From Candidatus Saganbacteria bacterium (lineage in GTDB: Bacteria > Margulisbacteria > WOR-1 > XYC2-FULL-46-14 > WPAF01), in assembly GCA_016223205.1 (NCBI GenBank), contig JACRPM010000007.1, forward strand, positions 1-64,000: 64,000 nt of DNA, written 5' to 3'. Within the stretch, counting starts at the first letter, position 1. Each line of letters opens with the position of its first letter. Below the pieces are notes generated by a model. It did not search any database, was not told where the DNA came from, and was given only the letters and a program-made list of their open reading frames with translations. This document shows positions 1 through 64,000 of this stretch, one piece after another. A program made the translations under genes and the position numbers.

Positions 1-1
1 T

Positions 2-58
2 GCGAGACAAGGAGATAGGTCGGTATCTGGGAGAGGGAAGATAGCAGTGCTCAAATGA
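2..58 (+). CDS. C-terminal end of an upstream gene (partial)
   Basis: Frame 2 is open from the window edge to a TGA at 56-58. It encodes about 18 residues ending in GKIAVLK. The TGA overlaps the ATG at 55-57 in the ATGA arrangement used by many coupled gene pairs in this window, which is the main reason to call it coding. The product cannot be recognised from so short a tail. Confidence 0.45.
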   Translation, partial: ARQGDRSVSGRGKIAVLK

Positions 59-1062
59 AAATCACAAATTACAAATCACAAATAGCAAACAATAATCAAT
101 ATCAAAATATCAATGCGTCAAATAAGGCTTCGTTTTGGAAATATATTATTGGAATTTTGGTATTGTTTGTGATTTGGTGCTTGGGATTTGGAAATTTTGC
201 CTGGGCGGTTGGTCAAGCGGGCTTAGATATAGCTGTCCTGAAAGCAGGGGTAGGGGCTCGTCCCCTGGGCATGGGCGGAGCTTTTACCGCCATTGCCGAC
301 AACGCCGATGCTCCTTATTGGAACCCGGCGGGATTGGCCAATATCAAACAGCAGGAAATAGATACCATGCAAACCCGGCTCTCGACCGATGCCGACCACT
401 ACTATATCAGTTATGTAAGGCCGTTAGGGAAAGGGACCATCGGCTTCTCCTGGATCCAGGTAGGGGCGGGGACTTTAACCCAAACCACCACCACCGATGC
501 TTTTAACGAGGTTATCACTACGGGAGTATTTAGCTTTTTCAGTAATGCCTACCTTTTATCTTATGGTTTGCCGCTTAATCCGAATATTTCCGTTGGAATG
601 ACGGCTAAATATTTGACCAGTGATATGTATCAGATCACCGGAGGGCAGGCCTACGGATACTCGGTTACTCCCGCTATTTTGATCACCAACGATAAATTCT
701 CGATCGGGGCAAAAATCGATGAGCTCTTGAACGAACAATCCTGGGGAACTGGGACCGTTGAGAAAGTCCCGGCCAAAGCCCGTTTAGGCATGGCATTAAA
801 AGAACCGCGGGGTTTACCCGCAGGTTCCACAGTAGCCCTCGACCTTGCCCAGTTAATAAAATCCAACTATATGACCGAAGTTTCCGCCGGATATGAATGG
901 GCCCGCGACGGCCTGGCGATCCGGGCGGGCTATACCGAAAGCGCTTTGACCGCGGGCGCGGGATTTAAATCCGGCGTGACCCAGCTGGATTACGCTTACG
1001 TCCAACAGCTTTCGCTCACGCGCGAGAATGTTCATCGCATATCTTTGAGCGGCAAATGGTAG
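55..1062 (+). CDS. PorV/PorQ-like (UPF0164) outer-membrane beta-barrel protein
   Basis: 335 residues. After the export signal the protein starts with LKAGVGARPLGMGGAF followed by ADNADAPYWNPAGLA, the hallmark opening of the PorV/PorQ/UPF0164 barrel family. The rest is alternating short beta strands (for example VALDLAQLIK, AIRAGYTESAL) ending in LSGKW, so an outer-membrane barrel is expected. The relatives act in type IX secretion or have unknown roles; no other type IX gene is seen here. Residues 2-50, including the hydrophobic signal core KYIIGILVLFVIWCLGFGNF, are encoded by an AT-rich dispersed repeat (58-206) unlike the rest of the gene. The ATG overlaps the upstream stop. A second, SLH-fused member lies at 11590-13260. 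Confidence 0.85.
   Translation: MKITNYKSQIANNNQYQNINASNKASFWKYIIGILVLFVIWCLGFGNFAWAVGQAGLDIAVLKAGVGARPLGMGGAFTAIADNADAPYWNPAGLANIKQQEIDTMQTRLSTDADHYYISYVRPLGKGTIGFSWIQVGAGTLTQTTTTDAFNEVITTGVFSFFSNAYLLSYGLPLNPNISVGMTAKYLTSDMYQITGGQAYGYSVTPAILITNDKFSIGAKIDELLNEQSWGTGTVEKVPAKARLGMALKEPRGLPAGSTVALDLAQLIKSNYMTEVSAGYEWARDGLAIRAGYTESALTAGAGFKSGVTQLDYAYVQQLSLTRENVHRISLSGKW
58..206 (+). repeat. AT-rich dispersed repeat inside the 5' end of the PorV-like gene
   Basis: The left part is a run of ATCACAAATTACAAATCACA-type words and the right part is rich in GGAATTTTGG and TTTGTGATTTGG words, so the two parts are imperfectly complementary. The composition is far more AT-rich than the flanking coding sequence. 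A shorter copy of the left part lies inside radA (4903-4947). This looks like a small mobile or highly iterated element that has been kept in frame. Confidence 0.7.
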
Positions 1063-1394
1063 ATATAGATCCAATTAACGAGGGCCAAAAGATCGCGCGC
1101 GGCTATTTATCCAAACTTGGATGGGCAAGGGAATGGAGGAGAACGGTTGAGCAGGAGATCCGACCCGCTTGGACGCGTGAGGAGGAAGAAGAGAAGTTCC
1201 GCAAGGCCGACCAGATGGAAGAGGATGCGGAAGCTAATTTGTCTACGGAGTTTGACAAGTGGCGGAAAAGTAATATGCCCGAAGCCAAAGCAGTGTTAAG
1301 AACCATTCTGAATGAATTGGGAAATCGGACCGACCTGGGATTTTTCGGCAAGCGAATTATCGATCGGATCAAGGAGATCCTTAGGCCTTTTTGA
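1056..1394 (+). CDS. Small charged hypothetical protein
   Basis: 112 residues, beginning at an ATG that overlaps the stop of the PorV-like gene, so probably translationally coupled. The sequence is highly charged and helical (IRPAWTREEEEEKFRKADQ, ending IIDRIKEILRPF), with no signal peptide or membrane segment, so a cytoplasmic protein is expected. No family is recognised. Its 3' end overlaps the convergent gene at 1381-1695 by 14 nt. Because it follows an outer-membrane barrel gene it may be an accessory protein, but nothing in the sequence says what it does. Confidence 0.6.
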   Translation: MVDIDPINEGQKIARGYLSKLGWAREWRRTVEQEIRPAWTREEEEEKFRKADQMEEDAEANLSTEFDKWRKSNMPEAKAVLRTILNELGNRTDLGFFGKRIIDRIKEILRPF

Positions 1395-1695
1395 GCGGAT
1401 AAATATCGAAAGCCGGTTCTTCATACGGATGGGCCCGCCTCAAAGCCGCGATTACTTTTTTCAATAGTTTTTTTGGAACAATGGTTTCCAGGCGGCACTC
1501 TTTTACTTTTTCCAACCTACCGACCGTGCCGAGGTAAGGATGAGCTCCTGTTTTCGGCCTAAAAGTTCCGATCCCTTTAGTATAAAACGCGCAGTTATCA
1601 TATTTCTTCCCGATCTTTCCCGCGCCGGCAGAACAAATGGCGTCCCTGACCTTTTCCAATGATTTCTCCGGAATAAATACTACCAACTTATACAT
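1381..1695 (-). CDS. NIF3/YqfO C-terminal-like (PII-fold) stand-alone domain
   Basis: 104 residues starting MYKLVVFIPEKSLEKVRDAI and containing the motifs GKIGKKYDNCAFYTKGIGTF, GAHPYLG and AHPYEEPAFDIYPL. These match the middle or C-terminal domain of YqfO/NIF3 proteins, a CutA/PII-like fold, here as a free-standing small protein. The function of the stand-alone form is unknown; metal or small-molecule binding is possible. The ATG at 1695 is chosen over an upstream in-frame start at 1752 because a promoter (TTGCCA, 17 nt, TATCAT) ends 8 nt before it and lies inside the longer frame. The gene would be transcribed with almost no leader. Confidence 0.75.
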   Translation of the reverse strand: MYKLVVFIPEKSLEKVRDAICSAGAGKIGKKYDNCAFYTKGIGTFRPKTGAHPYLGTVGRLEKVKECRLETIVPKKLLKKVIAALRRAHPYEEPAFDIYPLKKA

Positions 1696-1703
1696 TTGGC
1701 CAA

Positions 1704-1732
1704 ATGATACAGGAATCTGACAGGAGTGGCAA
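1704..1732 (-). promoter_or_regulatory. Promoter of the YqfO-like gene
   Basis: Minus strand: -35 TTGCCA at 1732-1727, 17 nt spacer, -10 TATCAT at 1709-1704, then 8 nt to the ATG at 1695. The spacing predicts a leaderless or nearly leaderless mRNA. Confidence 0.6.
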
Positions 1733-1775
1733 CTTTTACTACTATCAATCATTTATTTATCGCAAAATATATTGT

Positions 1776-1781
1776 TATAGT
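1776..1781 (+). promoter_or_regulatory. -10 box (TATAGT, extended TG) before the PilB-like gene
   Basis: TATAGT preceded by TGT at 1773-1775 in the intergenic segment. Transcription starting near 1788 would leave a leader of about 24 nt before the ATG at 1812. No clear -35 is seen. Confidence 0.4.
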
Positions 1782-1811
1782 GCGGAAAACAACCAGGCTA
1801 AACCCTGGCAT

Positions 1812-2747
1812 ATGAATTGCTGGTTTTCCCCGATGACCGAAACCAATATTATCAAATTGTTAGATGACATCATTGCCCGCGGGATCGAAATTAACTCCTC
1901 CGATATTCACCTGGAGCCGCGCGAAGAATTTGTCCGCGTCAGATACCGGGTGGATGGGCTGTTGAACGATGCCGATCCCGTCCCTAAAACCAAACAAGCC
2001 GCGCTTATCAGCCGGATAAAGGTGATGGTCAATCTCGATATCTCGGAGAGCCGTCTTCCGCAAGACGGCAGGACCAATGTCAAGCTCGGCCGAAACGAAT
2101 TCGACATAAGAGTGTCCACTATTCCCACCATCTTTGGAGAAAAAGTGGTCTTGAGGATGCTGGAGAGGAAGCGGACGCTTTTATCCTTAGATGAGCTGGG
2201 CATGACCCCAGAGGACTTGGCTACTTATAGGCGACTGATCCGTCAGAAAAACGGAATGATATTGATAACCGGGCCGACCGGTTCCGGCAAGACCACCACT
2301 TTATACGGCACCCTAAAAGAGCTGAATTCCCGCGAAAACAATATCGTGACGATAGAAGACCCGGTCGAATATCAACTGCCGGGCATCAATCAAATACAGG
2401 TCAACTATAAAACCGGGCTGACTTTCCCCCGGGTCTTACGCTCGGTTTTGCGGCAGGATCCCGATATTATCCTGGTAGGGGAAATACGGGATCTCGAAAC
2501 CGCGCGCATTGCGGTGCAGGCCGCGCTTACCGGGCATCTGGTATTTGCGACCCTTCATACCCGGGATGCCGCTTCTTGCGCCCTACGCCTCCAGGAGATG
2601 GGGATCGAAGCCTATTTAGTGAAGGATGTGGTGATCGGTGCGGTGGCGCAAAGGTTGGTCCGCCGCGCCCCCCAAGGCCGGATAGGCGTCTTTGAGGTTA
2701 AGGAGTTCCAGATGGGGCCTGGCCGGAACCCAACCCCACGGTGTTGA
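1812..2747 (+). CDS. PilB/GspE-type secretion ATPase, shortened at both ends
   Basis: 311 residues (alternative ATG at 1833). The core of a type II secretion/type IV pilus assembly ATPase is clear: NSSDIHLEP, Walker A GPTGSGKTTT, Asp box TIEDPVEYQ, Walker B DPDIILVGEIRD and His box HLVFATLHT. The family is usually about 560 residues. Here the N1 domain (about 200 residues) is missing, the tetracysteine zinc insert between RLVRR and GRIGVFEV is missing, and the protein ends 11 residues after GVFEV in an unrelated tail (MGPGRNPTPRC). The C-terminal subdomain is therefore absent. No pilC, pilD or pilT is nearby. It may be a decaying gene or a reduced ATPase; the intact Walker motifs leave ATP binding possible. 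Confidence 0.75.
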   Translation: MNCWFSPMTETNIIKLLDDIIARGIEINSSDIHLEPREEFVRVRYRVDGLLNDADPVPKTKQAALISRIKVMVNLDISESRLPQDGRTNVKLGRNEFDIRVSTIPTIFGEKVVLRMLERKRTLLSLDELGMTPEDLATYRRLIRQKNGMILITGPTGSGKTTTLYGTLKELNSRENNIVTIEDPVEYQLPGINQIQVNYKTGLTFPRVLRSVLRQDPDIILVGEIRDLETARIAVQAALTGHLVFATLHTRDAASCALRLQEMGIEAYLVKDVVIGAVAQRLVRRAPQGRIGVFEVKEFQMGPGRNPTPRC

Positions 2748-2964
2748 TAATGGCCAGCGCCATCATGACAATACGATCAAAGAGTTGGGGTAGGGCATTT
2801 TGGATGGTTATAACTTTTGAGCGGCTGCATTTGAGACACATGGGATATTTGGCCTTATAAGGATTACAGACATGGTCCTTGTAAAAAAGGCAACGCGGCT
2901 CCTCACTTTGGCGATGAGGGGTCACCAGGTGGAGCGTGGCTTCGTCGATCTGCATTGCGTCCAT
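2698..2964 (-). CDS. Small cysteine-rich, probably zinc-binding protein
   Basis: 88 residues starting MDAMQIDEATLHLV. It carries the spaced cysteines CLFYKDHVCNPYKA and PMCLKC, suggesting a metal-binding knuckle, then a mildly hydrophobic C-terminal stretch (RIVMMALAIINTVGLG). No named family is recognised. The ATG at 2964 is supported by a TATATA box 6 nt upstream, the same leaderless spacing as neighbouring genes. Its 3' end overlaps the odd tail of the convergent PilB-like gene by 50 nt, so a rearrangement bringing this gene in may have truncated pilB. Confidence 0.6.
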   Translation of the reverse strand: MDAMQIDEATLHLVTPHRQSEEPRCLFYKDHVCNPYKAKYPMCLKCSRSKVITIQNALPQLFDRIVMMALAIINTVGLGSGQAPSGTP

Positions 2965-2970
2965 ACCGGA

Positions 2971-2976
2971 TATATA
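2971..2976 (-). promoter_or_regulatory. -10 box (TATATA) of the zinc-binding protein gene
   Basis: TATATA read on the minus strand, 6 nt before the ATG at 2964, predicting a leaderless transcript. No convincing -35. Confidence 0.45.
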
Positions 2977-3009
2977 TCGTCACGGCTTTTAAATAATTTC
3001 AATATAGAT

Positions 3010-3015
3010 TATAAT
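3010..3015 (+). promoter_or_regulatory. -10 box (TATAAT) of plsC
   Basis: Perfect TATAAT ending 8 nt before the plsC ATG at 3024. No Shine-Dalgarno sequence fits in the gap, so the mRNA is probably leaderless. Confidence 0.55.
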
Positions 3016-3023
3016 CGATAAAT

Positions 3024-3731
3024 ATGAGGCTCCTGCGGTCGCTTTTCTTCTACTTAACGGCAGTGCTGGGTTTTTTCATTGGTACGGCGCTTACCATATT
3101 AATAGCGCTCCCTGCCCGGCCCGAGAAGAAGATCAAAATATTCCAGAATTCGGCCCTGGCCTGGGCGCGCCTGCTGGCGTTTATCAGCGGAGTGCCGGTC
3201 CAGATCGAGGGCTTGGAGAATCTTAATAAGAACGAACCGGTGGTGATCGTTTCCAACCACCAGGGGGCGGCGGATATCTTGATCCTGCTGGCGTACTTGC
3301 CGGTGTATTTTCGCTTCGTGATCAAGAAAGAACTGTTCAAAGTTCCCTTTTTCGGCTGGTACCTAAAGAAAGCCGGTTATATTGCGGTCGATCGCGGGGT
3401 GGGGGAGAAAGCGCACCGCCTGTTCTCCGAGGCCGAGGACGCGCTTAAGACGGGTGATTCCGTCCTGGTCTTTCCCGAAGGAACCCGCTCACGCGACGGC
3501 AAACTCCAGCCCTTTAAACGCGGCAGTCTGCTTTTAGCTTTCAAGGCCAAGGTAAAGGTAGTTCCGGTGGCCGTTTCGGGAAGTTTCCATATCTTGCCGG
3601 CCAAAAGCATCTTTTATAATATCGTGCCGGTTAAAGTCCGTATCGGAAAGCCCATTTCACTGGAGAAATACGGCTCCGCTTATGAGAAAGCGTTAGAGGA
3701 TATCCACGGCGTCATTCAACAGATGCTTTGA
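3024..3731 (+). CDS. plsC: 1-acyl-sn-glycerol-3-phosphate acyltransferase
   Basis: 235 residues, normal for PlsC. It transfers an acyl chain to lysophosphatidic acid to make phosphatidic acid at the inner membrane. An N-terminal membrane segment (about residues 5-30, LFFYLTAVLGFFIGTALTIL) is followed by the acyltransferase blocks: NHQGAAD (the NHxxxxD catalytic motif), GYIAVDRG, FPEGTRSRDG, and VVPVAVSGS. The start ATG follows a TATAAT box by 8 nt. The last 20 nt overlap the convergent radA end. Monocistronic as far as can be seen. Confidence 0.92.
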   Translation: MRLLRSLFFYLTAVLGFFIGTALTILIALPARPEKKIKIFQNSALAWARLLAFISGVPVQIEGLENLNKNEPVVIVSNHQGAADILILLAYLPVYFRFVIKKELFKVPFFGWYLKKAGYIAVDRGVGEKAHRLFSEAEDALKTGDSVLVFPEGTRSRDGKLQPFKRGSLLLAFKAKVKVVPVAVSGSFHILPAKSIFYNIVPVKVRIGKPISLEKYGSAYEKALEDIHGVIQQML

Positions 3732-5058
3732 GCGCCTCGGCCACATAAAATACGGGGATCACTTTTATTTTTGCCTTTTTAACCTGTTCTAAATTACCTT
3801 TGGGCAAGATCATTTTGGTGAAGCCCAATTTCTCGGCCTCGCTGATCCGCGCTTCGATCTGGTTTACCGCGCGCACCTCGCCGCCCAGCCCCACCTCTCC
3901 CACGATCACGCAATCCGGATCGATGGGTTTGTTCTTATAACAAGAAGCAATGGCCACTGCCATGGGCAGATCAAGCGCCGGCTCGGGCGCTTTTACTCCC
4001 CCGGCGACATTTATATAAATATCCTCGGAGCTTAAACGCAAATTCAATCTTCGCTCCAGCACCGCAATGGTCATGGCAGCGCGGTTGTAATCGACGCCTA
4101 CCGTGGCCCTCCGGGGGACCGCCATCTTGGTGGGGGAGACCAGGGCCTGGATCTCAAGCAGGAGGGGCCGCGTACCTTCGATCACGGCCGAGACCGCGGA
4201 ACCGCTCTGGCCGGAAGAGCGTTCGGCCAAAAATACTTTAGAAGGGTTGCCCACGGCTACCAGGCCTTCTTCCTTCATTTCAAAGATACCGATCTCGGAT
4301 AAAGAACCGAAACGGTTCTTTTCCGCCCTTAATATCCGGTACTGCTTATGCTCTTCCCCTTCAAAATAAAGCACGGTATCCACGATATGTTCCAAGATCC
4401 TCGGACCGGCGATATTGCCCTCTTTGGTCACATGTCCCACGATAAAGATGGGCAAATGCGAGGTCTTGGCCAGGCGGGTCAGGTAGGCCGCGCATTCCCT
4501 TACTTGCGAGACCGAGCCGGGAGCGGCGGCGATATCCTCGCGGAACATGGTCTGGATGGAATCTATGATCAAAAGCTTCGGTTTTAGTTCGTCGGCGGCT
4601 TTTTCTATGGCAAAAAGATCGGTTTCCGGCAGGAAGCTCAAGGTTTTGGATAAAGCTCCCAGCCGTTCCGCCCGCATCCTGACCTGCTTGGCGGATTCTT
4701 CGCCGGAGACGTAAAGTATCGATCCCTTAAAGGAATTGGCGGCCTGCAGCATTAAGGTGGACTTCCCTATGCCCGGATCCCCGCCGACCAATATCACCGC
4801 CCCCGGCACGATGCCGCCGCCCAATACCCGGTCGAGCTCCAAAAGGCCCGAAGACACCCGCTCTTCTTTTTTATAATCTATTTCAGAAATCAGTTGTGGC
4901 TTGATATTAATATTGTTTGTTATTTGTGTTTTGTTTTTTGTGATTTTCTCCTCAACCAAGGAGTTCCAGGTCCCACAAGATGGGCATTGCCCGTACCAGC
5001 GGGGATAATCGTTGCCGCAATTCTGGCAAAAAAAGCGGGTTTCGGTTTTGGGGGGCAT
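3712..5058 (-). CDS. radA: DNA repair protein RadA
   Basis: 448 residues. RadA processes branched recombination intermediates with RecA. Seen in order: C4 zinc finger CQNCGNDYPRWYGQCPSC (about residues 11-28), Walker A GGDPGIGKST (about 92-101), the RadA-specific KNRFGS motif, and a C-terminal Lon-protease-like domain (GGVKAPEPALDLPMAVAIAS, VGEVGLGGEVR). Between the zinc finger and the ATPase lies KITKNKTQITNNINI (about residues 38-52), encoded by an AT-rich dispersed repeat; it sits in a linker and should not break the fold. The ATG at 5058 follows TATAAT by 6 nt. Its 3' end overlaps plsC by 20 nt, tail to tail. Confidence 0.96.
   Translation of the reverse strand: MPPKTETRFFCQNCGNDYPRWYGQCPSCGTWNSLVEEKITKNKTQITNNINIKPQLISEIDYKKEERVSSGLLELDRVLGGGIVPGAVILVGGDPGIGKSTLMLQAANSFKGSILYVSGEESAKQVRMRAERLGALSKTLSFLPETDLFAIEKAADELKPKLLIIDSIQTMFREDIAAAPGSVSQVRECAAYLTRLAKTSHLPIFIVGHVTKEGNIAGPRILEHIVDTVLYFEGEEHKQYRILRAEKNRFGSLSEIGIFEMKEEGLVAVGNPSKVFLAERSSGQSGSAVSAVIEGTRPLLLEIQALVSPTKMAVPRRATVGVDYNRAAMTIAVLERRLNLRLSSEDIYINVAGGVKAPEPALDLPMAVAIASCYKNKPIDPDCVIVGEVGLGGEVRAVNQIEARISEAEKLGFTKMILPKGNLEQVKKAKIKVIPVFYVAEALKASVE
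4903..4947 (-). repeat. AT-rich dispersed repeat copy inside radA
   Basis: Read on the minus strand this 45-nt segment consists of ATCACAAA, AACACAAATAACAAACAA and TATTAATATC words, closely matching the left part of the repeat at 58-206. It is 45 nt, a multiple of three, and adds about 15 residues to the RadA linker without shifting the frame. Confidence 0.65.
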
Positions 5059-5064
5059 GCATTT

Positions 5065-5070
5065 ATTATA
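5065..5070 (-). promoter_or_regulatory. -10 box (TATAAT) of radA
   Basis: TATAAT on the minus strand, 6 nt before the radA ATG at 5058; leaderless spacing. Confidence 0.55.
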
Positions 5071-5137
5071 CCAGAAAAAATCGACTGAAATTTATTTTCG
5101 CCGCTTCCGAAAACCATCTAGATCGGAGGAAAATAGT

Positions 5138-5965
5138 ATGTCGTTCGATGTGAACGGTTCGAGTTTCTCGGTTGAAAGAAATGTTCGCCGCGGTCTGCGC
5201 CATCATTATGTCCTCAAACCAAAGGTGAAGGAACCCGGGGTGCTCTCCAATCTCGCCCTGATCGGGGATCTAAAAGAGAATGTCCTACCGGCCTTAAGAC
5301 GGCAGCACGGGCAGGGATTCCGTATGGTAGTGGAGCATCCTTTGCCCCAAGTCGCGCCGGAGATACATCTATTGGCAGGAGTTGGGATCGCCCGGGTGAA
5401 TCCACAAGAATGGCGCACTCCCGTTCGGCAGGCCAGATACACATTATATGACGCAATCGATGCCAACATCCTTTACCAAAAGGGAGGGGTCTATGGGGTG
5501 GGGGCGCTGGACCCGAAGAGCTCCATTCACTTTTATGTAATGACCTTGAGGCCCTTTGCCCATCTGTTGGAGGCGCCCTTAGATATGTGGGTTGAACTAT
5601 TTCAGGGCGCAGAGCGGATCATCAAGACCTTGAATCATGCGGCTCAATATGTCCGTTATACGGTCGAGGTGGGAGATGGTTTTCAGCAGTTCCCTGGAGC
5701 CGGCCTGCAAGTGCAGGGAGGGGTTAATTCCCTGCCCAGTTTCTTACCCCAGGATTACGGCTTCGAGGTTAACCAGGAGGGCGTGATCGAAGCGCCGGAT
5801 GGATCCCAGCCCCATCAGGAACTGATCATTACAATAGAAAAACGCCGCTCTTCAGTAAATTGCAGCTGCCGCGAAGCCACCGGCAGTTTAGATGAAGCTA
5901 TCTTGCGGGGGCTGACTCGGCTTCTTTTAAAAGAGCCTTTTTCTCCGCCGTTTTCTTTCCGGTAA
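5138..5965 (+). CDS. Hypothetical protein, 275 residues
   Basis: Start ATG at 5138 is set by a good ribosome binding site (GGAGGA at 5126-5131); a longer in-frame extension to 5012 runs through the radA promoter and is rejected. The protein begins MSFDVNGSSFSVERNVRRGL and shows no signal peptide or membrane segment, so it is probably cytoplasmic. Segments such as GGVYGVGALDPKSSIHFYVM and HQELIITIEKRRSSVNCSC look like a mixed alpha/beta fold, but no family is recognised. The last 68 nt overlap the convergent end of clpC, an unusually long tail overlap; the true protein could be real with an extended end, or the reading frame may be fortuitously open there. Confidence 0.6.
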   Translation: MSFDVNGSSFSVERNVRRGLRHHYVLKPKVKEPGVLSNLALIGDLKENVLPALRRQHGQGFRMVVEHPLPQVAPEIHLLAGVGIARVNPQEWRTPVRQARYTLYDAIDANILYQKGGVYGVGALDPKSSIHFYVMTLRPFAHLLEAPLDMWVELFQGAERIIKTLNHAAQYVRYTVEVGDGFQQFPGAGLQVQGGVNSLPSFLPQDYGFEVNQEGVIEAPDGSQPHQELIITIEKRRSSVNCSCREATGSLDEAILRGLTRLLLKEPFSPPFSFR

Positions 5966-8369
5966 AGACCAGCATTCCTTTCTTGAGGTCCGCTTTGACG
6001 GCGAAACCAAAAGAGAACTTGCCGCGCAGGACTTCCTCCGAAAGGGGGGACTCGATATATTCTTCTATGGTCCTACGGAGAGGACGGGCGCCGAATTTGG
6101 GATCGTAGCCCGCCTCAACCAGGAAATCCTTGGCTTTTTTAGTAATATTTAGCGACATGCCTTTTTCCGCCATCCTTTGGTTCAACTCCGCGATCAAAAG
6201 ATCCACTATCGAACCCAGGTCCTCTTTGGAAAGCGGACGAAAGACCACGGTCTCATCGACGCGGTTTAAAAATTCCGGACGGAATCTCTTCTTCAGCTCC
6301 TCCAACACCGTGGTTTTGATGCGATCGTATCCCGCCTGGGCGTCGTGGCGGGTAACGAAACCCATCTGGGTCTCTTTGGTGATGAACTCCGCGCCGACGT
6401 TACTGGTCATCACGATCACCGTGTTCTTAAAGTCGACCTTGCGGCCCTGGGCGTCGGTAGCCTGCCCGTCATCCAATATCTGCAGCAGGGTGTTCAACAC
6501 ATCTTGATGGGCCTTCTCGATCTCATCGAAAAGCACCACCGAGTGGGGTTTGCGGCGCACCGGCTCGGTCAACTGCCCGCCTTCCCCGAATCCCACATAG
6601 CCGGGAGGCGAGCCCAGCATGCGGGAAACGGTATGAGATTCCAGATACTCCGACATGTCGATGCGCACCAGGGCGTCCATATCGCCGAAAAGAAATTCCG
6701 CCAGCCGCTTGGCCAGCTCCGTCTTGCCCACACCCGAAGGCCCCAGGAAAATAAAGGAGCCGATGGGCCGCTTGGGATCTTTGAGCCCGGCCCGGGCGCG
6801 CCTGATCGATCTGGCGATCGCCGCGATGGCCTCATCCTGGCCCACCACGCGCTGTTTGAGCTCTTGGTCCATCTTGAGCAGGCGCTCGGTCTCTTCCGAG
6901 GTGAGCTGGCTCACCGGCACCCCGGTCCAACTGGCGACGATCTGGGCGATGGCTTCGGAATCGACCGCCGGCATCTGGTCGTAATCCACCTTGATGTTCT
7001 TGGCGGCCGCTTCGTATTTGCCCCGGGCTTCATCTTCCTCATCCCTCAATTTGGCGGCCTGTTCGAATTCCTGGTCGGATACGGCCAGCTCTTTTTCGGC
7101 CTTGATGCGGTCGATCTTCTGGGAAAGTTCGATCAGCTCCGGCGGCATGGTGATGGATTTGAGCATGGCCTTGCTGGCGGCTTCGTCGATAAGGTCGATG
7201 GCCTTGTCCGGCAGATGCCGGGCCGAAATGTAGCGGTCCGATAGCCGGGCGGCGGCGGCCAAAGCGTCGGGGCTGATGCGCACCTTATGGAATTCTTCAT
7301 AGCGGGATTTTAGACCCTTTAATATCTCTATGGTCTCGGCCACGGTCGGCTCTTCCACCATCACGGATTGGAAGCGCCGCTCGAGGGCCGGGTCGGATTC
7401 GATCTTTTTGCGGTATTCGTCAAGCGTGGTGGCGCCGATGCATTTTATTTCCCCCCGGGCCAGCGCCGGCTTTAATATATTGGCGGCATCCATGGCCCCC
7501 TCGGCCGCTCCTGCGCCGATCAGGGTGTGAATTTCATCTATGAAGACCACGATCTTGCCGGCTTTGCGGATCTCTTCCATCACTTTCTTAAGCCGCTCCT
7601 CGAATTCCCCCCGGTAGCGCGTGCCGGCGATCATAAGTCCCAGGTCTAAAGTCACCACCCGGTGGCCCAAAAGCGGCAGGGGCACATTGGAAGAGGTGAT
7701 CCTTTGGGCTAGGCCCTCCACGATGGCGGTCTTGCCCACTCCGGCCTCGCCCAAAAGCACCGGATTGTTCTTTTTTCTGCGGGACAATATTTGGATGACG
7801 CGTTCGATCTCCGCGGCGCGGCCGATCACCGGGTCGAGCTTGCTTTCCCGAGATAAGCGGGTCAGGTCGCGGCTGAATTGATCGAGCTGCGGGGTAGAGG
7901 TGCGGACCGGCATTTTTTTGCCCGCCGCCCCTTCTTCTCCCAAAAGCGAAACGATGCGGCCCTTGGCGGCGGAAGGAACTATGCCCAGTTCCGCGAAGAT
8001 CTTGGCGATGGCGCCCGCGGCCTCCCTTAAGATCGCCAAAAACAGGTGTTCGACCCCGATATAGGTGTGGCCCAGGCCCCGCGCTTCTTCCCAGGCGAAT
8101 TCGATGACCTTTTTTACCGCGGGAGTAAAGGGAAGTTCGCCGCTGCCCGGCAATTCCTTGATCAAAGAGAGCTCTTCTTCGATGCGGCTTTTAAGAGTGG
8201 TGGGGGAGGCCCGAAAGTATTCGATGGTCTTGATCACCACCGGTTCATTTTCGCGCAGCATGCCCAAGATCAGGTGTTCGCAGCCGACAGTCCCGGACTC
8301 CAGCCGTTTGGCCTCTTCCTGGGCCGCCATGATCACCCGGATGGCGCGCTCGGTAAAGCGTTCAAACAT
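5898..8369 (-). CDS. clpC: ATP-dependent Clp protease ATPase subunit ClpC
   Basis: 823 residues, standard for ClpC. It unfolds substrates and feeds them to ClpP. Order: Clp-N double repeat (about 1-145, [20 protein letters not shown]), first AAA+ domain with Walker [10 protein letters not shown] and Walker [11 protein letters not shown], middle domain with a UVR-like motif ([19 protein letters not shown]), second AAA+ domain with [10 protein letters not shown] and LFDEIEKAH, and a C-terminal small domain. The middle UVR motif separates it from ClpA and ClpB. The ATG at 8369 lies 6 nt after TATACT, so an upstream in-frame extension to 8387 is rejected. No mcsA, mcsB or ctsR is adjacent. The tail overlaps the gene at 5138-5965. 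Confidence 0.96.
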
Positions 8370-8375
8370 GGCACC

Positions 8376-8381
8376 AGTATA
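8376..8381 (-). promoter_or_regulatory. -10 box (TATACT) of clpC
   Basis: TATACT on the minus strand, 6 nt before the ATG at 8369. No CtsR-like or HrcA-like tandem operator is seen around it. Confidence 0.5.
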
Positions 8382-8413
8382 ACACAAGTTTTTTGGCTTT
8401 AGAACCGATAGGA

Positions 8414-8419
8414 TATACG
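8414..8419 (+). promoter_or_regulatory. Possible -10 box before the 65-residue gene
   Basis: TATACG ending 9 nt before the ATG at 8429, divergent from clpC. TTGGCT at 8393-8398 could be a -35 with a short 15-nt spacer. Weak. Confidence 0.3.
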
Positions 8420-8428
8420 GGCACCCTA

Positions 8429-8626
8429 ATGAGCATCTATCAAATAAATAATCAGGACGGCTCCCGGATGTTTTATCGCACCAGCGGCAATATCAAGCTG
8501 GACGGAGAATATGTCCAGGCCCAGACCAAAGCGCCGCTTAGCAAGTTCGAACAAACCTTCGAAAGTTACTTCAAACTATTTACCAACGAAAGTCCTAAAC
8601 CTTCTCAAGTTTCTCGGGAAGTGTAA
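8429..8626 (+). CDS. Small hypothetical protein, 65 residues
   Basis: Starts MSIYQINNQDGSRMFYRTSG and ends PSQVSREV; no signal peptide, membrane segment or known motif. It lies in the gap between divergent clpC and the convergent histidine kinase gene, and a TATACG box 9 nt before the ATG fits the leaderless pattern of the window. The final 32 nt overlap the kinase 3' end. An upstream in-frame start at 8393 is less likely because it precedes the -10 box. Whether it is expressed is uncertain. Confidence 0.45.
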   Translation: MSIYQINNQDGSRMFYRTSGNIKLDGEYVQAQTKAPLSKFEQTFESYFKLFTNESPKPSQVSREV

Positions 8627-10757
8627 CCAAAAACGTCGTCCCTTTCCCCAGCTCGCTTTTCACCTTGATCGAACCCTTATGCTCCTCGATTATCTTTAAA
8701 GTGATCGGCAATCCCATGCCGGTTCCCTTGATCTTGGTGGTGAAGAAGGGGTCGAAGAGCTGTTTGATCTTTTCGGGCTCGATGCCCGGCCCGGTATCGG
8801 TTATTTCCACAAAAAGCGAGGGTTCGGTCTTTTTTGGCGGCCCCAGTTTCACCACTTCACCCACGTCGGTCTTGATGAGCACTTCCCCTCCCTTGCCGGC
8901 GTCGGATAAGGCCTGCACCGCGTTAAGAATGATGTTCAAGAAGGCCTGGTTCAATTGGCTGGCGTCGCCGGTGACCTCGGGAAGCTCCGCGAACTTGGCG
9001 GTGAAGCGCACGTTACTTTTGCGGGCTTCGCCCTCGAGCAGCTGGAGTATCTCCTCAAGCAGGGAATTTAAATTGACCTGGGTGAGCTCGGGCTTGCCGG
9101 GACGGCCGAACTTCAGCAGGCTTTCGGCGATCTTGTTGATGCGCTCGATCTCGGAGGGCACGATAGCCGCGAATTTGTCCCGGAATTCTTTATCTTCCCA
9201 TTTTTGCATTAACAGCTGGGAAAAAGTTCGCAGCGAGACCAGAGGATTCTTGATCTCGTGCGCCATCCCGGCGGCCAGGGTTCCCAACGATGCCAATTTT
9301 TCCGACATGATGAGCTTCTCCTGGCTGTCTTTTAAGTCGCGGGTCATGCGGTTAAAGGCCCGGGCCAGGGACCCGATCTCATCGATCGAAGAAACGCTGA
9401 TCTGATAATTAAGATCGCCTTTGGATACGGCCTGCGCGCCCTTGATCAGCTGGTGAATAGGACGTTCCAAACTTTGCGCGAAAAAGACCCCGGTCAGGAC
9501 CGTAAAAATTATTCCGGCGATTATAAAGAGCAGTGAATTGGTCTCGAGCTGCCGCATTTCCGCATAGGCCGAACGCCGAGGCTCATCCACAATGACCCCG
9601 CCGCCGAACTTATGGACCGGGTAGAAGGCCCCGACCTTTTCATCGAGGCCCAGGCCTTCGTCCGCCGGGAACTCTTCCGCGCCCGCCCGGCCGGCTAAAA
9701 GCTCCCGTACATAGGGGGTGGAGGAGAGGTCGATCTTGAGTTTGGCGGTGGTAACGTCGGGGTGCGCCACGATCCGGCCGGATCGATCGATGATATAAAC
9801 CGCGCGAGCTTTTTGCGTTCTTTCTTCCACCAGGCGCTGGACCTTGGCCTGGTCAAAGGAGGGCATTTCTTCCACATTGGCCGCCACTCCCCGCGCGATC
9901 TCCAAATAATTATTGAAGACCTGCCTTTTTACCGCGGATTTGCTGATCTCGATGGTGATAACGGTGGTGATCTCGAAAAGGATTATGATCAACAGCACAA
10001 AAATATAGAGCAGTTTAAAAAGCACCCGGCTGCGCAGCAGGCTTAGGGGCCGGGCGGCGAATTCCGAATCCGGCGGGATGAGCTCTCCCAACATCAGTCC
10101 CAAACTTCCCAAAAGCAAGGCCACCCAGGAAAAAAGCAGGAAGATCGGGTTCCCCAGGTTTATATATAACAGGCCCCACAGGTACAGAGTGGAAATGATG
10201 AGCGCCGACAGGCCGGAGCAAAGCAGGAGCACCCGGGAACTCCCGCCCTTTAAATAAGACCACGCCAGGTAAAACGCGCCCAGCAATCCCCAGGGCAGGG
10301 AGAGCAGGGGATTGAAGAGCGGCGGCAGCTGGCTGAAATTGACCAAGGGATCGATGATCTCCTGCCTAAAGGTCAAAGAGACGCGGGAGGAAAATACCAG
10401 GAATATCAAATATCCCGCCGGAACGAGCAAGGCATAGATCAGCCAGTTGATCCTGCCCAGATCAAACTTGGCGCCCCACAGCGCCAGGATCAGGAAAGCC
10501 GTGAGCACCAATCCGGAGGTCAGATATTTTTGCAGGGTTTCGATCTCGGAGAGCGGACGGTCGAGATTGTAGGCGGCCTGGGAAAGAATGGTCAGGACCG
10601 TGAAAACCAATAGCGAAACAAAGAGCAGTAAGAACAGCAGGCTTTTCAATTGCCGAGAGGCCAAGAACTGCCGGGCAAAGGAAAAGATCCCCGAGAGCAG
10701 GATCCCGCAGACGAAGATCTCGGTAAAAATGCCGATGACGGTAATAGGCGAGAGCAT
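8595..10757 (-). CDS. Membrane sensor histidine kinase with Cache domain
   Basis: 720 residues. The N-terminus is a block of about seven hydrophobic segments (residues 8-225). Next come a membrane helix near 245-265, an extracytoplasmic Cache-like sensor (IIDRSGRIVAHPDV), another helix (about 395-415), HAMP (ISVSSIDEIGSLARAFNRMT), a HisKA dimerisation helix with the phosphoacceptor in GMAHEIKNPL, and a HATPase domain (NIILNAVQAL, ITDTGPGIEPE, GTGMGLPI). The kinase core is NtrB-like. It is the last gene of a coupled operon: its ATG overlaps the upstream TAA by one base. The operon encodes secreted envelope proteins and no response regulator, so the kinase may report on envelope state to an unlinked partner. 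Confidence 0.93.
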   Translation of the reverse strand: MLSPITVIGIFTEIFVCGILLSGIFSFARQFLASRQLKSLLFLLLFVSLLVFTVLTILSQAAYNLDRPLSEIETLQKYLTSGLVLTAFLILALWGAKFDLGRINWLIYALLVPAGYLIFLVFSSRVSLTFRQEIIDPLVNFSQLPPLFNPLLSLPWGLLGAFYLAWSYLKGGSSRVLLLCSGLSALIISTLYLWGLLYINLGNPIFLLFSWVALLLGSLGLMLGELIPPDSEFAARPLSLLRSRVLFKLLYIFVLLIIILFEITTVITIEISKSAVKRQVFNNYLEIARGVAANVEEMPSFDQAKVQRLVEERTQKARAVYIIDRSGRIVAHPDVTTAKLKIDLSSTPYVRELLAGRAGAEEFPADEGLGLDEKVGAFYPVHKFGGGVIVDEPRRSAYAEMRQLETNSLLFIIAGIIFTVLTGVFFAQSLERPIHQLIKGAQAVSKGDLNYQISVSSIDEIGSLARAFNRMTRDLKDSQEKLIMSEKLASLGTLAAGMAHEIKNPLVSLRTFSQLLMQKWEDKEFRDKFAAIVPSEIERINKIAESLLKFGRPGKPELTQVNLNSLLEEILQLLEGEARKSNVRFTAKFAELPEVTGDASQLNQAFLNIILNAVQALSDAGKGGEVLIKTDVGEVVKLGPPKKTEPSLFVEITDTGPGIEPEKIKQLFDPFFTTKIKGTGMGLPITLKIIEEHKGSIKVKSELGKGTTFLVTLPEKLEKV

Positions 10758-11593
10758 TATTTATTCACCCCCAAAGTTATGACGGCCGCGGCGTATCCCC
10801 CGGCAAAATTTGCAGTGCGCACCGACAGCCGCTTGGTCCCCGCCGGAACGGTCGAAGGGACCCTGACCTCCAGCAGAAAATTGATGCTGTCGGTCGAATC
10901 CATTTCCACCTCGGACCCCAAATTAAGCGGCCGCAGATCGACGTATACCCCCTTAATATCTTCCGGACGCCCCGGATTATCCACTTTGACCGTAAGCGTC
11001 AGCGGGGTCTCATCGCCTTCTAATACCAAGGGATCCGGACTGGCTTGGGCGGAAGAGATGGTGGGATTTTTTTCGACAGCTATGGAGGTCTTGCTGACCG
11101 CCAGCCAGCCTTTTTTATTGGAGGCGGCCACTACGATCTCCTTATCGCCTAAAGCGACCTCGTCATTGACACTGGCCTGCAGGGTGTAGATGCCGTCACC
11201 CGCCACTTCATCGCCCCACAAGCCGTTGTCCACCAGCATCATGTTGGAGAACCTCCCGAGCGAACTTAGATCCGCCCGGACCCCCGAAATGTTCTTAAGC
11301 CCCGCGGGATCGTCCACCGATGCATACAGGTCCAGGATGGTGCGGTTATCGGGAGGGAGCTTGCGGGGTTCGGCTTTGATGTAATTGATGACCGGCACCA
11401 ATCGCACCCGGTTGACCCGGGAGACATCATAGCCCACGCCCCAGCTTAAAAGGTCGCCGATCTTTTTGCGCATGAAATCGGCGGCGGAAAGCATTTCGAT
11501 GGCTTCTCCCTTGGTCAAGACCTTTTCCTCTTCGGCCCGGGTCCCGGGAGAGAGCGCCAGTAAAATTATCATTAAAAGCAAGAACCGTTTCAT
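10757..11593 (-). CDS. Secreted Ig-like repeat protein
   Basis: 278 residues with a signal peptide (MKRFLLLMIILLALSPGTRA). The mature part holds two beta-sandwich-like units. The first contains DNGLWGDEVAGDGIYTL, an acidic DxGxxGDxxAGDGxYT signature common in extracellular Ig-like modules and possibly calcium-binding. The second (SPDPLVLEGDETPLTLTVKV ... SVRTANFAGGYAAAVITL) resembles a CARDB-type domain. Export to the periplasm or surface is expected. The ATG overlaps the stop of the barrel-SLH gene (ATGA) and the stop overlaps the kinase start, placing it between the envelope proteins and the sensor, so a role as ligand or adaptor for the kinase is possible but only inferred. Confidence 0.75.
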   Translation of the reverse strand: MKRFLLLMIILLALSPGTRAEEEKVLTKGEAIEMLSAADFMRKKIGDLLSWGVGYDVSRVNRVRLVPVINYIKAEPRKLPPDNRTILDLYASVDDPAGLKNISGVRADLSSLGRFSNMMLVDNGLWGDEVAGDGIYTLQASVNDEVALGDKEIVVAASNKKGWLAVSKTSIAVEKNPTISSAQASPDPLVLEGDETPLTLTVKVDNPGRPEDIKGVYVDLRPLNLGSEVEMDSTDSINFLLEVRVPSTVPAGTKRLSVRTANFAGGYAAAVITLGVNK

Positions 11594-13260
11594 CTAATTA
11601 CCCCGAATTTCTTGAAAATAGCCCGGCCTTCGGAGGCCGTGACCTGTGCATTGGGGCGGAAGGTCCCGTCGGCATAGCCCTGCATCACGCCGAAGTCCAC
11701 CGCCGCCTTGATAAGCGGAGCTAAGGGATGCTCCTTGGGAACATCCTTAAAAAGATCTTGGGTTACGCGCGAAAGAGGGAAGTTCGCGGCTTTGACCAGC
11801 CACGATACCAGCTCGCCCCGGGTGACGGAGGATTCGAGCGAAAATTCCGCTTCGGGGGTCACTTCCACCACGCCCATGGTGATCAGGGTTTCAACCTTCA
11901 CCTTGCGTTCTTCGATCTTGGATCGCTCCGCCTGGAGCCGTTCACGATCGGCCGCGGTGCGCGCCTGGCTTAAGGCCTTTTCCACCTGCCGCTCCTCCGC
12001 CAGCTTCACCTTGGCCCGGCGCAGGATCTTTCTCTCGTAGGCGAGCTTGCCCCCCTCATAAAAACTGTCGATCATCACCAAATTCTTTCCCGATTTGAGC
12101 GGGACCGCTACCGAGAACTTGAAGTTGTCGTCCACCTTGACGACTTGGTCGTTCACGGTCACCTCTACCCCCGGCTTGGCGGTGCCGGAAATCCAGATGC
12201 GGTCGTCATAAGTTATAAAATTATCGTCCGGATAAACGCCGGTCAGCGGATCGGCGATCTTCATTTCTCCATAGACCTTCTTTTCCTTGCGTTCAAAGAC
12301 CCATTCTTCGGGAAAATATGATACGGAAAGCGAAACCGAGCCCGAGCCCAATAGATCGGATACCAGATACGCCAGGTCCGCGGCCCAATCGCTTTGCCGA
12401 TAGCCGACTCCCAGGGAAGGGCATCCCCGGCGGGGGGAAGCGTAATATCCCAGGCGCAGGTTAAAAACATTTTCCCTTACGTATTCGATGCCGAACCTGG
12501 CCCCCGGCGATCGTCCGTTCACCATCTCCAGGTCCGAAAGCAGGAGCAGTTCCTGGCCTTCGAGATAATAGGGGGATTTAATATCGCCGAACAGTTTGGC
12601 GCCCAAACCCAACTTTATTATGGAGGGAGCTCCTTCCGCCCGACCATTATCGAAAAAGATGGTGTTGCCGGGGATAATATTCTGACCGGAGGCGCCAACC
12701 GAAAACCAACGGTTGACCTTGTAGAGCGCTCCCAGGTCGGCCTCCAGTCCCCGGCGGGCAGATTGATCGTTCAAGCCGGTGCGGCTCAAGCTCAATCCCA
12801 AAAGATATTTAAGATTGATCCCCAGGCCGATGTTCTGGGCCATAATGTTTTTGGCCAGCGGCGGTAAAGTGTTGGAAAGTTTACTGCCGGCGGAAAGCAC
12901 TATCAACTGTTCGGAATAGGTGGCCTCCTCGTTGCCGCTCAAGGGTATGCCGGAGTAATTGCTGATCAGCGCGGCTATACCAACCGTCGCGCCGGTGCCG
13001 GTGGGGTAAGCCTGGGCTCCGGAAATATTCGAAAAATCCTTAGCGGTGACGGTGATACCCTTGGCCCAGGGAAGCCCGCCCGGATTGTAATAAGCGGCGT
13101 TGACATCGTTGGCCCAGCCGGCAAAAGCCCCTCCCAAACTTAACGGACGACTGCCCGATTCTATCCGCAGCGGCAGGATGTTCGCTTCCGGGAGCACGGC
13201 TTGGGCGATAGAAACCAGACAAAAGATAAGAATGAAGGAGAAGAATAAGTTTTTTATCAT
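11590..13260 (-). CDS. PorV-like beta-barrel fused to an Ig-like module, coiled coil and SLH domain
   Basis: 556 residues. Signal peptide MIKNLFFSFILIFCLVSIAQA, then GSRPLSLGGAFAGWANDVNA and YYNPGGLPWA, the PorV/UPF0164 barrel opening, and barrel strands to about residue 310. A beta-sandwich module follows (ISGTAKPGVEVTVNDQVVKV), then a charged coiled coil (about 425-475, ERQVEKALSQARTAADRERL) and an SLH-type domain (FKDVPKEHPLA, GVMQGYADGTFRPNAQVT). In diderms with SLH proteins, SLH domains bind peptidoglycan-linked polymers, so this protein could tether the outer membrane to the wall, like an OmpM-type porin with inverted domain order. The ATG at 13260 overlaps the upstream stop (ATGA), so the longer frame to 13344 is rejected. 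Confidence 0.82.
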   Translation of the reverse strand: MIKNLFFSFILIFCLVSIAQAVLPEANILPLRIESGSRPLSLGGAFAGWANDVNAAYYNPGGLPWAKGITVTAKDFSNISGAQAYPTGTGATVGIAALISNYSGIPLSGNEEATYSEQLIVLSAGSKLSNTLPPLAKNIMAQNIGLGINLKYLLGLSLSRTGLNDQSARRGLEADLGALYKVNRWFSVGASGQNIIPGNTIFFDNGRAEGAPSIIKLGLGAKLFGDIKSPYYLEGQELLLLSDLEMVNGRSPGARFGIEYVRENVFNLRLGYYASPRRGCPSLGVGYRQSDWAADLAYLVSDLLGSGSVSLSVSYFPEEWVFERKEKKVYGEMKIADPLTGVYPDDNFITYDDRIWISGTAKPGVEVTVNDQVVKVDDNFKFSVAVPLKSGKNLVMIDSFYEGGKLAYERKILRRAKVKLAEERQVEKALSQARTAADRERLQAERSKIEERKVKVETLITMGVVEVTPEAEFSLESSVTRGELVSWLVKAANFPLSRVTQDLFKDVPKEHPLAPLIKAAVDFGVMQGYADGTFRPNAQVTASEGRAIFKKFGVIR

Positions 13261-14498
13261 CGGGTTACCGTCAGGGTGGTTTGCCCGCTGCCTTGCCAGC
13301 CGTAGCGGTCGAGGGCCGTGACCCGGATGATCTTTTCTCCCCACGATTGCGGAGCGGCGGAAAAAGCCAGCGCGAATTCAGAGTCGTTAGCCTGGGCGTC
13401 CCCGTGGGTCCCATCGTCGAACATCTCGGCGTCCGGCGGGCCGTCCAGGGCGGAAAGATCGGCCTTGACGGTTAAAAGGTTCTCCCGGCCTTCGCGATCG
13501 TTGATGCGGGCGATCAGCCGTACGGGATTTTCATCGATCGCCGGGATAGAATTGGGTGCGATCGAAACCCACTCCACCCGCGGAGCGGTGTTGATCCGGG
13601 AATAAGCCCGGGGCTCAAAACCCTGGTTGAAATCGAAAAGCCATTTGGACATCCACTTGACCCGGCCGAAACGGGAAAAGAGGATGGCGGCCTCGGCCCG
13701 GGTGATATCGCGGTTGGGCTCGAAAAAGGGGGACTTGAGGGAGATCCCTTTCATCAGCTTCTTCTCTTTGGCCTTTTTGATCTGCGAAAAAAAAGGATGG
13801 GTCTCCGGCACGTCCAAGTAGGCCTCTTTGACCTCTTCCTCAAACGCCCGGCCCTCGGCATCGATCACGATCTTGGCGGCCTCCCCCCGGGTTAAGGGCT
13901 CATTAATTCCGAAATAATTGCTGCTTTGCAGGGTCATATAATTTTTATTAAGCACCGCCTGGATAGCCGCCGCGCGCCAATGCTCCTTAGGGACATCCTG
14001 GGAAATATCCTGGGAGGGCGGCAGCAGCAGCAGGCCCTCCGACCGCGCCAGCCAGCTGGCCATCTCCCCGCGGGTTAGGGGATGGTTGGGATAGAAATTC
14101 CCGTCGGGATAGCCCTCCGCCACCCCCAAACTGGCCAGGGCGATGACCGCCCGGCGCGCCCAGTGGGGACGGCCGTCGTATTTTTCCTCCATGTCGGGGA
14201 AGGTGATCAGCCGCAATACCCGGCGGACGGTTTTTATGGGTTGGCCGGAAGGATCCCAGCCGACCACCTCTACAAAGTTCTTGCCGCGGTTCAATACCAA
14301 ACCACAAGAGAAAGTCCCGTCTTCATTAATATCCATCCTCACGCGATTGACCGCCAGCGTCGAAAGACCGTATCCCCGGCCGGAAAGGGTGATGACCTCA
14401 TCATAGGTGGTCAGTTTATCCGTAGGAGATTGCAGGGACAAAGACAGGCCGTGAGCGGAAGTTGAGAGGATAAGCAATATAATGAATGCTAGACGCAT
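13257..14498 (-). CDS. Secreted protein with three SLH repeats and Ig-like ends
   Basis: 413 residues, signal peptide MRLAFIILLILSTSAHG. An N-terminal beta-sandwich (TTYDEVITLSGRGYGLSTLA) is followed by three SLH repeats: GVAEGYPDGNFYPNHPLTRG, then YFGINEPLTRGEAAKIVIDA, then FFEPNRDITRAEAAILFSRF. The C-terminus has an acidic DDGTHGDAQANDSEF motif like that of the gene at 10757-11593. SLH repeats normally bind secondary cell-wall polymers or peptidoglycan. It is the first gene of a four-gene coupled operon ending in a sensor kinase, driven by TTGCAA-17-TAGAAT with 12 nt before the ATG. The promoter is back to back with that of smc. Confidence 0.88.
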   Translation of the reverse strand: MRLAFIILLILSTSAHGLSLSLQSPTDKLTTYDEVITLSGRGYGLSTLAVNRVRMDINEDGTFSCGLVLNRGKNFVEVVGWDPSGQPIKTVRRVLRLITFPDMEEKYDGRPHWARRAVIALASLGVAEGYPDGNFYPNHPLTRGEMASWLARSEGLLLLPPSQDISQDVPKEHWRAAAIQAVLNKNYMTLQSSNYFGINEPLTRGEAAKIVIDAEGRAFEEEVKEAYLDVPETHPFFSQIKKAKEKKLMKGISLKSPFFEPNRDITRAEAAILFSRFGRVKWMSKWLFDFNQGFEPRAYSRINTAPRVEWVSIAPNSIPAIDENPVRLIARINDREGRENLLTVKADLSALDGPPDAEMFDDGTHGDAQANDSEFALAFSAAPQSWGEKIIRVTALDRYGWQGSGQTTLTVTR

Positions 14499-14510
14499 TT
14501 TTTCAGGCGT

Positions 14511-14539
14511 ATTCTAGCAAGGGGGCTTATGCTTTGCAA
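14511..14539 (-). promoter_or_regulatory. Promoter of the SLH-barrel-kinase operon
   Basis: Minus strand: -35 TTGCAA at 14539-14534, 17 nt spacer, -10 TAGAAT at 14516-14511, then 12 nt to the ATG at 14498. The -35 region overlaps that of the divergent smc promoter. Confidence 0.6.
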
Positions 14540-14560
14540 GAAACTATTTCCTGTGATAAT
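14533..14560 (+). promoter_or_regulatory. Promoter of smc
   Basis: TTTGCA at 14533-14538, 16 nt spacer, GATAAT at 14555-14560 with an extended TGT before it, then 9 nt to the ATG at 14570. Near-leaderless. Shares its -35 bases with the divergent operon promoter. Confidence 0.5.
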
Positions 14561-14569
14561 ATTTAGAAA

Positions 14570-16720
14570 ATGTTCCTGAAAAAGATATCCATAAAGGGAT
14601 TCAAGACCTTTGCGGACAAGACCGACATAGAATTCGAAACCCCGGCGGGGATCGCCGCCATTGTGGGTCCCAATGGATGCGGCAAGAGCAACATCGTGGA
14701 TTCTTTCCGCTTTGCCCTGGGAGAAAGCAATGTCCGGGACCTGCGGGTGCCGACTTTGCCCGAGGTGATCTTTGCCGGGACCCAAACCCGCAAGCCCCTG
14801 TCTTTGGCCGAAGTTTACCTGGTGTTCGATAACGCTGCCGGCCGCCTGCCGGTGGGCTACAACGAAGTGATGGTCAAACGCCGCACTTTCCGCGACGGGA
14901 CCAGCGAGTTCTCGATAAACAACCAGGCCTGCCGGCTTAAGGATATCCGCGACCTTTTCCTGGATACCGGGCTTTCTTCGGAAGCGCTCTCCATCATCGG
15001 CCAAGGCCGGGTGGACGCCTTGCTTTCCAGCAAACCCGAAGAGCGGCGGGCGGTGTTCGAGGAAGTGGCCGGCATCAATAAATACAAATTCCGCAAGCTC
15101 GAGGCCGAACGCAAGCTGATCATCGCCGAACAGAACCTGCTGCGCTTGTCGGATATTCGGTCCGAAATGACCGTTCAGCTCTCGGCTCTCGAAGAACAAG
15201 CCCGGCGCGCGCGAGAATACAAGGAACTTATGGAACGCGTCCACGTGCTGGAGACCGGCATTTACAAAAAACAAATACTCTCCATGCAGGAGAAAAAGGA
15301 TAAACATCAGGCGCGGATCGGGGAATTGCAGTCGGCCACCGCCGAGGTGCAGGAAGCCGAGAGCAAGACCAGGGATGAAACCGCGCGTTTGGAGCGTGAG
15401 ATAGAGGAAACCCGGCGGCGCCTGGATGAGATCCGGGAGAAAGTGCGCGATCTGGCTGAAGCAGGCCGCTTTTTGGATTTTGAGATCAAGAACCTGGTCG
15501 GTTCACTCTCGGCGCTCAAGGAGAAAAGGCAGGCCCTGGCCGCCCGCCTAAAAAAATATGCGTTCCGGGAAAAAACCGATCTGGGGGATTTTTCCGAAAT
15601 GGCGCGGCTTTTGGGGCGGCTGGGGGAGTTGAAGACGAGTTTGCTGGCCGCCTTCAATAAACATGAGGGGCGCCGGAACACAGATGCGGATCGCATGGGA
15701 GGGGAACTTACCGAGCTGCTGAACGAAGAAGATCAGCGGCTTAAAGAAGAAGAACTAGCGCTTAAGGACGCGCTTTACGCCAAGCAAAAGCAGAAGACCG
15801 AAAGTTCGGAAATACATAAATATGAAGAGGCCCAAAATGGATTGGCCAAGCTTTTGGAGAAATTGAAGAGCGATAGAGAAAAATTGCTGAACCGGGAAGG
15901 AGAACCGGCCGCCCGCCGGGAGGACCGTGAAGCCCTGATCAAAGAGGAACTGCAGCTGGCGAAATTGGAGGGGGAGCTGGAACAGCTAATAGATCGGATC
16001 CTTTCCGAATATTCCCTTGATCTGGACGGCATCCTGAAAGTTGAAAATGAGGTCTCAAACGTCCTGCAGGGGCGCCGGGAGGTGGAGGGATTTAAGGGCC
16101 GGATGCGCGAACTGGAACCGGTGAATCTAATGGCTATTGAAGAATATGAGACCGCGCGGGAGCGGGGATCTTTTGTCGAAGTCCAGTATCAAGATATCGC
16201 GTCCACCCACGAGAACCTAAAAACCCTGGTACGGGAACTCGACGAAAAAGCCCGGGAGGATTTTATTAAGTCGCTGGCAACGGTCACCGTCAACTTTAAA
16301 GAAGTATTTGCCGGATTATTCGAGGGAGGAGAAGCCAAGATCGAATTGGAATCCGGCGGCGATCCGCTCCAGGCCGGCATCGAGATCTCGGTCTGTCCCT
16401 CGGGGCGCAAGTGGCTTCCCATCTCGCTTTTGTCGGGAGGAGAAAAATCCTTGACCGCCATCGCGGTGCTTTTTGCTTTTCTCAAGACCTCTCCCAGCCC
16501 CTTGTCCATTTTGGACGAAGTGGACGCCGCACTGGATGACGCCAACGTGGAACGCTTTACGCGCTACCTGCGGAAGTTTTGCGAGAATACGCAGATCCTG
16601 GTCATCACCCACAACAAGCGCACCATTGCCGCGGCCGATGAGATCTACGGAGTGACCATGGAGGAGGCCGGGGTCTCGAAGCTGGTTTCGATCAAATTGG
16701 AACCGGCCGCTAAAACATGA
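14570..16720 (+). CDS. smc: SMC-family ATPase, short form without a recognisable hinge
   Basis: 716 residues against about 1150-1200 for bacterial SMC. N-terminal head: FLKKISIKGFKTFADKT and Walker A GPNGCGKSN (33-41). C-terminal head: LEPVNLMAIEEYE, signature LLSGGEKSLTAIA (near 620), Walker B LSILDEVDAALDD (near 646) and VITHNKRT. All ATPase motifs are intact. Between them are only about 400 residues of coiled coil (170-330 and about 375-545) around a roughly 50-residue less regular stretch (KKYAFREKTDLGDFSEMARL). The glycine-rich hinge of about 150-200 residues is not visible. The reading frame is continuous, so this is a compact SMC rather than a frameshift. No scpA or scpB lies nearby. 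It overlaps the next gene by ATGA. Confidence 0.88.
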   Translation: MFLKKISIKGFKTFADKTDIEFETPAGIAAIVGPNGCGKSNIVDSFRFALGESNVRDLRVPTLPEVIFAGTQTRKPLSLAEVYLVFDNAAGRLPVGYNEVMVKRRTFRDGTSEFSINNQACRLKDIRDLFLDTGLSSEALSIIGQGRVDALLSSKPEERRAVFEEVAGINKYKFRKLEAERKLIIAEQNLLRLSDIRSEMTVQLSALEEQARRAREYKELMERVHVLETGIYKKQILSMQEKKDKHQARIGELQSATAEVQEAESKTRDETARLEREIEETRRRLDEIREKVRDLAEAGRFLDFEIKNLVGSLSALKEKRQALAARLKKYAFREKTDLGDFSEMARLLGRLGELKTSLLAAFNKHEGRRNTDADRMGGELTELLNEEDQRLKEEELALKDALYAKQKQKTESSEIHKYEEAQNGLAKLLEKLKSDREKLLNREGEPAARREDREALIKEELQLAKLEGELEQLIDRILSEYSLDLDGILKVENEVSNVLQGRREVEGFKGRMRELEPVNLMAIEEYETARERGSFVEVQYQDIASTHENLKTLVRELDEKAREDFIKSLATVTVNFKEVFAGLFEGGEAKIELESGGDPLQAGIEISVCPSGRKWLPISLLSGGEKSLTAIAVLFAFLKTSPSPLSILDEVDAALDDANVERFTRYLRKFCENTQILVITHNKRTIAAADEIYGVTMEEAGVSKLVSIKLEPAAKT

Positions 16721-19389
16721 AGTGGATTTCAATCTTAACGGTTATTTTTTTATTAATATTGATCTTACCAACCTTCGGGCAAGAGGGCCTTCCGCAGCCG
16801 GTTTGGGGAGCGGAAGGCAAGCTTATCAATGACGCGCCCGGCAACACTCTTCAGCAAAATCCCCGGATGGCACAGTTATCGACCGGAGATTCCATTATGG
16901 TCTTCGAGGATTCACGCAACGGGAATACCGACATTTACGCCCAGAAAGTGGATCGAGAAGGTAAATTGCTCTGGGGCAAACTTTCCCAGCCGGTTTGCAC
17001 CGCCGCTTTCGACCAACTCTCCCCCCGGGTCATAGCCGACCGGGAGGGAGGGGCGATCATTGTCTGGCAGGATGACCGCCACGGCAATTTCGACATCTTT
17101 GCGCAAAGATTGGATGCGGCGGGCGTTCCCGCCTGGCCGATCGATGGGGTGCCTATTTGTTCCCTGTCAAACGGCCAGATCTTTCCGCAAATGGTCGAGG
17201 ATGGACGAGGGGGAGCAATCATATTGTGGCAGGATTATCGCTCGGGGGCGGAAGACCTGTATGCCCAGCGGATCGATCGGGAGGGCCGGATCTTATGGCC
17301 GGTCGATGGTGTGCCGGTGTGCACCGCGCCCGGCAGCCAATGGCAGGCGCGTTTGATAAGCGACGCCGCAGGAGGCGCGATCGCGGCCTGGACCGACCGC
17401 AGGAATGGCAACGCGGACCTGTATGCCCAGCGTCTAGATCCCTTTGGCCGGGCAATATGGAAAGCCGAAGGCGTGGCGGTGGCGGCGGATGAATCCGATC
17501 AGGAACAAGCCGCCCTGGCTTCGGACGGGTTTCAGGGCGCGCTGATAGCCTGGAAAAATCCCGACAGCCTTAATCTGCAAAGGGTCGGATCGGATGGAAA
17601 CCTCATTTTCTCCGCTCCAGGTATTATGATCGCAAAGAATGCCGCCGGAGCGTCTTCTCCGCAGATCGCGGGGGATGGGGCAGGCGGGGCGCTTTTGGCC
17701 TGGAGCGATCCCAAAGCCGGCGACCCGGATCTGTATGTCCAATACCTGAACCCGGCCGGCCAGGTGCAATGGGGAGAGGAAGGACGGATACTTTTAACTT
17801 TAAGGGGAGCGCAAACCAATCCCCAAATTGCCGGCTCGGGGCCCTGGGCGATAGTTTGGGAGGATGCCAGGGACAAGAATTCATTGGGAAAACAGCTCTA
17901 CGCCCAACGCATTGGTAAGGACGGTTATTATTATTGGGCGGTGACCGGGATCCTGGTTTCGGATAAGGGCGTCGATCCCCGGGAAGCCGAGCTGTTAATG
18001 GACCAGAGCGGCGAGACCTTGATCTGTTATCAAGACCGCAAGCGGGGAAATTTTGATATTTTTGCCCAGAAGCTCGCGAGTGATGCTCGATTGGTCTGGG
18101 GCAAATGGGGGATCGTGGTGTCGGCGGTCGCAGGTTCGGTGGCCCAGCAAGAAGTTCGGGCGATAGGGGATGGAAAGGGGGGGTATCTTTTTGCTTTTGA
18201 GGATTTTCGCAACGGATTTTCCAATATCTACCTGCAAAGGATAAATGCACAGGGGAAATTGATGTGGGACCGCTTGGGGGTGCCGGCCGCCTCCGGCGCA
18301 TTTAATCAACGCAACCCGCGCCTCTCTATCGACGGGGAGGGCGGAGCGATCGTGGTGTTCGAGGATTTTCGCGATCCGGCGGGCGGTAAGATCTACGCCC
18401 AAAGGATCGATTTTGCCGGACAAACGGTCTGGGAAAACGGCGGAATAATGCTCACCCCCGGCAGCCGCGCCTCACAGCAAAGCCAGCCGCAAATCGTACC
18501 GGACGGTAAAAATGGTGCGGTGGTGGTATTTTTAGACCTGCGCAACCCCATCAACTATACGGATATCTATGGCCAGCGGCTTGATAAATTGGGCAAATTG
18601 CTCTGGTCCAGGGCCGGCAATAAGGTGAACGCCGGGAACGGCAATCAGGACGAAGTTAAATTGGCGGAAAATCTGGAAGTGGTCTGGACCGATTACCGCA
18701 ACGGGGACCGGAACTCCGACATCTACGCCCAAAAGCTCGACCTATCTGGCGCGTTACTCTGGACGGAAGACGGAGTGCCGGTCTGCGAGGCCCCCGATTC
18801 CCAAAGATCTCCCTGCATTAAAAGCCGTCATGGAGGAGGGACGATCGTGGTCTGGACAGACCGGGGCGGGGGAAGTTTCGACATTTACGCCCAACGCTTG
18901 GATGATCTCGGCCGGCCGCAGTGGATAAAAGACGGTCTGCCTGTCGAGCAATCCGCCCGCACCCAGCAGAACCCGCGCCTGGGGCTCAATCCGGCCGATC
19001 GGGCGGTTATTGTCTGGGAAGACTTTCGATTCGGCAACTGGGACATATTCGCCCAACAAGTGGATGAAAACGGACACTTAACCTGGGGTGAAGCCGGGAC
19101 GACAGTCAGTGAGGCCGAAAATACCCAATATGCCCCGGCCCTGCTGCAGCTTAAGCAAAATTCCATTATAGCTTGGGAAGATTATCGAAACGGTCAAAAA
19201 TACAGCATTTACCTGCAAATCCTGGGGCCGAGCGGGGAGAAGACCAATGAAGGACTGCTGGTTTGGGCCAGCCGTTTCGGGGCGCGCAAGCCGCAGCTGG
19301 CTTCGGCAAAAGGGAATGAATTCCTGGCAACCTGGGAAGACAACCGCGGAGGCGGTTCCGGCATCTTCGCCCAAAAATTTACTTTTTAG
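16717..19389 (+). CDS. Secreted protein of about 15 tandem beta-propeller-like repeats
   Basis: 890 residues with a signal peptide ([21 protein letters not shown]). The whole mature chain is built of about 15 units of roughly 55 residues around a core such as [18 protein letters not shown] and [12 protein letters not shown]: each has (D/N)(I/L)(Y/F)AQ(R/K)(L/I)D followed by GxxxW, a short DGVPVC-type segment, and a GGAIIVWxDxRxG strand. This resembles WD40/YVTN-like propeller blades, and fifteen blades could form two rings. A surface or periplasmic binding protein is likely; no catalytic motif is seen. It overlaps smc by ATGA, so it is co-translated with a chromosome protein although it must be exported. 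The last 11 nt overlap metK tail to tail. Confidence 0.8.
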
Positions 19390-20578
19390 CCACTGCTTTT
19401 TTCAGCGCTTCCGCTTTATCGGTTTTTTCCCAAGGCAAGTTGAGTTCCGGCCGGCCGAAATGCCCATAAGCCGCCACCTGCTTATAGAGCGGCCGTCGTA
19501 AACCCAAGTTCTTGATGATCAGGCCGGGGCGGAGATCAAAATGGCTAAGGATCAAATCCTCGATAGCATGATCTTCCAACTTGCCGGTCCCGAAAGTATC
19601 CACCATTACCGAAAGCGGCTGCGCCACGCCGATCGCGTAAGCGATCTGCACTTCGCACTTTTTGGCCAGGCCGGCGGCCACTACATTCTTGGCCACCCAG
19701 CGCGCGGCATAAGTGCCGGAGCGGTCCACCTTGGTGGGATCTTTTCCCGAAAAAGCGCCGCCGCCGTGGCGGGAATAGCCGCCGTAAGTATCCACGATGA
19801 TCTTGCGGCCGGTGACCCCGGTATCACCCTGGGGGCCGCCGATCACGAACCGGCCGGTGGGATTAACGAAATATTTTATCTTATCGTCAACCAACTCTTC
19901 GGGTAGGATCGGCAGGACCACCCTTTCGATGATCTCGTCCTTCATTTGCTTGAGATCCACATCGGGGGAATGTTGGGCGGCGATCAGCACGGTATGGATG
20001 CGTTTGGGTTTATCGTCCTCGTATTCCACCGTGACCTGTGATTTGCCGTCCGGCCTAAGATAGGATAATTCTCCGGTCTTCCGCACCTCGGCCAGTTTTT
20101 TTACCAGGCGATGGGCCAGGGTGATGGGCAAGGGCATAAGCTCCGGGGTCTCGTCGCAGGCGTAACCGAACATCAATCCCTGGTCCCCGGCTCCTAATCC
20201 CTCCAGGTCTTCTTTGACGACTTCTCCTCCCCGGATCTCCAATGCCTTGTCCACCCCGCGGGCGATATCCTTACTCTGCTCCTTGAGGGACACCAGAACC
20301 CCCACGGTCTCATAATCAAAACCGTATTTGGCGCGGGTATAGCCGATCTCCTTGATGACCTCGCGGCAAATGATGGGGATCTCAACGTAGCAGCCGGTGG
20401 TGACCTCCCCGGCCACCATGCAGATACCGTTGGTGACCAAGGTTTCAACGGCTACGCGGCCGACGGGATCTTTACTGATAATGGCATCCAGGATGGCATC
20501 GGAAACCTGGTCGCAGATCTTATCGGGGTGACCCTCGGTGACGGACTCGGAAGTGAACAAATGCACATTCTTTTTCAT
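19379..20578 (-). CDS. metK: S-adenosylmethionine synthetase
   Basis: 399 residues, the usual length. It makes S-adenosylmethionine from methionine and ATP in the cytoplasm. Signature blocks: [33 protein letters not shown] (the ATP-loop region) and [20 protein letters not shown]. Unlike many genes here it has a real leader: transcription from TTGACC-17-TATAAT (20657-20629) gives about 44 nt of 5' UTR containing GGGAGG just before the ATG. No SAM riboswitch would fit in that leader. It is divergent from the M15-type gene, with overlapping promoters. Confidence 0.97.
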
Positions 20579-20628
20579 TTTTTTCCTCCCTCATAACGAG
20601 CGGACCGGTTATTAATGAAACTGATTGA

Positions 20629-20657
20629 ATTATATTCCGGAAAGGTTGTTTGGTCAA
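20629..20657 (-). promoter_or_regulatory. Promoter of metK
   Basis: Minus strand: -35 TTGACC at 20657-20652, 17 nt spacer, -10 TATAAT at 20634-20629. One of the best sigma-70-type promoters in the window. Leader of about 44 nt with a GGGAGG ribosome binding site near 20591-20586. Confidence 0.7.
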
Positions 20658-20674
20658 GCAAAGGGAGGTATAAT
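20646..20674 (+). promoter_or_regulatory. Promoter of the M15-type peptidase/xerC-tamB operon
   Basis: -35 TTGTTT at 20646-20651, 17 nt spacer, -10 TATAAT at 20669-20674, then 6 nt to the ATG at 20681: a leaderless start. The -35 is interleaved with the -35 of the divergent metK promoter. Confidence 0.65.
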
Positions 20675-20680
20675 GAATGC

Positions 20681-21112
20681 ATGGGAGACCTCTCGGACCA
20701 CTTCAACCAGAAAGATTTCGTTTGTAAATGCAATGAATGCCGGGGCGGGGAATATAAGATCCACCTGGGATTGGTGGGGGCCCTCGAGATGATCGCCGAG
20801 CATTTCCAAAAACCGGTCAAGGTGTTGATGGGCTTTTGGTGCGAGGCCCATAACGAAAAGCTCAAAAAAGAAAGATTGAGCTATCACGTCAAAGGCAAGG
20901 CGGCCCACATTACGATCGAGGGGGTGCCCCTGGCCGAGATCTTTAAGTTCGCCGAGACCGTACCCGAACTGCAGGGCTTAGGATTTTATCCCCAGGGGAA
21001 TTTTATCCACGTGGATACCCGCCCCGCCGAAAAAAAGGACGCCTGGGTGGTGGAGGGCGAAAGGTATTCCCCGCTTTCCGCCGAAAAGCGGAAGCAGTAT
21101 GGGCTGGCTTAA
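20681..21112 (+). CDS. Peptidase M15-type (YcbK/DUF882-like) protein
   Basis: 143 residues starting MGDLSDHFNQKDFVCKC, the SxHF...EF opening of the peptidase M15A C-terminal family that cleaves or binds peptidoglycan peptides. Zinc-site motifs: SYHVKGKAAHI and FIHVDTRP. The family consensus is SxHxxGxAxD, so the second ligand is His (H) instead of Asp here; zinc binding is still possible. No signal peptide is present, so it is either cytoplasmic or exported by an unusual route. The ATG at 20681 lies 6 nt after TATAAT, which rules out the longer frame starting at 20615. Its last 14 nt overlap the xerC-tamB gene. Confidence 0.75.
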   Translation: MGDLSDHFNQKDFVCKCNECRGGEYKIHLGLVGALEMIAEHFQKPVKVLMGFWCEAHNEKLKKERLSYHVKGKAAHITIEGVPLAEIFKFAETVPELQGLGFYPQGNFIHVDTRPAEKKDAWVVEGERYSPLSAEKRKQYGLA

Positions 21113-24100
21113 AGAGCAAGCCCTGATCGATGCCTACCTTTCTTCCTTAAAATCCGAACGCAACTTCTCTCCTTACACGCTCATTAACTATCGGCTGGAC
21201 CTAGAGCAGTTGGCTAAATTCTTGGCGGAAAAAAAGCTATTGTTAGCCCGTATCGACCGGTCCGGCGCGCGCGAGTTCCTATATTACCTGGAGGGGAAAA
21301 AGTACTCCCGGAGGTCCCTGGCGCGCAAGATCTCGGCGGTGCGATCTTTTTTCCGCTGGCTGGCGAGAGAAAAAAAATTAAATGCCAATCCTTTTGAGCT
21401 GATCTCGACCCCAAAGATAGATAAGCGCCTACCCAATTTCCTTTATGAGGAAGAAATGCTTAAGATGCTCAAGGTCCCGGCGCCGGGCGGACGGGACTCT
21501 GCACTGCTGGAACTTCTCTACGGCGCCGGCATCCGGGTCTCCGAAGCCGTCAAACTTAATCACTCCGATCTTGATTTAAGCGAAGGGGAAGTACGTATCT
21601 TGGGTAAGGGCAGCAAAGAACGCATCGCCCTGATCGGTTCGCATGCTATAAGCGCCCTTAGAAAATATCTTTCTGCTCGCCGCCGGGGCGATTCGCGCGC
21701 GGTGTTCCAAAATCGGCGGGGGGGGAGATTAACGGAGAGGAGCGTGGAGCGTCTGATAAGGTTCTACGCCCGCAAGGCCGGCCTGGACAAGACCGTAACC
21801 CCGCATACCCTGCGCCATACCTTTGCCACCCACTTGCTTGGCAAAGGGGCGGATCTGCGGACCGTGCAGGAACTTTTGGGGCACAGTTCGCTCTCCACCA
21901 CCCAGGTCTATACCCATATCACCAAAGAGCGCTTAAAGTCCGTTTACGACCTGGCCCATCCGCGCGCCAAAAAAATACTGATATTCTTTCTTCTTCTGGG
22001 TTCATTGGTCTCTTCCGCTTTTTCTTTCCCAAATCCCGCCGCGCCGCTTTACGATAACGTCAAAGCCCAGGCGGCGGCCTCCTTCAGCGAACTGTTTTCC
22101 GGTCCGGTCAGCATTAAATCCGCCGGCGGCCGGATCGTCGGCCGGATACTCTTAAACGAGGTTGAGATCGGGGATGACCTCCACGCCCAGCAGATCGTGA
22201 TCAACTATAACGTGATCAAGTACCTGGCAAATCGCGGCGACATCGTTCCCAGCATTTCCTCGATCAGGATCAAAGGCGGCGAAATCAAAGTAACCCGGAA
22301 CCGCAAAGGGGAGATCTCGGCCATCCGCATCCTTAAGCCGCCCAAGCCCGGCGGAGGGGGAGTGCCGTTCAAAGCCAAATTGATATTGGAGAACTGCCGG
22401 CTGGACTATGTGGATGAAGCGGGTTTGCCTTATCGCACGCCGGCCAAGCCCTTTCGATCGCGGATCGAACGGCTAAAAGGAACGGTAGATCTTTCGCGGG
22501 CGCCGCAGATAGGGATCAATGTGGAAGGGAGGGAGAAGGAAGGAGGAGAAGGGATCTATGTTAAAGGGTCCGCGAACCTGGAAAAAGGATCGTATGATAT
22601 CACGCTCCTGGCCAAGAAATTACCGCTAAAATCATGGGGAAACTACTTGGTCCCGTATTATGACTTCCAATCGGGATCGGCGGAACTTTCTTTGATCCTG
22701 AACCCGAAAGAATTGCGCGTGACCGCGAGCGGGATCGCGGAGGATAAACCTTTTGCGGCCGACGGCCGCATCCTTATGGGGGCCCGCATGGTGCTGGCCG
22801 GCTCGGTCAGGATGAGAGCGTTTGAGGGCGCGATCACCACCAACGGGGAGCTCGTCTTTGGCCGGGGGATCCCTACCTTTTCTGCACAGGCCAAGTTTGA
22901 CCGGATCGATCTGGCTAAAGCAGCGGGCGGGGTGGGAGTGGAAGGGAAGGCCACGGGAACCGCAGACCTGGCCGGGAATTTCAATGAATTTTCGGGCCGA
23001 CTCCGGACCCAACTGGCGGGCGCCCGGATATTAGGCCAAATAGTCGATGAAGCGAGCGGGTCATTTGAATATAGGGATGGAGAGATCGAATTAAAAGACC
23101 TGAAGCTGGCCTCCCAACAGGCAGAATTTTTGGCCTCCGGAAAATTGGATCGTGCCCGCCGGGCGCAGCTTTTTGCCCGGGCGCGGGGGATCAAACTCGA
23201 AGGTCGCAGTCCCCTGGGGGAACTTTCCTGCCGGATCAGATCGTTTACCGGGGACCTGGCCTTTACTCCGGATGAAAAATTCTTTGCTTCACCGCTTAAG
23301 TTGCTCACCGCCCATGGGACGGCGGAGATCGGGGAAACGATCCTTGGCGAACAGTCCCTGGATGAGGGGATCGGGGCGATCACGCTCGAGCGGGGACAGA
23401 TAAAGTTCATCGACACTTACGTCCATAAGAATGAATCGCGGCTTTACCTTTTGGGCGAGACCGGGATCGAGGAGACCAATCTGCGCTGGTATGGGAAAGA
23501 TCTGGATCTTAGGGACCTGAAGGGGCTAAATTATCTTCTGCCGGACGCCGTGAAAAACCCCACCGGCCGGGTGAACTTGGACTTGCAGATCTTCGGCCGG
23601 GGTGGAGAAATAATGGATTGGGGAGCTCGAGGCAGATTGGATTTTGCCCAGTCGACTTGGGGAGGGATCCCCGTCCAGCAGATCTCCGCCGAGGCCCTCT
23701 GGCAGGACCGCCGCATCGTCTCTGCCCAGGGAGGGATCATTTTCAACAACCAGACCGTCCCGCCTTTGACGGGACAGGGAGCGCTCAACTTTTCGGCGGC
23801 CGGAACGTTGGACGATCCCCTGCTCAAGGTTGACTTTTACATTGACCAGCCCCGGTATGGCGGCCTGCGGTTCGAGCGGGCGGAGGGAACGGTGGAATTG
23901 ATCAACCGGCGTTTGCGCTTCCTCAAACCCCTGCGGATGTCCGATAAGGATAATCAATATGAATTTTTGGGCACCGTGGACTTTGGGCCTTCCCAGAAAC
24001 TGGACTTGGTGCTCAAGGTGGAGCGGGCCTCGGTCGCGTATGCGGCGGAGCTGGCGACGAACTTGATCTCTTTCGGGACCCGTTGGTTCAGCCCTCCCCC

Positions 24101-26240
24101 CCAGGGGTATATACGGATCAAATCCACTAAGATCGACCTGCCGCGCTTGGCCGGTTCAGACAAGTTCTTTGCCGAATTCGGCCGGATCTCCGCGGAGGTG
24201 CAGGCGCTTCGCCGGAAAGAGCTGCCGCCGGCCATAGAGAAGATGAGCGGGAAATTAAAAGCCGGGCTTAATATCTTTGGCACCCTGCAAGCTCCCCAGG
24301 TTTCCGGTCAGCTTACGGTACGGGAAGGCGCTTACGGGCGCTATAAGTTCGATTCACTGGAACTCTCCTGTGAGGCGGACACTAAAGAGATCGAGGTCAA
24401 ACGATTAGAGATAAAAAAGCAGGACGGCCGGCTGGTGGGGGCGGGGGAGATCGGTTTTAATAAAGGCGAGATGGATTTTCGCGCGGTGGCTCGCGGACTC
24501 CCCATTGACTTTTTCCGGATCTGGCTGAATAAGGATTTTTCGGGCACTTTTGACGGGGACCTGCGTTTGGCCGGCACCACCCTTTCTCCCCGCGGCTGGC
24601 TGACCTTAAAGACCGGACGGGTAAAATTGGCGGGCGTGGACTTCGAAAAAGTTTCCGGCAATTTTACACTGGTCAAGGATTTGCTTTATATCAAGGATCT
24701 GGGCCTGGGCAGCGGCTCGCACCTCAATGGATTTCTCAAGGCCAACGGCCAGGCCAATCTCACGGCTTCGCTCGAGGGCGGGGCTTTGGGGCTGGTGAAT
24801 CTTTTTACCGATGAGGTCCGCTGGGAGAGCGGCCAGGCCCAGGGAAATCTATCTTATGTTTCCGACGGCCAAAAGACCCGGCTCCAAGGAGGATTGCTGG
24901 TCAAGAACGCGGTCTTCTATGTTAAGGCGCTGGATTCGTACTTTAGAGAAGGCGGATTGAATCTGCGGACCAGCGGCAACGTGGTTTGGATCGACGAGGC
25001 CTCCGGATATTGGCAGGGCTCCCGCACCAAAAATCGGCAAAACCAAATTTCTCTGGCGGGGGTGCTGGACCTCAACCGGCAAACCGCCAATTTTATCCTG
25101 GCGGATGCCCCCTACACCGTGGTCCTGCCGGGGATCTATTCGGGAAATCTGGAGCTCAAGGATTTTTCCCTATCTGGCCCGCTCGATAACTTAAAGCTAA
25201 AAGGTAAAGTCGACTTTTCCGAAGGAGTGATCTTTTTACCGGAAAAACTCCCATCCGGCGGCTCGGAGCAGGCAGGGCGGCCGCTGGACCTGGATATCCT
25301 GGTTAACCTTAACCGGAATGTTTATCTCACCGCCGGCAATGTGGCCACACTGGATTTTTCTAATATTCTAATGAACCTGGAGATGAGCGGAACCGATATC
25401 GCGCTCTCCGGCACCTTAAACGAGCCCCGGCTTTTAGGCAAGCTTTTCTTTAAGCGGGGCAACGTCAATATCTTTAGCCGGGACTTTTCACTGCTGACGG
25501 CCGAACGCCAAAAACAATATTATCGGGGCGACCTGGATAAAATATCCGACAACTACGCCCAATTCATCGGCGACGGCGTTATCCCTTATTTAAACCTGAC
25601 GGCGTCCGTCAAGACCGACACCCTGCGTGCGGACGGGACCCGGAAGCCGGTGATAGTGATCTCCCGCCTGCGGGGCGAGCCCTTTTCTATCGAATCGGTC
25701 TTTGAGGCCTATGAATTGGATCCGCAAAGCGGCGAATACGTGCGCGGCGCCTACAATGAGGAATCCATCAAGGTAATGCTGCTGCCGGATTTCGTAAAAT
25801 CACTGACCGGGGTAGAAAAAGGGAGGGCGGCGGATGGGAACGTGGTGGTGGCCGATTACCTTAACAGCCGCCTGCAGACCGTAGTTTTTCGCGGGGTAGA
25901 ACGACAATTGGAAACCGCCCTGGGGCTCGAAAGCTTAATGCTCGATTATAACTTCGGCTCCGATATCCAACGTACCATGGGGTTGAGCGGGAACGGCGCC
26001 CGCTCCAACCTGGGGGTGGGTTTCATTAAAGGGTTCTTTGACAAATTATATATAGATGTGAGATACTCTCAAAGCGTGGACGTGGCGGGTTCTGCCACTG
26101 CGCTGCAGACGGTAAACTATCAGTTGACATACAAGCTGACGCCGATCTGGTCGGTCGCGTATTATCGGGAACCGCTCTCGCTTTACGACCTGCAGAGCGG
26201 GCCCAGCAAGACCTCCCTAAACGGCACGCTGCATTTTTAA
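21099..26240 (+). CDS. XerC tyrosine recombinase fused in frame to a TamB-like translocation protein
   Basis: 1713 residues in one frame. Residues 1-292 are a full XerC/XerD: N-terminal SAM-like domain, then GAGIRVSEAV (catalytic Arg), GKGSKER (Lys), HTLRHTFATHLL (His and Arg), LGHSSLSTTQVYTH (His and Tyr), ending DLAHPRAKK, where XerC normally stops. Immediately after comes ILIFFLLLGSLVSSAFS, a signal-anchor, then about 1400 residues of beta-rich AsmA/TamB-type repeats with the C-terminal DUF490-like end (DYNFGSDIQRT ... TSLNGTLHF). TamB guides lipids or barrel proteins to the outer membrane; bamA follows 12 nt later. Predicted topology: XerC in the cytoplasm, TamB in the periplasm. No in-frame Met occurs in the TamB part before residue 560, so separate ATG initiation is excluded. 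AFS|F could be a signal peptidase site. Confidence 0.85.
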   Translation: MGWLKEQALIDAYLSSLKSERNFSPYTLINYRLDLEQLAKFLAEKKLLLARIDRSGAREFLYYLEGKKYSRRSLARKISAVRSFFRWLAREKKLNANPFELISTPKIDKRLPNFLYEEEMLKMLKVPAPGGRDSALLELLYGAGIRVSEAVKLNHSDLDLSEGEVRILGKGSKERIALIGSHAISALRKYLSARRRGDSRAVFQNRRGGRLTERSVERLIRFYARKAGLDKTVTPHTLRHTFATHLLGKGADLRTVQELLGHSSLSTTQVYTHITKERLKSVYDLAHPRAKKILIFFLLLGSLVSSAFSFPNPAAPLYDNVKAQAAASFSELFSGPVSIKSAGGRIVGRILLNEVEIGDDLHAQQIVINYNVIKYLANRGDIVPSISSIRIKGGEIKVTRNRKGEISAIRILKPPKPGGGGVPFKAKLILENCRLDYVDEAGLPYRTPAKPFRSRIERLKGTVDLSRAPQIGINVEGREKEGGEGIYVKGSANLEKGSYDITLLAKKLPLKSWGNYLVPYYDFQSGSAELSLILNPKELRVTASGIAEDKPFAADGRILMGARMVLAGSVRMRAFEGAITTNGELVFGRGIPTFSAQAKFDRIDLAKAAGGVGVEGKATGTADLAGNFNEFSGRLRTQLAGARILGQIVDEASGSFEYRDGEIELKDLKLASQQAEFLASGKLDRARRAQLFARARGIKLEGRSPLGELSCRIRSFTGDLAFTPDEKFFASPLKLLTAHGTAEIGETILGEQSLDEGIGAITLERGQIKFIDTYVHKNESRLYLLGETGIEETNLRWYGKDLDLRDLKGLNYLLPDAVKNPTGRVNLDLQIFGRGGEIMDWGARGRLDFAQSTWGGIPVQQISAEALWQDRRIVSAQGGIIFNNQTVPPLTGQGALNFSAAGTLDDPLLKVDFYIDQPRYGGLRFERAEGTVELINRRLRFLKPLRMSDKDNQYEFLGTVDFGPSQKLDLVLKVERASVAYAAELATNLISFGTRWFSPPPQGYIRIKSTKIDLPRLAGSDKFFAEFGRISAEVQALRRKELPPAIEKMSGKLKAGLNIFGTLQAPQVSGQLTVREGAYGRYKFDSLELSCEADTKEIEVKRLEIKKQDGRLVGAGEIGFNKGEMDFRAVARGLPIDFFRIWLNKDFSGTFDGDLRLAGTTLSPRGWLTLKTGRVKLAGVDFEKVSGNFTLVKDLLYIKDLGLGSGSHLNGFLKANGQANLTASLEGGALGLVNLFTDEVRWESGQAQGNLSYVSDGQKTRLQGGLLVKNAVFYVKALDSYFREGGLNLRTSGNVVWIDEASGYWQGSRTKNRQNQISLAGVLDLNRQTANFILADAPYTVVLPGIYSGNLELKDFSLSGPLDNLKLKGKVDFSEGVIFLPEKLPSGGSEQAGRPLDLDILVNLNRNVYLTAGNVATLDFSNILMNLEMSGTDIALSGTLNEPRLLGKLFFKRGNVNIFSRDFSLLTAERQKQYYRGDLDKISDNYAQFIGDGVIPYLNLTASVKTDTLRADGTRKPVIVISRLRGEPFSIESVFEAYELDPQSGEYVRGAYNEESIKVMLLPDFVKSLTGVEKGRAADGNVVVADYLNSRLQTVVFRGVERQLETALGLESLMLDYNFGSDIQRTMGLSGNGARSNLGVGFIKGFFDKLYIDVRYSQSVDVAGSATALQTVNYQLTYKLTPIWSVAYYREPLSLYDLQSGPSKTSLNGTLHF
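21969..21981 (+). other. A7 tract with immediate out-of-frame TGA at the XerC/TamB junction
   Basis: Seven A residues (21969-21975) follow the GCC codon of HPRA. In the present frame the reading continues AAA AAA ATA CTG ATA into TamB. Loss of one A, in DNA or by slippage, gives AAA AAA TAC TGA and stops XerC at residue 293. Such homopolymers favour transcriptional slippage, so both XerC alone and the fusion could be made; a one-base assembly error is the plain alternative. Confidence 0.6.
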
Positions 26241-26252
26241 ACGGGGGAATAA

Positions 26253-27926
26253 GTGAAAAAAGTCTGGTGTTTGCTGTTTTTATTGGTCCTCTGCGTTTCG
26301 GCCCAGGCCGTCGAGCAGGATCTTACAAAATTTCCCGTCCGGATCGCGTCTTTTGCCGTGCGCGGCAACCACACTATTCCCCAAAGAGAAATATTAGACG
26401 CGGTCTTCAGTAAAGTGGGCGAGGCGCTCAACGAAGAGCGGATCAGGAACGACCTTAAGGCCATTTACGCCCTGGGCTATTTTGAGGATGTTACGGTCGA
26501 CTTTGAAGTGGTGGAGGGAGGCACCAGGGTGATCTACCAAGTGGTGGAAAATCCGGTGCTGACCAGCCTCACCATAGAGGGCGCCAATGCTGTGCCGTCT
26601 TCCGAGATCTCCTCCTTGATCAAGCTTAAGGTAGGGGGACTTTTGAATTACAAAACTTTGCGCGACGACCTGGCCGCCATTAACGACAATTACCGCAAAC
26701 AGGGTTACACCTTGGCGCGAGTGGTGGACGTTGCGGTTAGCCCGGACAAGACCCAGGTGGATTTTATGGTGGTGGAAGGGATCGTCGAAGAAGTATCGCT
26801 TGAGGGCAATGCCACCACCCTGGATTATGTGATCCGAAGAGAGATGAAGACCCGGGTGGGCTCGGTTTTTAACGAAGAAGTCCTGGCCAAAGACCTGCGG
26901 CGGGTCTTTAACCTGGGATTCTTTTCGGAGATCAATCCGGTCTTTGAGCCGGGCTCAACCACCGACCGGGTCCGCATCATCTTAAAGATCAAGGAGACCC
27001 GCACCAATACCATCAATTTCGGCGGCGGCTGGGGCGAACGCGAGGGCTGGTTCGGATTTCTGGACCTTTCCATCAACAATTTAATGGGCACGGCCCAGGG
27101 GTTGATGCTGCGCGGCCAGACCGGCACCCAGCTGACCACCTATCAATTCAAATACACCAATCCCTGGTTTTGGCCGGAAAAGCTGGGAGATAAAACTTCA
27201 TTGGCTGTGCGATTATGGAACACCCAAGGGACCGATATTTATTTAACCCAGCAGGACCAAATAAACACCGGTTGGGACGCTACCATTGGCAAGTCGCTGC
27301 GGGACGAGTACAGCGCTTCATATACATTGGGCACGGAAGCGGTTTCTCCCCGGGGAGGGGCCTCCTTCGAGGCCTATAACTCCGCTTTTATCGGGACGAC
27401 CCTGGCTTATGACACGCGCGATTTCTGGATGAATCCCACCAAAGGCGTCTATCATACCATTTCACTTAGACAGGGCTGGAAATTCACGACCATCACCACC
27501 GGTTATTCCAAAGTTGGTTTTGATTTCAACATTTATCGACCCGTCGGCCCGCAGCAGGTCTTGGCTTCACATCTGGGCATGGGTTTGGGGATGGGGGATG
27601 TGCCGTTAGGCGAGCTTTACTGGGCGGGCGGGCCCAATACCGTGCGGGGATATGGTTTTGACGAGATCCGCCGCGGCACCCGCAAACTGCTGTTTAATTT
27701 GGAATATCGCTATACCTTCAACGAGACCTTTCAGGGGGTGGTTTTCTTCGACTGGGGCGATGCCTGGAACGGTGGCGAGCCCGATATCAAGAATTTCCTC
27801 ACCGGTTGGGGGCCGGGGCTACGCTTGAACACGCCTTTAGGTCCCATCCGCCTGGATTACGGGGTAGGGGCCGGTAAGAATGTCGGCGAAGGCATTCTGC
27901 ATTTCTCAATTGGACAAGCTTTTTAA
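26253..27926 (+). CDS. bamA: Outer-membrane protein assembly factor BamA
   Basis: 557 residues with a GTG start preceded by GGGGGA. Signal peptide VKKVWCLLFLLVLCVSAQA. Three POTRA domains (about residues 28-100, 101-180, 181-255: IASFAVRGNHTIP, TSLTIEGANAVPSSEISSLI, VEEVSLEGNATTLDYVIR), then a 16-strand Omp85 barrel with the lid-lock motif VRGYGFDEIRRG and a terminal aromatic residue (FSIGQAF). Three POTRAs resemble the cyanobacterial-type Omp85 rather than the five of E. coli. It inserts beta-barrels into the outer membrane. It sits 12 nt after the TamB-like part of the fusion gene, so the pair likely works as a TAM/BAM-like module. Its end overlaps rsmG by 47 nt. Confidence 0.94.
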   Translation: MKKVWCLLFLLVLCVSAQAVEQDLTKFPVRIASFAVRGNHTIPQREILDAVFSKVGEALNEERIRNDLKAIYALGYFEDVTVDFEVVEGGTRVIYQVVENPVLTSLTIEGANAVPSSEISSLIKLKVGGLLNYKTLRDDLAAINDNYRKQGYTLARVVDVAVSPDKTQVDFMVVEGIVEEVSLEGNATTLDYVIRREMKTRVGSVFNEEVLAKDLRRVFNLGFFSEINPVFEPGSTTDRVRIILKIKETRTNTINFGGGWGEREGWFGFLDLSINNLMGTAQGLMLRGQTGTQLTTYQFKYTNPWFWPEKLGDKTSLAVRLWNTQGTDIYLTQQDQINTGWDATIGKSLRDEYSASYTLGTEAVSPRGGASFEAYNSAFIGTTLAYDTRDFWMNPTKGVYHTISLRQGWKFTTITTGYSKVGFDFNIYRPVGPQQVLASHLGMGLGMGDVPLGELYWAGGPNTVRGYGFDEIRRGTRKLLFNLEYRYTFNETFQGVVFFDWGDAWNGGEPDIKNFLTGWGPGLRLNTPLGPIRLDYGVGAGKNVGEGILHFSIGQAF

Positions 27927-28464
27927 CCTTTACCGGAAAGAACTGCTGGAGTGGAACCAGAAATTCAACCTCACCGCCATTACCGGTCCGGAAGAAATAA
28001 AGGTCCGGCATTTTGAGGATTCGCTTTCTATTCTACAGGCGATCGACCTTACCGACCAAAAGGTGGTGGACATCGGGGCGGGTGCGGGTTTTCCCGGCAT
28101 TCCCCTAAAGATCGTTCGCCCCCGGATCAAACTCACCCTCATCGAAGCCACCCGAAAGAAAGTTGAATTTTTAAAACATATGATCTCGGTCTTGGACCTT
28201 AAAGATACCGAGGCGGTCTGGGGCCGGGCCGAGGAACTTCCCCAATATTTCGGCAAATACGACGTGGCGGTGTCCCGGGCCGTAGCCAAGCTTCCCACAT
28301 TGGTAAAATATTGCCTGCCTTATCTTAAGCCCGGCGGGATTATGATCGCGCAAAAACAGGACCAAATAGAGGAAGAAGCGGCGGCCCTTGAAGTTAAATA
28401 TCGAATAGTAAAAGTTGCGGTGGGCGGGGTAAAAAGGTCTTTGGTCGTGATCGATAAATTGTGA
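27880..28464 (+). CDS. rsmG: 16S rRNA (guanine-527-N7)-methyltransferase RsmG
   Basis: 194 residues. It methylates G527 of 16S rRNA using SAM. Motifs: ELLEWNQKFNLTAITGPEE, VVDIGAGAGFPGIPLKIV (SAM loop), YDVAVSRAVAKLPTL, and a C-terminal GGVKRSLVVIDKL. The ATG at 27880 lies inside bamA (47 nt overlap); a TTG at 27910 would reduce the overlap but has no ribosome binding site. RsmG next to soj-parB is the common arrangement near bacterial origins, though dnaA and mnmG are not in this window. The soj promoter lies in its 3' end. Confidence 0.94.
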   Translation: MSAKAFCISQLDKLFNLYRKELLEWNQKFNLTAITGPEEIKVRHFEDSLSILQAIDLTDQKVVDIGAGAGFPGIPLKIVRPRIKLTLIEATRKKVEFLKHMISVLDLKDTEAVWGRAEELPQYFGKYDVAVSRAVAKLPTLVKYCLPYLKPGGIMIAQKQDQIEEEAAALEVKYRIVKVAVGGVKRSLVVIDKL

Positions 28465-28470
28465 TATAAT
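28441..28470 (+). promoter_or_regulatory. Promoter of soj-parB
   Basis: TTGGTC at 28441-28446, 18 nt spacer, TATAAT at 28465-28470, lying in the last codons of rsmG. The predicted start near 28477 leaves about 5 nt before the soj ATG at 28482. Confidence 0.55.
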
Positions 28471-28481
28471 TGTTGATTGTC

Positions 28482-29252
28482 ATGGGCACCACCACTTCCT
28501 TCGTCAACCAAAAGGGCGGAGTAGGCAAGACCACCACCACGGTAAATCTGGCAGCCTATCTGGCTACCTTCGGGAAAAAAGTACTCCTGATAGATTGCGA
28601 TCCGCAGGGGAATGCGTCGGTGGGCTGCGGCATCAATCGCGAAAATCTCGAATCCTGCCTTTATGATCTGCTGATCGAAGGCGCAGAGATATCTTCGGTC
28701 ATTCAAAAAACCGCGCTCACCAATCTGGACGTCTTGCCTTCGACCGCCCGCCTGGCCGGGGCGGAAGTGGAACTGGTGGGGGTAGAAGGCCGAGAGCAAA
28801 AGCTGAAAACCGCCCTGCTGACCATAAAAGATCAATACGACCATATCTTGATCGATTGCCCGCCCTCCTTGAACCTTTTAACCGTCAATGCGCTCACCGC
28901 TTCCGATGAAGTGATCATTCCCATCCAATGCGAATATTATGCTCTCGAGGGTATCAGCTCGCTGATGCACACCCTCGACCTGGTGCGGCAGGAGCTTAAT
29001 CCCCTGCTTAAGATCGGGGGCATCCTGCTTACCATGTTCGACCCGCGCACCGTTTTGGCCAAGCAAGTAGCAGAAGAGGCGCGAAAACATTTCGGCAAGA
29101 AGGTCTTTGAGACCATCATCCCGCGCAATGTGCGGTTGGCGGAGGCGCCCAGCTTCGGACAACCCATTATCTTTTACGATCCCTCAAGTTCCGGAGCGGT
29201 GGCGTATGAAAATTTAAGCAGAGAGGTGATAGGCGATGGCGCATTCAAGTAA
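28482..29252 (+). CDS. soj: Chromosome-partitioning ATPase Soj/ParA
   Basis: 256 residues. Deviant Walker A SFVNQKGGVGKTTTTVNLAA, Walker B HILIDCPPSLNLLTVNAL, and the C-terminal RLAEAPSFGQPI typical of chromosomal Soj. It drives origin segregation with ParB. No N-terminal HTH extension, so it belongs to the short chromosomal type. ATG at 28482 is preferred over two TTG codons at 28470 and 28473 because the -10 box covers them. It overlaps parB by 17 nt. Confidence 0.95.
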   Translation: MGTTTSFVNQKGGVGKTTTTVNLAAYLATFGKKVLLIDCDPQGNASVGCGINRENLESCLYDLLIEGAEISSVIQKTALTNLDVLPSTARLAGAEVELVGVEGREQKLKTALLTIKDQYDHILIDCPPSLNLLTVNALTASDEVIIPIQCEYYALEGISSLMHTLDLVRQELNPLLKIGGILLTMFDPRTVLAKQVAEEARKHFGKKVFETIIPRNVRLAEAPSFGQPIIFYDPSSSGAVAYENLSREVIGDGAFK

Positions 29253-30150
29253 AAAAGGACTCGGCAAGGGCTTGGGGGCATTGATCCCGCAGGGATCGGT
29301 GTTCACCGGAGGCCGGACGATCGTGAGTTTGGATATCAACAAGGTGGTCCCCAATCCGCGCCAGCCCCGCGCGCATTTTCCGGAAGAAAGTTTAAAAGAG
29401 CTGGCCGAATCAATAAAGAGCGCGGGCGTGGCCCAGCCCATACTGGTGCGCCAAAGAAAGGGCGCCTATGAGCTGATCGCGGGAGAGAGGCGCCTGCGGG
29501 CCTCCAAGCTGGCGGGGCTTACCACTGTGCCCGCCATCATTAAGGATTTTTCCGACGCCGAATCGCTGGAGCTGGCGCTGATCGAAAATCTACAGAGGGA
29601 AGATCTTAATCCCATGGAAGAAGCCGAGGCCTACCAGAAACTGGGCGCCGAATTCAACCTTAACCAAGCGGATATCAGCAAGCGGGTAGGCAAGAACCGT
29701 TCCACCGTGGCCAACACTTTACGCCTTTTGGAGCTGCCCGCCGAGGTCCAAAAAGCCCTGCGCAAAGACGAGCTCACCGCCGGGCACGGGCGCGCGCTTT
29801 TAGCGATCGAAGATAAAGTGCGGCAGCTTTCGGTCTTCCGGGAGGTCATCAAGAACAAACTTTCGGTCAGAGATATTGAGATTATGGTCTACGGCGCGGC
29901 CAAGGCCGAGGGCAAGAAAAAAGCCCGCAAGGCCTCGCCCATCGCGGAAGAGCTTAAGCCGGTGGTAGATAAACTCACCACTCACCTGGGCACGAGGGTT
30001 CGCATCCACGGGACGGTCGGCAGGGGAAGGTTGGAGATCGAGTATTATTCCCAGGAAGACCTCGAAAGGTTGTTACAATTGATAGTGGCCCCGCAGAGCG
30101 CGGAGCCGAAGATCGAGGAGGTGATCGCAATTGCTGAACAAAGCGATTAA
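29236..30150 (+). CDS. parB: Chromosome-partitioning protein ParB
   Basis: 304 residues. N-terminal KKGLGKGLGALIP, the ParB CTPase/clamp region with ELIAGERRLRASKLAGL and IENLQREDLNPMEEAEAYQKL, a helix-turn-helix (NQADISKRVGKNRSTVANTL), and a C-terminal dimerisation domain. It binds parS and loads SMC. The ATG is preceded by a GAGAGGTGAT ribosome binding site inside soj, so it is SD-initiated within the operon. No parS site was noticed by eye in this window. Confidence 0.95.
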   Translation: MAHSSKKGLGKGLGALIPQGSVFTGGRTIVSLDINKVVPNPRQPRAHFPEESLKELAESIKSAGVAQPILVRQRKGAYELIAGERRLRASKLAGLTTVPAIIKDFSDAESLELALIENLQREDLNPMEEAEAYQKLGAEFNLNQADISKRVGKNRSTVANTLRLLELPAEVQKALRKDELTAGHGRALLAIEDKVRQLSVFREVIKNKLSVRDIEIMVYGAAKAEGKKKARKASPIAEELKPVVDKLTTHLGTRVRIHGTVGRGRLEIEYYSQEDLERLLQLIVAPQSAEPKIEEVIAIAEQSD

Positions 30151-30292
30151 AATTCTGATCGGCGTGGCGCTGGTCGCGCTGGGCATTTACTTGATAGTGA
30201 TCTGGTGGGGGGATGTGTTGGCTTTGATCCGGGGAGGATTGGGGATGGGCTTGATCCTGGCCGGACTTATATTCTTCGCGATCCTGGACTAA
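30131..30292 (+). CDS. 53-residue double-membrane-span protein
   Basis: TTG start at 30131 with a strong ribosome binding site (GAGGAGGTG, 7 nt upstream), overlapping the end of parB by 20 nt. The product reads LNKAIKILIGVALVALGIYL at the N-terminus and GLGMGLILAGLIFFAILD at the C-terminus, i.e. two hydrophobic helices (about 6-24 and 36-51) joined by a short loop. No family is recognised. Its stop overlaps the ATG of the permease (TAATG), so it is coupled to both neighbours. It could be a small transporter partner or membrane anchor; the role is unknown. Confidence 0.65.
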   Translation: MLNKAIKILIGVALVALGIYLIVIWWGDVLALIRGGLGMGLILAGLIFFAILD

Positions 30293-31560
30293 TGAGCCCA
30301 AAATATCTGGCGTTGCTGATCTTTGCATCGGCGTATGTCCTGTTCCTCTGTTTTCCGCAAAAACGAGCTCACCTGGCGGCAGGCGGAGCTTTGCTTTTGT
30401 TATTGACCGGTGTGGTTTCCCCAAATCAGGCCTTCTCCTCGATAAACTGGAACGTGATGCTGATCTTTATCGGAACTTTAATGGTGGCCGAGGCCTTTAT
30501 GGAAAGCCGAGTGCCGGCGCACCTGGCTGAGATTCTGGTCGATCGCTCTAATAATACTGTCTGGGCGATCCTGTCGGTATGTATCTTAACTGGCGTGATC
30601 TCGGCCTTTGTGGAAAACGTGGCTGCCGTCATGATCGTGGCCCCCATCGCCTTGGCCCTGGCCAAAAAGCTTAAATTAAATCCGACCAACATTCTGATAG
30701 CTATAGCCGTCACCAGCAACCTCCAGGGGACCGCCACCCTGATCGGGGATCCGCCCAGTATGCTCCTGGGAAGCTTTGCACATTTGAGCTTCAACGACTT
30801 TTTCTTTTTTAGGGGACGGCCGGGCATTTTTTTTGTAGTAGAAACCGGCGCGATAGTTTCTTTTTTGGTTTTGTTCTTAATATTTCGCAGGCAGCGAGAA
30901 AAAGTCCAGCTGCTGCGCGTTGTAAGGGTTAAATCCTGGGTCCCGACTTTCATATTGATCGGCCTGATAGCCGCGCTGGCGACAACCTCGCTTTACGATC
31001 GCGATTTTGCCTATTCTTCCGGGGGACTCTGCCTTTTGGCCGGTATATTTTCCCTGATTTACCAGGTACTTAGCGGAGGGGGCTCTTTTGTTGAAAAGAC
31101 AAAAAAGTTGGATTGGGAAACTGCCGGGCTTTTGGCCGGGATATTTGTTTTGGTGGGAGCTGTAGTTTCTACCGGTTGGACGGAGGACCTGGCGGTTTTC
31201 TTGTCCGGCCTGGTCGGAAGGAACATCTTTTTAGGATATACTGCACTGGTTTTCTTTTCGGTCCTGGTATCCGGATTTATCGATAATATTCCTTTCCTGG
31301 TGGCCATGCTTCCGGTGGCGGTTTCCCTCGCGGAGCGTTTGAATACCAGTCCCTATCTTTTCTTGTTCGGTCTGCTTATCGGCTGCAGTGTCGGAGGGAA
31401 TCTCACCCCGATCGGGGCTTCGGCCAACATCGTGACCTGCAACATCTTAAAAAGGGAAGGTTATCCGGTGACTTTCAGCGCCTTCATGAGGATCGGCGTC
31501 CCATTTACTTTGGCGGCCGTGAGCGCGGCCTATCTATTTCTCTGGTTCGTTTGGCGATAG
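30292..31560 (+). CDS. ArsB/NhaD/CitMHS-type anion permease
   Basis: 422 residues with about 11-12 membrane segments. Family blocks: FSSINWNVMLIFIGTLMVAE, ENVAAVMIVAPIALALAKK, TATLIGDPPSMLLG, and near the end FIDNIPFLVAMLPVAVSLAE and GGNLTPIGASANIVTCNI. These duplicated N(V/I)xx(V/A)M and T(L/P)IGxxxS motifs define the ion-transporter superfamily that includes ArsB, NhaD and citrate or sulfate carriers. The substrate cannot be told from sequence; no arsenic genes are nearby. ATG at 30292 overlaps the stop of the 53-residue gene. The final 27 nt overlap the convergent gene at 31534-31764. Confidence 0.85.
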   Translation: MSPKYLALLIFASAYVLFLCFPQKRAHLAAGGALLLLLTGVVSPNQAFSSINWNVMLIFIGTLMVAEAFMESRVPAHLAEILVDRSNNTVWAILSVCILTGVISAFVENVAAVMIVAPIALALAKKLKLNPTNILIAIAVTSNLQGTATLIGDPPSMLLGSFAHLSFNDFFFFRGRPGIFFVVETGAIVSFLVLFLIFRRQREKVQLLRVVRVKSWVPTFILIGLIAALATTSLYDRDFAYSSGGLCLLAGIFSLIYQVLSGGGSFVEKTKKLDWETAGLLAGIFVLVGAVVSTGWTEDLAVFLSGLVGRNIFLGYTALVFFSVLVSGFIDNIPFLVAMLPVAVSLAERLNTSPYLFLFGLLIGCSVGGNLTPIGASANIVTCNILKREGYPVTFSAFMRIGVPFTLAAVSAAYLFLWFVWR

Positions 31561-31764
31561 GCCGTTTTTCATCCGCAAAATGGTATCGTCGATATTGACC
31601 CCATCCTTGGCGGCAGAGAGCAGTTCGGCATACAGTTTTTTGGTGGCCCCATCCTCATTTTTGACGGCGCCGTTCAACTGGGCTTCGAAAACCGCCCGGT
31701 CTTGAGGCGACAGGATCTGGTAAACATTGAGGAATTTTCCGATATCTTCTTCCAGTTTGCCCAT
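31534..31764 (-). CDS. Small hypothetical protein, 76 residues
   Basis: Starts MGKLEEDIGKFLNVYQIL and ends LSPNEPEK; soluble, helical, no known motif. The ATG at 31764 is chosen because a TATAAT box on the same strand (31782-31777) lies just 12 nt upstream and inside the longer frame beginning at 31788. Divergent from the DUF1015 gene across a GC-rich palindrome; the tail overlaps the permease gene. Confidence 0.6.
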   Translation of the reverse strand: MGKLEEDIGKFLNVYQILSPQDRAVFEAQLNGAVKNEDGATKKLYAELLSAAKDGVNIDDTILRMKNGLSPNEPEK

Positions 31765-31776
31765 GAAATTGGTTAA

Positions 31777-31819
31777 ATTATAGCACACCTGGCCTGCCGG
31801 CAGGCAGGTATGCTATAAT
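31777..31819. promoter_or_regulatory. Back-to-back -10 boxes around a GC-rich palindrome
   Basis: TATAAT on the minus strand at 31782-31777 and TATAAT on the plus strand at 31814-31819 face outward. Between them lies CCTGCCGGCAGG (31793-31804, perfect palindrome) inside a larger imperfect dyad (TAGCACACCTGG / CAGGTATGCTA). Neither side has a consensus -35; the palindrome occupies both -35 positions. Could be an operator or activator site, or a mobile repeat that landed in a promoter. Confidence 0.5.
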
Positions 31820-31829
31820 AGGCGAACTT

Positions 31830-33161
31830 ATGGCCAAGCTGTTCCCTTTCAAAGGCATCCTTTATAACAAAAAGAAGCTCAAAAACCTGGCCAAAGTAAT
31901 GTCCCCGCCCTATGATGTGATCTCCCCCGACCTGCGGGACGAACTCTATAAAAAAAGCGAATTCAACATCATCCGCCTGATATTGGGCAAAGAATTCCCC
32001 GGGGACTCCGAATATAACAACAAGTATGTCCGGGCGGCCACCACGCTTTCCGGCTGGCTAAGGCACGAGATATTAATACAAGACCCCAAGCCGGCAATTT
32101 ACGTGTACGAGCAGGTCTTCACCGTCAAACGGCAGAAACTTCGCCGCCTGGGATTCATTTCGCTTCTGCGCCTCGAGGATATGGGGAGAGGAAAAGTGTT
32201 CCCTCACGAAGAAACCTTAAGCAAGCCCAAACTGGACCGGATCGAACTGATCCGCGCGACCGCCGCCAACCTCGACTGTGTTTTTGCCATGTTCTCGGAT
32301 GAAAAGCTAAAAGTACTTAAAGTGCTCAAGCAGGCGACCAAGCGCAAACCAACGATCGAACTTAAGGATCACGAGAACACCGTCAATCGCCTCTGGAGGG
32401 TCGATCAGCGCAGTGCGATCGGCAAGATCGTAAAAGAGATGAAGGACAAGCCGGTCTTTATCGCCGACGGCCACCACCGCTATGAGGCGGCTTTGCGCAA
32501 TAAGGCCGAGATGAAAGAGAAGAACACCCGCTTCACCGAAGAAGAAAGCTACAACCACATCATGATGTACTTTACCCCGGTGGAGAACCCCGGCCTGGTG
32601 GTCTTGCCCATCCACCGCTTGATCCGCACCCTGCCGTTTTTGGATGTTGCCCGCCTCGAAGAAGAACTTAAGAATTATTTTGAGGTCACGGAATACCCCT
32701 TTGGCCCGCGGACGCTCAACAAACAGAAGGCCAAACTCCTGCGGGAGCTTGAAAAGCGGGCCGGCCGGCATGCTTTCGGGATGATCGTTAAGGAAGTCGG
32801 CAAGCTCTATCTTTTAACGCTGCGCAATGTGGAGGCGGTGGACGTATTGGTAGAAGAAGAAAAACCGGAGGCCTGGAAGCGGCTGGATGTGACCATTTTA
32901 AGAGCCCTGGTTTTGGAGAGGATACTTAATGTCCCCAACGAAGAATACCTGGCGTTCACCAAGGACGCGGACGAAGCCATCGATAAGGTCAAGAACGGTG
33001 AATTCCAGATCGCGTTCCTGCTCAATCCCACGCAGGTCTCGGATATCTTGACCATTGCCGGCAAGTTCGAAAAGATGCCGCAGAAGTCCACTTATTTTTA
33101 CCCCAAGCTTTTGACCGGGCTGGTCATAAACCGCATCGTTCATGGGGAAAAAGTCGTATAA
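31830..33161 (+). CDS. DUF1015 family protein
   Basis: 443 residues, usual for DUF1015. Characteristic segments: FKGILYNKKKLKNLAKVMSP with PPYDVISPDLRDELY near the N-terminus, FPHEETLSKPKLDRIELIRA, and FIADGHHRYEAALRNK in the middle. The conserved DGHHRYE and HEET motifs suggest an enzyme or nucleotide-binding protein, but the family's function is not established. Cytoplasmic. ATG at 31830 lies 10 nt after a TATAAT box. Followed by a possible terminator and then yraN. Confidence 0.9.
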   Translation: MAKLFPFKGILYNKKKLKNLAKVMSPPYDVISPDLRDELYKKSEFNIIRLILGKEFPGDSEYNNKYVRAATTLSGWLRHEILIQDPKPAIYVYEQVFTVKRQKLRRLGFISLLRLEDMGRGKVFPHEETLSKPKLDRIELIRATAANLDCVFAMFSDEKLKVLKVLKQATKRKPTIELKDHENTVNRLWRVDQRSAIGKIVKEMKDKPVFIADGHHRYEAALRNKAEMKEKNTRFTEEESYNHIMMYFTPVENPGLVVLPIHRLIRTLPFLDVARLEEELKNYFEVTEYPFGPRTLNKQKAKLLRELEKRAGRHAFGMIVKEVGKLYLLTLRNVEAVDVLVEEEKPEAWKRLDVTILRALVLERILNVPNEEYLAFTKDADEAIDKVKNGEFQIAFLLNPTQVSDILTIAGKFEKMPQKSTYFYPKLLTGLVINRIVHGEKVV

Positions 33162-33194
33162 ATTGCCTACCCCGTCAAATTTCGCTACAAAATA

Positions 33195-33213
33195 GCCCCC
33201 TTTTGGGCCTTTT
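33195..33213 (+). terminator. Possible weak terminator after DUF1015
   Basis: GCCC, six-base loop, GGGC, then CTTTT. The stem is only 4 bp and the downstream GCCC (33215-33218) could form a competing hairpin with the same GGGC, so termination strength is doubtful. Confidence 0.35.
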
Positions 33214-33221
33214 AGCCCCGG

Positions 33222-33227
33222 TATAAT
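33222..33227 (+). promoter_or_regulatory. -10 box (TATAAT) of yraN-yifB
   Basis: Perfect TATAAT 18 nt before the yraN ATG at 33246, giving a short leader of about 10 nt. Confidence 0.5.
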
Positions 33228-33245
33228 AATTGCTGCTTCCCGGGC

Positions 33246-33614
33246 ATGGGAGCAGAAAGCAAAAGGATCGGGAATCAGGGTGAGAATGCCGCTGAGCGGT
33301 ATTTGACCCAGAAGGGCTTCGAGATTCTAAGCCGCAACTTCAGATCGATGCAGGGGGAAGTGGACCTCGTTGCTCGTGACGGCGAATTTCTGGTTTTCGT
33401 TGAGGTCAAGAATTACTCCTTTAGAAGCCTAGGCAGCCCGCTGGGCGCTATCCGCAAAAGCAAAAAAGAATCCATCATCCACGCCGCGCAGACCTATCTT
33501 TATAAGAACGGCGTCAAGAACACCAACTGCCGCTTTGATGTTATTGCGATCTATCGTAAATATAGCGGCCAAACGGTGATTGACCATATCCAGGACGCCT
33601 TTTATGCTCGTTAA
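33246..33614 (+). CDS. yraN: UPF0102 (YraN) nuclease-like protein
   Basis: 122 residues. [20 protein letters not shown], then [20 protein letters not shown] and FVEVKN: the E...D...ExK arrangement of a PD-(D/E)XK nuclease-like fold that defines UPF0102. Function is not firmly known; members are usually next to rnhB or yifB, as here. The stop overlaps the yifB start, so the two are translationally coupled. Confidence 0.9.
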
Positions 33615-35133
33615 ACTGGGCAGTTCTGCGCTTTCGGGGCTTGAAGGTTACCTGGTTGAGGTCGAAGTCGACTCCTTAAAGGGAATTCCCGGACAGACCA
33701 TAGTAGGCCTGCCGGACGCCGCCGTGCGCGAAAGCCGCGACCGGGTGCGTTTTGCCATCACCAATTCCGGCTACGAGTTCCCCGCCGGCTATTTCACCAT
33801 CAACCTGGCTCCCGGCAATGTCCGCAAAGAAGGGCCGATGTACGATCTGCCCATTGCCTTGGGAATGCTGGCTTCTTCCGAGCAGGCCTCGACCAAACTG
33901 ATAAAAGATACGATATTCTTGGGCGAGCTGGCATTGAACGGCGAGATCCGCCCCATTGCCGGGGTGTTGCCCATCTGCTTTTCCGCCAAGGCCGAAGGGG
34001 TAAAAAGGGCCATCGTATCTTGGGAAAACGCGGATGAGGCGGCGCTGGTCCAGGGCTTGGATGTCATCCCGGTCAAGACCTTAAAGGAAGCGGTAGAATA
34101 TTTAAACGGTCAATTGCCTATTCCGCCTTATAAGGTCGACTTGGCCTCCCTGTTTTCCGACGACCAAGAGTTCGATCTGGACTTTGCCGATGTCAAAGGC
34201 CAGCAGCACGTTAAAAGAGCGCTCGAGATCGCGGCGGCCGGCTCGCACAATGTATTGCTGGTCGGCCCGCCCGGCTCGGGCAAGACCATGCTGGCCAAGC
34301 GCCTGCCGACCATTCTCCCTCCCTTATCATTAGATGAAGCCCTCGAAGTCACCAAGCTGTATTCCGTAACCGGGGTTTTATCGGGCAAAGCCGCGCTCAT
34401 AACCCGGCGCCCTTTCCGTTCGCCCCACCACACCACCTCCGACATCGGGATCATTGGCGGCGGAAGAATACCTCGTCCCGGGGAGGTTTCCCTGGCCCAT
34501 CTGGGTGTGCTATTTCTGGATGAATTTCCCGAGTTTGAAAGGGAAGTGCTCGAAGTCTTGCGCCAGCCGCTCGAGGATGGGAAGGTAACCGTATCCCGCG
34601 CTTTGGCTACCATCACCTATCCAGCCGAATTCATGCTGGTCGCCGCTATGAATCCTTGCCCCTGCGGGAACTATCTTGACCCAATGAAAGCTTGCACTTG
34701 CCCGCCATATAAAGTTCAAAGGTATTGGGGAAAATTGTCCGGCCCGCTGCTTGATCGCATCGACCTGCATGTTGAAGTGCCGCGGCTTAAAAAAGAGGAA
34801 CTGGCCGACCAACCGCTGGGAGAATCCTCAAAATCCGTCCGCGAACGAGTGAGCGCGGCCAGAAAGATCCAGGAAAAGCGATTAGTTGGCTCCAATTGTC
34901 ATTCCAACGCCCGATTGACGCCCCGTCTGCTGCGCGAATTCTGCAAATTGAATCCGGAAGCCGAACAACTTCTCAAGGCCGCCATCTTGCATCTTAAGAT
35001 GAGCGGTCGGGCTTATGACCGCATCTTAAAAGTAGCCCGCACCATAGCGGATCTTGCCGGATCGGAAAAGATCGAGGCCCCGCACGTGGCGGAGGCCATC
35101 CAATATCGTTCTTTTGATAGAAAGGAGGTGTGA
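33604..35133 (+). CDS. YifB/ComM-type Mg-chelatase-like AAA+ ATPase
   Basis: 509 residues. N-terminal Lon-like fold ([20 protein letters not shown]), then the AAA+ domain with Walker [11 protein letters not shown] (near residue 225), [37 protein letters not shown], and the zinc-like cluster [20 protein letters not shown]. ComM relatives are helicases that promote branch migration during natural transformation. ATG at 33604 overlaps the yraN stop and matches the family start; a longer frame to 33580 is rejected. Followed 2 nt later by a small gene with a perfect ribosome binding site. Confidence 0.95.
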
Positions 35134-35135
35134 AG

Positions 35136-35267
35136 ATGTATAAAGTTTACTATCAGCTGCCCTTTAACCACATCCGCGAGATCTATATGCCCTCGGATGA
35201 GCTGACAGCCTGGCTGCGCTGGCCGTGGTTGAGGGAGAGGATTATCTCATATCAAAAAGTAGATTAG
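35136..35267 (+). CDS. 43-residue hypothetical protein
   Basis: ATG at 35136 preceded by AAAGGAGGTG, a perfect Shine-Dalgarno sequence with 5-6 nt spacing, overlapping the end of yifB. The product starts MYKVYYQLPFNHIREIYMPS and has a tryptophan-rich end (AWLRWPWLRERI). No family is known. The strong ribosome binding site and tight coupling argue that it is translated. It is followed at once by a 21-bp dyad. Confidence 0.55.
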   Translation: MYKVYYQLPFNHIREIYMPSDELTAWLRWPWLRERIISYQKVD

Positions 35268-35268
35268 G

Positions 35269-35289
35269 GGTATGCCAATTTGGCATACC
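35269..35289. promoter_or_regulatory. Perfect 21-bp dyad upstream of the ORF6N gene
   Basis: GGTATGCCAA, one central T, TTGGCATACC: 10-bp arms with no mismatch. There is no T-run after it, so an operator fits better than a terminator. It lies 61 nt before the ORF6N-domain start and could be an autoregulatory site. Confidence 0.5.
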
Positions 35290-35350
35290 AAAGAATGATG
35301 GGACGAATTTATGGTATCACAGAACGTAATACCTTGAGGAGGCGATTGAG

Positions 35351-35863
35351 ATGAGTAATATTATACCAGCGGAGATAATCGAAAAGCACATATTCTTTAT
35401 CAGGGATCAAAAAGTAATGCTGGATAAGGATTTAGCCGAACTTTATGGGGTGAAGACGAAGGTTTTAAACCAGGCAGTAAAGAGGAATATTAATAGATTC
35501 CCATCTGATTTCATGTTTCATTTGACAGAAAACGAAAGAAATGAGGTGGTCACGATTTGTGACCACCTGAAAGACCTTAAATATTCATATCAAAATCCTT
35601 ACGCTTTCACCGAACATGGCATCCTAATGCTTTCCTCGGTACTAAACAGCAAGAGGGCTATCCAAGTAAATATCGAGATCATGCGCACCTTTACCAGATT
35701 ACAGAAAATGTTATTCACTTATCATGGTTTACAATCCAAGATAGAGGCCCTAGAGAAAAAATACGACAAGCAGTTTAAGGTGGTCTTTAGTGCGATAAAA
35801 GCAATGATCGCGCCACCCTCAAAGCCGAAAGGGGATTTTGGGTTTAGGCCGAGAGGTGGTTAG
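35351..35863 (+). CDS. ORF6N-domain protein
   Basis: 170 residues. The N-terminus IIEKHIFFIRDQKVMLDKDL followed by AELYGVKTKVLNQAVKRN and INRFPSDFMFHLT is the ORF6N domain, a DNA-binding module found in phage and mobile-element regulators. A helical C-terminus (KIEALEKKYDKQFKVVFSAI) ends in a disordered tail. ATG follows GAGGAGG with 7 nt spacing. Base composition is more AT-rich than surrounding housekeeping genes, and it begins an accessory patch, which suggests horizontal transfer. Likely target is the dyad 61 nt upstream, by inference only. Confidence 0.88.
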   Translation: MSNIIPAEIIEKHIFFIRDQKVMLDKDLAELYGVKTKVLNQAVKRNINRFPSDFMFHLTENERNEVVTICDHLKDLKYSYQNPYAFTEHGILMLSSVLNSKRAIQVNIEIMRTFTRLQKMLFTYHGLQSKIEALEKKYDKQFKVVFSAIKAMIAPPSKPKGDFGFRPRGG

Positions 35864-35928
35864 GGATTAGACCATTGGTGGATATGAATTTGATAGCGCA
35901 AACAATTATATTTTGAGGTGGAATAAAA

Positions 35929-36138
35929 ATGACAATATTAAAAAGGATATTAAACAATAAAAGAGCAGGTTGGGAAAAGAAGTTATTGGCCCTTATAAGT
36001 TTGGCACATATGGCCTCAAAAGAAAGCATAGGAGTTATAAGGTCATATTATTTTAGAAATCCAGACCCGGAAATGAAATATTATGCGAAATTAGCTCTGG
36101 ACGAAGCAAAATATCTAGCCAAAGCAAAGGGGCGTTAA
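35929..36138 (+). CDS. 69-residue helical-repeat-like protein
   Basis: Starts MTILKRILNNKRAGWEKKLL and continues NPDPEMKYYAKLALDEAKYL. The alternating amphipathic helices resemble a short HEAT-type repeat, but the match is too short to be certain. ATG is preceded by GAGGTGG with suitable spacing. It lies between the ORF6N gene and the S23-type gene in the AT-rich accessory patch. No known function. Confidence 0.5.
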   Translation: MTILKRILNNKRAGWEKKLLALISLAHMASKESIGVIRSYYFRNPDPEMKYYAKLALDEAKYLAKAKGR

Positions 36139-36142
36139 AATT

Positions 36143-36616
36143 ATGACTGACGATCAAAGTCGTTTATCGGAGGTCGATGCTGGTATCGATGCTCGAAACT
36201 CGATGGTCGAGGCTCGAAAGGAAAGGGATAAAAGACCGATAAGAAGTTTTTTGGATTTGGAGGTTTATCAGGATACTTACCGATCCTCAATCCTGATTCT
36301 AACCGAGGTCATCCCCAGATTGCCCAAAACAGAACAAGATGATTTGGGTGATCAGATGAAACGGGCCTGCAAGGCGGTTCCCAGGCTAATTGCTGAGGGC
36401 TACTCAAAAAGGCATCAAAACCGTGGCTTTCAAAAATACTTAGATGATGCCCTAGCGGAAAGCAATGAGATGATAGTTTGCTTGAGCCATTGCAAGGATG
36501 TCTACGGCAGGTTTATGAATATGCCGCTAATTAACCAATTGCTAGATACATACGACAAATCCAGTCGACAGATTTATAACTTGAGTAAAGCTTGGCGTGA
36601 TTTCAAGATGCTTTAA
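36143..36616 (+). CDS. Four-helix bundle (S23/23S rRNA intervening-sequence type) protein
   Basis: 157 residues. From residue 30 on it matches the S23 four-helix bundle family: SFLDLEVYQDTYRSSILILT, LGDQMKRACKAVPRLIAEGY, FQKYLDDALAESNEMIVCLS. These proteins were first described in intervening sequences of 23S rRNA genes and are widespread singletons of unknown role, often flanked by small repeats. Residues 9-26 (LSEVDAGIDARNSMVEARK) are encoded by a GATGCTCGAAACTCGA-type repeat rather than family sequence. The usual family start would be near residue 28, so the true start could be internal; no better ATG is available. ATG at 36143 lies 4 nt after the preceding gene. Confidence 0.8.
   Translation: MTDDQSRLSEVDAGIDARNSMVEARKERDKRPIRSFLDLEVYQDTYRSSILILTEVIPRLPKTEQDDLGDQMKRACKAVPRLIAEGYSKRHQNRGFQKYLDDALAESNEMIVCLSHCKDVYGRFMNMPLINQLLDTYDKSSRQIYNLSKAWRDFKML
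36167..36219 (+). repeat. TCGA-word repeat in the 5' end of the S23-type gene
   Basis: Iterated GGTCGATGCT, ATCGATGCTCGAAACTCGAT and GGTCGAGGCTCGAAA words. Related CGAGCATCGAAGC and AAGCTTCGACTT words occur just after the gene (36624-36690), so the gene is bracketed by the same repeat type. Confidence 0.55.
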
Positions 36617-36702
36617 TTCAATCAAGCTTCGACTTCTATATACGAGCTACGATACCTGCCTGCCGGCAGGCAGGCGAGCATCGAAGCCGATAAACGAAAA
36701 AC
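36617..36702. repeat. Intergenic repeat segment with a perfect 20-bp palindrome
   Basis: Contains CCTGCCTGCCGGCAGGCAGG at 36655-36674, a perfect palindrome, flanked by CGAGCTACGATA and CGAGCATCGAAGC words. A shorter version of the palindrome is at 31793-31808. It resembles highly iterated palindromes common in candidate-phylum genomes. No gene is seen in this gap. Confidence 0.65.
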
Positions 36703-36757
36703 AAAGAACACCCCGCCTTCAACCATCCTATAAAACATGCTGATCGAAGACGGGGTT
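36703..36757. repeat. Direct repeat, distal copy (55 bp)
   Basis: Nearly identical to 38048-38101; they differ only where one has CATG and the other GGG in the middle. Each copy contains the hairpin arms ACCCCGCCTTC and GAAGACGGGGT. Together they bracket the DUF4143 gene. This copy can also act as its terminator. Confidence 0.85.
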
Positions 36758-36766
36758 GCCGTTAAT

Positions 36767-37990
36767 TTAAGATATTAAGCTTGCCGGCAATACTTCGTTA
36801 TCCCGATCGATGGCTAAATGCAGTTGTCCCGCGTTGATTATTGCCCCGGTTGAAACATTCCCGATCTTCTTCCTTAGATAATTAATATTGCCGAGATCGG
36901 CTGCGCCGGCTTTTGAAGCGAGTTTTATCTCAACGGGATAAAGCTTTCCCTCCTGCTCAAGCAGAAGATCAATTTCATGTTTTTCTTTATCGCGAAAATA
37001 ATAAACCGGGGCTTCTTCACCGCGAAACCAGTAGCTTTTGATGATTTCGCCGACCACAAAGGTCTCAAAAAAAGCGCCGGCCATAGCGCCGCTCAAGAGT
37101 GTTTCCGGCGACTTCCACTTCGTCAAAAAAGCGGCCAGTCCGGTATCTAGGAAGTATAATTTAGGCGCCTTGATTATTCGTTTTGAGATGTTGCGATAAT
37201 AGGGCTGAAGCAAATACACCTGAAAACTTGCCTCCAGAATATTTAACCATTCACGGGCGGCATTAACCGAGATTCCGGCATCTTTGGCCAGGTCGGAAAT
37301 ATTCAATATTTGGGCGGTGCGCGCCGCACACAGGGAAAGAAAACGATGGAAGTCGGATATTTTTGACACCTTGAAAATATCCCTCAAATCACGATCAATG
37401 TAGGTTTGCAAATATGAATTATAAAAAGCGGAAAGAGCGGGCGCATTCTTATGGGTTAGGACCGGGAAAGAGCCGCGCTGGATATGAACAAAGAGCTCTT
37501 TAACGCCGAGCGGTCGCGCTTTTGCCGGCGCAGTGCCGGGAAGAAAAGGATGTTTTAACTTCGGGATCCGCCTTTTTTCCGCCAAAGAAAACCCCAAAAG
37601 ATTGATAATGCCGACGCGCCCGGCCAGCGACTCTTTTACGTTTCGCATGATGGAGAATTGCTGCGAACCGGTTAGCCAGTAGAGTCCCGTCCGTTTCACC
37701 CGATCGACGGCAAGCTTAATAAAAGGGAACAATTGTGGAGCATATTGAACTTCGTCGATAAACAGCGGGACGGAGTGCTTTTGTAAGAATAGGGCCGGAT
37801 CATCCTGCGCTAATTGCTGCTGTCCGATCTCATCAAGCGAAACATAATTAAAACCAAAGCGCTTTGCCAGGCGCAGCAGGAGGGTGGTTTTGCCGACCTG
37901 TCTGGGGCCGGACAGATAAAGCGCCTTAAAGGATTTATTAAACCCTAAAACAACATCTTCCAGATAACGTCTTTTATACATATTGACCAT
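36767..37990 (-). CDS. DUF4143-type AAA+ ATPase
   Basis: 407 residues (alternative start ATG at 37981). N-terminal P-loop ATPase with ALYLSGPRQVGKTTLLLRLA, the Walker B region VPLFIDEVQYAPQLFPFIKL, and YWLTGSQQF (sensor). A winged-helix segment follows (ISDLAKDAGISVNAAREWLN) and a C-terminal DUF4143 part with KEHEIDLLLEQEGKLYPVEI, the E/D...ExK pattern of a nuclease-like fold. These ATPases are frequent mobile singletons in bacteria and archaea, and their function is unclear. The gene is bracketed by 54-55 bp direct repeats copying the hup terminator, so it looks like an inserted cassette. A 33-bp inverted repeat spans its start. Confidence 0.9.
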   Translation of the reverse strand: MVNMYKRRYLEDVVLGFNKSFKALYLSGPRQVGKTTLLLRLAKRFGFNYVSLDEIGQQQLAQDDPALFLQKHSVPLFIDEVQYAPQLFPFIKLAVDRVKRTGLYWLTGSQQFSIMRNVKESLAGRVGIINLLGFSLAEKRRIPKLKHPFLPGTAPAKARPLGVKELFVHIQRGSFPVLTHKNAPALSAFYNSYLQTYIDRDLRDIFKVSKISDFHRFLSLCAARTAQILNISDLAKDAGISVNAAREWLNILEASFQVYLLQPYYRNISKRIIKAPKLYFLDTGLAAFLTKWKSPETLLSGAMAGAFFETFVVGEIIKSYWFRGEEAPVYYFRDKEKHEIDLLLEQEGKLYPVEIKLASKAGAADLGNINYLRKKIGNVSTGAIINAGQLHLAIDRDNEVLPASLIS

Positions 37991-38016
37991 TTTACTTTAC
38001 CAGAGTAAAACGGTCA
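37984..38016. promoter_or_regulatory. Inverted repeat at the start of the DUF4143 gene
   Basis: TGACCATTTTACT, 7-nt spacer, AGTAAAACGGTCA: 13-bp arms with one mismatch, covering the first codon region. Minus-strand TAAAGT inside it could serve as a -10. Position suggests autoregulation. Confidence 0.5.
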
Positions 38017-38047
38017 AGTAGAACTTTTTTGCGCCTAGCCCTAACCA

Positions 38048-38101
38048 AAAGAACACCCCGCCTTCAACCATCCTATAAAAGGGCTGATCGAAGACGGGGT
38101 T
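38048..38101 (-). terminator. hup terminator and proximal copy of the 54-bp direct repeat
   Basis: Read on the minus strand just after the hup stop: ACCCCGTCTTC, a loop of about 25-30 nt, GAAGGCGGGGT, then GTTCTTTT. The stem is 11 bp with one G-U pair. A near-identical copy lies at 36703-36757. Confidence 0.6.
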
Positions 38102-38106
38102 TAACT

Positions 38107-38379
38107 TTAGTTGAGCAAATCGTACAAATGCTGGCCAATGTTGAACTTGGCCACGTTGCGGGCGGGAATGTTTAAGGATTTTCCGGTCTGGGGATTGCGT
38201 CCGGCGCGAGATTTGCGGCGGATCTTCCTCCAGGAGCCGAATCCCACCATCCTCACTTCCTGGCCTTTCTTTAAAGCACCGCTGATCGCCTCAAAAGTGG
38301 TGTCGATCATCTTCAGGCATTGACTTTTGGGCAGTTTGGTCTTGGTGGAAACGAAGTTGCAGAGCTGTTGCTTGTTCAC
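38107..38379 (-). CDS. HU/IHF-family DNA-binding protein
   Basis: 90 residues, standard HU size. GTG start with a perfect AAGGAGGTGATC ribosome binding site. Typical ends: MNKQQLCNFVSTKTKLPKSQ and the DNA-binding arm VGFGSWRKIRRKSRAGRNPQ followed by GKSLNIPARNVAKF. The usual RNPxTG arm is present (RNPQTG). It compacts DNA and assists recombination. Ends in a terminator that has been duplicated around the neighbouring DUF4143 gene. Confidence 0.95.
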   Translation of the reverse strand: MNKQQLCNFVSTKTKLPKSQCLKMIDTTFEAISGALKKGQEVRMVGFGSWRKIRRKSRAGRNPQTGKSLNIPARNVAKFNIGQHLYDLLN

Positions 38380-38410
38380 TAACGATCACCTCCTTCTAGC
38401 TTCTGCGATT

Positions 38411-39055
38411 TTAGAAGAGGGGCTCCGCAATGTCAAGCCGTTTCTTGCTTTGAGCGGGATAAGAAACCGGTCGATAAGAACGCCGATGCAAAAGACAGGG
38501 GCCCATTCGTTTAAGTTCGCGCAAATGCCGGGCGGTGCCATAGCCCTTGTGCGCCGCAAAGCCGTATTCGGGATATTTATCAGCAAGCTTTTCCATCACG
38601 CGGTCGCGCAAGACCTTGGCGATAATGCTGGCGGCGGCGATCGAGGCCGAAATACCATCCCCGGAGATAATGGGTTTTTGCGGGAAGGGCAGGGGCAGCC
38701 GGTCGCGGCCGTCGATCAAAAGCAGGTTGGGGGAGGGGTAGAGGGATTCCATCGCCAATCTTATGGCCAAAAGCGAGGCCTGGGTGATATTTATGCGGTC
38801 GATCGTTTTTTCATCCACCACGCCGACCCCGATGGCCACCGCCCGCGTTTCTATTATCTTGAAAAGCTTCTCTCTCTGTTTGGCAGAGAGCTTTTTGCTG
38901 TCGTTCAGGCCTTTGATCTTTTTTTTGGGGTTGAGGATCACCGCCGCGGCCACCACCGGGCCGGCCAGCGAGCCTCTTCCCACCTCGTCCGCCCCGGCGA
39001 TCAAACGGTAACCTTCTTTTCTATAAAAGTTTTCGTATTTGAAACTGGGGGGCAC
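38411..39055 (-). CDS. rnhB: Ribonuclease HII
   Basis: 214 residues. It removes RNA from RNA-DNA hybrids, including single misincorporated ribonucleotides. Motifs: RLIAGADEVGRGSLAGPVVA (catalytic DEG), GLNDSKKLSAKQREKLF, LLLIDGRDRLPLP, SGDGISASIAAASIIAKVLR with DR, and YGFAAHKGYGTARHLREL. It follows lepB with a 1-nt gap, in the conserved rplS-lepB-rnhB order. Confidence 0.96.
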   Translation of the reverse strand: MPPSFKYENFYRKEGYRLIAGADEVGRGSLAGPVVAAAVILNPKKKIKGLNDSKKLSAKQREKLFKIIETRAVAIGVGVVDEKTIDRINITQASLLAIRLAMESLYPSPNLLLIDGRDRLPLPFPQKPIISGDGISASIAAASIIAKVLRDRVMEKLADKYPEYGFAAHKGYGTARHLRELKRMGPCLLHRRSYRPVSYPAQSKKRLDIAEPLF

Positions 39056-39056
39056 G

Positions 39057-39722
39057 TTACCGGGGAATGGGGCCGAGCTGCCAGATCGGCCAGATGCGCA
39101 ATATGGCGGGACCGATGATCTGGCTCTTGGGTAAAAATCCCCAATAGCGCGAATCGGCCGAATTGGGCCGGTTGTCGCCCATCATGAAGTAAGCATCTTG
39201 CGGAATGGTGACCGGGCCGAAGGTGGCGGGAAGGTTCTTAAGATCGAAATATTCATTGTTTATAGGATGGGTTTCGGTCAGCGGCTTGCCATTTATTAAA
39301 ACCACACCCTGCCGAACTTCCAGCTTCTCCCCCGGCAATCCAATGATGCGTTTGATCAGGTCCTTGCGTTCGTCGTTTTGATCGTACATCCGAAAGACCA
39401 CCACATCGAAGCGCCCGGGCTGGAAGCCGAAGTTTATGAAATATTGGAGATCGGAAGTAAATACCGGCCGCTTATATAGCGGATTGGGGATGATATATAG
39501 AAACCGTTTTTCCTTAAAAGATTCAAAGAGCGGGTTCTGCACCCCGTAAGCCAGCTTGTTGACGATGATGCGGTCGTTGATGTTTAAGCTGGGTTCCATC
39601 GAGCCGGAGGGTATCCAAAAGACCTGGATGAAGAAAGCGCGGATAAAAAGCGCCATGGCCAGGGCCACTATCAACGTTTCGGCCCATTCCCAGGACCACT
39701 TCTTGAGCTTTTCTTTGTCCAC
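39057..39722 (-). CDS. lepB: Signal peptidase I
   Basis: 221 residues. N-terminal membrane helix (about 13-32, WAETLIVALAMALFIRAFFI), catalytic Ser in WIPSGSMEPSL, catalytic Lys in DLIKRIIGLPGEKLE, and the GDNRPNSADSRYWGFLP box. It removes signal peptides from exported proteins such as the barrels and SLH proteins of this window. Its ATG overlaps the rplS stop by one base. Confidence 0.96.
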   Translation of the reverse strand: MDKEKLKKWSWEWAETLIVALAMALFIRAFFIQVFWIPSGSMEPSLNINDRIIVNKLAYGVQNPLFESFKEKRFLYIIPNPLYKRPVFTSDLQYFINFGFQPGRFDVVVFRMYDQNDERKDLIKRIIGLPGEKLEVRQGVVLINGKPLTETHPINNEYFDLKNLPATFGPVTIPQDAYFMMGDNRPNSADSRYWGFLPKSQIIGPAILRIWPIWQLGPIPR

Positions 39723-40081
39723 TACTGGGCTTCTTTACGTTCTTGTTCTTCAACCTGGGTGGCAGCGCTGCCGACCTTGCCGCGCAAATAATACAGCTTG
39801 GCGCGGCGGACTTTGCCGGACTTGATTATCTGGATACTGTCCACTTTGGGGGAATAAAGCGGGAAGATACGCTCCACGCCGACTCCCTGCACCAGCTTGC
39901 GCACGGTGACGGTCTCGCGCATCTTGTGGCCTTTCCGGGCGATGACGATGCCCTCAAAGGCCTGCAAACGTTCTTTGTCGCCTTCGATTATCTTGGAAAG
40001 CACCTTCACCGTATCGCCCACCTTAAAGGCGGGGACGGTCTTTTTCATTTGTTCTTTTTCCAGATCTTCCATAATACCCAT
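39722..40081 (-). CDS. rplS: 50S ribosomal protein L19
   Basis: 119 residues. VGDTVKVLSKIIEGDKERLQ, FEGIVIARKGHKMRETVTVR, and GVGVERIFPLYSPKVDSIQI are L19 signatures. A short basic-acidic tail (VEEQERKEAQ) follows the conserved core. ATG at 40081 preceded by AGGAGGTCT. Part of the operon running from rpsP through rnhB. Confidence 0.97.
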   Translation of the reverse strand: MGIMEDLEKEQMKKTVPAFKVGDTVKVLSKIIEGDKERLQAFEGIVIARKGHKMRETVTVRKLVQGVGVERIFPLYSPKVDSIQIIKSGKVRRAKLYYLRGKVGSAATQVEEQERKEAQ

Positions 40082-40092
40082 TTTGAGACCTC

Positions 40093-40635
40093 CTAAACTT
40101 TAGCTAACAGCCGGTCTAATACGATCGCAACGGCCGACCGGACCGAAAGGTGATTGTAGCTTCCCTTTCCCCGGAGCGGCTCCAAAACCAGGTCCACTTG
40201 GTCCAGCGCTTCTTCGGCCAGGCCCCAGCCGGTCCCGAAAAGCAGTAAAACCGGCCTTTTCAGGCCTTTCAGCTTCCTTCTCAAATCCGGGAATTTGATC
40301 TTTCCCTGCGGGCGAGCTGAAGTGGCTACCAGGATCGGGTTTTTAAGCTTTTTAACCACCGATTTAAGATCGGGAGCCAGTTCAACCAGCTTAAAAGCCT
40401 CGGCCCGGGTCCAATTATGGACGAAACTATCGGACTTCCTCCAGCAGCCGATGATCCGCTCGGCGAATTTGAGCTGCGCCGGCATGGGATTGACCACAAA
40501 ATACCGCTCTATTCCATAAGTTAGGGCGGAACGGGCGATATCATGCAGGTCGACCCCGGTGATGCAGGAGGCGACGATCTTACGTCCCTTATTATACACC
40601 GGATGATGGATGAGGGCAATATAGATATCAGCCAT
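40093..40635 (-). CDS. SPOUT-class RNA methyltransferase (PF09936-like)
   Basis: 180 residues. Starts YIALIHHPVYNKGRKIVASC with ITGVDLHDIARSALTYGIER, and ends with the SAM-binding knot LLLFGTGWGLAEEALDQVDL and GSYNHLSVRSAVAIVLDRL. This matches the small SPOUT methyltransferases commonly encoded right after trmD in Aquificae, Thermotogae and others. The target is unknown but is probably tRNA or rRNA. Overlaps the trmD end by 8 nt. Confidence 0.88.
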   Translation of the reverse strand: MADIYIALIHHPVYNKGRKIVASCITGVDLHDIARSALTYGIERYFVVNPMPAQLKFAERIIGCWRKSDSFVHNWTRAEAFKLVELAPDLKSVVKKLKNPILVATSARPQGKIKFPDLRRKLKGLKRPVLLLFGTGWGLAEEALDQVDLVLEPLRGKGSYNHLSVRSAVAIVLDRLLAKV

Positions 40636-41356
40636 TTTTCACGATCTCTTCGAGCATTTTTTTGTCCTCATCCGTAAGCTGGGCGCCCGCTAAAAGCTCC
40701 GGGCGGCGGAAAAAAGTGAGCTTGAGGGTTTCCTTTCTCCTCCATTTTTCTATTTCCTCGTGATGTCCGGAACGCAGGACCTCCGGGACCTTCTCGCCCT
40801 CGAATTCTTCGGGTTTGGTGTAGCTGGGGTAATCGAGTAAACCATTATAAAAAGAATCCCGCGCCACCGATTCGCCCTCCTTGACCACTCCGGGTATGAG
40901 CCGGGCTAAGCAATCGACGAGCACCATGGCAGGCAATTCCCCGCCCGTCAAAACATAATCGCCGATACTGATCTCGTCGGTCACCAGATTTTTCCTTACC
41001 CGCTCGTCCACGCCTTCATAATGGCCGCAAATGACGATCAGATGTTCGGCCTGCGCCAATTCTTTGGCCTTTTCCTGGGTCAATTTTTCCCCGGTGGGGC
41101 ACATCAGGATTATTTTGGTTAAAGTTCCCGGGTTACAGTTCTTTACGGCTTTAAAGATCGGTTCCACCTTCAGTACCATGCCGGGGCCGCCCCCATAGGG
41201 CGAATCATCGGCGGTCTGGTGCTTGTCGGTGGTGAAATCACGGATATCTTTGAGGGTGATTTTAAGCAAGTTGCGTTCTTGAGCTTTTTTAAGCAGGCTT
41301 TCGGACAGGGGCCCGCTGAACATCTCGGGGAAAAGGGTTAAGATATCTACGCGCAC
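40628..41356 (-). CDS. trmD: tRNA (guanine-37-N1)-methyltransferase
   Basis: 242 residues. RVDILTLFPEMFSGPLSESL, DDSPYGGGPGMVLKVEPIF, HLIVICGHYEGVDERVRKNL, ISIGDYVLTGGELPAMVLVD: all TrmD blocks are present, including the SAM-binding knot. It methylates G37 of tRNAs to prevent frameshifting. Three nt after ylqD in the conserved operon. Confidence 0.97.
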   Translation of the reverse strand: MRVDILTLFPEMFSGPLSESLLKKAQERNLLKITLKDIRDFTTDKHQTADDSPYGGGPGMVLKVEPIFKAVKNCNPGTLTKIILMCPTGEKLTQEKAKELAQAEHLIVICGHYEGVDERVRKNLVTDEISIGDYVLTGGELPAMVLVDCLARLIPGVVKEGESVARDSFYNGLLDYPSYTKPEEFEGEKVPEVLRSGHHEEIEKWRRKETLKLTFFRRPELLAGAQLTDEDKKMLEEIVKNG

Positions 41357-41359
41357 GGG

Positions 41360-41782
41360 TCAGTCGGCGCCGCGGATCTCCTGGATGATGCCGTCTTTTA
41401 CGACGATCTCGGCTCCGCCTACCTTTTTATAGAGGTTATCGCCCAAGCCCACTTTGACGGGACCCTCCAAGGGGCCTTGCACGAATTCGGTGTTCAGCAC
41501 CAGCCGTTTGGCTTCTTCGATCTTCATGGTGAGGTCCGATTTAGCGGCGGCCTGGCGGGTGCGCTCTTCTTCCAACTGGTGCTTAAAAGCGGCGGCTTTC
41601 TGCATGAGACCCTTTTTCTTCAGGTCTTCCATGTAATTGGTGCTTTGCATTTCCATCTGGTTTTCCTGGGTCTCGAGGTTCTTGACCGCGCGTTCCAGCT
41701 CCTTTACCAGATTATCCTTAAAGGCCTCGGTAACGATCGCCTTGACCATAACAACCCGCTTCAACTCTATTTCTTCTGCCAT
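41360..41782 (-). CDS. ylqD: YlqD-like protein
   Basis: 140 residues. N-terminal KRVVMVKAIVTEAFKDNLVK, a long charged coiled coil (about 30-95), then a small beta domain (LEGPVKVGLGDNLYKKVGGA, EIVVKDGIIQEIRGAD). This layout and its position between khpA and trmD match B. subtilis YlqD, whose role is unknown. Cytoplasmic. Confidence 0.8.
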   Translation of the reverse strand: MAEEIELKRVVMVKAIVTEAFKDNLVKELERAVKNLETQENQMEMQSTNYMEDLKKKGLMQKAAAFKHQLEEERTRQAAAKSDLTMKIEEAKRLVLNTEFVQGPLEGPVKVGLGDNLYKKVGGAEIVVKDGIIQEIRGAD

Positions 41783-41783
41783 T

Positions 41784-42026
41784 TTACTGGACCTCCTTGG
41801 ATAATACTTCTACCTGGACGCGTTTTTGTTCGCGGCCGGCGGCCGATTTGGCCAGGGTGCGGATGGCGTTGATGATGCGTCCCTCGCGACCGATCACCTT
41901 GCCGGTGTCTTCGTCCGCCACTTTGATCTCGATCAAGATCGAACCCTCCCCGGGGGTTTCCTTGATCTCTACCCGGTCGGGATTATCCACCAATGACCTG
42001 ACGATGTACTCTACCAGTTCTTTCAT
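41784..42026 (-). CDS. khpA: KH-domain RNA-binding protein KhpA
   Basis: 80 residues. MKELVEYIVRSLVDNPDRVE and VIGREGRIINAIRTLAKSAA, the GxxG loop of a KH domain being GREG. KhpA pairs with KhpB/Jag as a small RNA chaperone in many bacteria. Its ATG overlaps the rpsP stop (ATGA). Confidence 0.93.
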   Translation of the reverse strand: MKELVEYIVRSLVDNPDRVEIKETPGEGSILIEIKVADEDTGKVIGREGRIINAIRTLAKSAAGREQKRVQVEVLSKEVQ

Positions 42027-42418
42027 GCTTTGGTTTCGGCAGGGGCAGGCCCCGCACCGGACGGTGTCGGGGCAGGCGCGGCTTCGGCTAAGGGTGCGGC
42101 CGGAGCAGCAGCGGCTTCCGCGGGCTTTTCTTCCTTCTTGGGTTTACGTTTGGTCCTAGCGGAAAGGTCAACGGGAGGCATGATCCCGGCCTTGCCCAGC
42201 AATATCCTTACTTTGTCGGTGGGCTGGGCGCCTTTCTTGAGCCAATCCTGGACTTTTTCCTGGCTGACCTCAAAAAGGGAAGGTTCCTGCCGGGGATGAT
42301 AAATGCCCAGAATATCGACGACCTTGCCGCCCAGCTTTTCCCGGGTTTCCTGGATAACTACCCGGTACTTGGGCTGGTTCTTGGTGCCGACGCGCTGTAA
42401 TTTGATCTTAGGTGCCAT
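42023..42418 (-). CDS. rpsP: 30S ribosomal protein S16 with Ala/Pro-rich tail
   Basis: 131 residues. Core: APKIKLQRVGTKNQPKYRVV, LGIYHPRQEPSLFEVSQEKV, DWLKKGAQPTDKVRILLGKA. S16 is usually 80-90 residues; here about 40 more form a disordered Ala/Pro/Glu tail (PAEAAAAPAAPLAEAAPAPT). First gene of the rpsP-khpA-ylqD-trmD-methyltransferase-rplS-lepB-rnhB run. The ATG lies 8 nt after TATAAT. Confidence 0.96.
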   Translation of the reverse strand: MAPKIKLQRVGTKNQPKYRVVIQETREKLGGKVVDILGIYHPRQEPSLFEVSQEKVQDWLKKGAQPTDKVRILLGKAGIMPPVDLSARTKRKPKKEEKPAEAAAAPAAPLAEAAPAPTPSGAGPAPAETKA

Positions 42419-42426
42419 AAAGAAAG

Positions 42427-42455
42427 ATTATATCACAGAAAGGCGTTTTAGGTAA
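42427..42455 (-). promoter_or_regulatory. Promoter of the rpsP operon
   Basis: Minus strand: TTACCT at 42455-42450, 17 nt spacer, TATAAT at 42432-42427, then 8 nt to the rpsP ATG. It overlaps the last codons and stop of aroC. Leaderless spacing for a ribosomal-protein operon. Confidence 0.6.
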
Positions 42456-43468
42456 AGGGAAAAGTTGGCCTGGGTCTCGGGGAGCGTATCCCCGCCGAAT
42501 TTATCGAGCAGGGCCGCGGCTACCTCAAAGGCGGCCATGGCTTCACCCACGATACCCGCCGCTTCCACCGCGCAGGTATCCGCCCTTTCCACATGGGCTT
42601 CGGTGGGCTTTTTGGTTGCCAGATCAACCGATTTTAGGGGTTTGACCAGGGTGGAAATGGGCTTCATAGCGGCTTTTAATATAATAGGTTCGCCGTTGGT
42701 CATGCCGCCTTCGAGGCCCCCTGCGTTATTGGTCTTATGGCTGAACTTTCCGCCCACGTAAAAGATCTCATCGTGGACTTTGGAGCCGGGGAGTTTGGTT
42801 TGCTCGAATCCCAGGCCGATCTCAACCCCTTTGACAGCCGGAATGCTCATCAAAGCCAGGGCCAGTCGGCCATCCAGCCGCCGGTCCCATTCCATAAAAC
42901 TGCCCAGGCCTGGAGGACAATTCTCCACCTTTACCTCAAACACCCCGCCCAGAGAATCTCCCGCGGCTTTGACTTCCTCAATAGCTTTTTCCCATTCGGC
43001 TTTCTTGGCTTTCCCTCCGATATGGACGATAGAACTGGAAATTTTGATATTAAATTCCGAAAGAAATTTTTTACAGACCGCGCCCGCCGCTACCCGTGCG
43101 GCGGTTTCCCGGGCGGAAGACCGTTCCAAGATATTCCTTAGGTCTTTTTGGTCGTATTTAAGCGCTCCGGCGAGGTCGGCGTGGCCGGGGCGGGGCAGGG
43201 TGAAGGGTGTGTCAAACAGTTCAGTGCTTTTGTTCTTTATCAATAAAGCGATCGGCGATCCGATCGTCTTTCCCTGGCGGATACCGGAGAGGATCTCAAC
43301 TTTATCCTCTTCGATCTGCATGCGGCCACCACGTCCCGCACCGCCTTGTCTTTTCTTGAGCTCTGAATTGATGTCGGATTCGGAAAGCGTTAGACCGGCA
43401 ACCATTCCTTCAAGAATAGCGGTCAAAGCGGGGCCGTGGGATTCACCGGCGGTCAGGAATCTCAACAT
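42428..43468 (-). CDS. aroC: Chorismate synthase
   Basis: 346 residues. LRFLTAGESHGPALTAILEG (family signature 1), GRGGRMQIEEDKVEILSGIR, RSSARETAARVAAGAVCKKF (signature near the FMN site), and NAGGLEGGMTNGEPIILKAA. It converts EPSP to chorismate with reduced FMN, the last common step of aromatic amino acid synthesis. ATG 6 nt after TATAAT. It stands alone, without other aro genes nearby. Confidence 0.96.
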   Translation of the reverse strand: MLRFLTAGESHGPALTAILEGMVAGLTLSESDINSELKKRQGGAGRGGRMQIEEDKVEILSGIRQGKTIGSPIALLIKNKSTELFDTPFTLPRPGHADLAGALKYDQKDLRNILERSSARETAARVAAGAVCKKFLSEFNIKISSSIVHIGGKAKKAEWEKAIEEVKAAGDSLGGVFEVKVENCPPGLGSFMEWDRRLDGRLALALMSIPAVKGVEIGLGFEQTKLPGSKVHDEIFYVGGKFSHKTNNAGGLEGGMTNGEPIILKAAMKPISTLVKPLKSVDLATKKPTEAHVERADTCAVEAAGIVGEAMAAFEVAAALLDKFGGDTLPETQANFSLYLKRLSVI

Positions 43469-43474
43469 GGCGGG

Positions 43475-43480
43475 ATTATA
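43475..43480 (-). promoter_or_regulatory. -10 box (TATAAT) of aroC
   Basis: TATAAT on the minus strand with exactly 6 nt (CCCGCC) before the ATG at 43468; leaderless spacing. Confidence 0.55.
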
Positions 43481-43495
43481 ACATAGAGGCCGGGA

Positions 43496-45370
43496 CTAGG
43501 GAATAGTAGAATCGCGCAGGTTCCGGTCGGTGGGATCATAAAAGGTGACCCGGTTGCGGCCGTCCTTAGAACGATAGACAGCGGCATCCGCGTGGCGCGC
43601 AATTTCTTCGAGCACCGTGCCGTGATCGGGATAAAGCGAAATGCCGAAACTGGCGGTAACAAAATCGCCCGGCCCCAGGAATTTATGGGATTGTCGCTGG
43701 ATGGCCAGCCGAATCTCCTCGGCCAGCGCCATGGCCTGGCTGGCATCGGTGCCTAAGACGGCAACCACGAACTCCTCGCCGTTGCCCCAGCGGATCACCA
43801 CGTGGTCGGAGAATTCCTTTTTATGCCTGCGCGCTACCTCCATTATGATACGAGTGGAAGCCGCAATGACTTTATCGCCCGCTTCATGTCCGTAGCGGTC
43901 GTTGATGCGCTTGAATTTATCGAGGTCGATCATGATAAAAGCCAGCTTTAACCCCTCACAAAGAGCCTTTTCGAGCATATTATTTACGCGTCTCACGCCC
44001 GGTTTACGCAAGTACAGACCGGTATCCTCATCCCGGTTCTGCAGGCTCAAGCGGCGCATTTTATTAGCCAGGATGCCGGCAACGGTCTCAAAAAATCTTA
44101 ATTCTTCTTCCCTAAAGGCCTTGATGCGGCGGCTGCGGACATTAAGCACGCCGTAAGTTTTTCCTTCAGAGAGGATAGGGACCGACATACAGGCGCCTTT
44201 GGCTAATTGTTCGGGTAAAGCCCGGTCGGAGAAAACGTCTTTTCGTTCACCAAAGGCATCCAGTACCAATAATGGAATACCGGTCTTAAATACTCTTCCG
44301 GCCAAATTTTCACCCGGCAATAAATGAGTGTTTTTAACGATATCGTCCCTTAATCCCCGGGCGGCCACGATGGACAAACGACCTTCATCCTCGTCGAACA
44401 ACATGACGGAAGATCGTTCTACGTAAGATTCCTCGGCAGTACGAGGAAAAAGCTGGGGCAAAAGACCAAGCGTTATCTCGAACAGCTCTTGCGGGGTCTG
44501 GCCTTGGTCCAATGCGGCCTGCAGCTTGTGCAGGGCGTCGCCGCGCAGAAGCCGCAGTTCGGCTTTGCGCCCGTTCTCCACCTCCCTTAATTTGCTGGTA
44601 TACGGGATCTGGAGATCGCGCAGGCTTTCGAAGAACAACTCCTTTATCGAATGATCGTGAAAAAGCGGTTCGGGTGGAAAGCCCGCCTTTACCAGCTGGG
44701 CATTGTGGACGTGATTATTGGCCATGATGACCATATCATACTGGTCGAAACCCGGCCAGCGGATGTAAAGATTGTATCTCAATGCTTCCCTAAGATTTTC
44801 AAGATCATTGGCGAAGTCCTCACGGTAATGAGCGCCAAAATATCTCACCAGGTCGGCTTCAAGGTCGGCCTCGGCCTGGGCGCGGTCTTCCGGGCTCATT
44901 TTTTTAAAATCATTAAAACGGTCGACCAGTAAAATGTCGGTCGGAGCCATGGGATATCCCCGCTCCCCGGCGGTTTCTATGAAATGTTTTTTCTCTCCGG
45001 GGTTAAGCGGCGCGGGATCGGGAAAGTAGCGGGAATTACCCTGCAGTTTATCCCGGGTAGCGCTCCACATGAAATTGGTGGTCCGGCTGTAACGGTAACC
45101 GCATACTCCCAGGCTGGATTCTGCTCCCAAGCTTTCGAGCGTTATCCGCACCAGGCGCATCATTTCGCGGAGATCTTTGGCGGTGCTGATCTTATTCCGG
45201 ATCTGGATCACCCGGTCATGGAAAAGATGGCGGAGAGTGGTCTCTTCCAGGATAGCGCGTTGATTTATTATTTCCCGCCGTTGGCGTGCGGCCCGGATTT
45301 GAGCCAGTTGGGGTTCCATTCTTTTTGCATGAGAAACAATGGGACTCCGGCCCGTTCTAGTGGGGCGCAT
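43496..45370 (-). CDS. GAF-GGDEF protein with altered active-site loop
   Basis: 624 residues. After a helical N-terminus (RMEPQLAQIRAARQ) come an uncharacterised region (about 60-270), a GAF domain (about 285-445, SSVMLFDEDEGRLSIVAARG ... GVLNVRSRRIKAF), and a GGDEF domain (AFIMIDLDKFKRINDRYGHE). The active-site loop reads RWGNGEEF, one residue longer than the canonical RWGGEEF, and the upstream RxxD inhibitory site is absent, so cyclase activity is doubtful. ATG at 45370 overlaps the stop of the upstream GGDEF gene (TGATG). A TTG at 45397 is less likely. The paired gene may supply activity while this one senses. Confidence 0.85.
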   Translation of the reverse strand: MRPTRTGRSPIVSHAKRMEPQLAQIRAARQRREIINQRAILEETTLRHLFHDRVIQIRNKISTAKDLREMMRLVRITLESLGAESSLGVCGYRYSRTTNFMWSATRDKLQGNSRYFPDPAPLNPGEKKHFIETAGERGYPMAPTDILLVDRFNDFKKMSPEDRAQAEADLEADLVRYFGAHYREDFANDLENLREALRYNLYIRWPGFDQYDMVIMANNHVHNAQLVKAGFPPEPLFHDHSIKELFFESLRDLQIPYTSKLREVENGRKAELRLLRGDALHKLQAALDQGQTPQELFEITLGLLPQLFPRTAEESYVERSSVMLFDEDEGRLSIVAARGLRDDIVKNTHLLPGENLAGRVFKTGIPLLVLDAFGERKDVFSDRALPEQLAKGACMSVPILSEGKTYGVLNVRSRRIKAFREEELRFFETVAGILANKMRRLSLQNRDEDTGLYLRKPGVRRVNNMLEKALCEGLKLAFIMIDLDKFKRINDRYGHEAGDKVIAASTRIIMEVARRHKKEFSDHVVIRWGNGEEFVVAVLGTDASQAMALAEEIRLAIQRQSHKFLGPGDFVTASFGISLYPDHGTVLEEIARHADAAVYRSKDGRNRVTFYDPTDRNLRDSTIP

Positions 45371-45966
45371 CAGGCTGCCTCGGCTGCCCTGATGCAATTG
45401 CGGCCTTCCGCCTTGGCTCGGTAAAGAGCGCGGTCGGCTCTATCCATCAACTGTTCAGAGGATTCAAAATTGGAGGGCGAAGCGAAACCGATGCTGATGG
45501 TAACTTGCCTTCCAATACCAAAGTCAGACTTTTCCACTATCTGTCTTATTCTCTCCAGCGGGATGCGCGCATTGGCCAGATCGGTGGCGTCCAGGATGAG
45601 AGCGAATTCTTCGCCACCCCAGCGGGCTACCAGGTCGTTCTTGCGGGTGGATTTGCGCAGGATCTCGGCCAGCTGTTTGGCCAGCTGTTTTAAGACCCGG
45701 TCCCCGGTCAGGTGCCCCAGGGTATCATTGACGCCCTTGAAGTGATCGATATCGATAATAGCTACGGAAAAGACATGACCATAGCGCTGGTGAGCAGCAA
45801 CCAGGCGGGCGAGCTCCGGATTAAATTGCCGGCGGTTGGGAAGTTCGGTAAGTTCGTCGATAGTGCACAACGCGCGAAGCTTCCGGTTCTCGGTCTTTTG
45901 CCTGGCGTCCCTGATCCTGGCTAAAGTGGGCTGCATTCTTTGAAAATGGGTCACAAATCTTGGCAT
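45370..45966 (-). CDS. Diguanylate cyclase (GGDEF)
   Basis: 198 residues. A short helical N-terminus (RMQPTLARIRDARQ) is shared with the next gene, then a full GGDEF domain: FSVAIIDIDHFKGVNDTLGH, and RKNDLVARWGGEEFALIL, which has both the catalytic GGEEF and the RxxD inhibitory site five residues before it. It should make c-di-GMP and be product-inhibited. Start: ATG at 45966 after AGAGGT; an alternative GTG at 46011 lies 5 nt after TATCAT and would add MKFLFLFSENQSEVY. Coupled to the GAF-GGDEF gene by TGATG. Confidence 0.9.
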   Translation of the reverse strand: MPRFVTHFQRMQPTLARIRDARQKTENRKLRALCTIDELTELPNRRQFNPELARLVAAHQRYGHVFSVAIIDIDHFKGVNDTLGHLTGDRVLKQLAKQLAEILRKSTRKNDLVARWGGEEFALILDATDLANARIPLERIRQIVEKSDFGIGRQVTISIGFASPSNFESSEQLMDRADRALYRAKAEGRNCIRAAEAA

Positions 45967-46016
45967 ATATACCTCTGATTGGTTTTCGCTAAATAAAAAG
46001 AGAAATTTCACCTGTT

Positions 46017-46026
46017 ATGATATAAT
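46017..46026. promoter_or_regulatory. Overlapping divergent -10 boxes (GGDEF genes / ilvD)
   Basis: ATGATATAAT contains TATAAT on the plus strand (46021-46026, toward ilvD) and TATCAT on the minus strand (46022-46017, toward the GGDEF pair). The two polymerases cannot bind at once, so the genes are probably expressed in competition. Confidence 0.45.
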
Positions 46027-46050
46027 CTTTCAAAGCGGGAGAGTGATATT

Positions 46051-47694
46051 ATGCGATCTGACAAGTTAAAAGAAAAAGCCCCCATCCGGGCGTTGCTGCA
46101 TGCCACCGGGATATCCAACGAAGAAATGAACAAGCCCTTTATCGGACTGGCTTCTTCCTTTACCGATATCGTTCCCGGGCATGTAAATCTGCGCGAACTC
46201 GAACGCGCGATAGAAAAAGGCATCCATGCCGGCGGAGGCATCTCCTTTACTTTTGGGCTCCCGGCCATCTGCGACGGCATTGCCATGGGGCACAAGGGTA
46301 TGCATTATTCTCTTCCCTCCCGTGAATTGATCGCCGACACGGTGGAAACCATGGCGGAGGCCCACCAATTAGACGGCCTGATACTTTTAACCGCCTGCGA
46401 TAAGATCACTCCCGGCATGTTGATGGCCGCGGCGCGGCTCAACATTCCGACTATCGTTGTGACCGCGGGGCCTATGCTGGCCGGTTGTTTCAAGATGACC
46501 CGGCTGGACCTGGTGCACGATGCCTTTGAGGCCGAAGCCGCCTATAAGCAGGGCAAGATCAGCCGGGCCGATTTTGACGGCTTGGTGCTCAATGCCTGCC
46601 CCGGGCCGGGGGCCTGTTCCGGTCTTTTTACCGCCAATACCATGGCCTGCGCTGCCGAAGCCCTGGGGATGTCTTTGCCTTTCTGCGGAACTTCTTTGGC
46701 GGTTTCCAGCAAGAAGAAGATGATCGCCTACGAAAGCGGCAAGCGGGTGGTGGAGCTGGTTCGTAAGGACATCAAACCGCTGGATATCATGAACAAGAAG
46801 GCCTTTATGAACGCCATCCGTTTGGACATGGCTTTAGGCGGTTCGACCAATGCGGTCCTGCATCTGACCGCCATCGCGCACGAAGCGGGGATCGATCTTC
46901 CCCTCGAAATATTCGATAAGATCAGCAAGGAAACCCCGCATTTGACCAGCATCCGGCCGGGGGGCAATCACTTTATGGAAGACCTGGAATACGCGGGGGG
47001 CATACCGGGAGTGCTTTCGATATTGGAAAGCTTTTTACAAGATAATCCCACGGTTTCCGGCCTTACTATCAAGCAGATCGCCAAAGGCGGGCAGGTCTAC
47101 GATAGCAATGTGATCCGCTCGCTCAAGAACCCTTATCATAAAGAAGGCAGCCTGGCGGTGCTTAAGGGCAACCTGGCGCCCGAGGGCGGGGTGGTGAAGC
47201 AAACCGCCGTTTCCCAGAAGATGATGAAATTCTCCGGCAAAGCCAAGGTTTTCGATTCGGAGGACGAAGCCCAGAAAGCTATTTTAGGCGGCAAGGTAAA
47301 GAAAGGCGAAGTGGTGGTGATCCGCTATGAAGGTCCCAAGGGCGGGCCGGGGATGCGGGAGATGCTTTACCCCACCTCCGCCATTGCGGGGATGGGCTTA
47401 TCGGAATCGGTGGCGCTGATCACCGATGGAAGATTTTCCGGCGGCACGCGCGGGCCTTGCATCGGCCATGTCTCGCCGGAGGCGGCTGAAGGCGGACCGA
47501 TCGCGGCGGTTAAGGACGGCGATGTGATAGAAATAGACATACCCAACCGCCGTCTTGAATTACGAATTACGAATACCGAATTACGAAATAGGTTAAAGAG
47601 CTGGAAGCCGCCCAAGCCCAGGTTCACCAAGGGCTGGCTGGCCAGGTATCAGAGAATGGTGACTTCGGCGAGCACGGGCGCTATTTTAAAGTAA
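46051..47694 (+). CDS. ilvD: Dihydroxy-acid dehydratase
   Basis: 547 residues. It dehydrates dihydroxy acids in valine and isoleucine synthesis using an Fe-S cluster. Motifs: [40 protein letters not shown] (family signature), [20 protein letters not shown]. Cluster cysteines in TACDK and GPGACSG are present. Near residues 502-514 [13 protein letters not shown] is encoded by a TTACGAATTACGAAT repeat, close to the C-terminus. The ATG has a GGGAGAG ribosome binding site and a leader of about 18 nt, with no attenuator or T-box. First of ilvD, ilvB, ilvN, ilvC. Confidence 0.96.
47555..47587 (+). repeat. TTACGAAT-type repeat inside ilvD
   Basis: A 33-nt stretch of TTGAATTACGAATTACGAAT words, then ACCGAATTACGAA; 33 is a multiple of three and the frame is kept. 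The iterated GAATTACGAA motif is typical of short dispersed repeats and is unlike the flanking codons. Confidence 0.6.
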
Positions 47695-47702
47695 TATTGT
47701 GG

Positions 47703-47708
47703 TATAAT
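47703..47708 (+). promoter_or_regulatory. -10 box (TATAAT) of ilvB
   Basis: TATAAT with 10 nt before the ilvB ATG at 47719; would allow ilvBNC to be transcribed separately from ilvD with almost no leader. Confidence 0.5.
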
Positions 47709-47718
47709 TTCCCCAATC

Positions 47719-49395
47719 ATGGAAATCAGCGGCGCGCAAGCATTATTGGAATGCCTTAAGAAAGAAGGCGTGGAGATCATCTTCGGGTATCCCGGAGGGG
47801 TGGTCCTGCCGCTCTACGACGCCCTCTATTCGGATAAAACCATCAAGCACATCCTGGTAAGGCACGAGCAGGGAGCCGCCCATGCGGCCGACGGCTATGC
47901 TAGGGCTACCGGAAAGGTGGGGGTGTGCCTGGCGACTTCGGGTCCCGGCGCCACCAACCTGACCACCGGCATCGCCAATGCCCATATGGATTCGATCCCC
48001 ATGATAGCGATAACCGGGCAGGTGGCCACGCCGCTATTAGGCAAGGATTCCTTCCAAGAGGCGGACATTACCGGTATCACCCTGCCTATCGCCAAGCATA
48101 ATTATCTGATAAAGAAGACGGAGGACCTGCCGCGTATAGTAAAAGAAGCGTTCTATATCGCGCGCTCCGGCCGGCCCGGTCCGGTGGTGATCGATATCCC
48201 CAAGGATGTTTTTGTCAATAAAATAAAGTTCTCCTATCCGGACAAAGTGGAGATCAAAAGCTACAAGCCCAATCTGCAGGGGCATCCCAAGCAGATCTCG
48301 CTGGCTTGCAAGGCCATTGCGGCCGCCAAACGGCCGGTAATGTATGTGGGGGGCGGGGCCATCTCTGCCAATGCAGCGGGAGAAGTGAAACAGCTGGCTG
48401 AAAAATGCAATATCCCGGTGACCACCACTCTGATGGGGTTGGGGGCGTTCCCCGGCACCCACGAGCTTTCTTTAGGCATGCTGGGCATGCACGGTACGGC
48501 TTATGCCAATTATGCAGTGACCGACTGCGACCTTTTGATCGCGGTGGGAGCGCGTTTTGACGACCGGGTTACCGGCCATATCGATAAATTCGCACCCAAC
48601 GCCAAGATCATCCACATGGATGTGGACCCGGCCGAGATCGGCAAGAATGTCAGGGTAGACGTTCCCATAGTAGGGGACGTGAAAAACGTATTACGAGCCA
48701 TTATCGAAAAAGTGGCCGCCAAAGAAAAACATGCCGAATGGGTAGCCCAGATCGAGGAATGGAAAAAGAAATACCCGCTGGCTTACAAATCGACCAAAGA
48801 AATAAAGCCCCAATATGTCATCGAAGAGTTTTATAGGCTGACCCAGGGCCGCGATGTCATCATCGTGACGGAAGTAGGGCAGAACCAGATGTGGTCGGCG
48901 CAATTTTTTAAATACGACAAGCCCCGCACCTGGATCTCGTCCGGCGGGCTGGGCACCATGGGATTCGGCCTGCCGGCGGCTAACGGGGCGCAGTTCGGCC
49001 GTCCCAATGCCATCGTGGCCGATTTTGCCGGCGACGGCTCCATCCAAATGAATATCCAAGAGCTTACCACCGCGGTGAATAACCGTCTGCCTATTAAGAT
49101 CTTCGTTCTGGATAATTGCTTTTTGGGAATGGTGAGGCAATGGCAGGAGCTTATCTATGAGCGGCATTATTCCCACACCAATTTGTGCAATAATCCCGAC
49201 CTGGTTCGGGTGGCGGAGGCCTATGGGGCGGCAGCCAGGCGCGTAGAAAAGGTAGAGGACGTTAAGGCGGCGCTCGAGTGGTCATTGACCATCACCGACC
49301 GGCCGGCGCTTATTGATTTTATGGTGGCCAAGGAGGAGAATGTGTTTCCCTTTGTGCCGCCCGGCCAGCCCATCAACGAGATGTTGATCGATTAA
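47719..49395 (+). CDS. ilvB: Acetolactate synthase large subunit
   Basis: 558 residues. It condenses pyruvate to acetolactate with thiamine diphosphate. Motifs: IIFGYPGGVVLPLYDALYSD, VRHEQGAAHAADGYARATGK (catalytic Glu), ATSGPGATNLTTGIANAHMD, and the ThDP/Mg motif GDGSIQMNIQELTTAVNNRL followed by KIFVLDNCFLGMVRQWQELI. Full length. A TATAAT box 10 nt before the ATG may give a second transcript start after ilvD. Followed 1 nt later by ilvN. Confidence 0.97.
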   Translation: MEISGAQALLECLKKEGVEIIFGYPGGVVLPLYDALYSDKTIKHILVRHEQGAAHAADGYARATGKVGVCLATSGPGATNLTTGIANAHMDSIPMIAITGQVATPLLGKDSFQEADITGITLPIAKHNYLIKKTEDLPRIVKEAFYIARSGRPGPVVIDIPKDVFVNKIKFSYPDKVEIKSYKPNLQGHPKQISLACKAIAAAKRPVMYVGGGAISANAAGEVKQLAEKCNIPVTTTLMGLGAFPGTHELSLGMLGMHGTAYANYAVTDCDLLIAVGARFDDRVTGHIDKFAPNAKIIHMDVDPAEIGKNVRVDVPIVGDVKNVLRAIIEKVAAKEKHAEWVAQIEEWKKKYPLAYKSTKEIKPQYVIEEFYRLTQGRDVIIVTEVGQNQMWSAQFFKYDKPRTWISSGGLGTMGFGLPAANGAQFGRPNAIVADFAGDGSIQMNIQELTTAVNNRLPIKIFVLDNCFLGMVRQWQELIYERHYSHTNLCNNPDLVRVAEAYGAAARRVEKVEDVKAALEWSLTITDRPALIDFMVAKEENVFPFVPPGQPINEMLID

Positions 49396-49396
49396 G

Positions 49397-49873
49397 ATGA
49401 GACATACCATAAGCGTAATAGTGGAAAATAAACCGGGGGTCCTCTCCCGGGTGGCGGGGCTTTTTGCCCGCCGGGGATTTAATATCGAATCTCTGGCGGT
49501 GGGGGTGACGGAAGATCCCAACGTTTCCCGCATGACCATTGTGGCGGAAGGCGACGAGCGCGACCTGGAACAGATCACCAAACAACTTTATAAGCTCATT
49601 GACACGCTAAAGGTGTTCGACCTGCCGAGAGAAAAAGCGGTGGAGCGGGAACTGGCCCTCATCAAAGTAGCCGCCAACGAAAAGACCCGTTCCGACATCA
49701 CCCAGATAGTCGAGATATTCCGCGCACAGGTGCTGGATGTGTCGGAAGATTCAGTGGTCATTGAGATCTCGGATGAGGCCGATAAGATAGAGAGCATGGA
49801 AAAGATGCTGCGTCGGTTCGGCATCAAGGAGCTGGTCCGCACCGGCAAGATCGCATTAGAAAGGGGAGGATAA
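49397..49873 (+). CDS. ilvN: Acetolactate synthase small (regulatory) subunit
   Basis: 158 residues. N-terminal ACT domain ([20 protein letters not shown]) binding valine for feedback control, and the C-terminal ALS-SS domain ([40 protein letters not shown]). Length is that of the IlvH/IlvN 158-170-residue type. One nt after ilvB and one before ilvC. Confidence 0.96.
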
Positions 49874-49874
49874 A

Positions 49875-50873
49875 ATGGCAAAGGTTTACTATGAACAGGA
49901 CGCGGATCTAGGAATATTAAAGGATAAGACGATCGCGATCATCGGGTATGGCAACCAAGGTGGGGCCCAGGGGCAAAATCTAAAGGACAGCGGGTTGAAA
50001 GTGGTGATCGCGGAGGTGGAGGGAACGCCCAACTGGAAGCTGGCCCAGGAGGCCGGTTTTGAAGTTATGTCCGCCAATGATGCCGCCAAAGCCGGGGACA
50101 TTATCCAGATCCTTATCCCGGATGAACTGCAGGCCAAAGTTTACAAGGAATCGATCAAGAAACATATGAAGAAAGGTAAGACCTTGATGTTCTCCCACGG
50201 CTTTAATATCCATTTTAAGGCCATTAAACCGCCCAAGGATGTGGACGTTATCATGGTAGCGCCCAAGGGGCCGGGATTTATGGTGCGCGAAACTTATAAG
50301 GACGGCGCCGGAGTTCCCTCGCTCATTGCGGTCTTTCAAGATGCATCCGGCAAAGCGAAAGCCACTGCCCTGGCTTATGCCAAGGGCATCGGCGGGACCC
50401 GGGCCGGGGTCTTTGAGACCACCTTCAAGGAAGAAGTGGAGACCGACCTTTTCGGGGAGCAGACCGTGCTCTGCGGCGGCTGCACCTCTTTGGTCAAGGC
50501 CGGCTTCGAGACCCTGGTCGAAGCTGGTTATTCCCCCGAGATGGCTTATTTTGAATGCTGCCACGAGCTTAAACTCATCGTTGATCTAATCTATAAGCAG
50601 GGATTGTTGGGTATGCGCAAGGCCATCAGCAACACCGCGGAATACGGCGACCTCACCGTCGGTCCCAAGATCATCGACGAGAAAGTGAAGAAAAAAATGA
50701 AACGGGCGCTCGATCGGATACAATCCGGCGCCTTTGCCCGCGAATGGATAAAAGAGAACAAGGAAGGCTGCAAGAACTTCAACGCCCTGCGCGAGAAGGA
50801 CAAGAACCACCAGATAGAGAAGGTGGGAACGGAACTGCGCGGCATGATGCACTGGCTCAAGAAGAAGGCCTAA
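49875..50873 (+). CDS. ilvC: Ketol-acid reductoisomerase (class I)
   Basis: 332 residues. It isomerises and reduces acetolactate to the dihydroxy acid. ATG preceded by GAAAGGGGAGG, a clear operon-internal ribosome binding site. Nucleotide loop: [20 protein letters not shown]; the usual form is GYGSQGHAxAxNL, so Ser-to-Asn and His-to-Gly changes are present. [20 protein letters not shown] likewise has Phe where His is common. The C-terminal knotted domain has [14 protein letters not shown] and [20 protein letters not shown] (metal-binding Asp and Glu). Likely active; cofactor preference cannot be told from here. Confidence 0.95.
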
Positions 50874-51329
50874 TTGCCAAGCAAGCGCGAGTTCCTGGTC
50901 CTGCTTACAGCCGCAACTCCGATTTTGGAAGTTCGCGCATCTATACCCTTAGGATTATATTTCGGTATTGAAGCCACTAAGGTTTTTTGGATAAGCGTCA
51001 TCGGAAGTATCTTGCCAATTTTGCCCGTTCTTTTCGGCCTGAATTATTTAACCGTTCACCTGCGCAAGATCCCGGCCATGGACAGATTTTTTGAATGGCT
51101 TTTTGCGCGCACCCGCGCCAAAGGGGAATTGGTCCAAAGATTGGAAACCCTGGGGCTTTTTCTTTTTGTGGCCGTGCCCTTGCCGGGCACCGGGGCCTGG
51201 ACGGGCTGTGCCGCGGCTTACCTCTTCGGCCTTTCCTACTTTAACGGATTTATCGCCTGCGCCCTGGGGACCACTGCGGCTGCGGTAATGGTTATGGCCG
51301 CCAGTTTAGGGGTCCTCCGCCTTTTCTAA
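50874..51329 (+). CDS. Small multidrug-export-type (PF06695-like) membrane protein
   Basis: 151 residues, TTG start directly after the ilvC stop. Hydrophobic throughout, with four to five membrane segments. The motifs LTAATPILEVRASIPLGLYF and VAVPLPGTGAWTGCAAAYLF (paired E(V/L)RxSIPLG and PLPGTGAWxG) define the family annotated as putative small multi-drug exporters; transport substrates are not established. Its stop overlaps the mutM ATG. Confidence 0.82.
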   Translation: MPSKREFLVLLTAATPILEVRASIPLGLYFGIEATKVFWISVIGSILPILPVLFGLNYLTVHLRKIPAMDRFFEWLFARTRAKGELVQRLETLGLFLFVAVPLPGTGAWTGCAAAYLFGLSYFNGFIACALGTTAAAVMVMAASLGVLRLF

Positions 51330-52123
51330 TGCCCGAACTTCCTGAAGTAGAGACCATCCGCCGCGACATTGAGCCCTATGTTAAGAACCGGGCTATAAAG
51401 GCAGTCAAGGCAGTTAGGGAAAGAAATGTATTGAAAGGGATAAAGGCAAAACGGCTGGAAAAGGCGTTAAAGGGGCAGAGAATAGAAAGGGTGGAGCGCA
51501 GAGGAAAATACCTCATTTTCAAGCTGGCTTCCGGCAATTGCCTCATCATCCATTTGGGCATGACCGGGAAGATATTAAAAGCTCCCGACCGGTTCGTCAA
51601 AGTAACCTTCGATCTCAATAACGGCAAATCATTTTACTTCTCCGATATCCGCATGTTCGGCAAGGTCTCCTTTTCAAAAACCTATCCTGTCTTGAACCTC
51701 GGTCCCGAACCGTTGGCTGACGATTTTACTCCCGCGCTTTTCAATGAAAGGATCAAGAGCAGGGGAGGGAATATTAAGGCCTTACTGCTCAACCAGAAGT
51801 TTTTAGCGGGGGTGGGGAACATCTATGCCAGCGAGGCCCTGTTTTTGGCGAGGATAAATCCCAGGCGTCGGGCGGGATCGTTAAAGTTCGCTGAAGTCAA
51901 TAAATTATACCAAGCCCTGCGAAAGGTCCTTTTATCCGGGATAAAATACCGGGGGACCTCGGTTTCGGATTATCGCGACGCCTCCGGCCGGATGGGCGGC
52001 TTTCAGAAACGGCTTAAGGTCTACGACCAGGAAGGGCGCCTTTGTAAAAAGTGCCGCTCCCCGATCCGCCGCATCGTTATCGGCCAGCGCAGCACCTTCT
52101 TTTGTCCCCACTGCCAAACATGA
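51329..52123 (+). CDS. mutM: Formamidopyrimidine-DNA glycosylase
   Basis: 264 residues. PELPEVETIRRDIEPYVKNR gives the catalytic Pro2 and Glu3; ERRGKYLIF carries the conserved Lys; GGNIKALLLNQKFLAGVGNI and YASEALFLARINPRR form the H2TH domain; CKKC ... CPHC is the C-terminal zinc finger. It excises 8-oxoguanine. Overlaps the previous gene by one base. The promoter of tRNA-Arg lies in its last codons. Confidence 0.96.
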   Translation: MPELPEVETIRRDIEPYVKNRAIKAVKAVRERNVLKGIKAKRLEKALKGQRIERVERRGKYLIFKLASGNCLIIHLGMTGKILKAPDRFVKVTFDLNNGKSFYFSDIRMFGKVSFSKTYPVLNLGPEPLADDFTPALFNERIKSRGGNIKALLLNQKFLAGVGNIYASEALFLARINPRRRAGSLKFAEVNKLYQALRKVLLSGIKYRGTSVSDYRDASGRMGGFQKRLKVYDQEGRLCKKCRSPIRRIVIGQRSTFFCPHCQT

Positions 52124-52129
52124 TAGAAT
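52101..52129 (+). promoter_or_regulatory. Promoter of tRNA-Arg
   Basis: TTTGTC at 52101-52106, 17 nt spacer, TAGAAT at 52124-52129, then 9 nt to the tRNA 5' end. The -35 lies in the zinc-finger codons of mutM. Confidence 0.55.
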
Positions 52130-52138
52130 GTTTTGCTT

Positions 52139-52212
52139 GCGCCTATAGCTCAACTGGATAGAGTGTCAGCCTCCGGAGCTGAAGGTTGTGGGTTCGACTC
52201 CCACTAGGCGCA
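52139..52212 (+). tRNA. tRNA-Arg (CCG)
   Basis: 74 nt. Acceptor GCGCCTA / TAGGCGC, anticodon stem TCAGC / GCTGA with loop CTCCGGA (anticodon CCG), T arm GTGGG TTCGACT CCCAC, discriminator A. CCA is not encoded. A damaged copy of its 3' half follows. Confidence 0.95.
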
Positions 52213-52302
52213 TTTAACTCTAAGTTAGTCAGCCGGAGTTTATCCCGACCGAAGCGTCGGGAGAGCTGAAGGTTGTGGGTTCGACTCCCACTAGGCGCAT
52301 TT
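52213..52302 (+). repeat. Partial tRNA-Arg duplicate with a hairpin inserted in the anticodon arm
   Basis: 52263-52302 repeats 40 nt of the tRNA (52176-52215: anticodon 3' strand, variable loop, T arm, acceptor 3' strand) exactly. Upstream the copy keeps GTCAGCC and GGAG, then contains TCCCGACCGAAGCGTCGGGA (52243-52262), a hairpin with CCCGAC/GTCGGG arms, where the anticodon loop should be. The 5' acceptor and D arm are missing, so it cannot fold as a tRNA. It resembles a tRNA 3'-end duplication left by integration, later hit by a palindromic repeat. Confidence 0.8.
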
Positions 52303-52342
52303 TTCAGCCGGCATGCAATTTTTCATGGATTAATACGATATA

Positions 52343-52348
52343 TATATA
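52343..52348 (+). promoter_or_regulatory. Possible -10 box (TATATA) of the Pro-rich gene
   Basis: Part of an ATATATATA run, ending 8 nt before the ATG at 52357. AGGAAG lies in the gap and could be a weak ribosome binding site instead. Confidence 0.35.
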
Positions 52349-52356
52349 GGAAGCAT

Positions 52357-52593
52357 ATGGAGATACCTAAGATCAATTATCAGCCCGTAAGATCGCCGCA
52401 AGGCGCGATTGCAGACCCTCCCCAGCAGGAATATACTCCGCCGCCTGTCCCTCAAGATGTCGAGGATGCCGAACTTCCGGAAAACTCGAGCGATGGCAGT
52501 TATAATTATACCGATTGGGTCTGGTATCGACTTTTCCTGAATTCCCAGTTCCCACCCGTCCGTCCGCAAGATACTCCTCCGCCCCAGGACTAG
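52357..52593 (+). CDS. Small proline-rich hypothetical protein
   Basis: 78 residues: starts MEIPKINYQPVRSPQGAIAD, contains EYTPPPVPQD and SYNYTDWVWYRLF, and ends VRPQDTPPPQD. Low complexity and proline-rich, with no signal peptide, so probably a disordered cytoplasmic protein. The start at 52357 is preferred because the longer frame from 52273 runs through the tRNA remnant. It sits between the tRNA remnant and secD. No homologue is recognised, and coding status is moderate. Confidence 0.45.
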   Translation: MEIPKINYQPVRSPQGAIADPPQQEYTPPPVPQDVEDAELPENSSDGSYNYTDWVWYRLFLNSQFPPVRPQDTPPPQD

Positions 52594-52613
52594 TTTTTAT
52601 AATCGCTTAATGA

Positions 52614-52619
52614 TATAAT
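52614..52619 (+). promoter_or_regulatory. -10 box (TATAAT) of secDF-ftsK
   Basis: TATAAT with 12 nt before the secD ATG at 52632; nearly leaderless. Confidence 0.5.
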
Positions 52620-52631
52620 CCCCTTCGGATT

Positions 52632-53966
52632 ATGCGCAAGAATATCAACCAGCTCCGATTATTGGCCTTGCTGGCCATTTTCGGAGTTTCTGTTTTTATA
52701 ATCTACACTTTCCCCATCAATTTGGGGCTCGACCTGCAGGGCGGGACCCGGCTGGTCTTTGAAGGACGCGATACCGACAAGGTGAAAGTAAGCGATGATG
52801 CCATGGCCGGGGTGGCGGCCGTCATCCGTAACCGTATCGATGCCCTGGGGGTGTCCGAGCCGGTGATCCAGCGCAAAGGCGCCAACCAGGTCATCGTGGA
52901 ATTACCCGGAGTAAAAGATCCCGATCGCGCCATAAAATTAATGGGCGACACCGCACTGCTCGAATTCGTGGAGGCCGAATGGGCCCCCGGGGACGAGAGC
53001 ATACTTTCCCCCGAAAAGATCAAGGAATTTTACGGGCCCGATGCCCGGCTCGCCAAAGTGCCGGAGGTCCGGGACGGCCAGGCGGTTTCGGAGCGGCCCA
53101 TCATTTTAAAGAAAGCGGTGCTCTCCGGCGCCGATCTTAAATTGGCTTATCCCCAGATCGATGAATACGGCAATCCCAGCGTAGGATTTGAATTAAGCGG
53201 TGAGGGAGGTAAGGCCTTTGCCGAGCTGACCACCCGCCATATCGAAAAACCCATCGCCATCGTACTGGACGGCCGCATCATCTCCGCGCCCAATGTTAAA
53301 ACCCCCATCACCGAGGGCAAGGGCATCATTACCGGCAATTTCACCGCGGATGAGGTGAAGGACATGGTGATCAAGTTAAAAGCCGGAGCGCTTCCCATAC
53401 CGGTCAAGATGATCGAGACCCGCATCGTAGGGCCCACGCTGGGGAAAGATTCCATCGATCGGAGCCTGGTCGCCGGGATCATCGGCTTCCTTTTCATTAT
53501 TATCTTCATGACGCTTTATTACCGCCTGCCCGGCTTCATCTCGATCTTGGCTTTGATAATTTATGTCTCATTAACCTTGATGATACTGTCACTATTGCGC
53601 ACCACGCTTACGCTCCCGGGCATTGCCGGGTTTTTGCTGTCGATCGGCATGGCGGTGGATGCGGATGTCATCATTTTCGAGCGGCTCAAGGAAGAGCTGC
53701 GACTGGGTAAAACCGTAAAGGCGGCGGTGGAGGCGGCCTTTGAGCGGGCTTTTACGGCGATACTTGATTCCAACGTGACCACCGTGATCGCGGCGGCCAC
53801 CCTCTTTTTTGTGGGGACCGGTACCATCAAGGGATTTGCCATTACGCTCTCCATCGGTATTTTGGTGTCCATGTTTACCGCTATTGTGCTGGTCCGTATG
53901 ATGATGGAGATGCTGTTAAGCGCCGGCTTCATCAATAAGCCGGAAACGAAGCTGTTATACAAATGA
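52632..53966 (+). CDS. secD: Protein-export membrane protein SecD
   Basis: 444 residues. TM1 (about 8-28, LLALLAIFGVSVFIIYTFPI), the periplasmic P1 head starting NLGLDLQGGTRLVFEGRD and including NRIDALGVSEPVIQRKGANQ, then five membrane helices from about residue 275 (SLVAGIIGFLFIIIFMTLYY, GIAGFLLSIGMAVDADVIIF, FERLKEELRLG). SecDF uses proton flow to pull proteins out of the Sec channel. The stop overlaps secF by ATGA. Confidence 0.96.
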   Translation: MRKNINQLRLLALLAIFGVSVFIIYTFPINLGLDLQGGTRLVFEGRDTDKVKVSDDAMAGVAAVIRNRIDALGVSEPVIQRKGANQVIVELPGVKDPDRAIKLMGDTALLEFVEAEWAPGDESILSPEKIKEFYGPDARLAKVPEVRDGQAVSERPIILKKAVLSGADLKLAYPQIDEYGNPSVGFELSGEGGKAFAELTTRHIEKPIAIVLDGRIISAPNVKTPITEGKGIITGNFTADEVKDMVIKLKAGALPIPVKMIETRIVGPTLGKDSIDRSLVAGIIGFLFIIIFMTLYYRLPGFISILALIIYVSLTLMILSLLRTTLTLPGIAGFLLSIGMAVDADVIIFERLKEELRLGKTVKAAVEAAFERAFTAILDSNVTTVIAAATLFFVGTGTIKGFAITLSIGILVSMFTAIVLVRMMMEMLLSAGFINKPETKLLYK

Positions 53967-54832
53967 ACATCATAGGCAAGACCAGATTATGGTTCTTTAT
54001 CTCCGGGACGCTGATCACGATCGGCCTGGCCGCGCTTTTATTTAACGGGATGACGCGCGGTAAAGCGATGAACTTCGGGATCGATTTTACCGGCGGCACT
54101 ATGATCAATTTAAGGTTTACCCAGCCGGTCACCGTGGCCCAGGTCAGGGAGATCCTCCATGGGCACCGGCTGGGGGAAGCGGTCATCCAAAGATCGGGAG
54201 AGCGGGATGTCTTGATCCGCACCGAACCTCTCGAAGGGGAGGTCCGCCAGCAGGTGGTAGCGGAGCTGGCCGAAAAACTCGGCGGGGCGGAACTTTTGGA
54301 GTCCGATACCATCGGGCCGGTGATCGGCCGGGAGTTGCGTACCCAGGCCATCTGGGCCTTGATCCTGGCTTCGGCGGGGATCGCGATCTATGTTTCCTTC
54401 CGTTTTGAGCTCATCTTTGCCTTGGCGGGGTTGGCGGCGTTGCTGCATGACGCCATCATCACCACCGGTTTCATCGCCCTGCTGTGGCGGCCGGTGGATG
54501 TCACCTTTGTAGCGGCCATACTCACTATTTTAGGTTATTCGATCAACGACACCATCGTCATCTTTGACCGCATCCGGGAAAATCTTAAGAAACCCGGGGC
54601 TTCTAAGATCAAATTCGCCGAGTTGGTGAACCGCAGTTTATGGGAAACCATGGCGCGCTCCATCAACACGGTCTTGACGGTACTGGTGGTCGTGCTGGCG
54701 CTATTGATCTTCGGCGGAGAGACCCTTAAAGAATTCTCCCTGGTGCTCTTGATCGGCTTTACCCTGGGGGCGTATTCTTCCATCTTTATAGCCGCTCCGC
54801 TGGTGGTAATGTGGGAAAAAGGGAAGAAGTAA
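53963..54832 (+). CDS. secF: Protein-export membrane protein SecF
   Basis: 289 residues. NFGIDFTGGTMINLRFTQPV (SecF head), then IGPVIGRELRTQAIWALILA and the membrane core AILTILGYSINDTIVIFDRI with RENLKK. Six membrane helices. Partner of SecD, separate rather than fused. Its last 22 nt overlap ftsK. Confidence 0.96.
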   Translation: MNIIGKTRLWFFISGTLITIGLAALLFNGMTRGKAMNFGIDFTGGTMINLRFTQPVTVAQVREILHGHRLGEAVIQRSGERDVLIRTEPLEGEVRQQVVAELAEKLGGAELLESDTIGPVIGRELRTQAIWALILASAGIAIYVSFRFELIFALAGLAALLHDAIITTGFIALLWRPVDVTFVAAILTILGYSINDTIVIFDRIRENLKKPGASKIKFAELVNRSLWETMARSINTVLTVLVVVLALLIFGGETLKEFSLVLLIGFTLGAYSSIFIAAPLVVMWEKGKK

Positions 54833-57021
54833 GTCGGCGGCGCAGCCGGCGGGAGAGCGGTGAACCTTCGCCCCTTAAACAAGACCTCGCCGGGATCCTC
54901 CTCATTGCCCTGGCGCTTTTCGTTCTGGTCTCCAATTTTTCTTCCTCCACCGGACTTTTGGGCCTCTACATCTTTAAGCTGGCTTTCCGCGCCATCTTTG
55001 GGGTGGGGATATATGTTCTGCCTTTCTTTATCGCGCTTTATGGATTAATAATGCTCTTTCGCCATGAGGTCAAGGAACTGGCCACCCGGCTTTCCGGCCT
55101 TTTCATTTTATTTTTGACTTTCATCACCGCGATGCAATTTTATTCTCCCCTTTACTTTAGATCCCAGGCCAAATACGAGGTCATCCAGGGGGCGGGGGGC
55201 TTTATCGGTTTTACCTTGCGTTTGGGATTGGAGCGTTCGATCGGCTTTATCGGCGCTTACATCCTGCTTTCGGCTTTTACTCTGGTAGCTTTGCTTTTGG
55301 TGGCCAACATCACGGTGCTGGACATCCTTAATTTTATAAGATCGTTCTTCAGCTTCGCCCCCCGGCCCAAGAAAGAAGAGAAAAAAAAGCCGATCCCGAT
55401 CAACCCTCCCGTGGAAGACCACCAGTCCATCGCCGCGCAAATGCCGCTCATCAAGGAAATGCCGAAAGAAGTAGTGAGCTTCCCTCTTCCAGAGGTGATG
55501 GTAGAAACTCCCAGAATGGAAGAGACCACCGTGGTTACAACTGAAAGTCCGGAAAAACACAAAAAGTCCTACGGGAAGTATAAATTGCCGCCGCTGAATC
55601 TTTTGGACGATCCCACCGCCAAGGAAAAAGAAAAACAAGATAAGCTTCGCGAGACCACGGAGCTGCGCAAGAAACTGCTGGAAGAAGCGCTCGAGAACTT
55701 TGGGGTGGGCGCCCGGGTGGTTTCGATCAATCAGGGACCGGCGGTCACCCGCTACGAACTCCAGCCCGAGCCGGGGGTAAAGGTCTCCCGCATTGCCAAC
55801 CTGGCGGATGACATCGCTTTGAACCTGGCGGCGCAGGGGGTGCGCATCGAAGCTCCGGTGCCCGGCAAATCGGTGGTGGGCATCGAGGTGCCCAATACCG
55901 TAGTGACTCCAGTCCGCTTAAAAGAGATCGTCAAGACCAACGAATTCCAAAACAGTGCTTCCCGCTTGTTCGTGGGCTTGGGCAAGGACCTCTCGGGGTC
56001 CCCGATCTTCGGCGATCTCACCCGCATGCCGCACCTTTTGATCGCGGGGACCACCGGCTCCGGCAAATCGGTCTGCATCAACTCCCTGATCATTTCGATC
56101 TTACTGCGCGCCCGGCCGGATGAGGTTAAATTCATCATGATCGACCCTAAGATGGTGGAGCTATCAAGTTACAACGATATCCCCCATCTTTTGGCGCCGG
56201 TGGTGACCGAGGCCCGCCGCGCCGCCTTGACCTTAAAATCGTGGGTAATAAAAGAGATGGAGCGCCGCTACCATCTGTTCCATGACGCGGGGGCCAAGAA
56301 CCTGGAGGCCTATAACCGGGGAAGAGGAGAAGGCGAGAAACTCCCCCTGATCGTGGTGATAGTGGATGAGCTGGCGGACATGATGATGGTGGCCGCGGCG
56401 GAAGTGGAAACCACCATTTGCCGGCTGGCGCAGATGGCGCGGGCTACCGGCATTCACCTGGTGATCGCGACCCAAAGGCCTAGTGTGGATGTCATCACCG
56501 GCCTGATCAAAGCCAATATACCCAGCCGCATCGCCTTTGCGGTGGCCACCCAGATCGATTCGCGAGTGATCCTCGATATGTCCGGGGCCGAAAAGCTTTT
56601 GGGAAGAGGGGACATGCTCTACAATCCGGTGGGGGCCATGAAACCGGTGCGCCTGCAGGGCTCCTTTGTCACCGATGCCGAGGCCGAACGCGTCATCAAG
56701 TTCATCAAAGCACAAGCCGAACCCGAGTACCTGGATGAGATCGCCGCGCTTAAACTGCCGGAAGGCGAGAGCCAATCTATGGTCGAGACCGACGCTTCGG
56801 GCCGGGACGTGCTCTTTATGGATGCGGTGAAATTGATCATCGAATCGGGTGTGGCTTCGACTTCTTACCTACAGCGGAGGATGCGCATCGGCTATAACCG
56901 CGCCGCGCGGTTGATGGACGAGATCGAGGCTGCGGGAGTGGTAAGCAAACCCGAAGGGGAGAACAAGCCCCGCAAGATCCTGGCTACTCCCGACAATCTG
57001 GCTAATTTTGGTGTTAAATAA
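54811..57021 (+). CDS. ftsK: DNA translocase FtsK/SpoIIIE
   Basis: 736 residues, the short SpoIIIE-like type. GTG start inside secF. Four or five N-terminal membrane helices (about 25-175), a charged linker (180-285), the alpha/beta motor with Walker A LIAGTTGSGKSVCINSLIIS (near residue 413) and Walker B PLIVVIVDELADMMMVAAAE, and a C-terminal gamma winged helix (RRMRIGYNRAARLMDEIEAA) that reads KOPS/SRS. It pumps DNA through the division septum and activates XerCD at dif. Notable here because a XerC fused to a membrane protein is encoded 30 kb away. Confidence 0.96.
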   Translation: MGKREEVSRRRSRRESGEPSPLKQDLAGILLIALALFVLVSNFSSSTGLLGLYIFKLAFRAIFGVGIYVLPFFIALYGLIMLFRHEVKELATRLSGLFILFLTFITAMQFYSPLYFRSQAKYEVIQGAGGFIGFTLRLGLERSIGFIGAYILLSAFTLVALLLVANITVLDILNFIRSFFSFAPRPKKEEKKKPIPINPPVEDHQSIAAQMPLIKEMPKEVVSFPLPEVMVETPRMEETTVVTTESPEKHKKSYGKYKLPPLNLLDDPTAKEKEKQDKLRETTELRKKLLEEALENFGVGARVVSINQGPAVTRYELQPEPGVKVSRIANLADDIALNLAAQGVRIEAPVPGKSVVGIEVPNTVVTPVRLKEIVKTNEFQNSASRLFVGLGKDLSGSPIFGDLTRMPHLLIAGTTGSGKSVCINSLIISILLRARPDEVKFIMIDPKMVELSSYNDIPHLLAPVVTEARRAALTLKSWVIKEMERRYHLFHDAGAKNLEAYNRGRGEGEKLPLIVVIVDELADMMMVAAAEVETTICRLAQMARATGIHLVIATQRPSVDVITGLIKANIPSRIAFAVATQIDSRVILDMSGAEKLLGRGDMLYNPVGAMKPVRLQGSFVTDAEAERVIKFIKAQAEPEYLDEIAALKLPEGESQSMVETDASGRDVLFMDAVKLIIESGVASTSYLQRRMRIGYNRAARLMDEIEAAGVVSKPEGENKPRKILATPDNLANFGVK

Positions 57022-57811
57022 ACTTTCGATAATCGTTTTCATCGTTCTTTTAGCTACCTCGGTTTGGGCCGAGCCCCAGAGGATCATCTCCACCATACCC
57101 TGCATCACCGAGACCCTTTTTGCCCTGGGATTGGAGGATAAGATTGTGGGTGTGACCGAAAACTGCAATTATCCCGCCGGGGCCAAGCAGAAGGAGAAGG
57201 TCGGCCGGGAGATAGTGAATACGGAAAAGGTGATCGCGCTTAAGCCCGACCTGGTATTGATGTTGGAGGACGCCCAGCGCCCCGATATCGAAAAATTAAA
57301 AAAGTTTAAGTTACCGGTTGTCACCGTCAACCCCCATAACGTTGATGAAGTGCTGGATACGATCAAGCGGATCGGCGAGATAACCGGAACAAAGGAACGG
57401 GCGGAAGAGATCGTCTTCGACATCCAGGCTCGTCTTAATGAAGTTAAAAGGAAGGCCTCCGGTCATTCCCGCCCCAAAGTATTTCTGGTAGTCGGATATC
57501 GGCCGCTCATTACCACAGGACCGGGAACATTTGTGGGGAATATCCTGAAGCTTTCCGGAGGGGATAACATTGTTCTTAACTCACGCAGTCCCTACCCGGA
57601 ATGGAGCTTTGAGACGCTGATTGAGGCCGATCCCGAAGTGATAGTGATAATGGATGGGGTGGTGGAACAGAGAGAAGTTTTAAGCGACAAACGCTGGGCC
57701 GGTCTTTCGGCGGTGCGCAATAACCGCATAGTTTTTATCGATCCGGATATCATCTCGCGCCCCGGCCCGCGCGTGATCAAGGCCATCGAACTGCTGGCGG
57801 AGCTTTTTTAA
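57008..57811 (+). CDS. Periplasmic binding protein of a BtuF/FecB-type importer
   Basis: 267 residues. Signal peptide LSIIVFIVLLATSVWA without a lipobox Cys, so soluble in the periplasm. RIISTIPCITETLFALGLED, ENCNYPAGAKQKEKVGREIV, LKPDLVLMLEDAQRPDIEKL and TTGPGTFVGNILKLSGGDNI are typical of cobalamin or siderophore/heme class III binding proteins; the cluster with FecCD permease and ATPase favours cobalamin. Starts TTG at 57008 inside ftsK (14-nt overlap), so it is in the secDF-ftsK transcript. No cobalamin riboswitch is present. Confidence 0.88.
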   Translation: MVLNKLSIIVFIVLLATSVWAEPQRIISTIPCITETLFALGLEDKIVGVTENCNYPAGAKQKEKVGREIVNTEKVIALKPDLVLMLEDAQRPDIEKLKKFKLPVVTVNPHNVDEVLDTIKRIGEITGTKERAEEIVFDIQARLNEVKRKASGHSRPKVFLVVGYRPLITTGPGTFVGNILKLSGGDNIVLNSRSPYPEWSFETLIEADPEVIVIMDGVVEQREVLSDKRWAGLSAVRNNRIVFIDPDIISRPGPRVIKAIELLAELF

Positions 57812-58773
57812 TGAGAAAGAAAAATCTCCTGATCATCCTTTTCCTGATACTTATACTTTTAGGAGTTGCCGCCCTTTTTCTGGGTAGCGTCTGGGTCCCG
57901 CCGCAAGAATTTCTGTCGAGCCCCATCATTACACAGATCAGGTTGCCCCGTATTTTTGGGGCGGTACTGGTGGGAACTCTTTTAGCCACTGCCGGGGTGA
58001 TCCTGCAAGGGGTCTTAAGGAATCCGCTGGCCGATCCCTATATTCTGGGAGTTTCCTCGGGGGCCGGGGTAGGGGCGGCGCTGGCCCTGGGGTTGAAGAT
58101 CACGCCAAGTATTTTTGGCATCAGCGCTATTCCCTTGTCGGCTTTTGTTTTTGCCCTGGTGGCGGTCTTCACCGTTTATAATCTGGCGCGGGTGGGCGGG
58201 CGCACTTCGCCGGAGACCCTTATTTTAGCGGGGGTGGCGGTCTCGGCTTTTGCCGCGGCGATATTATCCCTCATCATTATCTTGACCGGCCAGCTCCAGT
58301 CCATCTATTTCTGGCTATTAGGAGGGCTTTCCTCCATCACCTGGCTGGAGGTCTTTAATTTGGTCCCCTATACCGTTATCGGATTGCTCATCGCTTATTT
58401 TTACTCCAAAGAGTTGAACGCCCTGCTGTTCGGCGAAGAAATGGCCATGTCAATGGGGGTCGAGGTCGAGCGGGTGCGGCAGGTATTGATATTGGCGGCG
58501 GCGCTGATGACCGCGGCGGCGGTCTCGGTCTCGGGGCTTATCGGTTTTGTGGGGCTGATCATCCCGCATTTTGTAAGGTTGATACTGGGATCGAACCATC
58601 GTTTGCTGGTGCCTTTTTCCGCTCTGGGAGGGGCGCTTTTGGTCTTGGGCGCGGATATTATCAGTCGGACGGCGCTTTCTCCCCAGGAGATACCCATCGG
58701 GATCGTAATGTCGCTGCTAGGCGCGCCGTTCTTCCTCTATCTTTTGCGGCGGCGCCGTTCGGGAGAAAAATAG
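57811..58773 (+). CDS. FecCD/BtuC-type importer permease
   Basis: 320 residues, about nine to ten membrane helices. Motifs: QIRLPRIFGAVLVGTLLATA, NPLADPYILGVSSGAGVGAA, TLILAGVAVSAFAAAILSLI, FWLLGGLSSITWLEV, and GFVGLIIPHFVRLILGSNHR. These are classic for iron-siderophore/heme/cobalamin permeases. The ATG overlaps the preceding stop, and the ATPase gene follows directly. Confidence 0.93.
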   Translation: MRKKNLLIILFLILILLGVAALFLGSVWVPPQEFLSSPIITQIRLPRIFGAVLVGTLLATAGVILQGVLRNPLADPYILGVSSGAGVGAALALGLKITPSIFGISAIPLSAFVFALVAVFTVYNLARVGGRTSPETLILAGVAVSAFAAAILSLIIILTGQLQSIYFWLLGGLSSITWLEVFNLVPYTVIGLLIAYFYSKELNALLFGEEMAMSMGVEVERVRQVLILAAALMTAAAVSVSGLIGFVGLIIPHFVRLILGSNHRLLVPFSALGGALLVLGADIISRTALSPQEIPIGIVMSLLGAPFFLYLLRRRRSGEK

Positions 58774-59544
58774 ATGACCGCGCTATTAGTTAAAGAGCTC
58801 GAATGCGGCTACGGCTCCCACATCGTGATCAAGGGCTTGAACTTTGAGGTCAACCTGGGGGAGGTCGTTGGGGTGGTGGGGCCCAATGGCTCCGGCAAGA
58901 CCACGCTTTTGCGCGCCATCTCCGGCCTGCTTCCCATTAAACATGGGGAGGTCAAGATCTTAAGCCATGAGATCTCCAAGCTTACGCGAAGGGAATTGGC
59001 GCAAAAAGTGGCTTTCGTTCCCCAGCTGATGGAGCCGGTCGCAGGATTCACCGTTTTCGAAATGGTGCTTTTGGGGCGGACCCCGCACTTGACCCGTTTT
59101 GAATTTGCCTCGGAAGAGGACTTTCAGGTGACCAACTGGGCCATAGAGGAACTTAAGGTTGAAGATATCCGCGACCAGCAGGTGGCGGAGCTATCGGGAG
59201 GCGAATTCCAGCGAGTGGCCATCGCCCGGGCTTTAGCCCAGGATCCCAAGCTTTTACTGCTCGATGAGCCCATCTCGCATCTTGATATCCGCTACCAGAT
59301 CAAGATCATGAAGCTTATCACTAAATTAAAAAAACAAAGAACGATCATTGCCACTTTCCACGACCTCAATATCGCCTCGCGCTTTTGCCATCGGCTGATG
59401 CTTTTGAAAAAAGGGGAGATCATTGCTTTTGGGCGGCCGGATGAGGTCTTAACGCCGGGCAATATCTGGAAGGCCTACAACATCAAGGCACAGGTCCGCG
59501 AAAATCCCCGCAGCCGCCACGCCCGGGTGGTGTGGCTGCCCTAA
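58774..59544 (+). CDS. BtuD/FecE-type importer ATPase
   Basis: 256 residues. Walker A GPNGSGKTTLLRAI, signature ELSGGEFQRVAIARALAQDP, Walker B KLLLLDEPISHLDIRYQI, switch His in ATFHDLNIA. It powers the importer with the two genes before it. Follows the permease with no gap. Its end is 2 nt from the convergent L,D-transpeptidase-like gene. Confidence 0.94.
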   Translation: MTALLVKELECGYGSHIVIKGLNFEVNLGEVVGVVGPNGSGKTTLLRAISGLLPIKHGEVKILSHEISKLTRRELAQKVAFVPQLMEPVAGFTVFEMVLLGRTPHLTRFEFASEEDFQVTNWAIEELKVEDIRDQQVAELSGGEFQRVAIARALAQDPKLLLLDEPISHLDIRYQIKIMKLITKLKKQRTIIATFHDLNIASRFCHRLMLLKKGEIIAFGRPDEVLTPGNIWKAYNIKAQVRENPRSRHARVVWLP

Positions 59545-59546
59545 TA

Positions 59547-62486
59547 TTATCGTTTAGTCTCTAATAATTTCTCCAGCAACCTGTAAGCCTCGCTTTGCGT
59601 CAGCCGCTTAAGCTCCACCCGGTCGAGGACCAGCTCCTGGGTGTAATCCAAAAAGACCTCCGGATCCTTGATTATGAATTTCTTGAAATCGGCCAAGAGC
59701 GCCCGGCGCAGATTGGTGAGGCCTTCCCAGCGGGTTTTTAGCGTTCCATAAATATTGGCGTTCTTGCGGATGGCCACCACGTACTGATAAACATCGTACA
59801 TGATGCCGTAGATCTTATCCATGTCGATATTTAGTGATTTGCCCCGCCTTACCGCCAATTTTTCTTTAAGCAAAAGATCGATCTCGGAGGCGGTCAATTC
59901 CCCGCGGTTATTTATCACCTTTTGGGCGACGAATACGTCCGGCGGAAGAGAGGCCGCTTCTTCGCTGGTCAGGGGCATACCGAGATACAGCTTATAATTG
60001 CCGCTTTCATTTAATTCCAGCAGGTCGTCGCGCTTGGGATCTTTTATGAATTCCCAGCAGGCCGTGTACAGGTCGAAATTACGGCTGTATTTGATGCAGT
60101 CCTCAAACCTGTCCCGGGGAGCGGACAGGACCGCTATCAGGTCGGCGACCAGCCGCCGCTGTTCCATGATCAGGTCGCCGGAAGTGTGCGCCAATTCCGG
60201 CGAAGGGGTTCGCATATTGACCGAGGTTATGATCGGGTATTTACCGAAAGTATTGCTTCCCCAGCGGGCGCGTAAAAGATCGCCGGCCTCGTCCCTAACC
60301 TGGTCGTAGTAGGAAAAGGATCGTGCTTCGGAGGGAAGAGCGAGGTCTTTTTGGATATCTTTCGGTGCTGCGATCCACCGGCCGGAGCCGTTATCAAAAA
60401 GCCACCGGCCTTTATCATTTTTCAGCCAGGCCCCTTGAGGGATGATGGTCGTATCATAATAAGTGTTGGACACATAGTTCACGACTTTCTTAAAAATATA
60501 GAAGGTTCCCGGCGTGGTGGGATAGGCGGTAATTTTTTCAAAAAGCGGCAGGCCATTTTTATCCCGTCCTTCCATGATCTTGACCCGATCCTGGGGGCCG
60601 GGTTCGATCTGCATTTTAGCGAAGGGCTGGTCTTTTAAATAGATGATCCACAGGCGGGAAGCGGGAAAAACGCGGGCGCTGACCAGCCGGGGCGAGGCGA
60701 AATTCTCTCCCAAGATCTCCAGATCGTCCTCAAAATTTACCAGATCCGCCAGGTAGGGCAGGTCCTTAAATTGCTTTTCATCCGCTTTGGCGGTATAGCT
60801 TTCGACGACCAAGGGAGCCCCGATCGGCAGTAGACGGTAGAGCAGGTAAATATTGCGGGGCGAGACATGCAAACAGCCGTGGCTTTTATAAAGATTGCCC
60901 AGCATATCGTTGAGTAAAACCCCGAAGTTGTATTCGTTAAGGGCGTCAACCGACTCGATCTTGAGGCCTTCCACCTCCCCGGTAGCCGCCTGCCGGATGA
61001 TCTCGCGCAGGGCCTCTTGTTCGCGGGCGGAAAAAGGAGAGATCTCGGCTTCGGGCTTGAAAAAAGAAGTAAAAGAGAGGCGGGGGCGGCGCCGAACCCC
61101 GGAAGGGAGGATCTGTTTAAATTCCAGCCGGTCGCTCAACCAATCGTTGAGCACGATCTGCCGATTGACGTCCGAATAGATGCCGAGATTGTCGAAATCT
61201 TCCCGCAGTTTATATCGCAGATAACTGAAAACCGGCCAATTATCCTTGAGCAGTTCATACCAGCCGGCCTGTTTTTTCATCTGTTGGTCAAAATCCCTTA
61301 GGTAATAATATAATCCCCTGATCCGGTCCCTTTCTTTAGGCAGAAAGGGGAAGTTGCCGCTCTTATAAACCTCAAAGGCCTCGATCACCCTTTTGTCGAG
61401 ATTATTGAAATCCAACCGGCTTAATTTTAATCCGTTGTACAACCGGTAATAACTGACGGCGACCGGGTCGATCCGTCCGGAGACCGTTTCCCCGCCGGAG
61501 TTCACAAAATAATATATATCCCGATAAGTCGAAAAGTTCTCATTGTTTTCCAAAAGGGCATCCAGCTCATCGGCGCCGGGCACGGTCAATATTTGCGAGA
61601 GATCTTCAATTAACGTTATTTGCTCAAACAGCAATTCGCCCTCGCTGTAGCCCAGTTCGGGATATTGGGTCAAACCGTCCTTGGTCCACAGCAGGGCGTT
61701 TTTACCGAATTCATTGCCGGCCCAGCGGGCGGATATGATCTTGCCCGCATCATCCAATTTGATATCGTAATAATTGTAATCCTGGTCTCCCAAAGGCCGG
61801 GAAAGGTCCGCGGCGATATGCTGGGGCAGTGAAAACCATTTGGAGTTCTCCCTGAAGCTCCAATACCCGCCTGGTCTTGAGATCAATCCTCCAAAGGGGA
61901 CCACGGTATTGGCGTAATAGGTGGGGCTTACGTAGTGCGAGGTTGCGCGCAGGATGGCGTAGTTGCCCGCATCGGTCGGGGTGGAAAGGGTAAAGTCCCA
62001 CTTGATCGGCTTTCCCTTTTTTAGGTCGACCACCATCAAGTAGTTTTCGGGCATGCCGGCTTGCAGTTTCATTTGCAGGTAGGGGGCATCGTTGATCACG
62101 ACAAAGAGCCTCCCCAGTGCGGGATAGACCACCAGCCGGGCTTTGAAATTCTTGAAGATTTCCTTGAGACTTTCGACCTGCTGCATTGAATTGGTAACCG
62201 CATTAAAGAACGGCGCATTTTGATAGGCCGGCGGCAGTTTGGTTTCACCGTACCCCTTGATCGTAAGCGAGGTGCCGGGCGCTATGGTTTTCGTTAATAG
62301 ATAAATATTCGAGGGGGTAAAGTGCAAACAGCCGTGGCTGTTATAAAGGTCGCCCAGGTAATTCTCGAAAAGCTTGGCCCAATTCATCGAATTCAAATAA
62401 TCCACGGCTTCCAGGGTTTCACCCCGTGCGGGGCTGGGACAAATAAGTAGCAGAGCGGCTAAAAGCGATAATATAATATTTTTCAT
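59547..62486 (-). CDS. Secreted protein with two permuted L,D-transpeptidase-like repeats
   Basis: 979 residues with signal peptide MKNIILSLLAALLLICPSPARG. Two homologous halves of about 480 residues: LYNSHGCLHFTPSNIYLL (near residue 50) matches LYKSHGCLHVSPRNIYLL (near 535); TPTDAGNYAILRATSHYVSP (near 167) matches TPGTFYIFKKVVNYVSNTYY (near 656); ARWAGNEFGK matches ARWGSNTFGK. SHGCLH followed by a Gly-rich turn resembles the YkuD active site SHGCIR, but Arg is replaced by His and the TPxGxY strand follows rather than precedes the Cys motif, i.e. permuted order. A periplasmic peptidoglycan role is likely. ATG at 62486 is preferred over 62546, which lies in the tRNA. Confidence 0.78.
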   Translation of the reverse strand: MKNIILSLLAALLLICPSPARGETLEAVDYLNSMNWAKLFENYLGDLYNSHGCLHFTPSNIYLLTKTIAPGTSLTIKGYGETKLPPAYQNAPFFNAVTNSMQQVESLKEIFKNFKARLVVYPALGRLFVVINDAPYLQMKLQAGMPENYLMVVDLKKGKPIKWDFTLSTPTDAGNYAILRATSHYVSPTYYANTVVPFGGLISRPGGYWSFRENSKWFSLPQHIAADLSRPLGDQDYNYYDIKLDDAGKIISARWAGNEFGKNALLWTKDGLTQYPELGYSEGELLFEQITLIEDLSQILTVPGADELDALLENNENFSTYRDIYYFVNSGGETVSGRIDPVAVSYYRLYNGLKLSRLDFNNLDKRVIEAFEVYKSGNFPFLPKERDRIRGLYYYLRDFDQQMKKQAGWYELLKDNWPVFSYLRYKLREDFDNLGIYSDVNRQIVLNDWLSDRLEFKQILPSGVRRRPRLSFTSFFKPEAEISPFSAREQEALREIIRQAATGEVEGLKIESVDALNEYNFGVLLNDMLGNLYKSHGCLHVSPRNIYLLYRLLPIGAPLVVESYTAKADEKQFKDLPYLADLVNFEDDLEILGENFASPRLVSARVFPASRLWIIYLKDQPFAKMQIEPGPQDRVKIMEGRDKNGLPLFEKITAYPTTPGTFYIFKKVVNYVSNTYYDTTIIPQGAWLKNDKGRWLFDNGSGRWIAAPKDIQKDLALPSEARSFSYYDQVRDEAGDLLRARWGSNTFGKYPIITSVNMRTPSPELAHTSGDLIMEQRRLVADLIAVLSAPRDRFEDCIKYSRNFDLYTACWEFIKDPKRDDLLELNESGNYKLYLGMPLTSEEAASLPPDVFVAQKVINNRGELTASEIDLLLKEKLAVRRGKSLNIDMDKIYGIMYDVYQYVVAIRKNANIYGTLKTRWEGLTNLRRALLADFKKFIIKDPEVFLDYTQELVLDRVELKRLTQSEAYRLLEKLLETKR

Positions 62487-62496
62487 ATCATTATGG

Positions 62497-62568
62497 TGGG
62501 CAGTGCTGGGATCGAACCAGCGACCTCCTCGGTGTAAGCGAGGCATTCTACCACTGAACTAACTGCCC
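62497..62568 (-). tRNA. tRNA-Val (TAC)
   Basis: 72 nt. Acceptor GGGCAGT / ACTGCCC, anticodon stem CCTCG / CGAGG with loop CTTACAC (anticodon TAC), T arm GCTGG TTCGATC CCAGC, discriminator A, no CCA. Lies 8 nt downstream of the other valine tRNA and just upstream of the transpeptidase-like gene, likely one transcript. Confidence 0.95.
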
Positions 62569-62576
62569 AACAAAAA

Positions 62577-62648
62577 TGGGCGCGACAGGGCTCGAACCTG
62601 TGACTTCTTCCGTGTGAAGGAAGCGGTCTACCACTGACCTACGCGCCC
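62577..62648 (-). tRNA. tRNA-Val (CAC)
   Basis: 72 nt. Acceptor GGGCGCG / CGCGCCC, anticodon stem CTTCC / GGAAG with loop TTCACAC (anticodon CAC), T arm ACAGG TTCGAGC CCTGT, discriminator A, no CCA. First in the minus-strand tRNA pair. Confidence 0.94.
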
Positions 62649-62677
62649 ATTGAATATAGGTGCCGTGATATAGTAAA

Positions 62678-62685
62678 ATTATACC
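62678..62685. promoter_or_regulatory. Divergent promoter region between tRNA-Val and tRNA-Glu
   Basis: ATTATACC carries TATAAT on the minus strand (62683-62678, toward the tRNA-Val pair, leader about 22 nt) and TATACC on the plus strand (62680-62685, 8 nt before tRNA-Glu). No clear -35 on either side. Confidence 0.4.
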
Positions 62686-62693
62686 CTTAACTC

Positions 62694-62765
62694 GGCCCCA
62701 TCGTCTAGGGGTTAGGACATCAGCTTTTCAAGCTGACGACCGGGGTTCGAATCCCCGTGGGGCTA
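62694..62765 (+). tRNA. tRNA-Glu (TTC)
   Basis: 72 nt. Acceptor GGCCCCA / TGGGGCT (one G-U pair), anticodon stem TCAGC / GCTGA with loop TTTTCAA (anticodon TTC), T arm CGGGG TTCGAAT CCCCG, discriminator A, no CCA. Only 12 nt before the histidine kinase start. Confidence 0.95.
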
Positions 62766-62777
62766 AAACCTTATACC

Positions 62778-63827
62778 ATGAATTTGCTTACCAAGCGAGC
62801 GGAATACTTGCTCCCCATAATTCTGATCTCCCTGGCAACCCTGCTCTTTTTGCCGGGCCGGGCTTACTTTGCCAAGGGCCAATGGGCCCTGCTGTATTTG
62901 CCGGTCATCGTTTTTATCGCCAGCCGCTATGGGGTCAAGGCCTCCGTGCTGACGGCGGTGTTGGCCTTTTTTACTTGGAATTATTTTTTCCTGCCCCCGT
63001 TCCATACGCTTTTCATCGACGACCCCAAAGACCTGCTTTCGCTTCTGGTCTTTCTGCTGGTTGGGATCGTAGTAGGCCTGCAGACCGCAAAGCTCAAGGA
63101 AAAGGAGGCGGCCCAGGCGCGGCTCGACGCCCTGCGCGAAGCGGACAAGCTGAAATCGAATTTTATTTCCTCGGTCTCACATGAGCTTAAGACCCCGCTG
63201 GCCTCGGTCATGGCGACGGTCACCAACCTGTTGGAAAAGGATATTGCCTGGAACGAGACCGAGGCCCGGGGAGAATTAGAATCGGTAAGATCCGATCTGG
63301 ACCGGCTGAACACCAGCATCGGTTCCCTGATCGATTTTTCCCGCTTGGAATCCGATAGCTGGCAATCGAAAAAAGCCTGGTATGGGGTGGGGGAGATACT
63401 CGGCTCCACCCTGGCGGCCTTCCCCGAGAAAAGGCGGCAGCGGGTAGAGATCGATCTGCCAAATGAGCTGCCTCAAATGAAAGCGGATTTCGTGCAGCTG
63501 TCGCGGGTATTCCAGACCCTGCTGGAAAACGCGCTGGTGTACAGCGGGGAGAAATCGAAGGTCAGGGTGGGCGCGCAAGACAACGGGGACCGGCTAAAGA
63601 TCTGGGTCCAAGACGAAGGCCCCGGTATTCCGGAGGCGGAACTGACCGCCGTATTCAAGAAATTTTATCGGGGAGCGGCGGCCGAAAAATTCCCTTCCGG
63701 AGTCGGACTGGGGCTGGCGATCGCCGCCGAAATAATCAAATCCCACCAGGGGAAGATCTGGGCGGAAAATATCAAGCCGCATGGGGCGCGGATCGTAATC
63801 ATTCTCCCCAAAGAAGGTATAAAATGA
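62778..63827 (+). CDS. KdpD C-terminal-like sensor histidine kinase
   Basis: 349 residues. Four membrane helices of the DUF4118 type (about 8-105, ILISLATLLFLPGRAYFAKG, FFTWNYFFLPPFHTLFIDDP), then HisKA with SNFISSVSHELKTPLASVMA (phosphoacceptor His) and HATPase with LLENALVYSG, VQDEGPGIPEAEL and GVGLGLAIAAEIIKSHQGKI. It corresponds to the C-terminal half of KdpD without the N-terminal KdpD/USP domains. ATG at 62778 is chosen because the longer GTG frame begins in tRNA-Glu. The response regulator gene overlaps by ATGA. No kdpFABC genes are within the window. Confidence 0.92.
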   Translation: MNLLTKRAEYLLPIILISLATLLFLPGRAYFAKGQWALLYLPVIVFIASRYGVKASVLTAVLAFFTWNYFFLPPFHTLFIDDPKDLLSLLVFLLVGIVVGLQTAKLKEKEAAQARLDALREADKLKSNFISSVSHELKTPLASVMATVTNLLEKDIAWNETEARGELESVRSDLDRLNTSIGSLIDFSRLESDSWQSKKAWYGVGEILGSTLAAFPEKRRQRVEIDLPNELPQMKADFVQLSRVFQTLLENALVYSGEKSKVRVGAQDNGDRLKIWVQDEGPGIPEAELTAVFKKFYRGAAAEKFPSGVGLGLAIAAEIIKSHQGKIWAENIKPHGARIVIILPKEGIK

Positions 63828-64000
63828 GCACGCCCGAAAAATCCCCGAAGATCCTGATAGTGGATGATGAGGAACAGATCCTAAGAGCGCTAAAATCCAT
63901 ACTTTCCGCCCGCAAATACAAGGTGGTCGCGGCGCATAACGGAGAAGAGGCCATCGACCTGGCTATCGACCATAACCCCGACTTGATCATAATGGACATC
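63824..64000 (+). CDS. Response regulator, N-terminal part (cut by window edge)
   Basis: 59 codons are visible: MSTPEKSPKILIVDDEEQIL gives the acidic pair DD, and HNPDLIIMDI ends with the phosphoacceptor Asp region. A receiver domain is certain; the output domain lies beyond the window. The start overlaps the kinase stop (ATGA), so it is the kinase's partner, KdpE-like by context. Confidence 0.93.
   Translation, partial: MSTPEKSPKILIVDDEEQILRALKSILSARKYKVVAAHNGEEAIDLAIDHNPDLIIMDI

Follow-up and report, generated by a model that had tools for sequence, protein, structure and literature searches.

The window, by which we mean the whole 64,000-nucleotide stretch of DNA that was analysed, comes from G000, a MAG of 16 contigs that is 92% complete and belongs to the Candidatus Margulisiibacteriota (WOR-1/Saganbacteria) group. 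Between 21099 and 26240 on the plus strand lies a single open frame of 1713 codons with one terminal stop, which runs from a complete XerC through a signal-type helix into a full TamB (Table 1). The initial annotation had described XerC and TamB in one 1713-residue frame with bamA 12 nt downstream. Translation and Pfam matches confirm the frame, and the GTG at 26253 that starts bamA does lie 12 nt past the fusion stop. GC3 is 0.66–0.68 throughout and alike in the XerC and TamB halves, so both look like native coding DNA. Elsewhere in the window, 16717–19389 encodes an 890-aa secreted-looking protein with repeats of the DxRNGNxDIYAQ type.

Table 1. Features of the fused frame and its downstream neighbour, in window coordinates.
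Feature	Position	Strand	Basis and remarks
XerC tyrosine recombinase domain	21099..21968	+	Residues 1-290, ending ...VYDLAHPRA; Pfam, identity to relatives, catalytic residues
A7 run at the joint	21969..21975	+	KK codons homologous to the KK of TamB 'MKK' in G001, G002 and G003
Signal-peptide/anchor segment ILIFFLLLGSLVSSAFS	21975..22025	+	Top hydropathy; aligns with the N-terminal signal segments of relatives' TamB
TamB/AsmA-like periplasmic part	22026..26240	+	PF04357; full-length alignment to relatives' TamB
bamA (BamA/TamA-type Omp85)	26253..27926	+	ORF list; named by sequence inspection and in the initial annotation

The XerC half has both domains expected of the family. Phage_int_SAM_1 (PF02899) matches residues 10–92 of the fusion with 73.6 bits and Phage_integrase (PF00589) residues 114–277 with 150 bits (E 7e-44), each above its curated cut-off. 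All six catalytic residues are present, as had been annotated, at R146, K170/K173, H236, R239, H262 and Y271. The XerC part finishes at the HPRA ending on residue 290, and K291–K292 already open the TamB signal-like segment. Identity to the XerC proteins of the same order is 60–69%. In the alignments the fused XerC has diverged no faster than the relatives have among themselves, and both halves are conserved as they are in relatives, so this is a recent fusion or one that is tolerated. No tyrosine recombinase other than the fused Xer, matched at 21438–21929, was found in G000. There is likewise one Xer match in G002 (99% complete), a member of the same family, while G001 and most relatives carry two; this suggests that part of the G000/G002 family may run a single-Xer system. 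An FtsK gamma domain is encoded at 56803–56985, in a 763-codon open frame of the same window.

The TamB half aligns over its full length with the TamB proteins of relatives (1388–1585 aa). By hydropathy and alignment it consists of an N-terminal signal/anchor, which at residues 293–311 has the highest hydropathy anywhere in the protein, and a long AsmA-like beta region; the TamB domain (PF04357) follows at residues 1323–1688 (E 1e-19, 71.3 bits against a cut-off of 22.4). It is the only TamB found in G000. Apart from codons inside xerC, there is no ATG, GTG or TTG ahead of the signal segment from which it could start. The first in-frame ATG past the joint is codon 560 (22776). A TTG at 22005 and a GTG at 22197 come earlier; their positions, within the signal segment or past it, mean that a start there would cut it off. 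The earlier statement that TamB lacks an ATG start of its own thus stands, no canonical start keeping the signal segment; the statement of 267 residues without a Met holds for ATG but passes over the TTG and GTG. The signal segment ends in a small-x-small motif, read by eye from the TamB alignment, in G000 (AFS|F) as in several relatives (SYA|F in G003, SFA|L in G008, AKA|V in G004, GFS|L in G005), so signal peptidase may part XerC from TamB.

We compared the locus with two genomes of the same family and six more of the same order. In all seven of the same-order genomes inspected (G001–G006 and G008), xerC has its own stop, and in six of these (all except G002) the next gene is tamB, separate from it. 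The proteins end AKIL*, AKSRLRHPS*, AKR*, AKMVK*, HPRA* and AKQ* in six relatives and AKII* in G002, where a small membrane-protein-like ORF stands between the two genes (L032, about 1905–2240). The spacing is therefore not conserved even inside the family. In G007 xerC and tamB are on different contigs, and in class-level relatives they are far apart or on different contigs, adjacency being limited to the order. Among the Xer matches listed for 74 genomes of the phylum, there is no other fused frame, only the G000 frame exceeds about 430 aa, and the joint is not shared by a second genome, as it would be in a conserved XerC-TamB fusion family. Two sets of candidates fell away. Xer frames of 511–521 aa in G009, G013 and G023 read 309–323 aa in a second listing, and an 1899-codon fused frame in G008 was seen on inspection to be separate genes. 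Among the papers searched, none names XerC, TamB and a fusion together.

The relatives also indicate what stood at the joint. In several same-order genomes a TATAAT box lies just ahead of the tamB ATG. In G001 the xerC stop (AKIL*) overlaps TATAAT, which is followed by ATGAAAAAAATT, encoding MKKIAILLFLL; in G003 TATAAT lies 7 nt ahead of ATGAAAAAATTG, encoding MKKLLFF. In G000 the GCC that ends XerC is followed directly by AAAAAAATACTGATATTC. K291–K292 correspond in the alignment to the two lysines of the relatives' MKK, so what is missing in G000 is the xerC stop, the TATAAT box and the TamB Met only, a segment of about 20–40 bp by comparison with relatives. In G001 this stop/box/ATG segment is flanked by a 6-bp microhomology, AAAAAT, with the copies 31 bp apart. 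No promoter-like site was found on the plus strand at the G000 joint. TATAAT-like boxes 4–18 nt before start codons are about fivefold enriched in G000 (0.118 against a background of 0.022) and two- to fourfold in its relatives, the sampled pieces of G000, G001 and G005 standing at about four- to fivefold, so near-start promoters are normal in the group and probably give leaderless or short-leader RNAs.

We consider it likely that this is a real, lineage-specific fusion which arose by an in-frame deletion and is translated as one chain that signal peptidase probably cleaves. The ancestor would have had a xerC ending in ...HPRAK(xx)* and a tamB within about 10–70 bp, as same-order relatives do, with a tamB ATG at the head of an 'MKK...' signal peptide and, as in several relatives, a TATAAT box just before it. 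A short deletion between A-rich stretches would then have taken the xerC stop, the box and the tamB ATG, the frame being kept by chance. Such a deletion would be the simplest event, in a reconstruction made from relatives whose XerC are only about 65–70% identical. If the sequence is correct, translation as one chain follows from it. XerC would remain cytoplasmic, the old TamB signal segment would become an internal N-in/C-out membrane helix, and TamB would be periplasmic; this topology, with a K-rich cytosolic side, a helix and AFS|F, had been proposed as allowed, and we judge it plausible. Signal peptidase would probably cut at the old AFS|F site to release mature TamB and leave XerC with a hydrophobic tail of about 19 residues; without that cut XerC would stay tethered to the membrane. 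XerC probably still works, since C-terminal additions to XerC and XerD are tolerated in E. coli. A hydrophobic tail of about 20 residues, only a few residues past the last XerC helix, could nevertheless disturb its interactions.

The fusion is seen in a single MAG and the same-order relatives keep the genes separate, and it might be thought that the real genome does too, the MAG consensus having dropped 20–40 bp at the joint or the assembly having followed a minority variant. The A-rich repeats that flank the missing stretch in G001 would suit such a loss. A repeat of 6–9 bp is, however, too short to collapse in ordinary short-read assembly, and the joint keeps the frame and is precise to the codon. 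The quality of the assembly also speaks against an artefact. In a sample of about 449 kb of G000, comparison with relatives' ORFs yielded 121 strong matches covering 120 kb, free of internal frameshifts and stops, and no other credible fusion was seen in that matched coding sequence. We had looked for signs of an indel-rich, low-quality assembly; paralogues accounted for the apparent frame changes, and most stop matches came from antisense ORFs or fell at alignment ends, while other fusion candidates in G000 came from a likely antisense ORF and from low-identity or paralogous matches. A one-base homopolymer error would restore no tamB start. When the A7 run was set to A5, A6, A8 or A9, the tamB frame gained no ATG, GTG or TTG before the signal segment, so homopolymer error does not explain the fusion. 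With A6 XerC would end in KKY* and with A9 in KKKY*, tamB being startless in both. The initial annotation had held that A6 or A8 in relatives with separate genes would tell against the fusion. That was wrong in detail, as tamB is startless at either length and relatives differ by about 20–40 bp. On balance an assembly artefact is unlikely. Alternatively, the one frame could yield two products, TamB starting internally and free XerC arising from slippage at A7, which would place TAC TGA straight after AKK. One A fewer would give a XerC ending AKKY*, resembling the relatives' ends, and TamB could start at in-frame GTG or TTG codons 36–90 codons upstream in xerC (GTG stands 36, 76 and 90 codons before the joint) or at another non-AUG codon, such as the ATA at 21975 or the CTG at 21978. 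But A7 is common in G000, where 449 kb contain 93 A7/T7 runs, and in a large share of genomes slippage-prone runs are visibly selected against once they reach nine A or T (PMC1088944). Without a promoter-like box at the joint, and with no conservation in its support, we regard this scheme as very unlikely.

A further reading accepts one chain and gives it a purpose. XerC would be held at the membrane near the septum, so that dimer resolution is linked to outer-membrane assembly, much as the initial annotation proposed in connecting chromosome resolution with envelope assembly. The fused Xer being the only one in G000, the presence of FtsK gamma in the genome, the allowed topology and the intactness of both halves are in keeping with it. 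Yet the genes are separate in same-order relatives and distant at the class level, their adjacency is limited to the order, and no second fused Xer frame appears among the matches listed for the 74 phylum genomes. Nothing about the joint is conserved, so the functional link is unsupported, and a neutral deletion accounts for the anatomy; we hold selected coupling to be highly improbable. That the sole Xer is simply tethered to the inner membrane for good by the TamB-derived helix, with both proteins made equally from one gene, is quite doubtful too. If it were so, dimer resolution would be membrane-bound and coupled in expression to envelope assembly. The joint is probably a neutral, lineage-specific gene fusion, and it looks like a one-genome event and not a conserved new machine.

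If real, the locus is a natural example of a cytosolic recombinase and a secreted envelope protein in one chain, which signal peptidase probably cuts apart again. It would mean that a deletion between neighbours can produce a viable polyprotein-like gene, and it would let one ask in a natural setting if a Xer recombinase can act from the membrane. If not real, it is a caution on fusions known from a single MAG.

Set beside an ordinary XerC, the fusion has the full SAM and catalytic domains, the R-K-H-R-H-Y set and the HPRAKK end; it differs in having no stop there and running on into a membrane helix and TamB, and in being the only tyrosine recombinase found in its genome where many relatives have two Xer genes. 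With TamB it shares the full-length alignment, the C-terminal TamB domain and bamA downstream, but the start Met is replaced by XerC and the TATAAT box of several relatives is absent. The nearest engineered counterparts are XerC and XerD with FtsK gamma on the C-terminus, which are active recombinases in E. coli (PMC5052618), so that extending a Xer at its C-terminus does not in itself abolish activity. Both they and the fusion carry an extra domain on the Xer C-terminus, and the engineered proteins act in vivo. They are laboratory constructs, however, with a soluble domain behind a linker (PMC5052618), whereas in the natural fusion a membrane helix follows almost at once.
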